A DNA stretch of 64,000 nucleotides. Origin: Simmondsia chinensis. Lineage: Eukaryota; Streptophyta; Magnoliopsida; Caryophyllales; Simmondsiaceae. How positions within the stretch are numbered: the first letter of the stretch is position 1; each line of letters begins with the position of its first letter. Where the stretch lies: the NCBI GenBank assembly GCA_018398585.1, contig JAGTTD010000007.1, positions 9,761,320 to 9,825,319 of the forward strand, read 5' to 3'. A model generated the notes under the pieces. The model was given only the letters and a program-made list of their open reading frames with translations. It was not told where the DNA came from and searched no databases. Positions 1 through 64,000 of the stretch are shown here, in pieces. Both the position numbers and the translations under genes were made by a program.

Positions 1-375
1 GATAAATTTGGCCTTCAAGAGTCTTTCAATCTCCTGCTTAACCAAATTAATAACTTCTTAGGACATTCTCCTTTGGGCTTGAATGATGGACCTCGAGCCT
101 GGCTTGATAGGAAGCCTATGCTCAACCACCTTTCTGTCTAGGCCAGGCATCTCGTGATGGCCTCAAGTAAAGCAGTCCTTGAACTCACGAAACAAAGTCA
201 AATACTGCTCTCTTTTCTCCTGAGAAAGCAGAGCGCTCAGATAGGTAGGTCTTAGGTCTTCTATCGAGCCTAAGTTATCCTCGAGGAGAGGGTCGTAAAC
301 TTTAGCCCTTAAATCCTCCATTTTGGCTGGTGCTGCACTTAAGTCAGATAGTTCCAACTCTTTTTCTTGCGTCAT
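1..375 (-). pseudogene. gypsy pre-RT linker and start of RT
   Basis: On the minus strand 163-375 encodes a linker ending LLSQEKREQYLTLFREFKDCF. After a stop, 1-160 continues with EMPGLDRKVVEHRLPIKPG and KQEIERLLKAKFI. This is the conserved entry into the RT domain of plant gypsy elements (MPGLD, H-x-L, then a helix ending in F-I). Two in-frame stops occur in the stretch. The catalytic RT motifs would lie beyond the window edge. Confidence 0.7.
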
Positions 376-1007
376 CTAGACCTCAAAGCCATTGAATGGC
401 TATTTAGCCCAAAGTTGATCCTTGGCATCTCAAACCACGAGCTTTGCTAGTGCTAAGAAAATGGCCTCTTGGGCCATTAGTGGGAGGTCTTGGCTCCCTT
501 GCATAAGGGTTCTCACGTGCCTTGGAGATCTCCTTCTTCAACAAGGGCCCTCATGCATCCCCAGAAATCAGAGTCTTTAGACTCTACCTCAACTTAACCA
601 ACCTCGGCTTCAGTAAGTGGGTTGTCAAGGATGGTCATTGTGTCTTATTATTGAGCAAACTATGGAGTGGTCCTTTTGGCATCAAGCAACCCCAGGCCAT
701 CTGTATAAAACTTTACCTCAACTTAGTTGGAGCAAGCCTTGAATGGCCTGTTATCTGCCATAACAATCTCATACTTGTCATGATTCCATAAGATTATCAA
801 CTAGTGCAATGAAGATGGGATACAATAATTGGCATGTAATCAATCTCTCCCAAGCAAAGTGTCGTAGCTTGATGTAGTGTCTATTACAAAGAAAGCTGTC
901 AGCTTACTTTAGCTACCAACAGTCAACTTAATCGAGATGACCCCTTCAAATTTAGTAGTAGCTTTGAAAAAGAAAAAAATTGCAACATCTGAAGTAATTA
1001 GGTCATC

Positions 1008-1196
1008 TCAAGATTTACCAATGACCCCTAACATATAAGAAGGCAAGACATTAATGGCTGCACCATTATCCACCAAGATCCCATTCACTAGAATGCCATC
1101 GAATTTGGCCTTGATGTACAGGGGCTTAATGTGTTTATTGGTGATATTAGGCCCATCAAACATCATCTTCATTATGTTAGGTGAATCATCAGGCAA
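1008..1196 (-). pseudogene. gypsy aspartic protease segment
   Basis: The minus-strand translation contains KFDGILVNGILVDNGAAINVLP, which aligns with the active-site region of plant gypsy proteases (hydrophobic-D-x-G-A/S-x-x-N-V/I-L/M-P). Here the residue after the catalytic aspartate is N rather than the S/T of cellular aspartic proteases. Related plant lineages often vary at this position, so this alone does not show inactivity. The segment sits between gag at 2803-4754 and the RT start at 1-375, as expected. Confidence 0.6.
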
Positions 1197-2802
1197 TTTG
1201 GATGTTGGGGTGTTAACTTTAAAAAATAAAGGATTGGAGTTACCATTGGTGTCTACTACTTATGCCACAAGTTTCACCCAGGGATCCTCATCCACAACTA
1301 TAATGTCCCCCTCAAAGCCTTCCTGAGTGTTAGTTGCCATGAAATCCAAAGAAAGGAGCAAGGAAGTTCTAACATCAAACTTTTCAAGGAGCATCCCGAA
1401 ACGTATCCGGACACCTTGATATGTTTCTTTTTTGGGGCTGCAATCCATGGGCAAATCCTGATCATGCTCTCGAGAACCGCCATAAGTTAGCATGTCCTGT
1501 GCAAGAGCTTGGTCCTTTGGATCAATCGTTGGGGCTTAAGACGCCTCCATAGGTTGGGAGAAGTCTTCTTTGTGGAATTCATTCTCGATATCAGACCGTG
1601 TTGGGTTAACATGGCCTTAAGGTTCCACTATATTGATTATGTGAGCGGAATATTTCTCTTCATCATCAACATATTTTCAAGCTAGTGAACTCTTAGCAAG
1701 CTGGTCCCACCGAGATTCTTATTCTTGTAAAGATGAGAGACTAGTCCATCTCTTAAGCTTCTTATGTGGCTGCCCTTTTTCGGTAGTAGCAAAAGGTTTG
1801 GACTCAGTTGTTGGTCCTTCAAGATCCATAGGCTCAGTTTGCTTTCCCTTGTGGACCCGGGCTTCCTCTTAAGAGAGCCTAGTTAAGCAAGTATCGAGCA
1901 GAGTCCTTCGTTGAGCTGCCTTTTTCTATAGTTGCCTCCTCTTCAAGGTTCGAGTAAGACTAGAGGGACTAAGCTCCTCTTCATCGAGGTGGCTCCTCCT
2001 CCAAACATTACTAAATTAGACTTCGAAAGGCTAGTACCCTGACTGTCGTGGTCCTTGGCTGGTGTCCAGATCCAGTAAGTTGTATTCTGGATTTCTCCTT
2101 GAATGCCCAATCTCATAATGATTTAGCCTTTTGGAGGATGACCCTCATCATGCTTATATCTATGGGACTTCTTTGATGGCATCTACATGTCCAAGAGGGG
2201 GTCAGCAGGGGAAATATATTGAGGAAGCAGTATGAGCTTTCTCATCGTTGCTTGTATTTTCCCACAACATTGTGGCATACCTTATAAGACACCTTCTCGT
2301 AGTCTTGAGATATTCTCTCTCCGCTAGTAAGGCCTAGCATGGGCCCGTGATTATTGCTTATATCCATAGCTAACTCCTCAGCCACTATTAGTGTAATGGC
2401 AGAGTCATTGCAGAGTTTGATCAGCAAGCTCTTAAAAACCGCACACTTGCTTGTTAGATGGAGTTATGTTATGTCATCGGCAGATTCCATTGTCCAATGT
2501 GCGCACAAGCCCGAGGAAGCCCAATATTCCTTCAATGACCAACCGTTTGAATATGTAGTTTGCTACCTTTGCCTTCTGAGTGTCATTGAAGATCATTTTT
2601 CTCCTGTAAAGGGGGAAGGGGTTAGTCTGGACACAACATGGATTGGTTAGGGCAACAGCGTCAATAACATTGACTTCAAGAGAACTAGGGAAGGAGTCTT
2701 TATTAACACCCATCTATTTTTCTCCCAGGAAGAACAATTCCCTTGCTTCTATGGCGTCCTAAACCACGTTTCTAAAGATGACGCAATTCTTCTTTGAATG
2801 GG

Positions 2803-4754
2803 TCAATGAATCGTGCCATTTATATATATCTTCCCCTTAGTATAATTTGGGTCAGGCTTTCTATGTTTACCCCTGATCTTAAGTTTGTTATTTGTCTCAA
2901 GCCTATCGAATATTACATCGGCTCTTGAGAGGTCAAACGAGTATTTTCTCAAATCTTGGGATTGATAAGACTTCCTGGCTTTGACATCCTTCTTAACCAA
3001 AAGATTGCAAACCATAGGAGACCCCTTGATGTATTCAGTGACGTCAATCTCATATGGAGGATCTTCATCCTCTTTGATTAGATTGTGTACGTAAATCCCA
3101 TACATGCTATTTTTCCTAAGGCTGTCTTCTTTTAAGACAGCCTCGTATCTAGCAGTACATTTTTCCAGCTGTACGAGCATCGTGAAGCTAGAGCCTTCAA
3201 ATTTCTTCCTAAGCTCAATATCTAAGCCATTCAAGGCCAGGTTGGCATACTCTACTTCAAGAAGGGCTACAGTACCATTTAACCTGGCTCTCTTGAACCG
3301 GCTAATGTAGTCTTCCATTGATTCACCTGGCTTTTGTCTCATTCGAGCCAAGTCAGACATGGAAGTTCCTCGTTCCATTCTTGGGAACTGAGCCTGAAAT
3401 TAACATACCATGTCATCCCAATAGTAGATGGAATTAGGTGGCAGGCTAATGTACCACTGAAAAGTGGTCCCAGTTACAGAACTAGGAACAGCCTCAGCTT
3501 GAGGTACTAATTATCAGCCGCTTCTCTACACTGGTAATTAAATCTTGCCAAGTGCTCGAGGAAAGACACAGTCCCTTCTCTAGAAAAGAGGGTAAACTCA
3601 AGGATTTTGTATCTTCTATGAAAAGGGTAGTCCTTGTCTATATAGTCATGGTAAGGTTTACTATACAAGGGTCTATTGACCCTTTTGAGGCCTGGGCTAT
3701 ACATCCACTTGATGAGGGCAGCCCATTGGTCTTGGAGGGGTAGGTTAGGCACATGGTTATGCACCTACCATTGCTCCCTAAATGGGTCAGAATCTCGAGG
3801 GGGATCTGCAAGATACCCCTGAGCGCCCATCACAATCAGGTGTGGGAACAGTTGTTTTCCCACAAACCCGGGGTAACCCCCCTGATCAATTTGGCAATGC
3901 GTTTGGTTGGCCATGAAGTATGTCCCAGCAGGACCTGGGTTATACGGAATGCTTGAGAGCACACCAATATTAGTAGGTTGTTGATTCATCCTTGCTTGAT
4001 CAGTCCCCAAATCATAATCTTGAGGAAGTGGGTGGTTAAATTGCCTTCCAGTGTGATAAGCATTGAGAGGTCTAGGAAGGAGAGGCTGGCTTTCCAAAAG
4101 TGGGTATATGTCCTTGCATTCCTACTTTAAGGCCTTGATTGGGCCTCGAGGCAACCTCTACTACCTACAGAGGGTATGAACGGTTTTGCTCCCCTGTCTC
4201 GGGGAGAGGCAACGCTGGCACACTAGAGTTAATATCCCTCAAGGCCAAAGAAAAACTCTAATTCAAAGGGTCAGCAACCCCAAGGGGCACATTGTTCCCA
4301 TGGCTAGATTCCAAGTGTGTGACACGTAGTTTAGCCACAACTAGGTTTTCCGTTCTCTCGGAAAAATATAGTCAACCTAAGTCACTATTAATCGTGAGCT
4401 CGAAGGAGCCTCATGAGGATATCCAGTTGGTGCTGATCGATGAGGTGCAGGCCTAAGTTGCATGATATCCTCCTTAACGGCTTAAACAAGGCCATTATGA
4501 GCCTCAGCCTGTCTAACCAAGATAAGCTCAACCTCAACTATTATTTGTCTTGCCACGTCCTTAGCAACCAGGGTAGTTGTAGAAGACAAGGTTGCATTTA
4601 TTTCAACTAATACTTTATCTATCTCTTTATGAAGCTTATCAAGAATTGAGGTTCCAACGCTATTTGCTACGGCTCTCATGGCGGTGGAGTTTTCACGCTG
4701 GGCCACTAGATTATGCTTTGTTTCAGCACATAGTCTCTGAAAGGCTTCTCTCAT
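2803..4754 (-). pseudogene. gypsy gag polyprotein, broken
   Basis: Three open stretches lie in order on the minus strand: 4482-4754, 3507-4097 and 2803-3378. The 3507-3764 part reads like the N-terminal gag region (MYSPGLKRVNRPLYSKPYHD, then RYKILEFTLFSREGTVSFLEHLARF). The 2803-3378 part carries the signature QKPGESMEDYISRFKRARL followed by LALNGLDIELRKKFEG, typical of plant gypsy capsid domains. Gag packages the element RNA into cytoplasmic particles. The stretch 3380-3506 between the two capsid pieces reads as gag in shifted frames, so frameshifts rather than introns separate them. No zinc knuckle was identified further downstream. Confidence 0.75.
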
Positions 4755-5269
4755 TGTTTATTGGACTCTTTGGTCCATGATCTCTAAACGACGGTTAAGC
4801 ATAGCCATGAAACTCTTGCGAGAATGGCCATCCAGCCCAATTCGTTTGTCTTTCGGGATGTCATCATCGCCACCGTTCTCACTATCATGGCTATGACTCA
4901 GTTCATCCCGTCATGTTATAGGGCTTTGTCCAAGAGGATGCTCAAGCAGGGATCCAATCAGGGCCAAGCCCTTTGGCGCCTCATGCTCGAGAGCACTGGA
5001 CCTCCTGGTTTTGATCATAGGTGAATCGACTGAAATTACATCTTGGTAATCCAAGATAGGCTTAAGACGATGAAGTCTCGTTTTAAGCCTCCCACCATGG
5101 TAGCCAAAAAGGTGTGTTTGCTTTATTTTGTTTGTAATAAAGTGTGATGTGGTCGCCGCAAAATGAAAACAAAACAAAGTGCAAAACGGACTCACCGCGT
5201 CTAGGGAGTGAGCTTAAATTCGAACCGCACATCTTTGACCTCATCACTCACCATTTTCGAAGAAAAGGT

Positions 5270-6970
5270 TGTGATATTTTGGTGTATCTGATTTTGATTA
5301 TATCGTGAGTTCAGCTTATACTTCAATTAAGAAGACTTAGTTAAATATTTTTGTGAATTTTTTAATATATATTGACAGAAATTAAAGGGATATGGACCTA
5401 ACTCAATTGGCAGTATAGTGATGGAGCAGGGCCCACAAACACCTTTCCTCGTACACTTAAAAGTTCGGAACTGGGGTGGAAATAAACCCAAGAGCTCAGC
5501 TGTCCACTTACAAGTCCGAGTCAATCAGGTTTTTAAACTTGGCACCCTTGACTTATAATAACTCGAATAAGTTTAGGTGGGGGTAAATGAGCCGAGCCGG
5601 CGCACGAGCCCTCGCGAGCCTACTCATCATAAAGCTCGAAAAGCTCACTTCACTTTGAGCGTGAGCTGAGCCCGAGCCTAGTGAAGCTCGAGGTCGTAGG
5701 CTCGTGAGCCTAAACGAGCCTAAGCGAGCTTTTTTTTTAGTATTATATATTTGCTTAAATATTAGCCAATGAAGCCATATTCGAGCCTAAATGAGCCGAG
5801 CCTGAGCTTAAACGAGCCTAAACGAGCCTATATTGAGCTTATATGAGCTGAAATACTGTAAGCCCAATTTGAAGCTCACCAAGCTTAGATTGAACCGAGA
5901 TGAGCCCGAGCTTTTGATGAGCCAAGCTCGATCCTAAACTTTCAAAGCTCGGTGAGCTTTGAGCTGAGCCTAAGCCGAGCTTAAAGCTAATGAGCTGGCT
6001 CGGCTCAAATACACCCCTAAGTTTAGGTATGATAAGATTAAGATGGAGCAAACCATATTCAGGTCACTGGATTAGGACCAAAGCAATCAGGGTCAAGCCT
6101 TGTTCGTCAAAGCCCTTTCCGTCAAAGCCCTAATCAATGGTAAGAACCTAAGTTCACTTGATTTATTAAGTAGTGACAGTAGTGTTAAGACCAACACAAT
6201 CAAGGTCAAGCCTTGGCCATCAAAGCCTTTAAACTAAAGCCTCAATTCTCAACTCGTCAAAATTTGGAAACATATCAAAAGAGGAAGTTTATACCTGAAG
6301 CCCGAAAGACTGCATTACTGAGGAAGCAAGTACAACAAGCTGTTCTACACAAAACTAACCTATGCTAAGTTACGCTACTCCTAAGAAAAGAGCACAAGTT
6401 TATTGTAAAGAGAACTTGATGAAGTTTTGTATTGAGTGTGTGTACTAATTTGGACTACAACATCGTCCTTATTTATAGATAAACTAAATAATGACTGCCC
6501 CTTGATTGCACAACATTTTCTCCCCACGTCTTTTCACTAAGCTTCTTCTTGCACGTAAAGGATAATTAAACATGTCCATGATTTAGTTTTGGGGAGAATT
6601 CCTTGAAGCCCACGTCTGAATTTCTAGCTGAAGTCCCCTCTAGAAGCCCCACCGTTCTCTTGGATTAAGCTTAGTGCCCAAGTATTTAAAATTGCGCTTC
6701 AAGTAACTGTCTGGAGCTTGGAAACCACCTGTTTTGTAGCTTTCTGGGCAGCCCCGTGGGCTCGAGCTCCTTTTATCTTTCAACCATCTCAAGCCTCGAG
6801 TGGTTGATACCCTTGTTAGGATGATACTCCCTCGGGATACTAGGCTAGAGACGCTGTTAATTCAGTAACTAAAGGCCTAATTCTCCTCGAGGAGGTCCTC
6901 ATGTGTTAAGCATGTGGCACTTTGCTCAAAACAGCGTCATCCCAGTTCCCTCAAATTTAGGGTGCAAACA
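5270..6970 (-). repeat. Candidate 5' LTR of the gypsy remnant, boundaries tentative
   Basis: Read on the minus strand this block would begin TGTTTGCACC at 6970 and end ATATCACA at 5270, giving TG..CA termini next to the gag leader. A TATA-like box (CTATAAATA on the minus strand) lies at 6466-6474, plausible for an LTR promoter. The second LTR is off-window and I could not match a standard tRNA primer site next to 5270, so the boundaries are inference. The block includes a 439-bp MITE at 5579-6017. Confidence 0.35.
5579..6017. mobile_element. MITE with AGCTCG/GAGCC-rich interior, 11-bp TSD
   Basis: The element is flanked by the same 11 bases, TAAGTTTAGGT, at 5568-5578 and 6018-6028. Its termini are imperfect inverted repeats: GGGGGTAAATGAGCCGAGCC on the left and, read inward from the right, GGGGTGTATTTGAGCCGAGCC. 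The interior has no ORF of note and is built of very many GAGCC, AAGCTC and GAGCTCG units in both orientations. A target duplication of 9-11 bp would suit a Mutator-like MITE. The superfamily is inference. Confidence 0.7.
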
Positions 6971-7498
6971 AATACCCTTAGGTTTAACCATTTATCACTT
7001 AGGTACCCCAACGTTTTAATAGATACAATGAGGTACTATGAGATTTGAAGAGTTTATCACTTAGGTACCATGTATTGAAATTTGGTGAGTTTTTATAAGA
7101 ATTAGACCAATTTTACACAAAATATACTAATCTAGTACATAATTACGATCATATATACAAGTCATTTAATATTTTGAGCAACACATTACGATGAAAACAT
7201 TCACTTAATTTGGATACAAACTACCATTATAGTGCCGAAATTATGTGTCATATCAGTATTTTTTGATAAAATATCATCAAATTCTAATTAATGTACTTAT
7301 GTATTATTGAAATTATATTTAACTTTAACATTTTTCGACAAAAAATCTATAAAGTTTTGGAAGAAAAGTACATGATCAATAAAATTTTAAAACTTTAGGG
7401 TACCTTAGTGAAAAAATTTTAAACCTCAAGATATCTCATAGTATATTTTGAAATATCACAATACCTAAAAAAATAAATAATCAACTTTTATGGTATTT
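6971..7498. repeat. Long imperfect inverted repeat, MITE-like
   Basis: The left arm (about 6971-7120) and the right arm (about 7375-7498) are diverged reverse complements. AAATACCCTTAGGTTTA at the left pairs with AAATACCATAAAAGTTGA read from the right. Internally, TATGAGATTTGAAGAGTTTA and TCACTTAGGTACC on the left match TATGAGATATCTTGAGGTTTA and TCACTAAGGTACC on the other strand. No clear target duplication was found and there is no coding potential. Confidence 0.5.
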
Positions 7499-8913
7499 AA
7501 GTGATAGTTTTTTGTTTTTTTTTTTTTTTGTTTTTAAGTTGATAGATTAAAAATTCTTCTGGTATTAAAAAAAAAAAATGAAGAAAGCATTAGACAATAG
7601 TTGAGATGTAAAGTCAAAAGTGCACCAATTCCAAGTGGCCCCCCGTCATTGGCATTGTCTTTGTCTTCCAAGACCAACAACTGCCACATGGCCGTTGGTT
7701 CCTTTTTCTCCCTTTACTAACATTTATTTTATTCTGACCCAAAAAAAAAAAGCCATTTATTTTATTTTATTTATTTATTTTAGTAGAGCCAACACAATGT
7801 AGTGTGGGTCCCACCAACTCTTCTGACAGCCCACCTATATTCCGGCTCTTACACTAGCTGACTTCCCCATTCTGCTCCTCTATTCCCTTCCTATTTGCAC
7901 TCCATACCCCTTATATTTTTTTGAATAAGGTTTAGGACAAGCATTAATGATAAATTCAGCGGATGAGAACTAAAAAATTATGGAATTTTAATAATATATA
8001 TTATTAATATAATATGTTATGTTAACATTTTTTCAACAATATAAGCAAATTCTGACAAAAAATATCTATATATTATTAAAATTACCTTCGACATCAATAT
8101 TTTCTAATAAATATCTGTTAGATTTGCATATGTTACTTCATTGATTAAATTTAGGGAATTAATGTGGTAAAGTTTTTAAATAACAAATATTTTACTATAT
8201 ATATTAAATTATCGAAAGGTTTAAATGATAAATGTTGAAATATTATGACGCCAATAAATTTCCTTTTGTGTTTTTAAGGAAAGGCCTAGCAATTTATGTA
8301 TAATTATTATTATTAGATATAGATTTTATTATTTAAATAGCATAAATTGTAATCTTATGGTATAAGTGCCTTTTCATGTCTTATTATATACAATTATTTT
8401 TCAATAATTAGCGACAAGTTTACAATCAACCTACATAAAAGAGAGGATTAAGAAACAAAAACAGCCAAAAAAAAGGAAAACGGGATAGGAGAAAAATCAA
8501 ACATGCACTACAAGAATACATCACCACAAGATGAGACGGGGTAAGAATAGGAGGAAACATCCAACCACACAAAAATTGGAGATGAGAATGACATATCAGA
8601 ACGCTCAAAATGGTGCAATTAAACATCAATAGTTTAAAGTTCACCACTTAATGTATTAATGTCGATCATGTTTAACTACAATTTATGGGTGCGCCCTCTT
8701 GAAATATAGGAATTTTTTGAGAATCTATTCTTCTTTCATTTCACCCAAATGTTAACATGGTACATGTAAATTACTGAAATTGTATGTCATTCACTAATTT
8801 TTAGGAAAAAAAACATTATATATTGGTAAAAGTTTACAAAATTTTGGTAGAAATAGTTAAATAATAATATATTTAAAATCTCAATAAATGTCTTGATAAT
8901 TAAACATCAAACC
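7499..8913. other. AT-rich spacer, no gene seen
   Basis: This stretch has homopolymer A and T runs, short AT repeats and a TATTTT-rich block near 7740-7790. Small open frames at 7620-7802 and 8426-8647 have no recognisable domain and look incidental. Confidence 0.6.
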
Positions 8914-9425
8914 GAGCTATTTATACATTGGTCCCTAATATTTTTAAGTCTGTACAAATTCATCCTCATCTATTTTTTTTGTTCAAAATAATGCATAATG
9001 TTTGCATCTTTGTTTGCAATTGTCTCTCATCTTTATTTTTGTTCAAAATGATGCCTAAAGTTTAATTACAAAATTAGTCTCCCACTTAATAATAAAAATT
9101 AGGTTAAAACTAAAAAGAAGAATAATTTATTTTATCATAAAATAAAATACCAAGAGCAATCTAAAAAAGAAAAAAAAAATAAGGGATCAATTTGAAAAAA
9201 TATAAAAACGTTAGGGATCTTATTGAACAAAAAAATAATAATAATAAAACAATTTGAAAAAATTTAAAAATATTAAGGAACAACGGGTAAAAGAGTTTCT
9301 TATTAACCAAGGTAAGAGACCCATTTAAATAAATTTAAAAATTTTAAGATCATTTTAAACAACAAAAAGACAAACAAATAATTTGAAGAAGTTTAAAAAC
9401 ATTAGAGACTATTTGTAAATAACTC
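8914..9425. mobile_element. Foldback-type MITE with 8-bp TSD
   Basis: The element is flanked by ATCAAACC at 8906-8913 and 9426-9433. Arms of more than 100 bp are inverted copies: the left starts GAGCTATTTATACATTGGTC, and the right read inward starts GAGTTATTTACAAATAGTC. Both continue through a TCYCTAATRTTTTTAA block and a TTTGTT(C/T)AAAATRAT block. No ORF is present. An 8-bp duplication suggests a hAT-type MITE, but the termini are not diagnostic. Confidence 0.65.
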
Positions 9426-9696
9426 ATCAAACCTACCTAAATACCCAAGGATAAGTTTCCTACATAATTTCCAACAAAAACAACAACGTTTTGTGATTCA
9501 TTTATAATGTTTCAAACCTTATCAAATAATATTTTCATCAATATATATTTATTAGTAAATTAAAGTAACTTACTGTACTAACTTTCTTCCAAAAATTATC
9601 GTCATTTCATCACAAAGATCATGTTTATTTATACAAACAAAACCTAAAATGCTAAAAGAATAAATTAAAATAATAAAAGCTCTTTATTTGTATTTA

Positions 9697-10257
9697 TTAG
9701 TTTTTTCTCGTGCGATGCACGGGCTAGTTCTATTATCTATATTATTTTTTAAGAGAATAAATCAAAATTTTAGGTTTATGACACTGATTTGTGATGTTCT
9801 TTATTTTTTAATAATCGTTATTATAATTATGTTAGTCAAATTCTGTTAAAAATATTCATTGTCAAAATAATATGTATTTATTTAATTTAATCATGGTTTA
9901 TAATTATAATTATATTCTTAATTTAGTTTATTTTAAATAATTTTGATCCTTAGTTTCATGAAATATTTTTGCATTTATATTTAAAATTATTTGATTAAAA
10001 TTAGTTCATTATTATATATATATTTAAAATTTTAATATATAAAATTTTTAGAAAGTTACTGATAGATTTAAAATATCTAAAAAAATGAATAAAATATTTT
10101 TCTCAAAAAAATAATTTCAGCCAAATATATTTCTAATACTTTAAAAGTAAGTTGAATAATAACTTCCTAAAATGATATAGTTTGGATATTAAAAGTTTTT
10201 AAAGTATGGAGACTTTTTTTGACACTAAAAATATGGAGACTTTATATAATAATATAT
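9697..10257 (-). mobile_element. Helitron-like non-autonomous element next to the bZIP promoter
   Basis: On the minus strand the 3' end reads CGTGCATCGCACG (a perfect short hairpin, + strand 9709-9721), then AGAAAAAACTAA followed by T. That fits the Helitron pattern of a hairpin, about 10 nt, then CTRR inserted before T. The opposite end, read on the minus strand, is TATACTATATATTATTATAT followed by AAAGTCTCCAT, resembling plant Helitron 5' ends but lacking a clean terminal TC. No coding capacity is present. The right boundary is approximate. Confidence 0.4.
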
Positions 10258-10468
10258 AGTATAAATTATATATGTCAAGATACAAAAACGTAAATAACTC
10301 GAATGATTCAACCTAAATGCCGAGGGATAAGTTTTACTATTAGTTTTTGTTTTTTTGAACACTGTTTTACTATTAGTTTAGCCATTACATAAAAGGTGCA
10401 ACTTTTCTTCTCTCGTCTCTGTCCTCTAAACCCCACTCTCCTCGCACTTACGCGCCGCCGCAGCCGCA

Positions 10469-10986
10469 ATGGACCCGCGCTACCCGCCGGCGGCAGGCGC
10501 ACCACCGTTCCAAATCCCAACGATTGACATATCAAACCTTCACATCCCAGAAACCCCACAGCACCCCCGGGGGCCGCACCACCGGCGAGCCCACTCCGAC
10601 ACCTTCCACTTCCTCCTCGACGTCCCCGACATGGACACCGCCTTCAACTTCGACGTGGACCCTCCCATCACCCCCCACGTGGCTGCCCCTATGCCCGTCG
10701 ATTCGTCCAGATCGGACGAGTCGAGCAGCGACAACCGGAGTACCTCGTCGAGGGCGCCGGGGCCAGGGAGCCACTTCAGGAGCTTGTCGGTGGACGCGGA
10801 TTTCTTCGAGGGGTTGTCGTTTGACGGGGGTGGGGCGGCAGCGGCGGGGATGGGGGGAGTGCATAGGAGGACGAGCTCCATGGATGGGGGGACGTCGGAT
10901 GGGGAGGGTATGGAAGGGATAAAGAAGGCTATGACTCCTGAGAAATTGGCTGAGCTTGCTTTGATTGATCCTAAAAGGGCTAAAAG
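10469..10986 (+). CDS. bZIP exon 1 (residues 1-172 plus 2 nt)
   Basis: This exon is GC-rich (a GC island in AT-rich surroundings). It encodes a Pro-rich start, the HRRAHSD motif at residues 38-44, a Ser-rich stretch, [15 protein letters not shown] (102-116), [10 protein letters not shown] (132-141) and the lead-in [18 protein letters not shown]. It ends two bases into codon 173. Exon 2 supplies the last base, restoring the conserved KRAKR-ILANR junction, which fixes the donor after 10986 even though the next bases are GC. Confidence 0.9.
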
Positions 10987-13900
10987 GCATGTGTTCTTTC
11001 TATTCTTTTGCAGAATTTCTTAGATATATTTTTGAGTAAACTACGTGTTAGTATCATGAAGTTTGATGTGTTATTCATTTAGTTTGCAGACTTTGTGGAA
11101 TGAATTTTTACATGAAAAGTTACATATATTTGATAATATAGTCCATATAGACGCGTGAAATGGTGTAAAAGGGCTAAAATGCATGTGTTCTTTCTAACAA
11201 ATTTTCTTTTTCCTTTTTCACTTCGGTATGAAGAGTAGGAGAGGAGGATAAGTTCCTTAAAAGGGAAATCAATACTTGGGTTTGTGGAGGGGATGATGAG
11301 CTTTATACCGAGGACTTTTGTTCTGGGGCCCGGGAGACAAACTACTACACCAGTATCATTAGCTCGGAAGTTTGGATATATGCTTTACGTTATTTTTTGG
11401 GTATTGTTATTGTCAGGGCTATAATTGTTACTGCCAGAGTAATGATGTGATGTGTAGTGAATAATTGTAAAATTTCAATGATTTTCAAGAATCAATGTAA
11501 ACCAGAATTTCTTGTAGGATAAGGTGGTCTTTTTAGGATCTCTTTGGACTAAGAGCTTTGGGAACTTCCCAAACCTCGTGTTGGTAGATCTGTAGAGGGA
11601 TTGGAGGACCTTATGTTTTGCTATAATTTTAGCTGAGTAACTGTACCTATGACTATTATTTGGCAACTTGTTTTGCTATAATTTTAGCATTTTCCTTAAT
11701 GATTTCGTAGGATAAGTATTTAATGAGTTGTACGAGTATGGAACCTTATACGTTCTTGTCTCCACATTGGTTTGTCGGATTACAGGATTCTCGCAAATAG
11801 ACAATCTGCTGCACGATCAAAGGAGAGGAAGATAAGATACACTAGCGAGTTGGAGAGGAAGGTCCAGACGCTACAGACTGAAGCGACCACCCTGTCTGCA
11901 CAAGTCACAATGCTGCAGGTAAGTACTCTGCCTGTTTGCCGGATATGGCTATATGTCATTATTTAGTAAAAGTTTAGTGTAGACATTTAAGAGTCATACG
12001 TTGTGAATGGTTAACTTGAAAGTAAAGGTGTTGCCTACTGTTCAAGGCTTCATTGATTTTTGTGGGAACGTTCTGCTTATAGGCTATACATTGCATATAA
12101 TGAAAAAATTGACTCGGTTGTGAAACTTCTCTTTAAAAGTTTTATGTGTACTTGTCAATAATTCAGTGATAGAAATTAAGAAGGTAGAAGGAATTATGCA
12201 CAAGTTCTTTTATGTATTCTTAGTATCCTTAAGAATTGAAGATAAGTGAGTAGATGCCAAAAGGCCATTTTATTATCATGTATGACGTTCTGGAGTTTAA
12301 ACTTTCCGTTTTGTAGGGAGGATGAATAAACAAGGAGTTAGGGGTATTCAAATTTAGGAGAGAAAGACACGTATTTTTCTTCCACGGGCTTTGATATATT
12401 GCCATATGCGTGATCCTTACATGACATATGTGTAGATGTGTGTTGGCGTTCCTCAAAAGGGTATGGTTAGATGCTGATTTTTATAAGTGCACGGTCATGT
12501 ATCATCCGTAATAAGCCCAAGTGTGACAAAATCCTAAAAGTTAGGATGCAAGAGGCTTTGATAGAGGCTTTAACTCCACGGTCGATAAGCCAAATAATTA
12601 TGCTACCTTATGTAGTCCCAACTTCCGTTTTCTATTTTGCCTGGTAATTAAGACTTGCTTATTCAAATAAAATGTTGAGTTAAAAATGGTACGGAAACAG
12701 AAATGTTATCAAAATATGAGGTTACCATTCCCTAAGGCAGTTGTAGTGTTACTGTCATCTGATTTTGAATTTCCCCTAGCTTAATTATTAAATCATTCTC
12801 TCACTTGATGGGAAACCTGCAACTTACTGAGACTACAAGCAACCACTACTATCAAAAAGCTTGCTTCATCTCAAAATATGTATCTTCATTTCTTATGTCA
12901 CAAAATGTCCGCCTTTCTGTTATTTTATAGCTTGCGACTTCATCAAAGCTCATACTGCCTTCCCTAATGTGTACCTTTTGATTTTACTCCCAAGTCAACA
13001 TCACCAACGCCATCCAAATGGAAGGTTATCTCTAGACATTTATCCTAGGAAGCAGTGGTGATAGCTTCATGTACGGCTATTTATCGGTCCGGATTGAACA
13101 TGATACAATACTGGACCAATTTGAATTGACATTTAATTCTTTCCTTTGTCCTTGGATATACAGTAACTCACACATTGACAGGAAAAATCAAACCAGGAGG
13201 CAGGGGGAGGGGGGTGCTCGTGGTGGTATGGTAGCCTGGTGGATGTCCAGGTTGTGGGCACGCATCGTAGGTGTTGACGCCTCAGTGATGCTGTGGTCTC
13301 AGTGAATACTAGACCTAGGGAGTCATGGTGGAGTCAAATGACTTGACGGTGGGATTTGGTGCCTTGGCGGTGGAACCATATGGGTCTTGATTCTTGAAAA
13401 TCTGAGATCAAACGTGATGTGAAGATGAAAGGGTTAGGATGAGGCTGTCAGGGGGTGAGACGTATGGCGTGAGTGAAGTGAGGATTAGGAGTATAAAGCC
13501 TGAGATCAGCATTGGTTTGGGCTGAACGTTCAGGGCCAATGGCCACAAAAGTCAAAAGCTCAAAATGCCGAAATCGGCCATGTCAGTCCAGCTCAAAGAA
13601 GATGCCTGAATCTATGTTAAACTAGGTTTTGGGCCATTCAGGTACCGGGGTTTTTTTGGACCGGACTAGACCTGACCTGACCGGAATCCCATATAAGAAT
13701 ATCTTATAATTCGAGGACTAGACTAAAACAAAATCATTCCGGTATGGTTTTGCAATCCAGGCTGGTTTTTGAACACACTCTAGCGAATTGGTTGTTGAAT
13801 TAGCCTCATTTAAAACTCTCAATAGGTTCCAAGGTAAACCAAGCTTTGAATATCAAGCTGGATGCAGAAACCATCAGGAATAATAAATTTGAATTGGGCT

Positions 13901-15189
13901 TTCATGGAGTGCCATTAAGATCTTTGGTCTCAACTTGCCAATTTGTCATATTCCCTTTGATTATTTTCTTGATTTCAGCTAGTTCATACGGAAGTCAGGA
14001 TCAGATGCTTCACAAATCTCTAGGTGCAAACAACCTAGGGACTAGTCAAAATATGCAGAAGTTGGCTCAGACACCCTTGTTACCCAAAAAAGGTCTCTCT
14101 AATTTCATCTTCTTGAGGATATTGATTGTAGATCAAGGCTCAATTCCATATCACTAATATATCACCTACAGAATCTGCATCCCAATTCAGATAATGTCAA
14201 TTGACCCTCTACCCTTTTGTTTCTGCTCTTATTTTGTTTGCTTTTTCAATATTTCTACAATTAGCCTCTCTGTTAAGCTGTGAATGGAGAACTTTGGTGC
14301 AACAAAAAGACGTGAGCAAGATTATTATGTGTGAAAGTTTGGTGGAGGTAAAAACTGAAAAAGTAAAAAATTGGAATTTTGCAGGGAACTTAGGTTATCC
14401 AAGGTTTTGATCTCAATTTGGGATATTGATTTTCTATCAAGGGGTTTCACTAGGGTTTCCTGTGGTTAAAAAGGTTGTTTTGAGATTGATTTACCTTGAT
14501 GTGATTTTGTTTTTGATGTTATAATTGCCAGCAGTGGTCAAACACTAGTTGGTAATGATGACAACATGTTATATCTGGTGTTTGGGTGGCATGGTTTTCA
14601 ATTATGGTCATGGTAGCAATGTTGTAAAAACGTGGTTTGACGTGTGTAATAGGATGACATGTAGTTGTCACGGGATCGTGTACTTTAATGCCTTAGTGAA
14701 TTTCCATTATGCAATGTCGATAGCTTTTGCTCTTAATTGAGGCTTGGGTCAAGTATGGTGTTCTCGGAGTGTGTAATACATCCAACATATTGACTACAAG
14801 TTGATTGACCCATGCTGAAACCTTAAGGAAGTTACTAGTATATTGTGCTGAAGATTCCAGATGTCTTGATAAACAAGCAGCATTAGTGGTGCATTCTATA
14901 TGCCTAGATAATTGTTTATTTCACTTGTCATGTTGCCATGCATTAATTTTACCTGGACTGTAACTAATAACCATTACTAGAATCTTGTTGCCAAGGGCGA
15001 GGCTATGTTAGAGCACGGTTTATCTATAATGTATTATTTCATCGAGTAAAATTTGACTAATTGCTTGTAGGTTCTATGATGTGGTGTGTATATGCTTGAT
15101 ATTAGAGGTGCAAGGATTGAATCTTCTTTCCAATATCTTCGTTTTCCATAACTGAAGAGATTGTATTAGAGGAAGAAGAGAGGGAGAGA

Positions 15190-15229
<40 letters not shown>

Positions 15230-18200
15230 AACTGTACACACTATTACGGACAAGATGTCTTTAACAGTGAAAGTAGTACAAAATCCTAAAGTTAGCAAAA
15301 TAAAGCTCCCCAATTTCTCTGTAAAATATCCTAGGTTGTATTAGCAAAGCCCCTCAAAACACTTTTGTTTGGAAAGGCTAGAAAAACCACTCTCATAAGA
15401 AATTCATCTTGTTTTTCCAAAGGAATTTTCAGCTTTCGACCCAGCTTTATAGATATTGTAACTTGGTTAAACCTGTTTGTTTGGTACATGTATCAACCTA
15501 TACTCAAACTTGGTCAACCTGATAGCCAGACAGTGGCAGCTCATTGCTTAGACCTCCAATTTGACTTCGCTTGATGAAAAGGCTTCGATGCCTTCCGAGT
15601 AATTTCCCAGTTACGGGATTGATCTAGGTCATACTCCTAAGTGGTGACACTAGTAAGGCCTAGGATCATGAGGCAGTCAGATTCTCAGTTGTTAAATGGG
15701 TCATATGTCACCTCGTGACAGAGTCATGCTAATTATGGGTACTTACAGCATACCTACACTACGGAAAAAGGAGCAATTGCCGGTGCTTTTTTAAGCATTT
15801 GAAGCGCTGGCAAAGCTGAAACCGGCGGCGCTTTGCCAAAGTGCTGGGGATGTGAGCGTCAGGACAAAGCACCGGTAAATGCTTTTTACCAGCGCTTTAA
15901 AGGGCTGGCATATTTAAAAAATATCAGATAACATGTGGCGGGAAGTTCCCCGCGCGGGTATAGTAGAAAAGAATTTTTACAAATAGTAATTTTTTTCGCG
16001 GGAACTATATCCCGGCATTTTGTAGGCGTTTTAAAGCGTCAGTAAATTAATAAATTATTTTTTAAAACAAAATTTTGGGTGAATTTTTCGTCTTATTTCC
16101 ATCACGTTGAACCGCCAAAAATATGAAAAAGTTCACATTAGAAATAGCTTATATTAAAAAGTTACAATATCAATCGTTTTATGCAAAATTAAAAAACATA
16201 TTTGTATTGCATAACTGTAAATTAACATCAAACTTATCCTAGACCAAACGATTTGAATATAAGCAATCAAAATCATAGTTTCACAGTACAATATTACCGA
16301 CTTTCACAAAAAGATAACTTCATGTCTCCCCATGAAGATAACACCAAAATCTCAAAAATACATAGTAATGTTTAACAACTTTCACAAAAATTTAAAATTC
16401 TAAAGAAAGCTAATCAATTTTCATCATCTTCATAATCTTTATAACTTCAAATACGACCAGATGAGGTGGATGCCTGAAGAAAAAAAAAAAAAAGAAGTAG
16501 ATTCAATCATCACAAAACAAACCTCTAGTACTAATGACTCTTATTCATAACACAATATTACCGAACACAAATGAAAATATTGATCTTATCGTTAAGTCAC
16601 GCCACCTGCTTGACATCTAATAATTCACAATTACAAGTTATCTTTCAACCATGTAGACTATAGTATCACCCATTCACAATACTGTCATGAATGCTATGTG
16701 GTATAAGTACTCAACCAATTAGTAGTAGTTAGGGTAATTAGAATGTATTAGTCTCGTAATTATACTATTGTACTAGTGGTATGTGAGTAGCCTAAGTCCT
16801 TGTATTAGATATATTAGATTGTATTAGTGGTTGCTTAGGAAAGAGTGTGAGTTAGTTGGGATGGTTAGAGTTTAGATATTTTGTTAGCTAGTAGCCATCC
16901 CTTTGCTTAACTAGTATATATAGATGATAGCTCACTTGTAATGGGGAATGGAATGATAAACAACAATCTCAATACTTCTCTTAATCCTCTATCTACTTCT
17001 CCCTCTATTCTTTCTAACTCTCATCTCTTTCTCAATTCTTCCTCACCTCAAAATCCATAGCAATTGGTTTGTAGATCAAGCAAGATAAGTGCAAGAAATT
17101 GGGTTATAGCAAGAAGGTTCAAGAGGAATCAGATCTGAAGCAGAATCTGAATCAAAATCTCATGCAAAATGCAACTAATAGAGTTGATATGGGCTTGAAT
17201 CAGAAAGTTGCAGCAGCAAAACAGCAAGAAGATATCATCAAACAAGCCAAGAAGAAGGAGATTCAGCAATAATTCAGATTAAGGCAATAGCATCACAACA
17301 AATGCAAGGTCTGAAGGCAAGAATTAGTCATAGCAATCTACAAATTTCTGAAAGCCAAACCAAGATTGTGAAAAGGGGAACAATTCAGCAGCAGGAGGTG
17401 AAAGACCCAGATAAAATTAGTCCTCCAGCACATTAATTGGTTGTACTTCAATTGGCTTTCAGCTACAATTTTACGTCATAAGAAGAGCTTTTTAAGCTAT
17501 AACTCCCTAATTAGATTCTTGAGGACAAGAATCTCTAAAGGGGGATGTAATGTCATGAATGCTATGTGGGATAAGTACTCAACCTATTAGTAGTAGTTAG
17601 GGTAATTAGAATATATTAGTCTTGTAATTGTACTGTTGTACTAGTGGTATGTGAGTAGCCTAAGTCCTTGTATTAGATATATTAGATTGTATTAGTGGCT
17701 GCTTAGGAAAGAGTGTGAGCTAGTTGGGATGGTTAGAGTTTAGATATTTTGTTAGCTAGTAGCCATCCCTTTGCTTAACTAGTATATATAGATGATAGCT
17801 CACTTGTAATGGGGAATGGAATGATAAACAACAATCTCAATACTTCTCTTAATCCTCTATCTACTTCTCTCTACTTCTCCCTCTATTCTTTCTAACTCTC
17901 ATATCTTTCTCAATTCTTCCTCACCTCAAAATCCATAGCAATTGGTTTGTAGAAGTCCCTTTCTCAATTCTTTCTCAAGAACCATCTCAGGACATGACAA
18001 TTGGTATCACCCATTCACAATACATAATTGCATACTAAAATCCATAGCACCTAGTCACCACAAGAATCATGCATTTAAGTTTTCAATCCCGAAATGAAAA
18101 CTATTTATAGTAAAACGTTTATTAAACTAGTAGACATACCGAATATTGATTTGTGGAAGTCCCTTGCGCATTTGTTTTCTCAATGTAATCTTCCAATTCT

Positions 18201-21200
18201 CTTATCTTCTTCCTTGATTGAACTAATTCCGAGCACAATGCATTCATTTGATCATTGGATGTTGAACATCCTCTTTTCGTTAGCTCTCCTCTGACCCTGC
18301 TCACTTCTGATGGTGTAACTCCTTGTCCATACCCTCTTACTCTTCCATTGGCTTCATTTCCCATCAACTTACGATAAACATGAGTTTCCGCATCTTTAGT
18401 TGCCTCGGAAAAAGATTGTTCCCCTGTACAGTGAAATACCATATCTGATGCCTTATCCTGCATAATTGATCAAAGAAATAAGTAAATGGTTGAATGTTTA
18501 ATATATGAATAAAGTATGAAAGAAAGGAAGATATGTAGTTGAACAGACCATGAATTGCTTAGATGACGCATCAGGATAAGTACCATCTTTCGAAGCATGA
18601 CAAATCCCGTACCACTCTATATTTCCAGGTTTCCTATTGTTTTTTGTTATCTATCATTAAAAAGAAACAATACTAATTTCACTTCAATAATAAACAAATA
18701 ATTTATCGAATTCATTTACAACAACTCACTCATCGAAGAAGTTTGAACAAAGTTCTGTTAGCAAGGATTTAATGTCAGGTATACAATGGAGATCATAACT
18801 TAGAAGAGGAGATAAAGCTTATAGAAACCTTGTTTATGCAGATATGGGTGGTGGTTCACTACTGCAGGCATCTTTTTTGTAATATGTTCCGACGCCATTC
18901 ATCCTCTAATATTGCGTATGTTTTTGACCCAGTTATATGCGGATGTAGTTGGAGGCTTCGTGATCTTTTGCCAATCTTAGAATAGTTCTGTCAAAATCAT
19001 TTCAAAAACATCAACCCTAGACCACTACATAAAAATGATTCAACAAAGTAAATACATAAGGAACTAAATTGCCTCATTGTCCTCATTTGCATCCACCCTA
19101 GACCCAGCATTTGGATCGCTAAAAGAAACCTCATCAACTCTATCTGAAGGCAAGCACTGGGGGTATGCCTCGTCATCTGAACTTTCCAAATTGGAGCCTA
19201 ACCGATAAGAATCTCTTGGCTTTGTCCTTACTACATGTTCCCAACCTATGTCCCTCTCATCTTTAACATAGAACACTTGATTTTCCTGAGATGAAAGAAT
19301 GAAGAGATCATCTTGCAACCTTTCACCGGTGTGTGCTAGGTTAGTGAAGTTCAATAAAGTAAACCCTCGTTTATCTCTCTTCAATCCACAATGTGTTCTT
19401 ATGTCCACCCAGTCACAACGGAATCGCACAACTTTGTAATCTGCATAATAATCCAACTCAATAATATTCGTGATCTTCCCATAATAAAGCTTACGATCTG
19501 CTTCAACAGAAACACCAGAATTTTGAGTTTGTCTATGTCTATCTGGACATTTAGTGTGAAATCTATATCCATTGATGATAAAAGCTTTCATTCTTTTAGC
19601 AACATTATTGGGACCCCGAACAAGAGCCTTTAGTACATTCCCTTCTTCATTACTTCCATCCAAATGGGCCACCTACAATATTATAGAATCTTATAAGAAT
19701 GTAGTTATCTTAGCAATTTTATTACATGACATATATTTACCAATAGTTAAATAACATTACCATTGTTTTAATATATCCGGGAAATTCTTTTGATAACCAC
19801 CTTTCCTTAATCCTATCATTGGCCCGTTTAGGACGGAACTCTCTACACTTATCTTCCAAAGACACGCTGCACATCAACTTTTCAAATTAGCTCATCTCAC
19901 ATTTTCAATTTTATTATTAAGAAAAAGAAAAGCATGTGTCAAAAACTAACCTACGCCACTTGCTAATTACATCATGTTGGAGAATAACAAAACGATGTGC
20001 TTGTTTCAAGCTTTTGTCATCTGAAGTAACAACTTCGACCTTCCCAATTGAACGACTAGCAATATTAAACAAGTATTTGTCCATATCAAGGATACTATCA
20101 TCATTCCTTCGTGAATGATTAAATGCAGTCTCTACCCCATCAAAATATCTTGAACAAAAAGTGAGACATTCTTCTGCAATATAACCTTCAGCCATTGACC
20201 CCTCGGGTTGTGCTCTATTACGTACATATGCTTTTAAGCGGGCCAAAAACCTTTAAAAGTGAACAAAATTAACAATTTCAAAAATATGAATTGAATTTAA
20301 ACTAATACTATGACAAATCATTTATTACCTTTCTATTAGATACATCCATCTATATAGCACAGGTCCACCATGTTTTGCCTCCTTTGCTAAGTGTATAATC
20401 AAATCAACCATTATGGTAAAAAAACTAGGAAGAAAGACCTTCTCCATGTGGCATAATGTGCTAATTGCAGTAGCCTCCAATTTATCGATTTGTGGAATGC
20501 TAAGCTCCTTTGCACACATGGATTTGAAGAAAGACGATAACTCAGAAACTAAATTCACAATATCAGAATCCTTTGCGGCCTTTAATGCAATCGGAAGTAA
20601 GTCTTGCATTAGAATATGACAATCATGACTTTTGAGGTTGAACATTTTTCTCTCTTTCAAATTAACACACCGAGAGATATTAGATGCATATCCATCAGGA
20701 ACCTTGATACGTTTCAACGCTGTCAACAAGCGAGTCTTCTCATGAGGTGACGTGGTATAATATGCATTCGGTATGGAATACTTACCATTTGGCAAAGGGA
20801 CTAAATGAAGATGAGACTTAACATTTAGCAGTTCAAGGTCTTTCCGTGCCTTTAAATTGTCTTTACTTTTCCCTTCAAGATTCAACAAAGTACCAAGCAA
20901 ATTATCACAAACATTCTTCTCTATATGCATTACATCTAGATTATGGCGGAGAATGTTGTACTCCCAATATGGTAAATAAAAAAAAATGCTTCGTTTTTTC
21001 CATATTTGTACATCATCCCTCTCATCGACCTCTACACCAATTCGACCCTTACCATATTGGAAATTTGTTCCTTCCCGTTGTCTTAAAACATCTGTGCCAG
21101 ACGTCGTATTTGGAGCACATCCTCTCTCTACTGTCCCATCAAAATTATCATTGTCATATCGAAAAGGATGATTATTTGACAACGACTTACGATGACCCAT

Positions 21201-24200
21201 GTAGCAAAACATGTGTCCGTTTTCTAACCAAATGGCATGAGTTGACTTGGCACAACTTGGACAAGCAAATCGACCCTCCGTATTCCAACCGAACAAATTT
21301 GCATAAGCAGGAAAATCATCTATAGTCCACATAAGAGATGCTCGCAATTTGAAATTTTGTTTAGCAAAGGCATCAAATGCATCAACTCGCTCCCATAACG
21401 CTTTCAACTCTTGTATTAGCGGTTGGAGATAGACATCAATATCCATACCAGGAGCCTTATCACCCGGTATTATCATCGAAAGAATGATTGAGGTTTGTTT
21501 CATACACAACCAAGGTGGAAGGTTATAGGGGATCAACAATACTGGCCAAACACTATACGTTGTGATCATTAACCGAAATGGATTAAAGCCATCACTAGCT
21601 AGTCCGAGTCTCACCGACCTCGGATCAAAAGCAAAATCAGGATACCTAGCATCAAAGTCCCTCCATGCCAAAGCATTAGCTGGATGTCTCAAAATTCCAT
21701 CTTTAACACGACCATTGTGATGCCATCTCATATCCTCTACTACTTTAGATGACATGTAAAGCCTTTTCAATCTCAAAATCAAAGAAAATAACGTAACACC
21801 TTAGCAGGCCTTTTCTTTTTTGGCTGCCTCTCTATTTCTTGTGATGTCTCAACCACATTATCTTCTTGACTATTTTGCCATCAAGATAAGCCACATACAT
21901 CACACATTTCTTCATTCATTTTATCAGCCCAGTATAGCATGCAATCATTAGGACAAGCATCAATTTTGAAATAGCTAAGACCTAGATCTTTGGTCATCTT
22001 TTTGGCATAGTACTAAGACGATGGGAATGGACCAATTTGAGGAAATGTGCTGATTAATAGTTCAAGCAAAATGTCAAACATTTTTGCAGGACAACCAAAC
22101 ATGCATTTCAAGTGGAGTAGGTGCAAAATAAAGGACAATTTTGAATATCTAGAGCACCCAGAATAAAGCTCTTCTTTAGCTGCCTCTAGTAGTTTAAGAT
22201 AAGGATTTTCATCACTAGAATGCATTTGAGGTTGATTTTCATGTAGTGGGTCATCATGATTATACCCTCCAATTTCATCCATATTGTCTTCGATTCCAAC
22301 TCTAGGTTCAGTCCTCAACATTTGATCATTGATCCCAACTGTATCTTGCAGTAGCCCCTGAATATCAACTGGCTCTATGACATGTTGAGTAGAATGTGAG
22401 ACTTGATTAAAGTGACTTTGATGTAAACTTAGGGAACTATTAATAGAATGACTTATCTTCTCCCCATGAACCACCCATTCTGTATAACCAAGTAAAAACC
22501 CATGCCACAGAATATGTTGCCGAATTATATTTTTTGGCCAACGCTTATGGTAATTAAGTCCACATTTTCGACATGGGCATTCTATATCTTGGACACCGGG
22601 TGCATTACTTTCGGCAAATTGAATGAATTGTTCAATTCCTTCTATATACTCCTTACTCAAACGTGGTTTATCTATCCAACTTTTATCCATTTCATGTATC
22701 TATTGAAGTTCTGTAAACAACCAAATGAAAAAAAATATAAATTATATTATAACTGAGCATTATCAATGTGATTATATTGAATGACTACAAATATTTCTTC
22801 CATTTCGACTACTATAAGATAATATAATCACATAAGTATAAATTTAAACACTAAACAGAAAATTTTCATTCATTTATCACAAAGACACTACCATAACATT
22901 ACTAATAATCAATTAACTTTCCAAATAAACACTAAAACAAAAACAAAGATAAAATGAAAGGGAAAGGAAAATGTTATTTTGTAGCAATACACTTGAATGA
23001 ACAACAAAACTAGTTAAAATCAGTAAACTCTAGTTGCAAAAAAGCTACAAACTATAAAGATCAAGATGTTTACATCTACTACAACAGTTATCTAGTTCTA
23101 GGTAGCCATTTCTAAGACTTCACACATTCCACATGCACAAGTCAACAATTCGATGTAGAACGTAATGACAACAAAATCAAACCCTTAATCAACAACAACA
23201 GCAACAAACCCAGTGCCTCCAAGGGCTCCCGCATAAGCAGGGTCTGGGGGGGTAGGTGTACGCAGCCTTCCCCCTTCAGGGGGCTACCCAGAAGAGAGGC
23301 TGTTTCCGAGGACCCCCAACCTGAAATGCTGGTCCGCAGCATAGAGCATGTGACCTGGCAGCAAAAGAGCAACAAAGCATGAGTAGGGCAAAACATACGA
23401 CGAGCAAAAACAACACACTCGAAGCAAACCACATCAAGCAGAAAAGATAAAATAAAGATAAGGATAGAGATACAGACAAGTAGGCAAGTAGCAGCTCATG
23501 AGAGCAAGTACACAACCTACGTGCGCCAAGAGGATGCCAAGGCCTAGCACTAGAAAGCTCGACTACCCTACTCCAACTGGAGCATCTATTGCCCCTATGC
23601 TAGCCCTCCATTGGGCCCTGTCTAAGGCCATCTCCTCCTGAAGGTTTAGGTGGGTGAGGTCTTGTCAGATCGTCTCCAGCCATCTCTTCTTTGGCCTGCC
23701 TCTTCCTCTTCTGCCTAGTGTAGTAAGAAGCTGTTCACATCTCCTTACTGAAGCGTTGTTTGGTCTCCTTCTAACATGTTCGAACCACCTCAAACGTTGC
23801 TCCCTCAATTTATCTTCAATGGAGGCTACGCCCAATTTGCCTCTTATGACATCGTTTCTGATTCTATCCTTCCTTGTGTGTCCGCACATCCACCTCAGCA
23901 TTCGCATCTCCGCCACCTTCATCTTCTGTGTGTGCTCTTGTTTCATCGTCCTGCATTCCGCCCCATACGTCATGGCTGGCCTTACAACCGTCTTATAGTA
24001 TCTTCCCTTTAGCTTCAAGGGGAACTTTTTATCACAAAGTACCGCGGAGGCGATCCTCCATTTATACCATTCCGCTTTAATCCGGTTGTTCACATCCTCG
24101 TCCACTTCGCCGTTGTGCTGTAACATGGACCCCAAGTACCTGAATCAACACAAACCACAAAATTAGGCCCTTAATCAACTAAAAAAAAATAAAAATCAAA

Positions 24201-27200
24201 CTCTTAATCAACACAAACAACAAAATTAGACCCTTAATCAACTTAAACAAAAAAAAAAAAAAAAAAAAATCCAACCCTTACTCAACACAAACAGAACAAA
24301 ACTCCCATATCCAACAAAATCTCAACTATAATCTTCACCATCACAATAAACTCTAAGACATAACATCATCAAGATTAATTAATTTCTAAATTAAACTTTA
24401 AACTAAAAGGAAAAAATAATCAAACGGTTAAATTTGGTTCACCTTTGTCGGGAAGATTGTTGTGCAAACCGAATGATTTCAACCAAATGTAAAAAATTCT
24501 TACTGCTACTCACCCACTGCAATAGAGAAATTTAGTACAAGTGAGGCTTAATTTTTGTTGCAAATATGAAGCATAATAGAAAATAAGTAAAAAAAAATTG
24601 TAAAAATCTTACCAGGTTACCTCCGATTTAGGGCGAAATTATACCGTGACTCTATAGAACACCGTAAGGCGCTGCTGGGTGACGTCAGAATCGACTTCAA
24701 CCGGGAAAAAAACCGAGACCAAGGGATTGAAGAAGAGAGATTTTGAGAGGGAGAGACAGAGCGAGAGGGAGACGAAGAGAGGACGGGGAGTCAGTGAGAG
24801 AGAGAGGGAGGGCGACGCAGAGAGGGAGGGAGAGATATGTAAATGGTGTGAGAGGGAGGGAGTGGCGCAGAGAGGGAGGGAGAGAGAGATAAAAATGGCA
24901 TGAGGGAGAGAGTGAGGGGGCAGGGGAAGTGGGAGGGGCGGGGGTTTGTCTTTTTCTTTTTCCTTTTTTTTTTTTTTTTACTTAATGCCGGAGCTTTAAA
25001 GCGCCGGTAAATATAAAATAGGCGGTAAATTTTTAGCACTTTTCATAAGCGTAAAAAAAAAAGTGCCATTAACCGTGCCTTTTTTTGTAGTGCTAGTTGG
25101 GTGGGGTCAAGACAATTCTCTTTGGACACGACTTGCTTACTATTGGGACTGTGTTTTGGCTTCGCGTGCCTAAGAAGGCATTAACCCAGATTGTTGCCTA
25201 GGTCAATCTGTGAACAAGTCAGGTATGGGCTAGGTCAAAAAAGTTAGCTCTATTAACTAAGTTAGACAGATCCAACTTGTGTCAGGTCAAAGTTTGTACC
25301 AGGTGTGTTATGCAAGTAGTCTTAGGTCATTACACGGTTTAATCTTGGGTTAAAACTATCATGAGAACCAAGAGCATGGTAAGTGTTTAGATCAAGAATT
25401 AACCCCGTATAAATCCATGATTGTCCAAACAAAGAATTTGAAAAAAAAAAAAAATTGAAATTCATGGCAAATCAAAAAAAATCCACTCCAAGTAATGGAT
25501 TTGTAACATGCAAATCTAAATTCGAATTCGCATACCGCATATACAAGAAATCAAAATGTCACTGGAGTTCCAAATCTATGCATCTGAATAGACTCTAGAA
25601 ATGAGAACAGTTTTTACCCTGAACTTACCTGTGTATGCTTTCAATATAAATGAGATCCTTGTGGTTAATCTTCTCTGCTTAGAGTCGCACTTCTGTTTCA
25701 AGTTTACACTGAACCTATGCTCAACGGATGAGACAAGGAAATTGAGCCGCTCTATCTGTACATTATTAGCCTTTTCAACTCTGATGATTAAATGTTGCAG
25801 ATTGGTTGATTCCTCTGATGAGCACAGAAGTGGCTGATCTCATAACCACCAAGCTTCATGCAACTGGAGCTTTAGTCAGTTGGTTAAATGGAATGGATTT
25901 GTAAGTCTTAACATTATGAAAACTAGTGACTTAAAGTTGACCCACAAAATTTCACAAAAACTATCTCATATGAGCAAGTGTGGTAAAATAGTCAATCCCT
26001 CATTGCTTCACTCTCATCTTTTTAACTTCCTAGCTGGCCGGCAGTTGATCTCACTACTTACCTTAATCTACCTTTGACCTGGATCTATCATTAATCCGCT
26101 TTATCCCTGCGACCAACTTGCATGTGATCATGATCAACTGTCAGCTCCTTGAGCACCCTCCACCTTATGGTGCTTGTACCTGCAATACTAAACGACCTTG
26201 CCCCTCTCTACCATCTCGTCGAACTTGCTTTAGGGTAGGGGGGCAGAATCTCGCAAGAAATGCAATAAGGAGTGCACCATCCACACCCAAGTATGCCATC
26301 CTAGACTGGCCAACACTTTTCAGTCCCCTCCCTCTTCTCCAGCTCCTCCCCTCATGGCGAAGAACATAATAAGAAGTCCAGTCCGATAAGAAAGTACAAG
26401 AACCAAGACCAAATTACTAGCCAACTACAATGATCAACTTGGGCCACCTTTGATCTCACTGTAGGCTTACCGCTATGATGATCCCTCCGTTTATACTTGC
26501 ATATCCTTTTATTAATTTGCTCTTAAGAAATGTAGGGCAGTTCTTCCTCGGATAATTTAGTTTGTCTTCTGTCACTAGTGCACAAGTTCTATTTCATCTT
26601 TGTGGATTTAGAATTTTATGTGGTTATGAAATCCTGAACACCAGTGAAAGTAGTACGTCCGAGTGTAGGAGTGGCAAAGAACTTCTTTTTAACTGTTAAG
26701 ACTTTTGTGTCTCTTCTGTTATGGACATTTGCATTTACCAGATGTCGTGACTGATCTGAATGTGAATTTGGTGCTTCTAGCAGATGGTGGAAATGTTTGT
26801 ATGACAATTGAGATAATTGTCATACGAGCCATTCTTTGTATAATTTATGTTGCACTGCATATTGGGGATTATAGAAATTACTGACATATGTTGCAATGAC
26901 GCATTCTGCATTATCTACGCTGCTGGGATTGTCGATTCCTTTGCTCCCCATAAATACGGAGGAATATAGGAAAGGTGGGGGAGATGGGGAATTCTTCCTT
27001 TTAGAATCACATTACAAAAAGAGAAAATCAGATATATTGGAAGGACGGTAATAAACATTCTGGCCCCATACTGAATCTGTGAGAATTGGTTTTCCTTTGC
27101 ATTCCTAGGGATGATTGTTGATGCACAATCCCATACAAAGGAAAACTTGGAAGCAGGGAAGGGTGTCTTCCGATTTTTGGTACTAAGAAAACTAGAAAAC

Positions 27201-29614
27201 TGTGTTTTCTAGAAAATTTGGAAGACCGGCTTTTTCAAGGAAAAAGCTTCTAAGAAAACTTGGATTATCTAGAAAGTGAGCAGATCTGTGCTCTAATAGT
27301 CTCCAATCTGCTTGTAAGGCCTGAAACAACTTGTGGTAACATCACTTTTTGTTTGCAGAATGGGCTTAAACCAACCTTTTTCACTTTATATAAAAGGTAA
27401 AACGCATGATTATTAGGTAGTTCTGACGCTTAGCTCTGTTGCTTTTGAATATCCCCTCGAACCCCAACTGACCTAAAAGAAAGAAAAAAAAGAGCCATGA
27501 ACATGTGCAGCAGGCTATCAATCGCAAGATGTTGTTGGACGTTAGCTTTGCCTTCTGTACGAAGAGTGAAAAAGATCATCTCAAACACATGAAGAAGAGA
27601 TGAGCAACTTGAAATTTGTCTGATTACTGCTTCTAAACAGGTTCCCACGAATTAGTTGTAAACTTCACTTAATGGCAATGCTCAACCTGTTGTCGGGGAC
27701 CTTGATCCAAATATGTAGTCAGGTCCTGTACTGTTGAATTAGTTGTAAACTTCCGTGTTGCATAGTATTGTTACCTTCTGTGTTTTTTTTTTTTTTTTTT
27801 TTTAAATGTATGTATTCTTTTCCAAATTCTGGAAATATTTTAGTAAGTTTGTCCATAGTTGCAAAAAACTCCTAAAATGCTAACATTTCATACTTAGAAA
27901 CACGATTCAGCGTTTCGAAGTCAAATTCGCATTTCCAACATGTATCAAACTCGACGGGAATACGATTCAAACAATCATGAAATCTTTCTGATAAGAAGAT
28001 ACATATTAGATGATTGGTTGACTAATTATATCATTTGATCTAAAGAATGAATAAATTGTGCGGTTATGTTGAAGTCAATTTTCTTAATCTTATTCATTGG
28101 AATACTCAACTTTCTTCGTTATTGCTTAATATTGACTTTGTTTCTATATTTATTTTTTAACGCCTCAATTAATAACGTTTCATTTATTTTCTTTATCTAA
28201 TATATAGTAATATAATTGTTCCCTCTGCACTCCCTACCTTTGAAATTTCTCGCTTGCTTTCTGTTCCTGCTTCGTACAACTATGGTTTGTCCATATAGCT
28301 GGCATTTTGGCCCAAAGAAAAACACAAGTAGAAGATAAAAACAGGAAAAGAAAATCCGCATACTTGCTGCATTGCTTGTTTAAAGTCAATGGAAAACAAT
28401 GAAAAATGCAAGGACAATGTGGATGTTTGCTGTATTGATGGTTTGGACAAAAGGCATGTAGAAATGCTAACAGATTGCAACTGTGATGCAGAGAGACACC
28501 AATGGACTGACTGTTGAGAATAAAGAACTCAAACTCCGACTGCAGGCCCTGGAGCAACAGGCACAACTCCGAGATGGTAATTAATATTCCTACAAATACG
28601 GGCATTGCATTGTGAATATTTTGGACTTTGTATGCACATTATAATAGACTCCTCAAGTGTTTCTCACATGCAAAATAAAGACAGTATGTTTAGCCAAGCT
28701 TCCTTATCGGGGGGGGAAAAAAACACACTTTTTACAATTGAGGATATTTGGCTTGAAAAGAAAAGTGTTTCTAAATAGAAACAAAAGTTGTTTTTAGAAA
28801 ATAGTGCTTCTTCTTTAAAGTAGAAGCACAAGTACAACTGTTCCAGTGCCACAAGGGCTCCTGCCGAAGCAAGGGTCTAGGGGGTGAGATGTACGCAGCC
28901 TTATCTCCTTAGGGTGTTACCTTAAAGAAAGGCTATGTCCAAGTACAGTAAAAGCACAAGTAAAAATTAAAAGTTTTTGGACAGAAATACTACATTGATA
29001 GTATGTTTTCACAGTGCTGCTTTTTTTTTAAAAAAAAAAAAAAAAAAAAAAAGGGTTCAGGCCCAAAGCCTATTTGGCTGAGGTTCTTCATTTGCATGTT
29101 TGGAATGTACATTTAAAAAGGCAGCCCAACAGATAAGGTAGATTCAGATATATGTAGCCTTTACCGGAGGCAGATCTAGATATGCTGCAGTAGGGATAAG
29201 CCAGTGCCTTTCAGTTAATACCTAAAAGGATAATAATATTGTATTCTTATTGCTTTATCTCCGATTAGCCCTCGTGAGAAGATCAATTGCAGTCTCTCTA
29301 CCTGTTTCTACCCTCTAATTGCACACTTTCCCTTGCCTTCCACCTTTTCCCCCCTCACCCCGCTCTCCCTGCTGTTGCCACGTGTCTCTGCCTTCCTGCT
29401 TTAGTAAATTACACAATGACATAACACTATCAACAACAACAAACCCAATACTTGCAAAGGCACTTGTCGAGGCGGGGTCTAAGGAGGGTGAAATGTACGC
29501 AACCTTACCTCTGCCAGGTGCTATCCTGAAGGAAGGTTGTTTCCAAAGGTCCCAACCCTAAATTATTTTTATTATGCACCAAGAAATTTTTATTATAGAA
29601 ATTATTTTTGTTCT

Positions 29615-29645
<31 letters not shown>

Positions 29646-30305
29646 GAAAATGGCAAAATTTCCTGTCTCCCTTTCCTTCCATCTCGTCTGATCACGGTAT
29701 GAATTGCTTGTCATCTGACAATTGTGCTTTGAGAATAGTTGTCTCATGGTATTGGAGTCTCTTTGATTGAAAGTTCTAAATTTTGAACCCCCGCCCTGTA
29801 TAAATTAATTCTAGAATGGAGTATGAAATGGACCCGAATATTATCCATACTTCAAGAAATTCGTGTGAGAAGGATTATTAGAGTTAAAATCACTCTTGGC
29901 TTTCAACTAGCAAGTTAATCTTTGGAATAGTTGGTTCTTTGACACAACCTGCCTTGTGTGCATATTTATCTCAAATTGGAGTTGATTTTTGATTGTTAAG
30001 CTTGCATCTTTCTTTCACTCGATCCTTTCTTTTTATTTTGTTCAAATATATATAGGGTGCCACTTAGGTGAGAAAATGAGATGGTGAAAGTGAATTTTGT
30101 ACCACTTATTTGGCACTTGACATTATCCTCTTTCCACTTGATATCACTCCCCAACCCCCTCAAATAAATAAGTGGTCCAGAAATCACTCTCACGCTCTCA
30201 TCCTCTGACTTTAGTCCTCTCTTTGTGTGTGTGTGTGTGTGTGTATATATATGTATACACACACATATATACACACACATATACACACACACATACATAT
30301 ATATT

Positions 30306-30351
<46 letters not shown>

Positions 30352-31797
30352 TACGTACATACATATGTATATACACACACATATACATATACACATACAT
30401 ATATATATACATACACATACATACATATACATATACATATACGTACATATGTATGTATGTCTGTGTTTTGGTCATACGTGACGTGATATATTACTAATAG
30501 GATGTGTGTATATTTTCATATCATGTACCGTTAGGAAATGTAAACAACTACATATTACACACCAGAAGAGAGGTAGAGATAGACCAAAGAAAAGTTGGAT
30601 GGAGACGATTAGACACGACCTTACGCACGTAAACCTTGATGAGGAGATGTTAGGCTTGCATGTTTGCTATTGTTGTTGCTTTATTGTTGCTTGCATGTCT
30701 AGTGTTGCTTTACTTGTCGTGGATTTTATAAATATTATTATATCTTTGCTTTTTAGAGTTGGGGGCTCTTTGAAAACATTTCTTTTACAGGGTAGCACCC
30801 TATAAGGGTAAAGTTGCATGCATGTCACCCTCATCAAACCCTGCCTTTGCAAGAGCCTTTTTGAGGAACTGGGTTTTTTGTTGTGATGTTGTAGGATGTG
30901 TGTACATTGTATACTATCTTATATATAGCCCAAATGGGCAGAGCCTAGTGATTGTGAATCTCGAGGGCAAGAGACGCCACCTGGATTCGTTCCCTTCTAG
31001 GGACGAAGTTGATCCCCTTTAGGGAAGGGGCGGGTTTACCAGCATAAAAAAGACAATATTATAAATATTCTTCTATTATTTTTGGCATTTGAGGGAATGA
31101 TTTTGATGATAAATGTGTCTTAATTTGGTAGGTCTTATACTTAAGGAAACTTTTAATGAGTAGTGTGTACAAAGCCCAGGTGCATGCCCAGTTAGAAAAT
31201 ATGAAATAAAACAAAGTTTATTCTGAATGACATTAATATGAATCTGTTTAATTTATCATTATTTGAGAGAATATTAATGGTCATCTAATTCACGTGTCCC
31301 AGGAAAAAATTTCTGGACGAGGCTTACTATGAGAAAAGTCCTTTTTTTTTTTTTTTTCTTCCTGGGTAGTTAATCAGTTTTGTAATTAATTTATAATTAG
31401 TTGAGATTATTAGGGTTTATTTGGTTAGTAGATTTTTTGTAATTAGTTTTGTTGATATTATTTGGAGGCTTGAAACTACTTGTCTTAAAAAAGATATAAA
31501 CCAAAGCTTTTACTGAAGGCGTTTCTTATGTACCCAGCCCTAAATGAAGCGTTGAAGCAAGAAGTTCAGAGGCTTCGGATAGCAACCGGGCACATACCAA
31601 CAGGCAGTGGCAGTGTTTCCAACAGATGTCCACCGCCTCAGTATTCCGCTCGCCCAGATGGCTTATCTCACCTTGGCGGTCTGCAGAACCAGCAGCAGCA
31701 GCCGCCGCCAGCCCCACCACTGCAGCAGCAGCAGCAATTTCACATGCCACAGAAGCAGCTGAAGCCCAGCTTCTTGGACTTCAATCAGAGGGTTTAG
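10469..31797 (+). CDS. Group I bZIP transcription factor (VIP1/RF2a-like), 4 exons, 331 aa
   Basis: Exons are 10469-10986, 11786-11918, 28492-28576 and 31538-31797. They join in frame to 996 nt, or 331 residues plus stop. The product is a nuclear DNA-binding protein. The basic region at residues 169-188 shows N177-x7-K185-x9-L195; lysine in place of the usual arginine is the group I hallmark. Seven leucines at residues 195, 202, 209, 216, 223, 230 and 237 form the zipper. The N-terminus has three RxxS motifs (R40-S43, R104-S107 and R133/R134-S136/S137), known in VIP1-type factors as phosphorylation and 14-3-3 sites controlling nuclear entry. The C-terminus is Gln/Pro-rich. The start ATG is the first in exon 1, preceded by a short GC-rich leader. 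Introns 2 and 3 are large and full of transposons, yet the reading frame is intact, so the gene is probably functional. I cannot choose among the group I paralogues. Confidence 0.9.
10987..11785 (+). other. bZIP intron 1, GC-AG type
   Basis: The intron starts GCATGT after exon sequence CTAAAAG and ends TTACAG. The reading frame and the conserved KRAKR-ILANR peptide are preserved only if the donor is GC. The nearby GT at 10991-10992 would shift the frame. GC-AG introns are a recognised minor class processed by the ordinary spliceosome. No gene or named repeat is seen inside its 799 nt. Confidence 0.8.
11786..11918 (+). CDS. bZIP exon 2 (basic region and first zipper heptads)
   Basis: The acceptor ends TTACAG at 11785 and the donor GTAAGT begins at 11919. 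The exon encodes [20 protein letters not shown] and continues through [10 protein letters not shown]: the DNA-contact residues and leucines 195, 202, 209 and 216. It ends exactly on a codon boundary. Confidence 0.95.
15192..15228 (+). repeat. 37-nt poly-G tract after a GA repeat
   Basis: A (GA)n-rich stretch at about 15176-15191 runs into an uninterrupted run of 37 G. In RNA from this gene it would be G-rich on the transcribed (+) strand within intron 2. Such a run is also a common place for sequencing or assembly length errors. Confidence 0.85.
16683..17074 (+). repeat. 5' LTR of the nested element, 3' end missing
   Basis: This copy matches the second LTR from TGTCATGAATGC to GGTTTGTAG and then diverges into internal sequence. 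The terminal part of the LTR and the tRNA primer site are absent here. A TATA-like AGTATATATAGATG is present near 16911-16924. Confidence 0.75.
17551..17999 (+). repeat. 3' LTR of the nested element, full length
   Basis: This 449-bp copy contains an extra TCTCTACTTC unit relative to the first LTR and ends GACATGACA. The next bases, ATTGGTATCA, look like the start of a methionine-tRNA primer site. That is expected after a 5' LTR, not a 3' LTR. Confidence 0.75.
18122..18463 (-). pseudogene. CACTA transposase C-terminal helical exon
   Basis: The segment reads TEATKD-like ([18 protein letters not shown]) and GQGVTPSEV, then a heptad-rich [18 protein letters not shown]. This resembles the C-terminal region of plant En/Spm transposases. 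Its exact join to the DUF4216 exon was not resolved. Confidence 0.6.
19064..19672 (-). pseudogene. CACTA transposase, DUF4216 exon
   Basis: The translation includes [44 protein letters not shown] and [15 protein letters not shown], matching DUF4216, which follows DUF4218 in these transposases. A short upstream exon (about 19761-19866) encodes [20 protein letters not shown]. The acidic end at 19064 closes with a stop. Confidence 0.82.
19951..20250 (-). pseudogene. CACTA transposase, DUF4218 continuation exon
   Basis: After the acceptor TTTTAAAG at 20251 the exon reads [20 protein letters not shown], then [20 protein letters not shown], the conserved end of DUF4218 in CACTA proteins. The donor at 19950 is GTTAGT. 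Confidence 0.82.
20329..21782 (-). pseudogene. CACTA tnp2 transposase core
   Basis: Conserved tnp2-family stretches include [76 protein letters not shown] and [20 protein letters not shown]. The D in ASDGFNPF and in LDVMHIEKN lie in the strongly conserved blocks. There is no ATG at 21782; the frame is entered by a frameshift from the upstream block. It ends at a splice donor (GAAAG-GTAATA) joining to 20250. Confidence 0.88.
22013..22690 (-). pseudogene. CACTA transposase-associated N-terminal domain
   Basis: The segment starts [21 protein letters not shown] zinc-binding-like [13 protein letters not shown] and [20 protein letters not shown] follow, the Transposase-associated domain found at the start of plant CACTA transposases. 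The ATG at 22690 is the natural start. The segment is closed by an early TAG just before YYAKKM, where relatives continue in frame. Confidence 0.85.
23190..24141 (-). mobile_element. RTE-type LINE, 5'-truncated, nested in the CACTA element
   Basis: The minus-strand frame 23665-24135 encodes the C-terminal part of a [54 protein letters not shown] and [14 protein letters not shown]. The 3' UTR follows, ending at 23190 with a CAACAACAACAG repeat tail. The start is cut at [13 protein letters not shown], so this is a typical 5' truncation. It lies upstream of the transposase start codon. The tail at 23190-23345 matches the short tails elsewhere in the window. Confidence 0.85.
24142..25030. other. 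Right part of the CACTA element: A-rich repeats and GA-rich leader
   Basis: 24142-24300 holds imperfect copies of CTTAATCAACACAAACAACA with poly-A runs. 24700-24930 is a GAGAGGGAGG-rich block. Open frames in it (24679-24903 +, 24791-25039 -) are low-complexity and not credible genes. This is the presumed promoter and leader side of the minus-strand transposase. Confidence 0.6.
28492..28576 (+). CDS. bZIP exon 3 (zipper, residues 218-245)
   Basis: The acceptor is TGATGCAG ending at 28491 and the donor GTAATT begins at 28577. The exon encodes [20 protein letters not shown] and continues EQQAQLRD, with leucines at 223, 230 and 237. This matches the zipper continuation of group I factors and is only 85 nt long, so it is easily missed. 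It leaves one base for the next codon. Confidence 0.93.
28837..28939 (-). mobile_element. RTE-family 3' tail, short copy in bZIP intron 3
   Basis: The + strand reads GGGCTCCTGCCGAAGCAAGG, GAGATGTACGCAGCCTTAT, then AAAGAAAGGCTATGTCC. This is the same order as the LINE tail at 23190-23345. The repeat CAAGTACA at 28829-28836 and 28940-28947 is a possible target duplication. Confidence 0.7.
29431..29560 (-). mobile_element. RTE-family 3' tail, short copy in bZIP intron 3
   Basis: The copy begins with CAACAACAACAAACCCAATA and continues through GGCGGGGTCTAAGGAGGG, TGTACGCAACCTTACC and GAAGGAAGGTTGTTTCC. It is a diverged but complete version of the tail module. Confidence 0.75.
30223..30470. repeat. 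Compound GT/TA/CA/CATA microsatellite
   Basis: (GT)n, (TA)n, (CA)n and (CATA)n blocks lie in succession within bZIP intron 3. All six frames are open across it, which explains the many Tyr/Thr/His-rich frames; none is a gene. Confidence 0.95.
30505..30890 (+). mobile_element. RTE-type LINE 3' fragment, + strand, in bZIP intron 3
   Basis: A + strand frame encodes [20 protein letters not shown] and [13 protein letters not shown], matching the C-terminus of the LINE at 41147-41383. The 3' UTR and tail follow (GGGTAGCACCCTATAAGGG, AACCCTGCCTTTGCAAGAGC, then a TTGTTGTGATGTTG end). It is strongly 5'-truncated and in the same direction as the host gene. Confidence 0.8.
31538..31797 (+). CDS. bZIP exon 4 (C-terminus)
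   Basis: The acceptor is TACCCAG ending at 31537. The split GCC codon gives [18 protein letters not shown], the conserved end of the zipper. A His/Pro/Gln-rich tail with runs [10 protein letters not shown] and QQQQQ follows, ending FLDFNQRV and stop TAG at 31795-31797. The CAG-rich tract is length-variable in relatives and may differ between alleles. Confidence 0.92.
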
Positions 31798-32300
31798 TGT
31801 TTAGTGACAATCTCTCATGAATCTTTCATTCTCTGCTATATTGAAAACTACAGTGACTTGGCCAGCATAGTGTAAATAGAGTCATGTAATGTAAATGGGT
31901 ACCTCAGTGTCAGAGCATCGTTGTTTGTGGGGTATTTATATTTATATTTATGACTTTAGGACAGGTATCATGCTAGTGTTTGAATCAACTTACTTTTTTT
32001 AGGTAATATTTTATGGTGACTGGTTTGACTCTTCCACAGAAATGCTTAATGTAAGCTTTTATGTTAGTTCTTCACTGTGTCTCCTTGAACAAGTGGGAAC
32101 TTCTTCTGGAATCTGATTTTAAGCTTTATGTCAAGTTCGAAGCTGTTGAGGGGCATCAAAGTCAGTAACATCAAAACCAACCAAGCCTCCTATATTTCCT
32201 TGGTATAATGAGATGTAACTGTCAAAAAATCAAATTACAGTAATGATGCTGATTCACTATATATATATATATACACATACACACTCCTAAATATTCTGAT
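31798..32300 (+). other. bZIP 3' UTR and downstream flank
   Basis: Downstream of the stop codon the sequence is U-rich with TGTAAAT and TATTTATATTTAT motifs around 31880-31960 that could act in 3'-end formation. No canonical AATAAA was identified close to the stop. An AT/AC microsatellite lies near 32260-32285. Confidence 0.45.
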
Positions 32301-32739
32301 GTTGGACCCTAGCATTTTAAGTGTCTTTAGGTTTGTATCCAGACTATCAAGATTATAAAATTATGGGATGTTTTGTTCAGTACCTTGATCTAATTTGAGA
32401 TTCTAATCACTTTTACTACTCAAAAAACATTTTACATTTTATTGTATTTAAGATAACCAATAATTTCATAAAATTATGTCATACACATTGCTGTGTCGAA
32501 ATACAGCTACAGAAATAATTGATGCATATGTGAAACTTGTTTGTGCTTCTCGTATTTTTCATTGGTTTACATTACATGAAATATAGTGATCAAATGTCAT
32601 TGAAAACCACCTATAAAGGGATAAAATTGCATACATTTAATCCTTCTAGACCTTGTGTTGGCGGGACTTCTTTGATGCACTAAACTGTTGTCTTGTATAG
32701 TGATCAACTACCATAACAAGAAAAAAAATGTCAAATTTT

Positions 32740-33240
32740 TTTTTATTGTTTTGGTTTTTGAACTTGCTGAGTGTTGAGAAAATTGCACATTCAAGCACAA
32801 GTGGAAGCAAAAAATAACAAAAAAGCAACGCCAATATTTTTACATGGAAACCCTCTCTCAACTTAAGGAAAAAACCACCGGATCCAAACAGGTACCACAT
32901 CCACTATAAAATTTAAGGATTACAATCTCTAATCATAACCTCAAACCCCATATTACAATCTTCATCAACATCAATGCGACTATTACACAATAAGTCACCA
33001 GTCCTCTCCCAATTGTAGCTTTGAATGGCAAGCCACCAGCCCTCGCAAAACGTAACTTTGAATGGCAAGTTACCAGTCTTCGCACAACGTAGCTTTGCAT
33101 GGCAAGCCACCAGCCTTTCCATAACGTAACTTTGGATAAAAGAAGCTACAAAAACTCTCAATCAAGACACCTAAGTATGACTCCCTTCATACTCAGGTGA
33201 ACCCCACTCAACATCTCATAAAACCCGAGTGCCCCCCAGG
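32740..33240. repeat. LTR-like remnant with a 37-38 bp minisatellite
   Basis: The text around 32835-32890 (TTTTTACATGGAAACCC, then GGAAAAAACCACCGG) resembles a block often seen in plant LTR retroelements, but no partner LTR was found. At 32996-33134 there are four tandem copies of a 37-38 bp unit, CACCAGYCYTCNCAAAACGT then ARCTTTGAATGGCAAG. Confidence 0.45.
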
Positions 33241-34520
33241 CACATTGTACAAAATCCCACTCACTCCACATTTCTCTCTCCCCACTCTACTCTTCTAACC
33301 CAACACCTCAATTTATGAGAAAAAAATACCCTAACTCGAAAAATAACTTTTGACAAAGGGTCAAAACACTTTTTTTTTCCCTTCCTTTTTTCTATTACTT
33401 TTCTCATGTAACATTTTTTTCCTTTTTCTGATTTTTTTAGCTTTTTCTTTTCTTTTTTCATCTTCATTTTTCTTCTCTTTTTTTCTTTTCTCACTTTCAT
33501 TTTTACATACAATTAATTTTGAAGTAAAACCATATACCCAACACCGAGCCAATGCACTTTGTATTTGTTATAATAAAATACCGCGAACCTTTTTTCTATT
33601 CAACAAAAAATGTAGAAGGAATACCAGCTCGCGTTGTCTATTAATACATTTCTTTCCTACTCAAATAAGAGAGAAAATTCGTGTACTGATTCCATGGCTC
33701 CATTTGCATTAATGAAAAGATTATACAAGCTTCAATCTTTGTTACACCGGAACGAATTAGCCTCTACAACATAATATTAGAAACATTGAACTCAAATAAT
33801 CATATCATTGAGCTATCACTTTATGCTCATATAATGCTCTGACTGCAACTGTAGTATCGTCATTCTTTGAACCAGTAGTTATGACTATCCAATTTTCTTA
33901 AGAATCCGCGAAACTAACTCAATATTTTTTTCAGTACAAAGATCTAAGTACATAATTGTTACTATGCCATGGACTAAACATATCATTTTTGACTTGGCTC
34001 CGGTCTTCTAATGTAACATGATCACATCGTAAGATGTCACACCATCCCCATTTGGACAAGAATCATGTGCATTTGTTAAAAACAATTACATCAGCAACAA
34101 ATGACATTTTTTACAAAACTATATGGGCTTGCAACAAAGATGGAAAAATGCAGAAAGCTCTAAGGCTCATGTTATAGAAGGTATTTGAACAGTTTAAGAC
34201 ATCCCTACTTTTGAGCACCATAGTCTTCAATGAAACTATCAAATCTATGAAAATTCTGGGCAGGCTTCGTTATCCAAGAAAATTTTCCAAAACACCATGT
34301 TTTCCCAGAAAACAAGTTCAGAAAGATTCACTTTGCCCTCTCTGGGAAAATGCATTTCAAATTTTAGTTCCGCTTGTACCAAATATTAGAAAATATCATT
34401 CCCTTATTTCCAAGTTTTCCTTGTAAATTGCGGGTTCATTTTCCTTTAATATCTAAATTTCCAAGTGTTCTTCAATTCTGCATAGAAATCACCAGGAAAA
34501 GCGCCTCAAACAACTATGAT
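33240..34520. other. Spacer with T-rich tract, no gene seen
   Basis: 33360-33500 is a TTTTCTTTTTC-rich tract. The Lys/Glu-rich and Phe-rich frames across it are low-complexity artefacts. 33520-34520 has no recognised domain on either strand. Confidence 0.55.
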
Positions 34521-34529
34521 TTGCATGAT

Positions 34530-35100
34530 TGTCAACGAAGAAGAATCCAGCAAGAAGGAAGAGAGAGCACAGGAAGAAGGTGGGGCCCTTCATCAGAAAT
34601 CAGCCAATTGATGTTAAGTGCCGATATGAAGAACCTTCAAAACACCTTCCTTGGTCTTATCACGATCAAAATGCAAATCAATTTCAACATACTGGTGTGC
34701 TCACAAAAGATTAGATTTTACGTAACATATATAGCGGCCTAATTGTCACAAAATTGTAAATCAGGACGTTGCAACCATATAGGAAAAGAAGAAAGTAGTA
34801 TCAAGAGCCACACAAGTTCACAAGTCGCAGCCGCAATGTTGCGATATTTAGCTTCTGCAAACGAACGAAAAACGGTGCTTTGCTTGTTGGACTTCCAAGA
34901 GATCAGGGATGAAACAAGAAAAACAACGAAAGTAAAGATCGAGTGACAAAAATTTGGACATCTAGCCCAATCAGCATCAATGAAAGGTATAAGATCACGA
35001 GAAAAATAAGTAGAATTAAAAAAGGGCCATAGCTAGGAGAGCCTCTTATGTATTTAAGGATGGGGAAGGCGGCACTAATATGGGATTATACAAGGTAACA
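34530..35100 (-). pseudogene. Ty1/copia RT-RNase H remnant
   Basis: The minus-strand translation from 35100 downward gives AAFPILKYIRGSPSYGPFF, then DADWARCPN, SSLISWKSNKQSTVFRSFAE, AKYRNIAAATCELVWLL and QFCDN. After a frameshift, YVEIDLHFDRDKTKEGVLKV follows. These are the conserved C-terminal blocks of copia polyproteins (DADWA, SWKSKKQ, SSAEAEYR and the H-x-EIDxHFxRD motif). Several stops and shifts show it is dead. No LTR was recognised beside it. Confidence 0.82.
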
Positions 35101-36400
35101 CAAGACACTGGCTAAGTTTATGAACGATTAAAAAAAAAAGAGATGCCAGGTCAAGTGGTGATAAGATATAAAAGATACCAATAAATTATCAATAATAAGT
35201 AGGTTCCAAAAGAACCTCTACACCATAGCAACTGAGGCGATTGTGAATGTCACGCTGCAACACTAAACAAACATAGGAGTCTATGACAGTAAATTGAACC
35301 ATAAATTTCACATATAGCATAAACCAAAGTAAGGGAGTTTTCCCTAAATAAGTCATATAATCTCAGGAAAGGAAAGGAAATAGAAAAATACAGTGAGGGA
35401 GAAATGTAGGTAGAAATTCAAAATGCTTAATGCTAAAATTTTATAATTTTAACACTACAAGTTTGAAATAGAGAACTTATTCAAGCTATAAATTATAGAA
35501 AGTCTCCTATGCTTGCCACAGCTTCCACTGGCACGGTGGCTAAGGTCCTTGATCCCCACATAAGACACCTCATCTGAGAATGATAAACAACAGGGTAAGT
35601 ATAAAACTCAACAAGTGACAAATTTGCTAACAAAAACAAGGATCAAGCATTCTTAGAAAGGCATATGGCCCATTTCGAAAAGCATAGGTGAAGTAGAATA
35701 TTAAAAATCACTCACGGAAACTCAAGAAAACAACTTAACTCTTGGGCCTTAAAGTACGAGACTGTGGTTGCATGTAATCCCTGCAACTGCGCTCAAAATT
35801 GGCTACCATAAATAGGTCCCCGGCCAACTTCGGGTTTAGAGAAACGGTCCAAACAATAAACCGCTAACAAAAATGGTATAGTCCCCATAGTAGGCTGAAA
35901 GATGTCTTCCCTCGTCATTACAAGGCACAAACAACAAAATAAAACAAATATACTTTGTACATAATGCAGTTGCATATCATAAAACATAAATCCAACCATA
36001 GTTTCATATTCCACAAATTTTGACATACTTGATCCCATTTTAGTTTTAAAACATACAAGAGGGTTGAAGATGTCAATATCTGATGTGTAAAATAGAAATC
36101 TAGAATAATATTGAGAAAACCATAATACTCAGCTACGAATAAATAGATTGAAAACAATTAGAGGCTTTTAGCCAAAAGCGCGCAAGAGTTAACGGATAAG
36201 CCACTTACATGTTGAAATTAAAGGAGTGAACCAAAGATGAGAAAACTCTCTCTCTCTAAATCTTGAATTCCAAGAGTATTCTTCCTAAAAGACTTAGCCT
36301 TTTATATAATTTTCTTTCTACCCTATCACTTAAGATTATTAGATAGATAGAGTAGAGAAAATGCTAGGTGTGATAAAATGGATGATCATAAGATGCTACC
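35101..36400. other. Spacer, no recognised feature
   Basis: Some of 35100-35330 may be further degraded copia sequence. The minus-strand frames at 35793-36157 have no known domain. Confidence 0.5.
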
Positions 36401-36408
36401 TCTACTAT

Positions 36409-36704
36409 ATATAAATTAGAAGTTCTCCCTCCCAAAAGCCTCTACTCCCCCATTCTTGAATTTCTAGGCTATCAATTCAACTCTTCCTCCCTTAAACTTC
36501 TATTCCCCCATCTATACCTATATCTATATAAGAGGTTTAATTTATTATAAGATCAACTCTCTTCTCTTAATTTAATGTACATAAGTCATTGCATAAACAA
36601 ACTCTATTTTTTATTTATGTTAATAATATATTTTATCAATTCTAACATATACGTATAGTTATTTAAAATTTGATTATACAACGTGCATCGCACGAGAAAA
36701 CTAT
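36409..36704 (+). mobile_element. Short Helitron-like element
   Basis: The start, TCTACTATATATAAATTAG followed by AAGTTCTCCC, resembles plant Helitron 5' ends. The end has the hairpin CGTGCATCGCACG (about 36682-36694), then AGAAAACTAT. The same hairpin plus GAGAAAA string ends the element at 9697. The terminal CTRR-T rule is not met exactly, so the copy is either degenerate or misdelimited. Confidence 0.4.
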
Positions 36705-36888
36705 AGTTTATAGGGAAGGAAAAGTAAGCCAAGGGTTGGTAAGCCATTACAGGGAGTATTCCAAAGGTCATCCTACAATAAAGAATGAGTATGCCTAAGA
36801 TTAGTAGCTGAATTATAATAATAACTAGGTAGGCCAAAAACGTCATGATATATTTTAAGTTTTAAGAAACATAATGAACATTATTCGG

Positions 36889-36999
36889 AAACAACCTGTC
36901 GTTAGAGTAACACCCTGAAGGGGTAAGGCTACGTACATCCCATCCCTCCCAGACCCTGCTTATGCAGGAGCCCTTAAGGCAGTGGGTCTATTGTTGTAT
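36889..36999 (+). mobile_element. RTE-family 3' tail, short + strand copy
   Basis: The sequence runs ACACCCTGAAGGGGTAAGG, CTACGTACATCCCATCC, AGACCCTGCTTATGCAGGAG, CCCTTAAGGCAGTGGGT, then TTGTTGTA. This is the reverse complement of the tail module, so the copy lies on the + strand. It abuts the 3' part of the copia element. Confidence 0.75.
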
Positions 37000-37019
37000 T
37001 ATAGGTGTAAATAAATGAT

Positions 37020-37429
37020 ACTTGAGGTGAATAACAAGAAAAACATTATAGAAACTCAAAGACTTTAAGTAGGAAATAACTTTGCAAATTTAAAAGTACG
37101 GTTTCTCACGGTGAAGATCTATAGGCAAGGTCATAGCTTAGCTACTAGATGACCATAGGAGTTGAGTAAGGTGTAGGCATAAAAAAAAAATGCTAGACAA
37201 ATACCAAACAACCTAAAGTCGCAAGAAGTATAATAAACAGCCAACATCCTTGAGGTGAAACAGATTGTAGAGAGTGTTCTACAGAGAGGTAGCCATATCA
37301 AGATCAGTATAGGCTACAATGATGTCATCAACATAAACAAGGATGGCAAGAGCCACAAAAGGATCGAGTGAAAAGGTTATAGCTGTCACAGGAGTGGATG
37401 AAGGCCATGTCAAGAAGGGCACAAGAAAG
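37020..37429 (-). pseudogene. copia RT, YVDD part, after the MITE insertion
   Basis: The translation FVALAILVYVDDIIVAYTDL contains the catalytic YVDD motif of copia reverse transcriptase, then NLFHLKDVGCLLYFLRL (cf. the K-D-x-G-x-L-x-Y-F-L-G block). The frame is broken by stops. The sequence is directly continuous with 37963 once the MITE is removed. Confidence 0.82.
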
Positions 37430-37962
37430 TATGGATAGCAATGAGGCGTTGCGGATACAGGGGGTGCCACCTCCATACCTATGCTCGTAACCCAAATCCA
37501 TACCCATACTCGCCCCATTACCTACCATGGGTATGAAGTGAATACTCATACCCGCCGTCGCAGTACAAACTCATACCCATACCTGCTCAACTTCTTGTGG
37601 ATATCATACGAGTATTCATTCGCCACCCTGTACTCGCCCCAATTTGTATCCAATAGTTGTTTATATTCGCACCTAAATTATTTTTGTAATCTAATAATAT
37701 TTGCTGCATTTTTAATAAATAAATAGGATATATATATCATTATTTTATGTTTAAATTAATTAAATACAAATTGAGGTAAATAAATATGGGTGGATATGAG
37801 GCAGAAACGGTGGGTACGAGGCGAGGCGAGGCGGGGTGGGGTGGGGCATGTACAACATTATATCCATACCCGTGAACCCTACTCGTATCTGCTACCCGTC
37901 TCACTAGCGTTTGGGGCAGGTACCGCTGGTAAAGAGTTTTACCAGCCCCAATGCCATCCCTA
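37430..37962. mobile_element. hAT-like MITE inside copia RT, 8-bp TSD
   Basis: This 533-bp insert has ends TATGGATAGCAATGAGGCG and, read inward from the right, TAGGGATGGCATTGGGGC. It is flanked by CAAGAAAG (37422-37429) and TAAGAAAG (37963-37970), an 8-bp duplication with one change. The interior is rich in GGGTAYGGGTA and CCCATACC motifs in both orientations. It interrupts copia RT just after FAKLS. The element at 49073-49609 is the same family and nearly the same length. Confidence 0.82.
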
Positions 37963-38470
37963 TAAGAAAGCTTAGCAAACCGCTGACCAACGGCTTGCCG
38001 AAGAACATAGAGGTTTTTCTGTAGCTTAAACAGCAAGGGACCATTCGCCCCCTCGTCATGAAATCTGGGGGGTTAATCTGATATAAAAATTTTCATGAAG
38101 ACCCCCACGTCGAAATGCATTTTACATTGAGTTGGATAAAATACTCATTTGGCATAGCAGCAAAAGCAAAGAGGATACACAAGGTTAATTTGGCAACAGG
38201 GGAAAAAGTATCAAAGAAGTCAACCCCTTCTATTGCATAAGACCCTTAACCACAAGTTAGGCTTTGTAATGTTCAATAAACCCATCTGATTTGTGTTCGT
38301 ACAACTCGTTTGCACCTCATTGGTTTTCTTCCCCCAGGTAAGAGGCGTCAAGAACCGTGTTTTATTGGTAGCTAAAGCATCCAATTAGTTTGCATTGCTT
38401 TGCGCCATCCAGGTGATTTGAGGGTCTCGTAATAAGTGATGGGTTCCAATTCAGTGGAGAATGACTGCCA
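37963..38470 (-). pseudogene. copia RT N-terminal part
   Basis: Minus-strand readings include ALQ-like NALQTN (degenerate), CTNTNQMG / KSDGFIEHYKA, VKG, FDTFSPVAKLT-like text across shifted frames, and KLQKNLYVLRQAVGQRFAKLS just before the MITE. These are the copia landmarks Y-K-A-R-L-V-A-K-G, F-S-P-V and Y-G-L-K-Q in damaged form. Confidence 0.7.
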
Positions 38471-38659
38471 AAGCAACTTGGCGATAGAAACGCAAGAGAC
38501 GGAAGTATGAAAGCGTATTAGAACTGGAGTGAGTCGTAGAAGGTGGAGAAGACAGCGACTGGGAGGTGGTCAGACCACAATGAGCCAGCAAGGTAAGCGG
38601 TGGGATGGTCCACACGGGGCAAACCAGCGAGCAGATTGAGATGTAGTTGCAAGAGGAAT

Positions 38660-40140
38660 ATCAAGCACTGGGGGTACAGGAGACGGAATAGTGGTAGGAG
38701 AAGTGGGAGGCATGGGAGACTATATAGGACCCAAGGGCATGAAAGTCGAGGGTAGGGCTAGATGCATTCTCTGAGGTATCAGCAAAAGCCTCATTGATAA
38801 AACTCGTGGGGGGCCAAAGCAGATGAATGTGGCGCAGAGGACTCGGGAACAAATAACAAAATGTTGGCAAATGGATCAGGAAGGGGAACATTGTTTTTGT
38901 ATGGAAAGACAAACTCGTGGAAAATGACATTACGAGAAATGAACACATTGTTGGTCTCAAGATTGAGAAGTTTACCCAAGAAACATATCTATCCAGGATT
39001 GGGGTACCAAGTTGCGTTAAAAAGCACATAGAGTAAACGCGAAGCATAGACACCCAAACTTTTGAAGATGACTATAAGAGGGAATTGTCCCATGAAGAAC
39101 CTCGAGAGAAGATCAATTATGAAGAAGTGGCGACAGTAGTCCACCGATAATTAGAGGCAGTCAAAATGCAATCCCCCAAAAGATGTGACAGAACATTAGA
39201 CTGTGCTACATTAAGTCGATGTTGATGGCAGTGCTCCACTACCACATTTTGTTTAGGGGTGTTGACAAAAGATAATTGATGTACAATACCATTTTTTCAA
39301 AGGAAAGTACGAAGAGTGAAGCACGACTCTATTGTAACTCTGTGTTGCTTTAATGGATTTTTGACATTGTGCTTGTACAAAGGCTCAGAAAGCCGGAACA
39401 AGGTTTGCTACCTCTGACTTATGAGCCATCATATAAACTCATGTGACCCTACTACAATCATCCACTATGGTGAGGGAAAAAAATGAAAATTATTTTATAG
39501 TGCGAAACATGAAAAAGACCTCAAATATCGCAGTGGATTGAAGCAAACTGTTCAGTATTTTGTTTTGCCAAAGGACAAATCATACAAGGGGTTAGGTACG
39601 TTTTATTCCGTGAGAAAGGGAAATTGGTAAAGCAACATTATGTAGAACTAAATGGGGTGGCCAAGACGCATATACCAAACGGCAATAATGTTGAATTTGG
39701 GTATCAAGGATAGGTGACCATGCTGGCGCAAAAATATGATAAACCGATTCTACTTCCAATGGTGCCGGTTAACTGGGGAATGCACCAGAGGCCTACTGGT
39801 TGTAGAGAGCCCCGTTTTTAACACCCATCCTGGACATAAAAGCATTATGAGTAAACGTCAATGAACAAGAACGATCAGCGGATAACTAAGCAACTAAAAT
39901 TTAAATGAACAGGAAACTTGGAACGTAGAGGACATTTTATGAGGAAAGATTTGGTGTCAGCTGCACAGTTCCTATGCAGGCAATGTGGAGGATGCGTTTT
40001 CAACAGGAATGAGGTCATAGACCAATTTATGATTGCAACATATATGATATGTATCCCTTGAGTCTATGATTCACGAGTTACTAGCAATGACATCAGCTCG
40101 GATTTTGGAAGTGGTGAAACAGAAGCTGAAAGAAGCATTT
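38660..40140 (-). pseudogene. copia GAG-pre-integrase and integrase remnants
   Basis: From 40140 downward the minus strand reads IDSRDTYHICCNHKL (protease/GAG-pre-integrase side), then TIVDDCSRVT-VYMMAHKS (integrase core), then LLNLETNNVFISRNVIFHEF at 38791-38979, the conserved segment linking integrase to RT. The open frame 38661-39053 is a shifted reading of the same DNA. Stops are frequent. Confidence 0.72.
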
Positions 40141-40327
40141 ATAACTGAAATGCTAAAATGGCCTAGTTGGTTGAGGATTCTGGAAAGGAGGATGTAGAGG
40201 GAATGTTTTGAGGTTCTGAAGTTAATTGTGGTGAGGAGAGGAAGAAGCAAAACAGCTCCTTAGGACGACGAACTACCTATGACCGGATTCGCTCGACAAT
40301 TCACAATACTCAGGTCTGTTATTCTCT

Positions 40328-41040
40328 ACAACAACAACAAAAACAACAACATTCCCAATGCCTCAAGGGTTCCCACAAAAGCGGGGTCGGGGGGGGGGGG
40401 GGGGGGGGGGGGGGGGATGGTGGTTTGATGTACGCAGCCTTCCCTCTTTAGGGCGTCAACCTGAAGAGAGGCTGTTTCCGAGGACCCCCAACCTGAGAGA
40501 TATGTCTTCATCGCATCATGGTGACCTGTGAGCAATAGGGCATGAAAGCAAAAAAGTAAGCCATAGCATAAAATGAGCAATACAAAGCATAACGCCCTAG
40601 AGGAGACTACGAGACAAAACCTTCCCTTCAAGGTAGCTAGTATAAGCAAATAGGCAGATAATAGACAGATAGACATATAGGTAGATAGGTGCAGCCTAAT
40701 AGGCCCATACACCTATGAACCCATATGTAGCAGAATAAGCAGCGGTGTGAGGCCGCTACCTCTGCTACCCCTATGCTAGTCCTCCCTCGAGCTCTAGCTC
40801 TATCTAAGGCCATCTCCTTCCGTGGGTTTAGGTGGGTGAGGTCCTGCCGTACGACTGCAGTCCTCCCTCCTTTGGCCTGCTTCATGCTCTTCTTCCTAGC
40901 GTGGTACAAAGCTGATCGCATTACCTGACTGGAGCAGTGGTTGGTCTCCTCCTAGCGTGCCTGAACCACTTCAAACACAGCTTCTTCATTTTATATTCTA
41001 TCTTCTATCTAGGCCACGCCGCACTATGCCACATACCACA
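40328..41040 (-). pseudogene. Second LINE 3' end (duplicated C-terminus plus tail)
   Basis: 40741-41040 repeats, in degraded form, the region already present at 41147-41400 ([20 protein letters not shown], then VRQDLTHLNPRKEMALDRAR). The 3' UTR and canonical tail follow (TGTACGCAGCCTTCCC, GAAGAGAGGCTGTTTCCGAG). It has the same orientation as the main LINE and lies inside the same target duplication. Confidence 0.7.
40389..40416 (+). repeat. 28-nt poly-G tract in a LINE tail
   Basis: The tail module normally has a short G run after GCGGGGTC. In this copy it is expanded to 28 G. Confidence 0.9.
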
Positions 41041-41146
41041 TCCCTGATGGCCGCCCCTGGGACCGCAAGTCCATATGCCAAAATTGTGGAATAGGCATAC
41101 CGTAGAGTCATGGCACTAGATCGAGCTTACGAGTGGTCAGATGCTC

Positions 41147-41383
41147 CTAAACCGCTACATCGGATACGCCTATCCTAATCTTCCACACAGCTCTGTCTAG
41201 AGCCATCTCATCATTTAGGTTGAAATAGGTGAGATCCCGTCGAATTGTCTCCATCCAGCTCTTCTTTGGCCGTCCCCTCCCTCTCTTCTCGTCTGCTATG
41301 TGGAGTTGTTCGCATCTCCTGACAGGTGCAGTGGTGGGTCTCCTTCTAACATGCCCAAACCACCGCAGACGTTGCTCCCTCAA
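41147..41383 (-). pseudogene. LINE C-terminal domain
   Basis: [40 protein letters not shown] and [20 protein letters not shown] match the C-terminus of the copies at 23665-24135 and 30510-30650. This conserved block of the family is likely involved in RNA or DNA binding, which is inference. Confidence 0.8.
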
Positions 41384-41426
41384 CTTATCTTATATTGGGG
41401 CGACACCCAGTTTACTTCCAATGACC

Positions 41427-42764
41427 TCATTTCGGATCCTGTCCCTCCTTGTGTGTCCGCACATCTACCTTAGCATTCTCATCTCCGCCACCCTCAATCT
41501 TTTGAGTTTGGTGACACTTTACAGGTCGGCACTCTGCCCCGTAACACATAGCTGGCCTCACTACCGTCTTATAGTAGTTACCCTTTAATTTTAGAGGGAA
41601 TTTCCTATCACACAGTATCGCCGCTGCCCTTCTCCATTTGTGCCAACCCACTTTAATCCTTTTGTTGACATTTGCGTCCACTTCGCCATCATTCTGCACC
41701 ATGGAACCCAGGTATTTAAAGCATGCTTTCTGAGGTATGTGCTCTAATCCAATCCGTACAACTTCTGCGCTTGGCGTGGTAGAGGTGCTGAACTTAAGTT
41801 CCATATATTCTGTCTTAGATCTACTGAGCCTTAAACCTTTCGATTCTAGGGCCAACCTCCAAAGTTCTAATTTTTCATTCACCTCCACTCTAGACTCACC
41901 CACTACGAGTATGTCGTCCGCGAAAAGCATGCACCAAGGTACATCCCCTTGGACGTGCCAAGTGAGCTCGTCCATCACCAAAATGAACAGAAAGGGACTC
42001 AAGGCTGATCCTTGATGTACCCCTACAGTAATGGGAAAAGCGTTTGTCTCCCCTTCCGTAGTGAGCACACTAGTTTGAGCATCTTCGTACATGTCCTTGA
42101 TGACTCGTATTTAGGACTCGTGGATGCCTTTCCTCTCCAAGACCCACCATAGGACTTCTCTCGGCACTCTATCATATGCCTTCTCCTAATCAATGAAAAC
42201 CATATGAAGGTCCTTCTATCTATCTCTGTAGTACTCTATGGACCTCCTCAGGAGATGGATGGCTTCTGTTGTTGATCTACCTGGCATAAATCCAAATTAG
42301 TTCTCTGAGACTCCTGCTTGGTGGCGAAGCCTTCCTTCTATGACCCGCTCCCATAGTTTCAGAGTGTGGCTCATTAGTTTGATTCCTCTGTAATTGGCAC
42401 AACACTGAATATTGCCTTTGTTCTTATAGACAGGGACTAGTATGCTCTTCCGCCAATCATCAAGCATCTTTTTCCCCTGGAGGATTTGGTTGAATAATTC
42501 AGTCAACCATCTTATACCCGTTTCTCCAGCACATTTCCATGCCTCAATGGGTATACCGTCAGGGCCGGCTGCTTTACCCCTGCCCATCTTCCTCAATGCT
42601 GCCCTAACTTCCTCGGGTCTAATTCTAGTGTAGTGGTCGTGGGACTCTTGCACTGTTGTTGTTTGTAGAACTTCTGGGGGAGTAACTGTATCTCCCTTCT
42701 CATTGAACAGATCGTGGAAGTAGGACTTCCACCTAGCTTTGATTTGTTGCTTGTCAACGAGCAC
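41427..42764 (-). pseudogene. LINE reverse transcriptase domain, interrupted
   Basis: 42297-42764 gives GRGKAAGPDGIPIEAWKCAG, ILVPVYKNKGNIQCCANYRG and IKLMSHTLKLWERVIEGRLR. After a TAG the strand continues FGFMPGRSTTEAIHLLR. 41427-42092 gives VGVHQGSALSPFLFILVMD and MLFADDILVVGES with the catalytic FADD, then KYLGSMVQNDGEVDANVNKR. At least three stops split the domain (just below 42297 and near 42111-42225). Confidence 0.88.
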
Positions 42765-43213
42765 TTGTCCTGCTGCCCCCTTTATGCACCTTACTTGGTC
42801 CAGGTCTCTAGTCCTCCTTTCCCTTGCCTTTGCAATTCTATAGAGGTCTCTAGCTCCCTCATCTGTATCCAGCCTTTTATAGAACTCCTCAAAGGCTTTG
42901 GATTGTGCGTCTCTAACTGCTATCCGAGCTTCCTTCTTAGCCTGTTTATATTGTTGTCTCTTGTCTTCATCTCCACTACGATCCCATTCCTTGAAGCAGT
43001 CTCGCTTCGCCTTAATCTTCTCTTGGACCTCCCTACACCACCACTAGGTCTCTTTGTTGTTTGGTGCCCTACCTTTAGATACGCCTAGGACTTCTCGTGC
43101 CACATCTCTTAACTTTTGGGCTACTTGGTTCCACAGGTGGTTTAAATCTCCCTCACACTTGTCTCTAAGCTCAGCCTCAACTCTTTCTTTAAAGATTTGA
43201 GAGTTTTCCCCCT

Positions 43214-44014
43214 TCAGCTCCCTCCATCGCGTGCGTGGCTGTGATGGTTTGATGGCTTTCTTGTTCTTCTCTTGATCCTAATCGCAGCACACACTACTCT
43301 GTGTTGTGTTGAGAGGTCCTCCCTAGGGATAACCTTGCAATCTTTTTGAGTCCTCATTCTTAGTAATATGTAGTCAATCTGGGTCTTTGCTCCACCACTC
43401 CGATAGGTGATGATGTGGTCCTCACACTTTTTGAAGAAGGTGTTGGCCACTGTTAACTCATAAGTGACGGCAAAGTCCAACAGAGCCTTGCCCTCATCAT
43501 TTCTCCTTCCATAGCCAAATCCTCCGTGGTGGGATGCATAACCGTCTGTGTTCGCTCCCACGTGCCCATTAAAGTCCCCTCCAATCACAACTTGTTCGCT
43601 CTGGGATATCCCCTGCATTGTTAGGTCTAAGTCCTCCCAGAAACTGGCCTTCTCCTCCTGTGTATGTCCTATCTGTGGCGCATATGCACTTATGATGTTT
43701 AACATCTCCCCACCTAAGACTAACTTGATGCTAATAATCCTCTCGCTAGTCCTAGTGACCCCTACTACTTCGTCCCTCAGGGAGCTATCCACCATAATAC
43801 CTACCCCATTTCTCCCTCTTACTTGGCCCGAATACCATAATTTGTAGCCTAACACATCCCTTGCTTTTGTGCCCACCCACCTTGTCTCTTGAATACACAG
43901 GATGTTGATCTTTCTCCTAGCCATCATTTGGGCCACTTCAAAGCTTTTCCTGGTTAGCGTGCTAACATTTAATGTCCCAATTCGCAGACTCCCCTCACCT
44001 CGTTCCAACCCCAT
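43214..44014 (-). pseudogene. LINE AP-like endonuclease domain
   Basis: This 266-codon open stretch begins MGLERGEGSLRIGTLNVSTL. Endonuclease/exonuclease/phosphatase landmarks follow in order: GTLNV, CIQETRW (catalytic E), ISAYAPQ, VVIGGDFNGHVG (D-x-N), AKTQIDYILLR (D) and LSTQHRVV (H). The enzyme nicks target DNA to prime reverse transcription. This is the best-preserved part of the element, with all listed catalytic positions present. The reading frame stops soon afterwards, so it does not continue into the RT. Confidence 0.88.
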
Positions 44015-44127
44015 TTAGAGATGGCCTCACGTTTTGAGCTCCATTGTTGGCAAAGTTCATAAACTACCTATCCCTAGTCATGATTATACACGTATACAAT
44101 CACCCGAGACAATGATATACCAGGTTT

Positions 44128-44441
44128 GTTATTCTCTGATCTGTGATAATATGATAGAATACAAACCATATTTATTTGTATGAAAGTAGATATACAAATA
44201 TCTAAAACTTGTAAAGTCCACAAAAAGCTTGGCCTCTTCTATCTGTTTTTATACATACATACATACATACATGTATGTATGCATGCATGCATGGTCATAT
44301 GTATGTATTTACATGTAAGTGAAAGTGGCATGGTAAAATGTGAAATCTCATGACAGTTGATTAGTACCCATCATTTTCCCCACATGGCCTCGCACAACTT
44401 AACCCATAAAAATTACACATAAATAATATCCAATTACAACA
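44128..44441 (-). repeat. Candidate 5' LTR of the - strand copia element
   Basis: On the minus strand the block begins TGTTGTAATTGGATATT at 44441 and ends AGAGAATAACA near 44128. It has a TATA-like TGTATAAAAACAG and a (CATA/CATG)n microsatellite at about 44251-44292. The LINE inserted at its downstream edge, so part of the LTR end is duplicated in the LINE target-site repeat at 40311-40327. Confidence 0.5.
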
Positions 44442-45000
44442 CGCCCCCTTGAATATTCATTTCTTCACTCACAACCTTGCCAGGAAAACCAATGGGATTA
44501 TACCATAGTGAAGAGAAGAGTATAATACGTATTTGACTCCCTCTCATGAGAACATGTCAACAAAAGAAGTTTCTGAGGCGGCACTTGCCAATAATATGAC
44601 GACCATGCTGCATTTATAATTATTACCTCTATAAGTTTTCTCGTCAGGAATTTTACAAAAGATAGAGGGACCAACTTGCGTATTTTAGTTTGCAATAGCG
44701 AATGCATCTGGTAATTGGTTTGTTTGCAACCCTTTTTGCATGTAAATGCTTTTCTGAGCTTCCAATTTATATTGACTTTCACTTGGGTCAAAATGAGATA
44801 TTGATGATGCATTTCATAAAAGTTCTCATTTTCGCAAATTTTGCTTTTTTTCCCCCTAGTCTTGTCAAATTGACAATTAGCAAAGTGTGTCGTGGAAACA
44901 TCTCCAGTCAAATTTTCAAGATATTTTACAACCAATAGTGATTCAAACCCAACATAAATAAATTTCAAGTCTCCTTCACTGATGTTTGCTAAAGGTCCAC
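44442..45000. other. Spacer, unrecognised 156-codon frame
   Basis: A minus-strand open stretch at 44498-44968 has no domain I recognise. The composition does not suggest a host exon. Nothing else is seen. Confidence 0.4.
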
Positions 45001-45484
45001 CAAGTGCTTGAGTAAAAAAGAAACAAAACGAATGAGATTGTCATATACAAAGCACAACTTGTAGCTCAAGGTTTCTCATAGATACCAAGTATTGATTACG
45101 AGAAGGCATATTCACCATTGCCATTACATTTAAATTTTTAATCAATCAGATGGTCTCCAACAGACTTCGTATAAGTCTTATGGATATGATAACAACATTG
45201 TATGAATCACTTAATAATGACATTTATATGGAAGTCCCCATAGGGCTAAAAATGCTAGAAGCGTATAGCTCAAAACCTCAAGAACTATATTCAATCAAAT
45301 TGCAAATATCTTTGCATGGATTAAAAAAATACAAGCAAATGTGATACATTAATCTTAGTATCTATCTTCTAAAAGAGGGATATAATAAAAATCCTATTAG
45401 CCCATGTGTTTTTATTAAGAAATTAAATTCTATATTCACAATCATTGCAGTGTACTTTAATGATTTAAACATCATGGTAACTCC

Positions 45485-45562
45485 TAAGAGCACCTTGCAG
45501 AGTAAGGCAACATACATCTTACCCCAGACCTTGCCCTAGTGGGAGCCTCTTTAAGGCATTTC
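45485..45562 (+). mobile_element. RTE-family 3' tail, short + strand copy in copia
   Basis: GCAGAGTAAGGCAACATACA, TCTTACCCCAGACCTTGCCC, then GGGAGCCTCTTTAAGGCA is a degraded reverse complement of the tail module. It is followed by a T-rich stretch. Confidence 0.6.
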
Positions 45563-45606
45563 CTTCTTTTTTATTTTTTCCTTTTTTTTGGTTTTTTTTT
45601 TTTTGA

Positions 45607-45617
45607 GGGGGGGGGGG

Positions 45618-45649
<32 letters not shown>
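45607..45649 (+). repeat. Poly-G tract, 11 G then C then 31 G
   Basis: The G run directly follows a T-rich run at 45563-45604 and precedes GAGAGGTGGGGCC. It lies between two oppositely oriented RTE-family tails. Confidence 0.9.
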
Positions 45650-45650
<1 letters not shown>

Positions 45651-45786
45651 GAGGTGGGGCCTTCCTAGAGAACTCAAAAAAAGTAGTCACACACCTAAAT
45701 AAACAGTGAGATGAAGGATCTTGAAAAGCCAAAATCTGCATCAACCAGCAAATCGAGCATTTATTTGATGGAGTTCAACAAGTTTA

Positions 45787-45887
45787 ATGCCACGAGGGCT
45801 CCCACCAATGTACGGTCTGGGGGTGAGATGTATACAGCCTTACCCCTTTAGAATGTTACCATAAAAAGAGGCTGTTTCCGAGGTCCA
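45787..45887 (-). mobile_element. RTE-family 3' tail, short - strand copy in copia
   Basis: GAGGGCTCCCACCAATGTAC, GGTCTGGGGGTGAGATGT, ACAGCCTTACCCCTTTAG and AAGAGGCTGTTTCCGAGGTC match the tail module. Copia sequence (ACTATATAAAGACAATG) resumes immediately after. Confidence 0.75.
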
Positions 45888-46149
45888 ACAATACTATATA
45901 AAGACAATGTTGCATTCATTGCTCAAATCAAAGGTAAACACATTGAAGGTCACATAACTAAACACATCATACCAAAGTTCTTTCACGCACAAACTTCAAA
46001 AAAGAGGTGAAACAAGGGTTTATCAAATTCGCTCAAGTAAGAACCTCACAGGTTTATTTACAAAAACATTACCTACAACATTTGAAAAACTAGGACACAA
46101 GATTGGCATGCTCCAACTCAGAGACGTCCTTTGTTGACATGTTGTCGTG

Positions 46150-46610
46150 AGGAGGAATCAAAACACACTGTAGCTGTTTCCCCTCGCCATGGTTTTGTCC
46201 CATTAAGTTTCTTGACAAGGTATTTAATGAGCGAGTCTAAAAATCGTATAAACTAAACATTACTCTCTTTTCCTTCACTAAAACTTTTGACCCACAAGGT
46301 GTTTCCTAGTAAAGTTTCAATGAGGCAAGAATATCTGATGGGGAATGATGTAATTGATATTCTTCAGACACAATTTTCATGTGCTAGGTTGTGTAAGGCC
46401 ATATGGGGAAAATGGACACTAATCAAGTGCCATGAGATGCCACTTGCACTTAAAAGTATATATGACACATACAGAGAAAGAGGTCAAGCTTTTTGTGGCT
46501 CTAGAAGTTTTTGGATATTTATTATATACTTGTTGCATTTTATTAATTTTGTAACATTTCTTTAGCTTGAATGGTGGAAATCCGTATAGCTTAAAACATC
46601 TATTAGCGCT
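46150..46610 (+). repeat. Possible 3' LTR of the + strand copia remnant
   Basis: Text such as TTGTCCCATTAAGTTTCTTG and GACAAGGTATTTAATGAG follows the copia C-terminus, where the polypurine tract and LTR are expected. A second version, CACAAGGTGTTTCCTAGTAA then AGTTTCAATGAGGCA, lies at about 46293-46327. Boundaries could not be fixed. Confidence 0.35.
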
Positions 46611-46930
46611 ATGTCTGGTCTTCCTGCAATGACTGCATACAGGTCATCCTCATTGACTCTCTTTCTCCTTTGTTTTTGTGCCTTTTGAACATGGAAAAAC
46701 TCTCAGCGGAAGGATCAAACTCGAAAGCATTCATCTCATCTACTTCTTGTTGTCACTCATGTTGGATAAACTTAGGCACCCCCTTGGTAATTGTGGCTCC
46801 AACAACAAGACTTGGTCCAGCGATATCAAGAACGAATCACTAAGATCAAGCAGAAACATCATAACATATTCTCATTCCCTACTATCCTTCATTTCCTTAA
46901 AAATGTAACAGTTACACTCGCAGAGCGTCT

Positions 46931-47269
46931 TCAATTTAGTTTACTACACTGTGACCGACAGTGACTCTCGAGGAGCTGAAATTGACTTCTTGAGCTAATA
47001 GATTCTAGGTCAGTTATTCTGTGCACATCACTGCTCAATGCCTTTCCATACTTCCCGAGCTGATAGAATGGGCTCAATCTTTTTTCCCTCGACACCAAAC
47101 TCAATATCCAAACCATCACCATACGATTGCACCTCCTCCATTTCAAAAAATCTGCATCAGTAACCATCAACTGCTCAATTTCACCATCTATGAAACCAAA
47201 TTTATTTTCAACAAAGAGTGAAACCTCCATCAATGGAAACCAATTGTTGTAATTGTCAACACCTGCCAA
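46931..47269 (-). pseudogene. Ty1/copia gag fragment
   Basis: DNYNNWFPLMEVSLFVENKF, GFIDGEIEQL, LKWRRCNRMVMVWILSLVSR match the N-terminal gag block of plant copia elements (YxxW, ML-like, W-x-R/x-N-x-M-V-x-x-W-I). The 3' continuation at 46620-46930 is degenerate. It is opposite in orientation to the copia remnant at 45000-46140, so it is a separate insertion. Confidence 0.75.
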
Positions 47270-47329
47270 GATCTACTGACCAAGATCGCTCCCGGATTTT
47301 CATTCGTGGCAAAGAAATACATAATGTGT

Positions 47330-49064
47330 TCTTTGCTAATCCTTGTGTTAAACTAACATCTCCACACACCCCAACTCAGCACTATGAAAATGAATGGACT
47401 ACTTTGCAAGTCCCAAGACCTTTTTGATTATATAAGCATGCAAAATCATCTGTATTGGAATTTGTTTGTCTTTCCTCTTAGTCAAATATTGTGGTCTCAT
47501 ATGAAAGTTTTCATGCCAAGTCCACAACAGGTTTTGTTCCCCCTTTCAAGAGTCAAATTACTAGCCAAGAGAAGATCCAGTTGACGCTGAGCTTAATGGA
47601 AGTAAAAAGATCTCAACAATATTTTGCGCTTGTCTGCTTTCTGTACATTTGGTGACCACGGATGGGTATTAATGGTGAAACGATAATCTTCCTCTTTCTG
47701 TCATGGCTACATAGAACTTCGAACATTATTCTTTCTCAATGAGAAGAATAGCCCTAACCTTTAAACAAGAAAGATCATTTGCATATTCTTTCTCTGATAA
47801 TGGAAATGGAGCTACAAGAAAATTTGTTCATCGCTTAACTTCGTTTTAGAAAGAAAGAGGCAATCACGTATCTTGCAGAAACAAAGCCCATCAACATGCC
47901 ACTCCAAGTCCAAAAGGAGAACGAATTTAATCCTCTACAGTTTATCAATCCTCTAAGGTTTAGCATGTGTTGAAGCTCCAGAACTATATACTATCTAAAA
48001 TAGCGTGTAAATGTCAGCTTGGCGTAACAGAGCAGGGAAAAGTTAGGTCATATTTCCATTTCATATTGTACTCCAAGGATCCTTGACTCAGTATCCACTA
48101 TTACCAATAAAATTCTCTTTTCCCTGATTATCTTAAAAAAAGGAAACAAAAATGACCAGTGGTGCTCCGCCGAGTTAATTATGGAATTGGGAAAATGAAA
48201 GAGGGAAATTGTCAGTACTAAGATAGAGGTTAGTGACCAAGAATACTACCGACATCTGACACATGTTGTCATATACCTATCATGTGGAAAGTATATCAGC
48301 CAGATGAAACTTCTGGCTAGTAGACCCATGTTTTATGTGAATGAACACTGAAGGAACTTCTGAAGGAAGAGAAGACGGCCATGCATGCATAAATTCTGTG
48401 CAATCCTTTGGCATGAAATGAAGTTAAAATTCTTATGGAAAAAGAGAGTCTCATCACTTGCAAACAACTAAATGACAGCTTCAGGTCCAAAATATCTACG
48501 AAGGGCATTATGTATAAGGAAATGAACAAAGACGTCATGTTTCACAAATACATAAAAGGGAAGACATGTTTTAAAAAAAACTAGGAACACCAGCATTGAG
48601 GCAACGAATTGCCACAAAGCTGATTAGAATGTCAAAAAGCTGATGCAATGCTCATAACTTCAAACATGGAAGGCTCGCTTTATGGCTCCATTTTAGCTTC
48701 CTCACATTTTAGTTAGTTTTCCAATGGCCAATATAACATCCATGCCCCTGTTTCTATGTTTTTAAACACATATTGCTTTCATGTGTTCATTTCCCCTAAC
48801 ATAATGACTTCTAGGAATATTTTAGTTATGAGGCCCCATTTGGTAATTTTCTCTGGTCCTTCTAATATGCATGCAACCAACCTTTCCCCAAACTAGGTGT
48901 TTGGTGAGCACCTATGCAAATAGCAAACAAAAAGCTTTGACCTAGAGCTTTGTGATCCGTGAAAGCCAGGAGATGAAGGCTTTTTAGCTTTTGACTTTCT
49001 CAGAAAACTAGCACAATGTAATGAAATTCCAAGTGCAATTGCCCCCAACTACTCTCGTTTTAAT
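47330..49064. other. Spacer, no recognised feature
   Basis: No domain, RNA gene or structured repeat was recognised on either strand. Short frames at 47384-47584 and 48317-48538 look incidental. Confidence 0.5.
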
Positions 49065-49072
49065 CCTGTCTA

Positions 49073-49609
49073 TGGGGATGGCAACAGGGCCAGAAAAACC
49101 CGTTACCCACAGGTAACCGCCCCGTCTGGGGCGAGTATGGGTGCAAATGAGACGGATAACGGGTACAAGTGGTCATACCCGCCACGTGTACGGGCACAAT
49201 GTTGTACCCGCCCCACCCTGCCTCGCCTCATGCCTACCATAACCGCTCCGATTTGTATTTAATTAACTTTAAAATTAGGAAACATATACTATAATTCAAT
49301 TACATAATTTATCCATCAATGTTATCACAAAATATAACTAAATTCTAAAAAATAGTATTAAATAATTATTACGGGCGGGTATGGATATTCATATGGTACC
49401 CATATTAAAGCGAGCAACGGGGTGGGTACTAAACACCCGTTGGATACCTGCGGGTAGTGGGGCAAGTATGGTATACATTTGTATCCATTGCGGTGGATAT
49501 GGGAATCCATTTTATACCTGTGGTGGATAATGGGCGGCTATGGGTATGGATTTGAGGGACGGGTACAGAGGAGGCCCCCCCTACCCGCCTTGCCCCATTG
49601 CCATCCCTA
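49073..49609. mobile_element. hAT-like MITE, second copy
   Basis: The 537-bp element has ends TGGGGATGGCAACAGGGC and, read inward, TAGGGATGGCAATGGGGC. Flanking octamers CCTGTCTA (49065-49072) and CTTGCTTA (49610-49617) agree at five of eight positions, all differences being C/T, as expected for an old duplication. The interior again consists of GGGTATGGGTA-type and CCCGCC motifs. It is the same family as 37430-37962. Confidence 0.72.
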
Positions 49610-49617
49610 CTTGCTTA

Positions 49618-52448
49618 TCATCCCCAAATGCTTAATAATAAAAATAATAGTAACAGCTACAGTATAAGCAAGATGAAAGGCGTAGTTTCTTGGTCAATGT
49701 AGCGTTCTAAAGCAAGATGATATCTATGCATTCACACATTCAGTTACCAATGGAAACGATAAAAGAATCCAGGTGGAGAGAAAATGGAGCACCAACCCAA
49801 AAAAGATTTTGCCAAGGGTGAAGAAACATGCATAATGCAGCAATTTCATCTTTAGATGCTTCTTGTTCAACTTTCGCAAGTCGCTCATTAAATTTGCATG
49901 TCTCACTTTTTACTATCATACTAATGAAATAACTTCTTTCCATATTGTAATATAAGCTAACTGCTTGTTTCACTTTCAGGATCAATTTCCAATCAAAGGT
50001 TACTTTTGGTAAGCTTTTTCAACTTCCTCGAAAAAGATTGACATGGCGTGGGTTCTATCCCCCACAACCCCTCCCAATAAAAGAAATGAAATCAATACAT
50101 TTATGGTATGGCATGGGGGTGCACTTGGTTCAACATGGAACCAAATTGCAGTCGTAGTCATTTTGTCACAGTAGCAGGTCCCGCAGACTTTATGTAACAG
50201 GTCATAGCAATCATTTTGGGTTTTTTAAGGGAATGTAAGTAATTTCTAAGTCTCATATTTGCAATAATTTGGATAAATAGACAGGAGACCCATCAATTTT
50301 TATATCCCTTTGCTAGCTTTTACCAGGTAAGTACATTTATAAATATGTTTTAACAATCTTAAAACAAGACATGTTCATCACAGTGGTCACAGGAAGTATG
50401 GTGATATACAGGCCAATCATGTAACAACCAATACAAAATCTGTTATGGAGTGGTCATTATTTGATCCATGGCTTAGAAAGGTTATTTGTCAACGGACTAA
50501 AAGCACAGGACGGTTGGTTCAATAAAACCTGACCAATAATTTCGCTAAAGAGTTTGCTACAAAAGAAAAGCTAAGAGCCATTGTTTTCTACAGCTTATAC
50601 AGTCCGAAACTATGTTAATAGTGTGGTGAAGAAACGCCTTTTCGCTAGAATGTTACTCAAATGTACATGTTGGTGATGAACCCTCCTTTTGGGGTCCTTC
50701 AATAATGTTATCCTTCATCATAAAATAAATAAACCTATTCATCATGTTCCTTAGTTTCTCACAAGCATAACGATGAAAATGCAGTCAAACTCGCAAAACA
50801 TATCAGCATATTAATGAAAAGGGCATTTTAGAGACAAATCACCATAAACAGATACAATGATAACTTTATGTCAACAGTGATAATAGCGAAGACGAGTATT
50901 CTCACCGAATCAAATGCTCTGAGCTTGCCATCTGTTGCAGTCTTTGAGATTTTCCTATTGACATGACAGCCATAGTGTCAACTCCTGCACAACAGCTCCT
51001 TTAGTGTCTATGTCTAAGCAGAAATGACCGATTCAGAGAGCCAAAAAAATCAATACGCAAGAAATTACTTTTGAAGATGATCCGTGCAATCACTAACATC
51101 AGCGATCAACTCCTCAAAGAAGGATGAGAAGCCAAGATCAAATCATTTGCCAAGGTAAATGACTGCAGATAACAACGCTCAGAGGCCTGGATACATATGT
51201 AAGATGCAAGCGGCAGACATTCAGTCCATTGGGCTCTCATAGCTTTAAATATCTGCAGAATGGCTCCTTTTATGTAATAGATTCAGCTTAGCTGTCTTTT
51301 CACAACCATCGGGATACAACTGCAACCCATCATGTTGCTTCCAAAGACGCCCAAGTTTTGAAACTCTGCGAAGGTGTACCATGACTGTATGTTACATGCC
51401 TCCGCAGTTTACATGAAATGTATCTGTGGAATGCCTCCGTATCGGAAATCACAACAAAATATTTCATTAAGAGTGAGAATGACAGTAGCAACTTGAAGTT
51501 CAGCATCAGATAGTAGGATATCAACGTGCAAACAGGATTCATGAAGACTGGCTTCATTACAAAACAACAATAGTTGCAATGTAAACTCTTCTCAAATTTC
51601 ATGGTCAAGCCAGCCCCAAAGAAACTATTACAAACAGTCTTCAGAGCACAACGCTATCTTGGAATAATCAGATTTTTAATTTAATGAGATACCATATTTT
51701 ATATCAGTTACATGGATATATATCTAAAAAAAATACATATTCTTGAAGTAACATATTTTCAATGTAACGTATTCTAGTTTTTTGAAAAATCACGTGTCAG
51801 CATATTGGTATCCTGTCGTATCTCGTATCCATATCCGTATCCATGTTTCCTAGATTAGTGGTCATGGTATGGAAAACGCATAGTGTCACAAGCTAGGTAA
51901 CAAGTTGCAAAGTTGAGATTTTAAGAGAACTTAAGTTGCTTTTAAACCTTTTATTGGCAAAAAAGTTTGAAATAATAGCCATAAAATCCCTACTTGTATA
52001 CCATTGGTAATTTTTAATACATAAGTATTTATAAATATGCTTTAATCAGTAAAATATAAATATGCTTTAGTCAGTCAAATACAATAATATCATAAATATA
52101 TGTTCTAATCACTTGTATCATAAGTATTTCCTTTAATCAGTAATATACAATAACTATATGATCTAATCACTTGTATCATAAGTATATCCTTTAATCAGTA
52201 ATATACAATAATATCGTTACGTAACAGTAAATCATATACGAATAACTCAAATCCATTGTGTAAAGACTATTTTTTTGATTGACATTATGTAAAGACTATT
52301 ACAACAGCCTTTTATCTAATCCCATATTACACTCTCAGTAACCTGTTCCATTTGCATAATAGATGTATTACAAACTGAAAGACAACAGGTCAATGAATAG
52401 CAAGAACCAAATGAAACATTCAGTAGCCTAAGTAGCCAGAGTAAAAAG
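49618..52448. other. Spacer with a small tandem repeat, no gene seen
   Basis: No coding domain was recognised. At about 52040-52215 a 58-bp unit (core TCTAATCACTTGTATCATAA, then CTTTAATCAGTAATATAC) is tandemly repeated about two to three times. The frame 51330-51608 on the minus strand has no recognised domain. Confidence 0.5.
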
Positions 52449-52816
52449 TGTTATGATTGGAGCTGAAATTGGAGCCGAACTGAAGCTGAAGTGATCAAGT
52501 TAGCAGCGGGAAAGTTAGTTAAGATTGTTTTGATTCATTCGGTTATGTCCTTAGTGGTTTTAAGTCAATGTGTAGTCCTTTTTGGTGGCTGAGTTCAATA
52601 AGTCGGTTAGTTAAGTCTTGGTGCATTGTATCTCTTTTGATCCTACTTGTATAAATAGCTTAAGCTCTTGTAAGATTGGGGCATGAATGATAAATTTGAT
52701 GTTTTCTTTCTCTCATCTCTAATTCTCTCCTATTACTCATCTCTTTCACTTCTCTTCTCATCTAAACTCTATTCTATATTAGTTTATGAATCAAGATTGT
52801 TCTTGATTCATAACAA
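52449..52816 (+). repeat. 5' LTR of the gypsy element
   Basis: The 368-bp LTR runs from TGTTATGATTGGAGC to GATTCATAACA. A TATA-like TTGTATAAATAGC lies at about 52647-52659, followed by a CT-rich leader (TTTCTTTCTCTCATCTC). Confidence 0.95.
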
Positions 52817-52818
52817 TT

Positions 52819-52830
52819 GGTATCAGAGCT
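52819..52830 (+). promoter_or_regulatory. Primer binding site, initiator Met tRNA
   Basis: TGGTATCAGAGC lies two bases after the 5' LTR. It is complementary to the 3' end of plant initiator methionine tRNA and primes minus-strand DNA synthesis. Confidence 0.93.
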
Positions 52831-52973
52831 TGAATTGTTTAACCAATCGAGTTGATTTGATTCAATTTGGTCGAATTGCTGTTCACAGGCATCAATTGGA
52901 AGTTGATTTACTTTGGTTGACTTAGTAGATCTTGTTGCTGTGGTTGCTGTTAAGACTCAAGATTCTTGTTCCA

Positions 52974-54134
52974 ATGGCTGGAGGAATGACTACCAGGTCT
53001 GCAGCAGCTCCAAACGCTAATGGTAATGTCAATGCAGCAACAACTGCAACTACATACGCAGATGTTGTTACTGGTGCTGAGCCTCAAGCTAATGTCGAGA
53101 CCAAACATGAGGAGCAGTTTGATCGGATATGGAATCAGATGCAGAACATGATGACTATGTTTCAACAGAGTCAGGCAAACATTAATCAGAAATTCGAGAG
53201 CCAATCACAACAAAATGGAGGCATTAAGGGGCAGATTAACAAACAACAACAATCTACGAATGCAGGATTGCTTTATGCTGCTAGTCAGCTTGAAAGGCCT
53301 CGTAATCGAGCTCCTACTTCTGTTCCACCACCAGATCCTACAAGTTTGCTTGTAAGACCTCAAACGCCAGCTCCTGCATCGTTCCCTCCACCTGATTCCA
53401 CATACAATGGAGAAGGTTCAGCAAATTCCAGGAACTACGGCTACAGGCAGCCTCGAGTAGAGCTGGAACCATTCGATGGAACAATGCCTCAATCATGCAT
53501 CAGGAAATGCGAGAGGTACTTTCGATTCTATAACAGTTCTGAGGCTGAGAAAGTTGAATTAGCAGCTATACATCTGCAAGGAGAGTTGGACGTCTGGCAT
53601 TACAATCTTGTTCGAAGTAAACCTTTGATAACTTGGACTGAATTTGAAAGAGAATTGTGTGAGAGGTATGGTGACGAGGACATCAGTGATGTTGTGGACA
53701 ATTTTAATAAGCTGGTGCAAACTACAACTATGAAGGAATATATGTCAAGGTTTGAGAATCTCAGGGCAAGGATGTTGGCTATGTATCCTGATGCACCCGA
53801 GGCATATTATGTTTTGAGTTTTATCAGTGACTTGAAGCCAAAAGTAAAGAATCTTGTCAAGGCATTGGATCCTACTTCCCTGTCTCAGGCTTACTTGAAG
53901 GCAAGGGGGTTTGAGTGCACAGTGCTGGCTTCAAATGAGGCACCTAGAGTAAGAAACACTCAATTTGGAGGTCCCTCGCACAAGTCAGCTCCAACTGGCA
54001 ACAACCCATTGATCACGGAGGAGAAAAGGCTGCAAAAACTTTGTTTCAAATGTAACCAAAGATATTTCTTTGGTCACAAGTGTGATCCTAAGTACCTTAT
54101 GTTTGTTTCTGGATGTGAGTGTTTTTGGATGTGA
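52974..54134 (+). CDS. gypsy Gag
   Basis: The open frame is 386 codons from the ATG of MAGGMTTRSAAAPNANGN. The frame extends upstream without a better start. A Gln-rich N-terminal third is followed by the capsid domain, with CIRKCERYFRFYNSSEAEKV, DVWHYNLVRSKPLITWTEFE and MKEYMSRFENLRARMLAMYP, then a zinc knuckle KLCFKCNQRYFFGHKCDP (CCHC). Gag assembles the particle and binds element RNA. The frame ends shortly after the knuckle by a stop. The protease continues in another frame from 54070, so a frameshift mutation is likely. This is the only long intact domain left in the element. Confidence 0.88.
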   Translation: MAGGMTTRSAAAPNANGNVNAATTATTYADVVTGAEPQANVETKHEEQFDRIWNQMQNMMTMFQQSQANINQKFESQSQQNGGIKGQINKQQQSTNAGLLYAASQLERPRNRAPTSVPPPDPTSLLVRPQTPAPASFPPPDSTYNGEGSANSRNYGYRQPRVELEPFDGTMPQSCIRKCERYFRFYNSSEAEKVELAAIHLQGELDVWHYNLVRSKPLITWTEFERELCERYGDEDISDVVDNFNKLVQTTTMKEYMSRFENLRARMLAMYPDAPEAYYVLSFISDLKPKVKNLVKALDPTSLSQAYLKARGFECTVLASNEAPRVRNTQFGGPSHKSAPTGNNPLITEEKRLQKLCFKCNQRYFFGHKCDPKYLMFVSGCECFWM

Positions 54135-54432
54135 TGCTGAGGAGATAGTTCAGGAAGAGGATGAGGTTGTGGATTATGAAGTGCAAGAAGCAGATAAGGT
54201 CGAAGAGATAGAGGATGATGACATTGAGATATCTGTACAAGCCCTGACTGGGAATGGCTCGCACAACACCATCAGGATCAAGGGGGAAGCTAGAAGCAAA
54301 TCCTTGCTGATCTTAATTGATAGTGGTAGTACGCATAGTTTCATCGATCCTAAGATTGTACGGAGTGTGGGGCATGAGATGATCAAGACCTCTCCATTAG
54401 CAGTGACCGTGACAGAGGTAATTCCATCTTGA
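54070..54432 (+). pseudogene. gypsy aspartic protease
   Basis: SLLILIDSGSTHSFIDPKIV contains the catalytic DSG of gypsy proteases and the characteristic THSFI. An acidic linker (EEIVQEEDEVVDYEVQEADK) precedes it. The frame stops at 54430-54432. The next conserved block (LGGCDMVLGVDWM, about 54508-54545) lies in a different frame. Confidence 0.85.
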
Positions 54433-54781
54433 CCCATACCAAGTACAGGAACTTCAAGTGGCTGGTGTAAGGGCAAGACTTTGATTATGACTTCAGGGTG
54501 TTGAGATTGGGAGGTTGTGATATGGTTTTAGGGGTTGATTGGATGAAGACCATTAGTCCCTTGCTTTTTGATTTTGCTAAATTGAGAATATCCTTTGAAA
54601 GAGAAGGGTAGCCTGTTCAGCTGCAAGGTATTAGAGAGCAAGGACAATTGCAAATGATAAGTGGGAAGCAGTTGCAAGGGGTGTTCACGAAGAAGAATTA
54701 CTAATAGGTTGGGCAACTCCATTCCATCAGTGCCATTAGCCCAGAAGGGTAGGTGACTCTAATCCTTCAATTGACTCTCTG

Positions 54782-55501
54782 TTGCTGAAGTATCATGATT
54801 TATTCGAGCAGCCAAGTTCCTTGCCTCCTAAGAGAGCCTTTGATCATGCTATTCCATTGAAAGCTAGAACAGATCAAGTGAATCTTCGACCATATATGTA
54901 TCCTTACTCCCAAAAGAGTGAGCTTAAACGACAAGTGGATGAACTGTTGAAGACAAGGTTTATTAGACATAGCCATAGTCCTTTTGCTTCACCGGTCATA
55001 TTGGTTAAGAAGAAGGATGGAACTTCAAGAATGTGCATAGACTATCATCAGCTGAATTTACTTACAATTAAAGATAAGTTTCCCATTCCAATCATCGATG
55101 ACTTGTTGGATGAGCTCTATGGGTCTAAGTTCTTCTCCAAGCTTGATCTGCGGCAGGGCTATTATCAAATCAGAGTTCAAGAAGATGACATTTACAAGAC
55201 AGCTTTTAGGACTCATCATGGGCATTATGAGTTCTTGGTGATGCCTTTTGGGCTATCCAATGCCCCGGCTACATTCCAGGCATTGATGAACTCATTGTTC
55301 AAGTCATTCCTCAGGAAGTTTGTACTTGTGTTTTTTGATGATATCCTGGTTTACAGTTCTTCTTGGGAGACTTATCTAAGCCATCTTGAACTGGTGTTCC
55401 AGACAATGAGGCAGCACAAGCTTTATGCTAAGCTTTCCAAGTGTTCATTTGCTAAAACACAAGTGGAGTATCTTGGCCATCTCATTTCAAAAAAGAAGTA
55501 G
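54782..55501 (+). pseudogene. gypsy reverse transcriptase
   Basis: Landmarks in order: [117 protein letters not shown] and [13 protein letters not shown]. The catalytic pair DD is present; the residue two before it is F where most relatives have Y or F, followed by F where I or D-adjacent I/V is usual. A TAG at 55499-55501 stops the frame in the conserved YLGHLIS region. Confidence 0.92.
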
Positions 55502-55647
55502 CTACTGATGTTAGCAAGGTGCAAGCCATGAAAGATTGGCCTGTTCCTAAGACTCTTAAGCAGCTTCGAGAATTCCTTCGCTTGACAGGTTATTATAGGA
55601 AATTCATTGCTGGCTATGGAGTAATTGCAAAGCCCCTAACTGAATAA

Positions 55648-56175
55648 TTGAAGGATGCCTTTCACTGGAATGATCAAGCTGAAGAAGCCTTTGAACCATT
55701 GAAGGAAGCAATGTCTTTTGCTCTTGTTTTAGCCATGCCTAATTTTACTCTACCATTTGTCTTGGAAACAGATGCTAGCAGCAAGGGTATTGGAGCAGTG
55801 TTATCTCAAAAGGGATGGCCCCTAGCATACTTGAGTCAAGCTTTAAGTCCCAAGAACCAAGAGCTATCCATATACGAAAAGGAATACTTAGCAATATTGT
55901 TGGCAATACAGAAATGGAGGCATTACTTGGAGGGTCATCATTTTATAATCAAAACTGATCATCAAAGCCTGAAGTATTTGCTGGAACAGAAGATCAGTAC
56001 GAGGGTCCAAAGGAAGGGCCTTATGAAGATGCTTGGATTGCACTATACCATTGAATATAGGAAAGAGAAGGTCAATGGAGCGACAGATGCCCTTCAAGGA
56101 AGCTGGAAGATTTGGAGGAGGCTAATTGTGCAACTGTGTCGATGGTGGTACCATCTTGGATGGAAGAGGTGGTGA
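55648..56175 (+). pseudogene. gypsy RNase H
   Basis: LPFVLETDASSKGIGAVLSQ, YEKEYLAILLAIQKWRHYLE and FIIKTDHQSLKYLLEQK are the RNase H blocks with the catalytic D (TDAS), E (KEYLA) and D (KTDH). The conserved end, usually ADALSR, reads TDALQGS here and then loses frame. Confidence 0.9.
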
Positions 56176-56339
56176 AATCTTATGATGGAGATTCCTTTGC
56201 TCAAGGATATGTTACAGCTCAACTGGTTCAAGGCACAGTGGGTTCAAGGCACAGTGGGTACTAATTATGAAGTATCAGTTAGCCATGGAGTAATCAGAAT
56301 TAAGGGGAAGGTATATGTTGGCACAGGTTCTGATTAAGG

Positions 56340-57478
56340 AAGCAGGTCTTATTAGCTGCACATAGGTCTGCTTGGGGTGGACATTCCGGCATTGAAAGCA
56401 CCTATCAGAGATTGAAGCAATACTTTCACTAGCCTGGGTTGAAGAAGGACGTTCAAGAGCTAATCCAACATTGTAAGGTATGTCAAAGGACCAAGAGTGA
56501 GCATCAGCCTTACTAAGGATTGCTTCAGCCCTTACCCATTCCTGACAAAGCTTGGGAACACATTAGTATGAAGGGTTGCCCAAGTCAGAAGGGAAGGAAG
56601 TCATTTGGGTGGTTGTTGATCATTTCACAAAATTTAGCCATTTTGTGGCCTTTAACCATCCTATTACTACTGAAAAGTTGGTAAGACTCTTCTTAGATCA
56701 CATTTACAAGCTCCACGGGCTACCACAAACCATTGTTTCAGACAGGGACAAGTTGTTCACAAGCAATTTTTGGCGCGAGCTCTTCCTATTATTGGGGACT
56801 ACATTGGCAATGAGTTCTTCTTATCACCCTCAATCCGATGGACAGACTGAGAGGGTCAATCAATGCATTGAACAATTTCTGATGAGCATGACATTCACTC
56901 ATCCTAAGAACTAGAATAAATGGCTTTCTCTCACGGAATTTTGGTATAACACACACTTTCATTCATCTCTCGAGACTTCTCCATTCAAGGCCTTGTATGG
57001 GTATGATCCACCCGCTCCTTTGATGCTTCAAGGGGCCATTTCGAATGTGACTGAAGTAAATGAACTGTTAGAACAGAGAAAACAACTTGTGCAGCAGCTC
57101 AAGGATAATTTCCAAGTTGCACGGTCTTGGATGAAGTACTTTGCTGATCGAAAAAGATCTGATAAGACCTTTGTAGTTGGTGATTATGTCCTCTTGAAGT
57201 TACAGCCTTATAGACAGTCTTCTTTAGCTGCGCGCAAGAATGTCAAGCTAAGTGCAAGATTCTTTGGTCCTTACAAGGTGTTGAAGAGGATAGGGGAGGT
57301 TGCTTACAAGCTGGAGCTACCACCAGATTCATCGGTGCATACTGTGTTTCATGTATCTTTGCTTAAGAAGTTCGTTCCAGCAGCTGCTGATGCTCCTGCA
57401 GGTCATCCCCAAGCCACGCTGCAACGGTTAATGGTTCAACAACCTCAAGCAATTTTGAGTTCAAAGCTGGTTCAATAG
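56340..57478 (+). pseudogene. gypsy integrase
   Basis: A zinc-binding part (GGHSGIESTYQRLKQYF, then HCKVCQRTKSEHQP) is followed by the core at 56576-56914: WVVVDHFTKFSHFVAF (D), TIVSDRDKLFTSNFW (D) and SSYHPQSDGQTERVNQ (E). A TAG at 56912-56914 interrupts. 56993-57478 continues with ALYGYDPPAP, FVVGDYVLLKLQPYRQSS and GPYKVLKRIGEVAYKLELPP. The catalytic D-D-E is intact but the protein is split by stops. Confidence 0.9.
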
Positions 57479-57605
57479 CAAGGGAAGTAGAAAAGGGAGG
57501 TTTTGGTGCAGTGGAGTAACTTGAGTCCCGAGGTTGTTACTTGGGAAGATCGGTCCTTTCTTCGATCTTAATTTCCTTCTTTACATTCTTAAGGCAACAA
57601 TGTTC

Positions 57606-57620
57606 TCAAGCGGGGGAAAT
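57606..57620 (+). promoter_or_regulatory. Polypurine tract of the gypsy element
   Basis: The purine-rich CAAGCGGGGGAAAT lies immediately upstream of the 3' LTR, where plus-strand DNA synthesis is primed. Confidence 0.85.
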
Positions 57621-57977
57621 TGTCATGATTAGAGCTGAATTGAAGCTGAAGTAATCAAGTTAGCAGCAGGAAAGTTAGTTAAGACTGTTTTGATTCATTC
57701 GGTTATGTCCTTAGTGGTTTAAGTCAATGTGTAGTCATTTTTGGCGGCTGAGTTCACTAAGTCGGTTAGTTAGTTAAGTCTTGGTGCATTGTATCTCTTC
57801 TAAACCTAACTGTATAAATAGCTTAAGCTCCTGTAAGATTGGGGCATGAATGATAAATTTGATGTTTTCTTTCTCTCATCTCTAATTCTCTCTCTATTTC
57901 TCATCTCATTCACTTCTCTTCTCATCTAAACTCTATTCTATCTTAGGTTATGAATCAAGATTATTCTTGATTCAACA
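57621..57977 (+). repeat. 3' LTR of the gypsy element
   Basis: The 357-bp LTR runs from TGTCATGATTAGAGC to TTGATTCAACA. It differs from the 5' LTR by an 11-12 bp gap near its start, a TTAG insertion and scattered substitutions. AAAAG follows it. Confidence 0.95.
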
Positions 57978-58252
57978 AAAAGATACTGCTCTTATTCAAT
58001 TTCAGCCATTGAATCACTCAAAACCCTTATGTTATCATTTGCAAAAAATAAAGACAGGTCATGAACTAGTAGAAAGATAGTGACAAGACAACTTTCATGA
58101 AGAACTCAAAGCTAGAGTCTAGACCCAAGCTGAGGTTGCCTCTACTAAAGATCACAACATATACAACATATAACTTCAACATGCCAAACATGATCTTTTA
58201 TGAGATAATGGGTGTATGTAATAGAAACAACAGCAAAGAAAAACAATTCACC

Positions 58253-59593
58253 TCAAGATACTTGGCTTTCATTCTTTACATCACAAAGCTCATCGATATC
58301 CATCTCGGAATCATTAGTTACTAAATCATCATATAGACCACTTGTCTCCTCTTGCTCAAGCTCCATGCCGAACCTCTCATGATCAGAGTCACTCTTGAGC
58401 AAGTCCTTATCCTCCAAATCGGATAAATCCTCAAAAACCTCAATCCTCTTCTTCCTCCCTCTATACCCAGTGAGATTCTGAACCTTCTCCCTCCAAAGAA
58501 CCAAGGGGCACTTCTTGATCAACTCCGAACCATCATACGCCTCATTCATAAACACGTGAAACCTCTTACCCCTCTCCGAAACATAAAATATCCCAAAATG
58601 CTTCAGCAACAACCTCATCAACTTCTGAGGCATCACAAGCTCTCGTCGAAAATGAGTGAGATGATCAGTAACCAATCTCTTCTCAAGGGTAAAACAAAGC
58701 AATTCGTGCATCACCGCCACTGCCCTCTTATCAAACTCTTGTGATCCGGCCTTAAGTTCCCTTGAATCAGCATAAGGAGACAGATACTCCCTTTTCTGAA
58801 AATTATCAATCTTCCCTCCATACCTATAAACCTCCTTATAATTAGGTGGAAACTTCATTGGAAATGCTAGCTTTAGAATCCCATCACAGTGAAGCTCATT
58901 CCCTTTACTCCCTACCACTTTTTTCTCCAATTCAGTAACAGCCCATTCCTTTTTCCACTCAACAAGCTCCAAATACTCATTATCATCATCGTCATCCTCA
59001 CCCTTAACAACCCTAAAGAGATCTGGATATTTGTGCACCCAGTTCGTCCTGAAATCAATTGGCAACCCAAAATCCCTCCTGAAATGGGCAACCTTATCGA
59101 CCCGCAACCGTTTATCCACAGACATCATCAAGAACCTGGTCACATACTCCGCTGCCTCATCCGAATGCCTCTCAATTTCTCTCTCCTCCTCCTCAACAAG
59201 CTCTTCTGCCTGCTGGGTCATCCCAACCCACAAAGTTCCCCTTCTGTCCTTGCACAATTCAAACAATTTTGGGGACTTACGAAAAAAATCAGAGAATTTG
59301 TGGGGTTTGGGGAGATTTATCTGGCGTCGGTATTGCTCAAGGTCTCTTACAGGGATTACATGTTCTGGCTCAGATTTTAGGATTTCCATAAGGAAGTGTA
59401 TCCTGGAGAATATCTTCCATTTCTCAGTGGCAATTTCAAGGTCATGGACTCGTTTCTTCTTGCTTCGATCTTGAACTCTCTTGGTTGTCGTCATTCCTCG
59501 ATTCTGGATGAATAATTGAAAGGTGAAGATTGTATATCTTGCTGAGTAGCATTGCATGTACGGTTTGATTTTGCCGATTGAACGTAGAGACAT
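58253..59593 (-). CDS. WTF9: PORR-domain organelle RNA-splicing factor, WTF9-like, 446 aa
   Basis: This is an intact single-exon gene. I place the start at the ATG at 59593-59591 (MSLRSIGKIK); the open frame extends 11 codons upstream without another ATG. The N-terminal 33 residues are basic and Ser/Tyr-containing, suiting an organelle transit peptide. From residue 34 come MTTTKRVQDRSKKKRVHDLE, INLPKPHKFSDFFRKSPKLF, YVTRFLMMSVDKRLRVDKVA, FPMKFPPNYKEVYRYGGKID, LSPYADSRELKAGSQEFDKR, FTLEKRLVTDHLTHFRREL and FGIFYVSERGKRFHVF, which are PORR-family blocks. The C-terminus is acidic and Ser-rich. PORR proteins bind organelle RNA. WTF9 is needed for splicing of mitochondrial rpl2 and ccmFC group II introns. 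The overall match to WTF9 rather than to chloroplast WTF1 or RPD1 is my recognition from memory and should be treated as likely, not proven. Confidence 0.88.
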   Translation of the reverse strand: MSLRSIGKIKPYMQCYSARYTIFTFQLFIQNRGMTTTKRVQDRSKKKRVHDLEIATEKWKIFSRIHFLMEILKSEPEHVIPVRDLEQYRRQINLPKPHKFSDFFRKSPKLFELCKDRRGTLWVGMTQQAEELVEEEEREIERHSDEAAEYVTRFLMMSVDKRLRVDKVAHFRRDFGLPIDFRTNWVHKYPDLFRVVKGEDDDDDNEYLELVEWKKEWAVTELEKKVVGSKGNELHCDGILKLAFPMKFPPNYKEVYRYGGKIDNFQKREYLSPYADSRELKAGSQEFDKRAVAVMHELLCFTLEKRLVTDHLTHFRRELVMPQKLMRLLLKHFGIFYVSERGKRFHVFMNEAYDGSELIKKCPLVLWREKVQNLTGYRGRKKRIEVFEDLSDLEDKDLLKSDSDHERFGMELEQEETSGLYDDLVTNDSEMDIDELCDVKNESQVS

Positions 59594-59709
59594 TGCAGTG
59601 TGAGAGTGATGATACTCACAGATCACAGTTACGGCACACGCGTTTCAAATGGAGAGAGCGCGTATACACCCATTTTACCTAGTTGACCTTGAATATTTAA
59701 TTATTTGTC
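59594..59709 (-). promoter_or_regulatory. PORR gene 5' leader and proximal promoter
   Basis: This 116-bp stretch lies between the start codon and the tandem duplication. Its distal part is AT-rich (TTAATTATTTGTC). No canonical TATA box at a fixed distance was identified. Confidence 0.35.
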
Positions 59710-60095
59710 ATTTCTTCACTAACCCTTAGAAAGTACAGTGTTCGATTATGGTCCCATAAAATACGATATCTATTATAAAATGTAATTTAGTTTCATAATT
59801 TCATCAGTTATAATAGATTGGAGCATTATGACTAAAATAAAAAGGTGAAATTGTTTGAGAATTTCTGTTTGTAAAATTAAGATGTCATTTGCTGGTTTTA
59901 GCCATTTCTTCACTAACCCTTAGAAAGTACAGTGTTCTATTATGGTCCCATAAAATACGATATCTATTATAAGATGTAATTTAGTTTCATAATTTCATCA
60001 GTTATAATAGATTGGAGCATTATGACTAAAATAAAAAGGTGAAATTGTTTGAGAATTTCTGTTTGTAAAATTAAGATGTCATTTGCTGGTTTTAG
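59710..60095. repeat. 193-bp tandem duplication upstream of the PORR gene
   Basis: The copies are 59710-59902 and 59903-60095. By eye they differ at only two bases (GTTCGATTA/GTTCTATTA and TATAAAATG/TATAAGATG). The unit begins CATTTCTTCACTAACCC and ends GCTGGTTTTAGC. With the gene on the minus strand, both copies lie 117-502 bp upstream of its start codon. Confidence 0.95.
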
Positions 60096-60279
60096 CCATT
60101 TGCCTTATTCAGACTCGTTGGAGGCAAACATGGATGATTATATTCTAATTTGACGAATAGAAATTATAAACGATTTTATTGATTTGAAATTGGGTTTTAA
60201 ATTCGGATTTGTTCAAAATAGGTATTAAAGATTTGGAAAATATCATGTATTATTTTAAGTAATAAAATAATATTAGGTT

Positions 60280-61137
60280 TGTTATATTACACATTGGTTA
60301 TTAATCAACACGTTACCCATTATACCCGTGCCAGCTAGCTGGCCCATGCTTGCGTTGGATTTGTGCCACGTGTCTAAGCATCTGCCGTTGGATGAGCTTC
60401 AGCCTGTTGCTTTATATGTAAACTCTCTGTTAGGGTTTTGTGACTAAGTTTTTTGAAGAGCCAATTTGGGGCTCTATGAAAAAGTTAACAGAGAGCAAAG
60501 AAATGGGTGAAACCCATTTTTGGGTTTCTGAAAAGAAAACGCAGAGAGAGAGAGAGAGAACAAGATGAGGTGTGAGTAGAATGAGCTAATTTGTTGAGTT
60601 CTCTAGGATGCTACCGTAGAGAGAGAAAGAATGGAGGAGAGAGAAAGCTTGAAAAGAGGCAATGGTGGGCTGACAAAGAAGAAGAAGAAGATGGTGAACT
60701 CTGGAGCTTGAGTGCTTGGTTCTAAGGCAGAGATTTGAAGGCGTGGCCTCTGATGATGGTCTTCTTTAAGGTTCCAGCTAGGGTTTGGATCTCTAGGCTG
60801 TTCTTCACTCATATCGCTTGGCTATGGTTTTTCTCTTGTTCTTTCTCGATTTCTTGCTTTCATCTTTGTTGTTTTTCATTTAGATTTGATACTCATCTGT
60901 GACTGTAACCCTAAATTACTGATAGTGGATTTGACTCCTTTGAAAATGGAGGCCCGTGGACTAGGACCTCGTTAGGGTGCCGAACCATATATATTGCGTG
61001 TTCTTCGTCATGGTTTTCATTGTTTCTGGTTTAATTTCCACATAGTTTCAATTGTGGGTTTTCGTTGCTTAGTGCTTGGACAAAATCCTGTTTTTGGAGA
61101 TGGGTTCGGGTCGGATTTTAGGGCCCAAATTTACAAC
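60280..61137 (+). repeat. Probable 5' LTR and leader of the right-hand copia element
   Basis: The block ends AAATTTACAACAAG just before a primer site at 61141, as in copia LTRs. A TATA-like TTTATATGTAAAC lies at about 60411-60423, upstream of a TGTTAGGGTTTTGTG start-like string. GA and GAA microsatellites lie at 60543-60560 and 60679-60692. The left boundary is uncertain and the partner LTR is outside the window. Confidence 0.4.
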
Positions 61138-61140
61138 AAG

Positions 61141-61173
61141 TGGTATCAGAGCACCAACAATTGGTATCAGAGC
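61141..61173 (+). promoter_or_regulatory. Duplicated primer binding site (Met tRNA)
   Basis: TGGTATCAGAGC occurs twice, at 61141-61152 and 61162-61173, separated by ACCAACAAT. One copy next to the LTR is normal. A second copy 21 bp away is unusual. Confidence 0.9.
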
Positions 61174-61200
61174 TCAAGGTTCAAGAAAAGTTCTTGAAAA

Positions 61201-62041
61201 ATGTCTGTAAAATTTGAGATTGAGCATTTTGACGGGAAGAACAATTTTTTTTTTGGAAGATCAAAACCAAGGCGCTACTGATGTCCCAAGGAGGGGGAGC
61301 TACTCTACTGCCAATGGATCAGCAACCTTCTCATCCGATAGAGAAGGATAAGGTAGATATTGAGCAACGTGCGTATGGTTCTCCTGTTATGTGTATTGAT
61401 AATAATGTTCTGCTTCTTGTTTCTTTTGAAACCACCGTAGCTAAAATATGGACTAAACTAGAGGAGATTTACAAAATAGAATCGCTATCTAATAGGATTC
61501 TCTATATGGAAAATTTCCTTACATTTAGATTGGAAGAAAACAAGCCTCTAGATGATTCCCTAGATCAGTTCAATAGAATCTTACAGGACTTCAAAAATGT
61601 TAATGTAACAATAAAGGATGAGATTCAAGCTGTGATATTACTATATGCCTCGCCTAAATATCTCAGTACCTTTAAAGATACACTTAGGAATGGAAGACAA
61701 AAATTGGTTTGAGTGAAGTTACATAGGTCGTTAGAAGTAAGATTCTGGAACTTAAGAGAGAGGGAAGACAGCTACACCATAGCAACAGTAGTGAAGGATT
61801 AACTGTGAGAGAAAGAACGAACAATAGAGATAATAACAGTAACAAAAAGAGATCCAAGAGTAGACATCGTTCACAGTCTAGAGGTAGAAAGGATATGTCA
61901 CAAGTAAAATGCTATGAGTGTAATAAATTTGGTCATATGAGGAGAAACTACCTAGATAAAAATAAGTCACAAGGATCAGCTGATAATGTAATTTCATTTG
62001 ATTCAGATCATGTTGAAGTTTTACATGTATCATTTAACTGA
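61201..62041 (+). pseudogene. copia Gag with zinc knuckle
   Basis: ATG at 61201 begins MSVKFEIEHFDGKNN, the usual copia gag start, then shifts frame in a T run (61248-61255). 61281-61712 carries AKIWTKLEEIYKIESLSNRI and LDDSLDQFNRILQDFKN (UBN2-type gag). 61805-62041 ends with the knuckle CYECNKFGHMRRNYLDK, in which the last cysteine of CCHC is replaced by Y. Confidence 0.85.
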
Positions 62042-62117
62042 TATGAATGATGTGTGCTATAAATCTAAACGTGAAAATGCTTTACTTATTAAATCTGTTG
62101 AATTGCAGCATGAATGA

Positions 62118-62324
62118 ATGTTAGATTCTAGTTTCCATATGACCTCAAATAAGGCCAACTTCATTTATTATAGACCACTGAATGGGGAAAGGGTGTTATT
62201 AGGAGATAATAAGGGCTGTAAAATTGCTGGAATTGGATATGTTAAGATTAGATTAACTAATGGTACTGTGTACATCCTTGAAAACGTGAGACATGTGCCC
62301 GACCTACGTACCTCATCTCTTTAG
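62118..62324 (+). pseudogene. copia protease-like segment
   Basis: MLDSSFHMTSNKANF aligns with the copia protease start, where relatives have a D-S/T-G triad followed by C/A and HM. Here the triad is collapsed (DSS, a short deletion), so catalysis is unlikely. VLLGDNKGCKIAGIGYVKIR and LENVRHVPDLRTSSL match the rest of the domain. Confidence 0.78.
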
Positions 62325-62329
62325 GTCAG

Positions 62330-63135
62330 TTGGATCTTAGAGGACTATCTTTTAGGGCTATGAATTCAAAACTAAGAATATTGAAAGGATCCTTAGTTAT
62401 CCTAAAAGGAGAACTTAAAAATGGTCTCTATATGTTGAAAGATCAGATAGTCTCAGGAGAGTCACATGCTGTAGTTAAAACAGTTCCTATTGATTTGTGG
62501 CAGAGACGCTTAGGTCATGTGTTTGAACGTGGTTTATGTGAACTATCAAAACGTGGCATACTGTGTGGTGATTCAATTTCAAAGCTAGAATTACGCGAAT
62601 CTTGCATTTTTGGTAAACAAAATCGTTTGGCATTTAAAGTTAGAAAACACACAACAAATGGACCACTAGATTATATACACTCAGATTTGTGGGGACCAGC
62701 TAAGGTCAACACATTAGGTGGAGCCTCGTATTTCTATCCATTATCGATGATTTTTCTAGAAAAGTCTGAATTTTCTTAATGAAACATAAAGATGATTGTT
62801 TCCCAACTTTTGTTAGATGGAAAAATTAGATAGAAAACTTAACAGGCAGAAAAATAAAGATTTTAAGAACAAACAATGGATTAGAATATATAAACTTCGA
62901 GTTTGAAGATTTATGTACTAAGAACGGTATCAAATGCCATAACATTGTTAGGGGGATGCCACAACAAAACGGGTTTGTAGAACGAATGAATGGAATCTTA
63001 CTAGACAACGTTAGGTGTATGTTGTTTGCCTCGGATTTAGGAAAATAGTTTTGGGGGGAAGCTGTAAAGACAGCCTGTTATTTGATTAATAGGACACCCT
63101 CCACTGGTATAGACTTTAAGACACCTGAAGAAATA
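62330..63135 (+). pseudogene. copia GAG-pre-integrase and integrase core
   Basis: DLWQRRLGHVFERGLCELSK and the CIFGKQNRLAF zinc-binding block lead into LDYIHSDLWGPAKVNTLGGA (first catalytic D). Beyond a frameshift near 62745, LRTNNGLEYINFEFEDLC replaces the usual SDNG with TNNG, and GMPQQNGFVERMNGILLDNV supplies the E. The second aspartate therefore appears lost. GEAVKTACYLINRTPS precedes the insertion. Confidence 0.85.
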
Positions 63136-63442
63136 AAAAAAAGGAATATACCCAGTGCCTCAAGGGCTCCCGCCTATGCAGGGTCGGGGGGGGGGGCGGA
63201 TGTACGCAGCCTTCCCCCTTCAGGGTGTTAACCTGAAGAGAGCTATTTCCCAGTGCCCCAACCTGAGGGTGAGGACTTCCCAGGAGATCACCCATCCTGG
63301 TACTACTCTAGCCCAAGCACGCTTAACTTCGGAGTTCTCATGGGATCCTATGACAGTGTGTTGGTGCCCTCTTTGGTGTCTTAATGAGTGTATTTGGTTA
63401 GGGAAATATGGTGCCCTCTTTGGTGCCCTCTTACTCTCGCCC
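63136..63442 (-). mobile_element. 5S rRNA-headed retroposon with RTE-type LINE tail
   Basis: The 307-bp insert in the copia integrase is flanked by a perfect 17-bp duplication, AGACACCTGAAGAAATA, at 63119-63135 and 63443-63459. Read on the minus strand it has a short 5' part with three AGAGGGCACCA-like repeats, then about 96 nt of 5S rRNA sequence (63366 to 63271), then the RTE-family 3' tail (63268 to about 63142) ending near an A/T run. Head and tail are in the same orientation. This is the plan of a 5S-derived SINE, or of a single template-switch chimera made by the LINE machinery. Confidence 0.85.
63271..63366 (-). pseudogene. 5S rRNA-derived segment
   Basis: The minus strand reads GGATCCCATGAGAACTCCGA, AGTTAAGCGTGCTTGGGC, TAGAGTAGTACCAGGATGGG, TGATCTCCTGGGAAGTCCTC: plant 5S rRNA from roughly its second quarter to near its 3' end, with few changes. 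The internal pol III promoter A box (AGTTAAGCGTGCTTGGGC) and C box (AGTAGTACCAGGATGGGTGA) are both recognisable. The first 30 or so nucleotides are more diverged. It is not a normal 5S gene, since the 3' end runs into LINE tail sequence and no T-run terminator follows. Confidence 0.9.
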
Positions 63443-64000
63443 AGACACCTGAAGAAATATGGTCAGGAAAACCTGCTAACTAGTCCAACCTTGGGGTATT
63501 TGGTTGCGCTGTGTATGCCCATCAATTTGAGGGAAAGTTAGAACGTAGAGCTATCAAATGAGTGTTTCCAGGTTACCCTGATGGTGTTAAGGACTATAGA
63601 ATTGGTATGAAAGATGGCAAGAGGATGAAGATTATTATAAGTAGGGATGTCACAATTAATGAGCTAGACATGCCCCACTTAACTCAGAATAATAATCAGA
63701 TACCTAAGAATAAAATTTATGAACCTGATAGGTATGAATTTGAGATAAATCCACCAAAACCCATCTATCAAACTAGACTTGAACCTGAACCTAAACTTGA
63801 ACCTTAGCCATAACATGATAATAGTTTAGAAACTGAACATGTAGAACAAAATAAAGAAACATTAAGTGTTGATAGGAGCACTGATAATGAGATTATATCA
63901 AAAAACAAGCTAGATAACTATAAACTAGCAACAGATAGGATAAGAAGGGATATAAGACCCCCCAAATAGACTAGGATATGCTGATTGTATAGCATATGCC
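63443..64000 (+). pseudogene. copia integrase C-terminal region
   Basis: Copia resumes with the duplicated target, then shifted-frame text equivalent to the P-x-N/L-R-V-F-G-C block. VFPGYPDGVKDYRIGMKDG and KRMKIIISRDVTINELDM at 63562-63807 are the region linking integrase to RT (F-x-G-Y, then S-R-D-V-x-F/I-x-E). Acidic linker sequence continues to the window edge. Confidence 0.8.

Follow-up and report, generated by a model that had tools for sequence, protein, structure and literature searches.

Judged from its sequence, the minus-strand segment 63377-63136 of the window (the whole 64-kb stretch of DNA analysed here) is a SINE with a 5S rRNA head, an RTE-type LINE tail and a 7-T end. It belongs to a real and abundant plant SINE family with this 5S head and RTE-type tail, in which it is a young member with an unusual, apparently templated 5' junction. 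The copies we compared show a composite of 5S and LINE sequence that is present many times with one junction, with different target-site duplications (TSDs) of 11–20 bp and with promoter motifs intact in most of 30 copies; they contain no internal terminator and end in T when young or in (TTG)n when old. We consider it very probable that the insert belongs to a SINE family with many copies, which RNA polymerase III (pol III) would transcribe from an internal 5S-type promoter and for which an RTE-type LINE protein would supply the reverse transcription.

The Rfam model of 5S rRNA (RF00001) matches 63377..63260 on the minus strand from model position 1 to 120 with 53.7 bits (E 2e-08), and no other gathering-level Rfam match was found in the 64-kb window; this bears out the 5S-derived head proposed in a preliminary description of this DNA. 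ARAGORN found no tRNA genes in the 64-kb window; the head is 5S, not tRNA. The head begins at the place of 5S nucleotide 1, and the copy matches the family model with 270 bits over 63377-63143 (nhmmer). Both internal promoter boxes, described earlier as legible, are intact (AGGATGGGTG and AAGTTAAGCG), with one base off the family consensus between them (GGGCTAGAG for GGGCGAGAG). The LINE tail follows the head in the same orientation, as had been claimed, at 63267-63143 on the same strand as the 5S part. That strand is the minus strand, which corrects the preliminary description, and the head-tail junction, formerly put near 63268-63271, lies close by at about 63268/63267. The terminal T-run is the sole run of at least four T in the window copy.

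The flanking duplication is perfect over 17 bp (AGACACCTGAAGAAATA), just as first described. As for the bounds proposed for the insert, the 3' one stands, whereas the 5' one has to be moved: the element starts at 63377 and not at 63442, the 65 nt in question being a junction filler. When the flanks are joined, a Copia-like reading is restored (...DFKTPEEIWSGKPAN, then stop); the surroundings of the insert are a decayed Copia-type element, with a GAG-pre-integrase domain in the reading frame 62282-62779. The coordinates of the features are collected in Table 1.

Table 1 Features of the 5S-headed SINE and of related LINE copies in the window.
Feature	Position	Strand	Basis
Target-site duplication, element 5' side, beyond filler	63443..63459	.	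perfect match to 63119-63135
Junction filler, 65 nt, outside element	63378..63442	.	mosaic of sequence from the SINE 5' part and from the target flanks
5S rRNA-derived head, family consensus 1-110	63268..63377	-	Rfam RF00001; nhmmer
AAGTTAAGCG, intact, in what we take to be the A-box region of the 5S internal promoter	63320..63329	-	sequence
C-box AGGATGGGTG, intact, canonical form	63289..63298	-	sequence; motif as printed in a passage of PMC10853983
LINE-derived tail (RTE type), family consensus 111-235	63143..63267	-	matches to window LINE 3' ends
Run of 7 T at the 3' end (element sense), resembling a pol III terminator	63136..63142	-	sequence
Target-site duplication, element 3' side	63119..63135	.	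17/17 identical to 63443-63459
3' tail of another LINE copy, TTG-repeat end	23194..23324	-	best full-length window tail match, 81% over 134 nt
Decayed RTE-type LINE copy C, same tail	about 40326-44014	-	Pfam domains, tail match
LINE copy C, endonuclease part	43214-44014	-	LINE copy Pfam domains: PF03372, PF14529, PF00078
LINE copy C, RT part	41427-42110	-	LINE copy Pfam domains: PF03372, PF14529, PF00078
LINE copy C, 3' tail	40339-40497	-	tail match

Elsewhere in the window we observed a 463-aa ORF with a PORR domain at 58253-59644 (minus strand), whose protein is closest to those of Nepenthes (75%) and Ancistrocladus (74%), with Chenopodium, Amaranthus and Beta next (70–72%); this suggests a host within Caryophyllales that belongs to none of these genera. 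Transposase_21 (tnp2), DUF4218 and Transpos_assoc domains are encoded at 20325-21800 and 22013-22699 (minus strand), a set that we take to be that of CACTA-type DNA transposons, and a frame with Ty3_capsid and Retrotrans_gag domains lies at 52929-54134 (plus strand).

A search of the plant's own 831-Mb assembly (35 contigs), with 40 scored among 6,296 first-look candidates, listed 41 matches, namely the window copy and 40 others. The same 5S/LINE junction is spanned in all 40 other listed places at 86–94% identity, which makes the window insert a family member and settles in favour of a family the choice that the preliminary description had left. These 40 matches start at query positions 65–85 and end at 318–332, and most listed matches start at query position 83, which is window position 63377. 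Because no other listed match reaches query positions before 65, the filler occupying 18-82, the start of the element is placed at 63377; ten of the 40 start at 65–81 through short similarity of their own flanks. Exact 5S-core patterns were not found in the viral and genome contig collections.

Abundance was estimated from a random sample of twenty 10-kb stretches (200 kb) from 16 of the 35 contigs, in which nhmmer found eight head-plus-tail copies and none with the head only. Extrapolation from these 200 kb gives 33,256 copies (Poisson 95% interval 14,357–65,527), or about 0.9% of the genome, a figure from a small sample in which each copy is counted as full length. A scan of 358 kb including the window, run with models of the young and the old form and with 29 seed copies set aside, returned 34 non-seed places: 11 with head and tail (window included), none with the head only and 23 with the tail only. 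None of the 18 tail-only nhmmer matches starts before model position 99; 15 start at 107–129, and two short matches start at 161 and at 189.

The window copy and 29 of the next best scorers form a set of 30 loci, which is biased to young copies because the best scorers were chosen. Their consensus, 235 nt long, runs from ACCAAAGAGGGC to GGGTATGTTCC and is followed by a T-rich end; the median divergence from it is 3.0%. The Rfam 5S model matched 20 of the 20 loci L002-L021, every one from model position 1; among the seven of eight random copies that lie in the 14 random stretches scanned (of 20), the gathering score was reached by four, the three missed being diverged. The best copies carry the A, IE and C boxes of a type 1 pol III promoter that mark SINE3 elements: 28 of the 30 have an intact C-box AGGATGGGTG, 27 an intact AAGTTAAGCG and 22 an intact TTGGGCGAGAGTAGTA. 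A run of four T upstream of the 3' tip occurs in 0/30 best copies, so a pol III transcript from the head would read to the element end. We also noted two SINE copies in the same orientation, about 0.2 kb apart, at L013 (1501-1745 and 1924-2175), and an extra (T)TTGTTCC unit ahead of the T-run at L021, L022 and L026, as if the end had slipped during priming.

Target-site duplications were scored with one mismatch allowed, at a threshold passed by mismatched flank pairs in 3 of 583 trials. It was passed by 23 of the 30 best loci, with 23 distinct sequences of 11–20 bp (median 17), 19 of which are flush with the first base of the head. The copy count suggested in the preliminary description has thereby been carried out: the junction is shared in 40/40 places, and the duplications of the 23 loci are all different. 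The window copy fails the automatic test because of its filler, its own TSD being 17/17; with this copy counted, 24 of the 30 loci have a duplication of 11–20 bp of their own. Six loci (L004, L006, L007, L010, L022 and L030) are without a clear TSD, at 8 bp or less, and an old copy in the flank of L010 has a 15-base repeat on both sides (read by eye). Within the random sample, duplications of 15 bp were found at the young L032 copy, 13 bp at the old L033 copy, 11 bp at the old L042 copy and 12 bp at L040. At L046, where the model match lacks the 5' end of the copy, a 13-bp repeat lies 8 nt ahead of the start of that match; the old L032 copy shows nothing beyond a 7-nt match distant from the tail, and no TSD was found in the random-sample copies at L035 and L041.

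The eight random copies diverge from the young consensus by 5.5, 6.7, 18.0, 18.1, 19.4, 21.1, 22.0 and 31.7%. Four of them (in L032, L033, L035 and L042), together with the copy in the L010 flank, represent an older form, and the consensus of these five starts with AGGGTTCATTTACCAGGCACTAATACACCGG, runs through the 5S 3' end GTCCTCGTGTTGCCAACCC into the LINE tail and keeps almost all of 5S, from its first to its last bases. The old head is identical to plant 5S at 102 of 119 positions and the young head at 90 of 112, both being compared with a plant 5S sequence taken as reference. The young form has lost GTGTTGC (7 nt) at the 5S end and carries T-runs where the old form has TTG; its first ~12 nt are not 5S-like. 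The old copies of L010, L033 and L042 end in TTG repeats like the LINE, the ends of those in L032 and L035 being cut or decayed, and L040 is an intermediate with a young 5' end and a complete 5S 3' end. Both consensuses carry CATTAG for CATCAG and TACCAGG for TACTAGG relative to this plant 5S reference, and these two common changes argue for one origin; the first site is mixed among young copies (T in 19 of 30, G in 11 of 30). The family has probably been active recently.

Six further places in the window match the tail at 63267-63143 with E values of 1e-3 or better, and a seventh does so weakly; all seven also appear in the nhmmer list, in agreement with the earlier claim of a LINE family repeated in the window. 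LINE copies A and C end in TTG repeats, and plant RTE LINEs are described as ending in (TTG)n or (TTGATG)n (passages of PMC3747384). The endonuclease part of copy C, which is of the APE type, gave 509 protein matches, of which the 120 listed are led by Solanum and Nicotiana. Many of those listed, including butterfly and moth proteins, are named craniofacial development protein 2-like, a label that we take to be usual for RTE/BovB endonucleases, and one is named LINE-1. We call the LINE RTE-type on match names and shared domains rather than on a tree. Because about 125 nt of tail are common to the SINE and the RTE-type LINE copies, an RTE protein would be the mover of the SINE; the tip of the young SINE (T-run) differs from the LINE tip (TTG repeats). 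Tail-only copies B, E and F were considered as SINEs and rejected, having no convincing TSD, and tail-only copy D has an 11-bp direct repeat. A LINE tail-only piece of ~100 nt at 28843-28944 (minus strand) has the 11-bp direct repeat TACTTGTGCTT on each side, and the tail of copy C contains a run of ~28 C, in a variable C-tract that is here common to SINE and LINE tails.

In the mechanism we favour, pol III would make SINE RNA from the internal 5S-type promoter, an RTE-type LINE protein would recognise the shared 3' tail and copy the RNA into DNA, and insertion would proceed by target-primed reverse transcription. At the window locus, the 5' end would have been joined via several short template switches between the 5' part of the element and the target flanks, leaving the 65-nt filler. 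Read in element sense, this filler consists of eight pieces that tile it without gaps, neighbours overlapping by 0–5 bases: three from the SINE consensus (positions 64-74, 5-17 and 1-16), four from the right target flank (ACCATATTTC, TTTCCCT, AACCAAATAC and ACACTCATT) and one from the left flank on the opposite strand (TTAAGAC).

We compared the filler with the SINE consensus and the flanks within 160 nt, using 3,000 dinucleotide shuffles and 1,000 random window 65-mers as controls. Matches of at least 7 nt cover 65/65 nt, against a mean of 22.5 and a maximum of 61 in the shuffles and a maximum of 58 in the random 65-mers. Coverage is 57 at both 8 and 9 nt, which 0/3,000 shuffles reached at either length and which was reached by 0/1,000 random 65-mers at 8 nt and 1/1,000 at 9 nt. 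The last 34 nt, compared with the host flanks alone, are covered over 34, 26 and 26 nt at 7, 8 and 9 nt, values reached by 0, 1 and 0 of 3,000 shuffles, respectively. Two or more direct 10-nt matches, as in the filler, were seen in 1 of 20,000 shuffles (10 of 20,000 when matches in either orientation counted); of 5,000 random windows, 0 had them. We read this patchwork, known from a single locus, as the product of successive short template switches during the joining of the 5' end. The alternatives, an unrelated insertion of later date at 63378-63442 or an old extension at the 5' end of the copy, are quite unlikely: although the filler is known from one locus only, its complete coverage is equalled by no shuffle and no random 65-mer (with a single tie at 9 nt), it sits exactly between the TSD and the element start, and, of its best 20 blast rows, one is a 12-nt match and the rest correspond to this locus or to SINE 5' ends. 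The maize LINE Cin4 likewise has extra sequence between the TSD and the LINE 5' end that overlaps target and element; it is another LINE, however, and its extra sequence measures 0–17 bp, as against 65 nt in eight pieces here (passages of PMC10490952).

The origin of the composite itself could be read in other ways. A single 5S/LINE template-switch chimera outside any family would suit a 64-kb window without another 5S match, as well as the protein search, in which 37 of 44 candidates matched an antisense reading of the insert, all via the 5S part and none with the LINE junction; this negative says little, because such readings are rarely annotated. With the junction spanned in 40/40 other listed places and eight copies in 200 random kb, a chimera is refuted by copies with different target duplications and retains next to no probability. 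5S pseudogenes are common in plants, and scattered 5S rDNA pseudogenes, or spreading satellite units, that happen to lie beside LINE insertions would be a further source of such sequence, yet the constant junction, the fixed ends, the TSDs and the absence of any head without a tail in the sample render this extremely improbable as well. An LTR fragment of a Cassandra-type TRIM fused to a LINE tail would account for the first ~12 nt of the young head not being 5S-like, and plant Cassandra LTRs do carry a conserved 5S core (passages of PMC10853983). We nevertheless regard this origin of the 5S part as very improbable: the old consensus keeps nearly the whole 5S from first to last bases, the duplications of 11–20 bp directly flank the 5S start and the LINE tail, the 34 non-seed places include 11 with head and tail and none with the head only, and PMC10853983 puts 5S mid-LTR, never at LTR ends. 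A 5S segment inside a Cassandra LTR, the case named in the preliminary description as fatal to a SINE, fails at this locus, where the 5S part stands at the very 5' end, is followed directly by the LINE tail and is bounded with it by a 17-bp TSD. Cassandra is set apart here by description, its 5S-part sequence not being found in the text of PMC10853983, PMC7215508, PMC9571286 or PMC4163409.

A real family might also owe its mobility to a LINE other than the window's RTE LINE, one that prefers U-ending RNA. Young copies end in T-runs, whereas the LINE and the old SINE copies end in TTG repeats, and passages of PMC3747384 suggest unidentified poly(U)-reading partners for Au-like SINEs; the ~125 nt of tail in common with the RTE-type LINE copies and the TTG tip of old SINE copies nevertheless make this reading unlikely, and an RTE subfamily ending in GTATGTTCC(T)n would count further against it.

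Au-like SINEs have a tRNA head, and we take their tail to resemble the tail here; the tRNA-derived head of TS-like and Au-like elements is not found in our family, in which the head is 5S. Cassandra TRIMs have a short LTR-type duplication and no LINE tail, whereas in our element 5S nucleotide 1 is the first position, a LINE tail forms the 3' end and the TSDs measure 11–20 bp. What the two have in common is that both are plant mobile elements with a 5S internal promoter (passages of PMC10853983 and PMC10886601). A 5S-homologous head, a LINE-related 3' tail and dispersed copies with different TSDs place the family with SINE3, and its 3' tail is shared with an RTE LINE of the same genome, the clade being given by match names and domains.

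SINE3, the 5S-headed SINEs, have been described in fish, mammals, Lepidoptera and Aspergillus (passages of PMC3747384, PMC8010984 and PMC5063351). According to these passages, SINE3 of fish (PMC3747384), PxSE4 and PxSE5 of Lepidoptera (PMC8010984) and AfuSINE3 of Aspergillus (PMC5063351) resemble our family in their 5S head and A, IE and C boxes, and some of these families also have a LINE-related tail; they differ in their animal or fungal hosts and in their tails, which are (TGA)n, (ATGT)n or CR1-type. PxSE4 and PxSE5 are ~63% identical to Bombyx 5S, compared with 86% (102/119) for the old plant consensus against the plant 5S reference. The likeness is close to Ped-1 of the springhare, which combines a 5S head with the tail of BovB, an RTE-clade LINE (Table 1 of PMC3747384, cited for that entry), although the host is a mammal, the origin would be independent and the two are likened by description, not sequence.

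Among plant elements, the tobacco TS SINE, paired with an RTE LINE in passages of PMC3747384, has ~100 nt of RTE LINE tail and a TTG-repeat end as in our old subfamily, with a tRNA head where ours is 5S; the three plant SINE/LINE pairs in those passages (TS, ZmSINE2 and ZmSINE3) are tRNA-headed. Au-like SINEs are plant SINEs with a short T-run end as in the young subfamily, their partner LINE being listed as "not determined" (entries in Table 2 of PMC3747384). Among the best-ranked titles of searches in the CC-licensed literature, none was recognised as describing a 5S-headed plant SINE, and the family is undescribed in plants as far as could be checked there. A passage of PMC3095306 speaks of 5S-homologous SINE3 sequences "including plants", the reference given there being the Cassandra paper.

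Pairing between the ends of the head is possible in four forms (5S, the best old copy, the intermediate and the young form), with different bases: the stem is GGGTGC/GCACCC in 5S, AGGGTT/AACCCT in the old form and GAGGG/CCCTC in the young form, where it uses partly LINE-derived bases. Own 5' and 3' ends make the best of the 24 arrangements of the four forms; two single swaps (5S 5' with intermediate 3', and intermediate 5' with young 3') equal or surpass it. In two of four old copies the ends pair no better than shuffled ones (976 and 1,337 of 2,000), and the stem is present in the fold of head 1-122 and absent in that of head 1-125 and of the whole element. The possible co-variation of helix I is a lead, not a result. 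We offer only tentatively, and with considerable doubt, that the family may be a SINE3-type lineage born within plants and long-lived (two subfamilies and an intermediate), whose RNA head would have been kept as a closed 5S-like fold.

SINE-Finder seeks tRNA-type A and B boxes and AnnoSINE drops candidates nearly identical to Rfam RNAs (passages of PMC8825457), so that families with a 5S head, even abundant ones, might escape detection or be masked as rRNA; at ~0.9% of the genome, by our small-sample estimate, the family would be a practical annotation matter. It would also be a plant parallel to Ped-1, and within this one SINE it connects an old form ending in TTG with a young form ending in T. 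The 5S promoter of Cassandra has been proposed to derive from a 5S SINE (a passage of PMC10886601), and the family makes this origin testable. If the head is indeed kept as a closed 5S-like fold, 5S-binding proteins (TFIIIA, L5) may escort the SINE RNA, perhaps to the ribosome making the RTE protein, which would parallel SRP proteins with Alu, and such elements would be the donors once guessed for Cassandra's 5S promoter.
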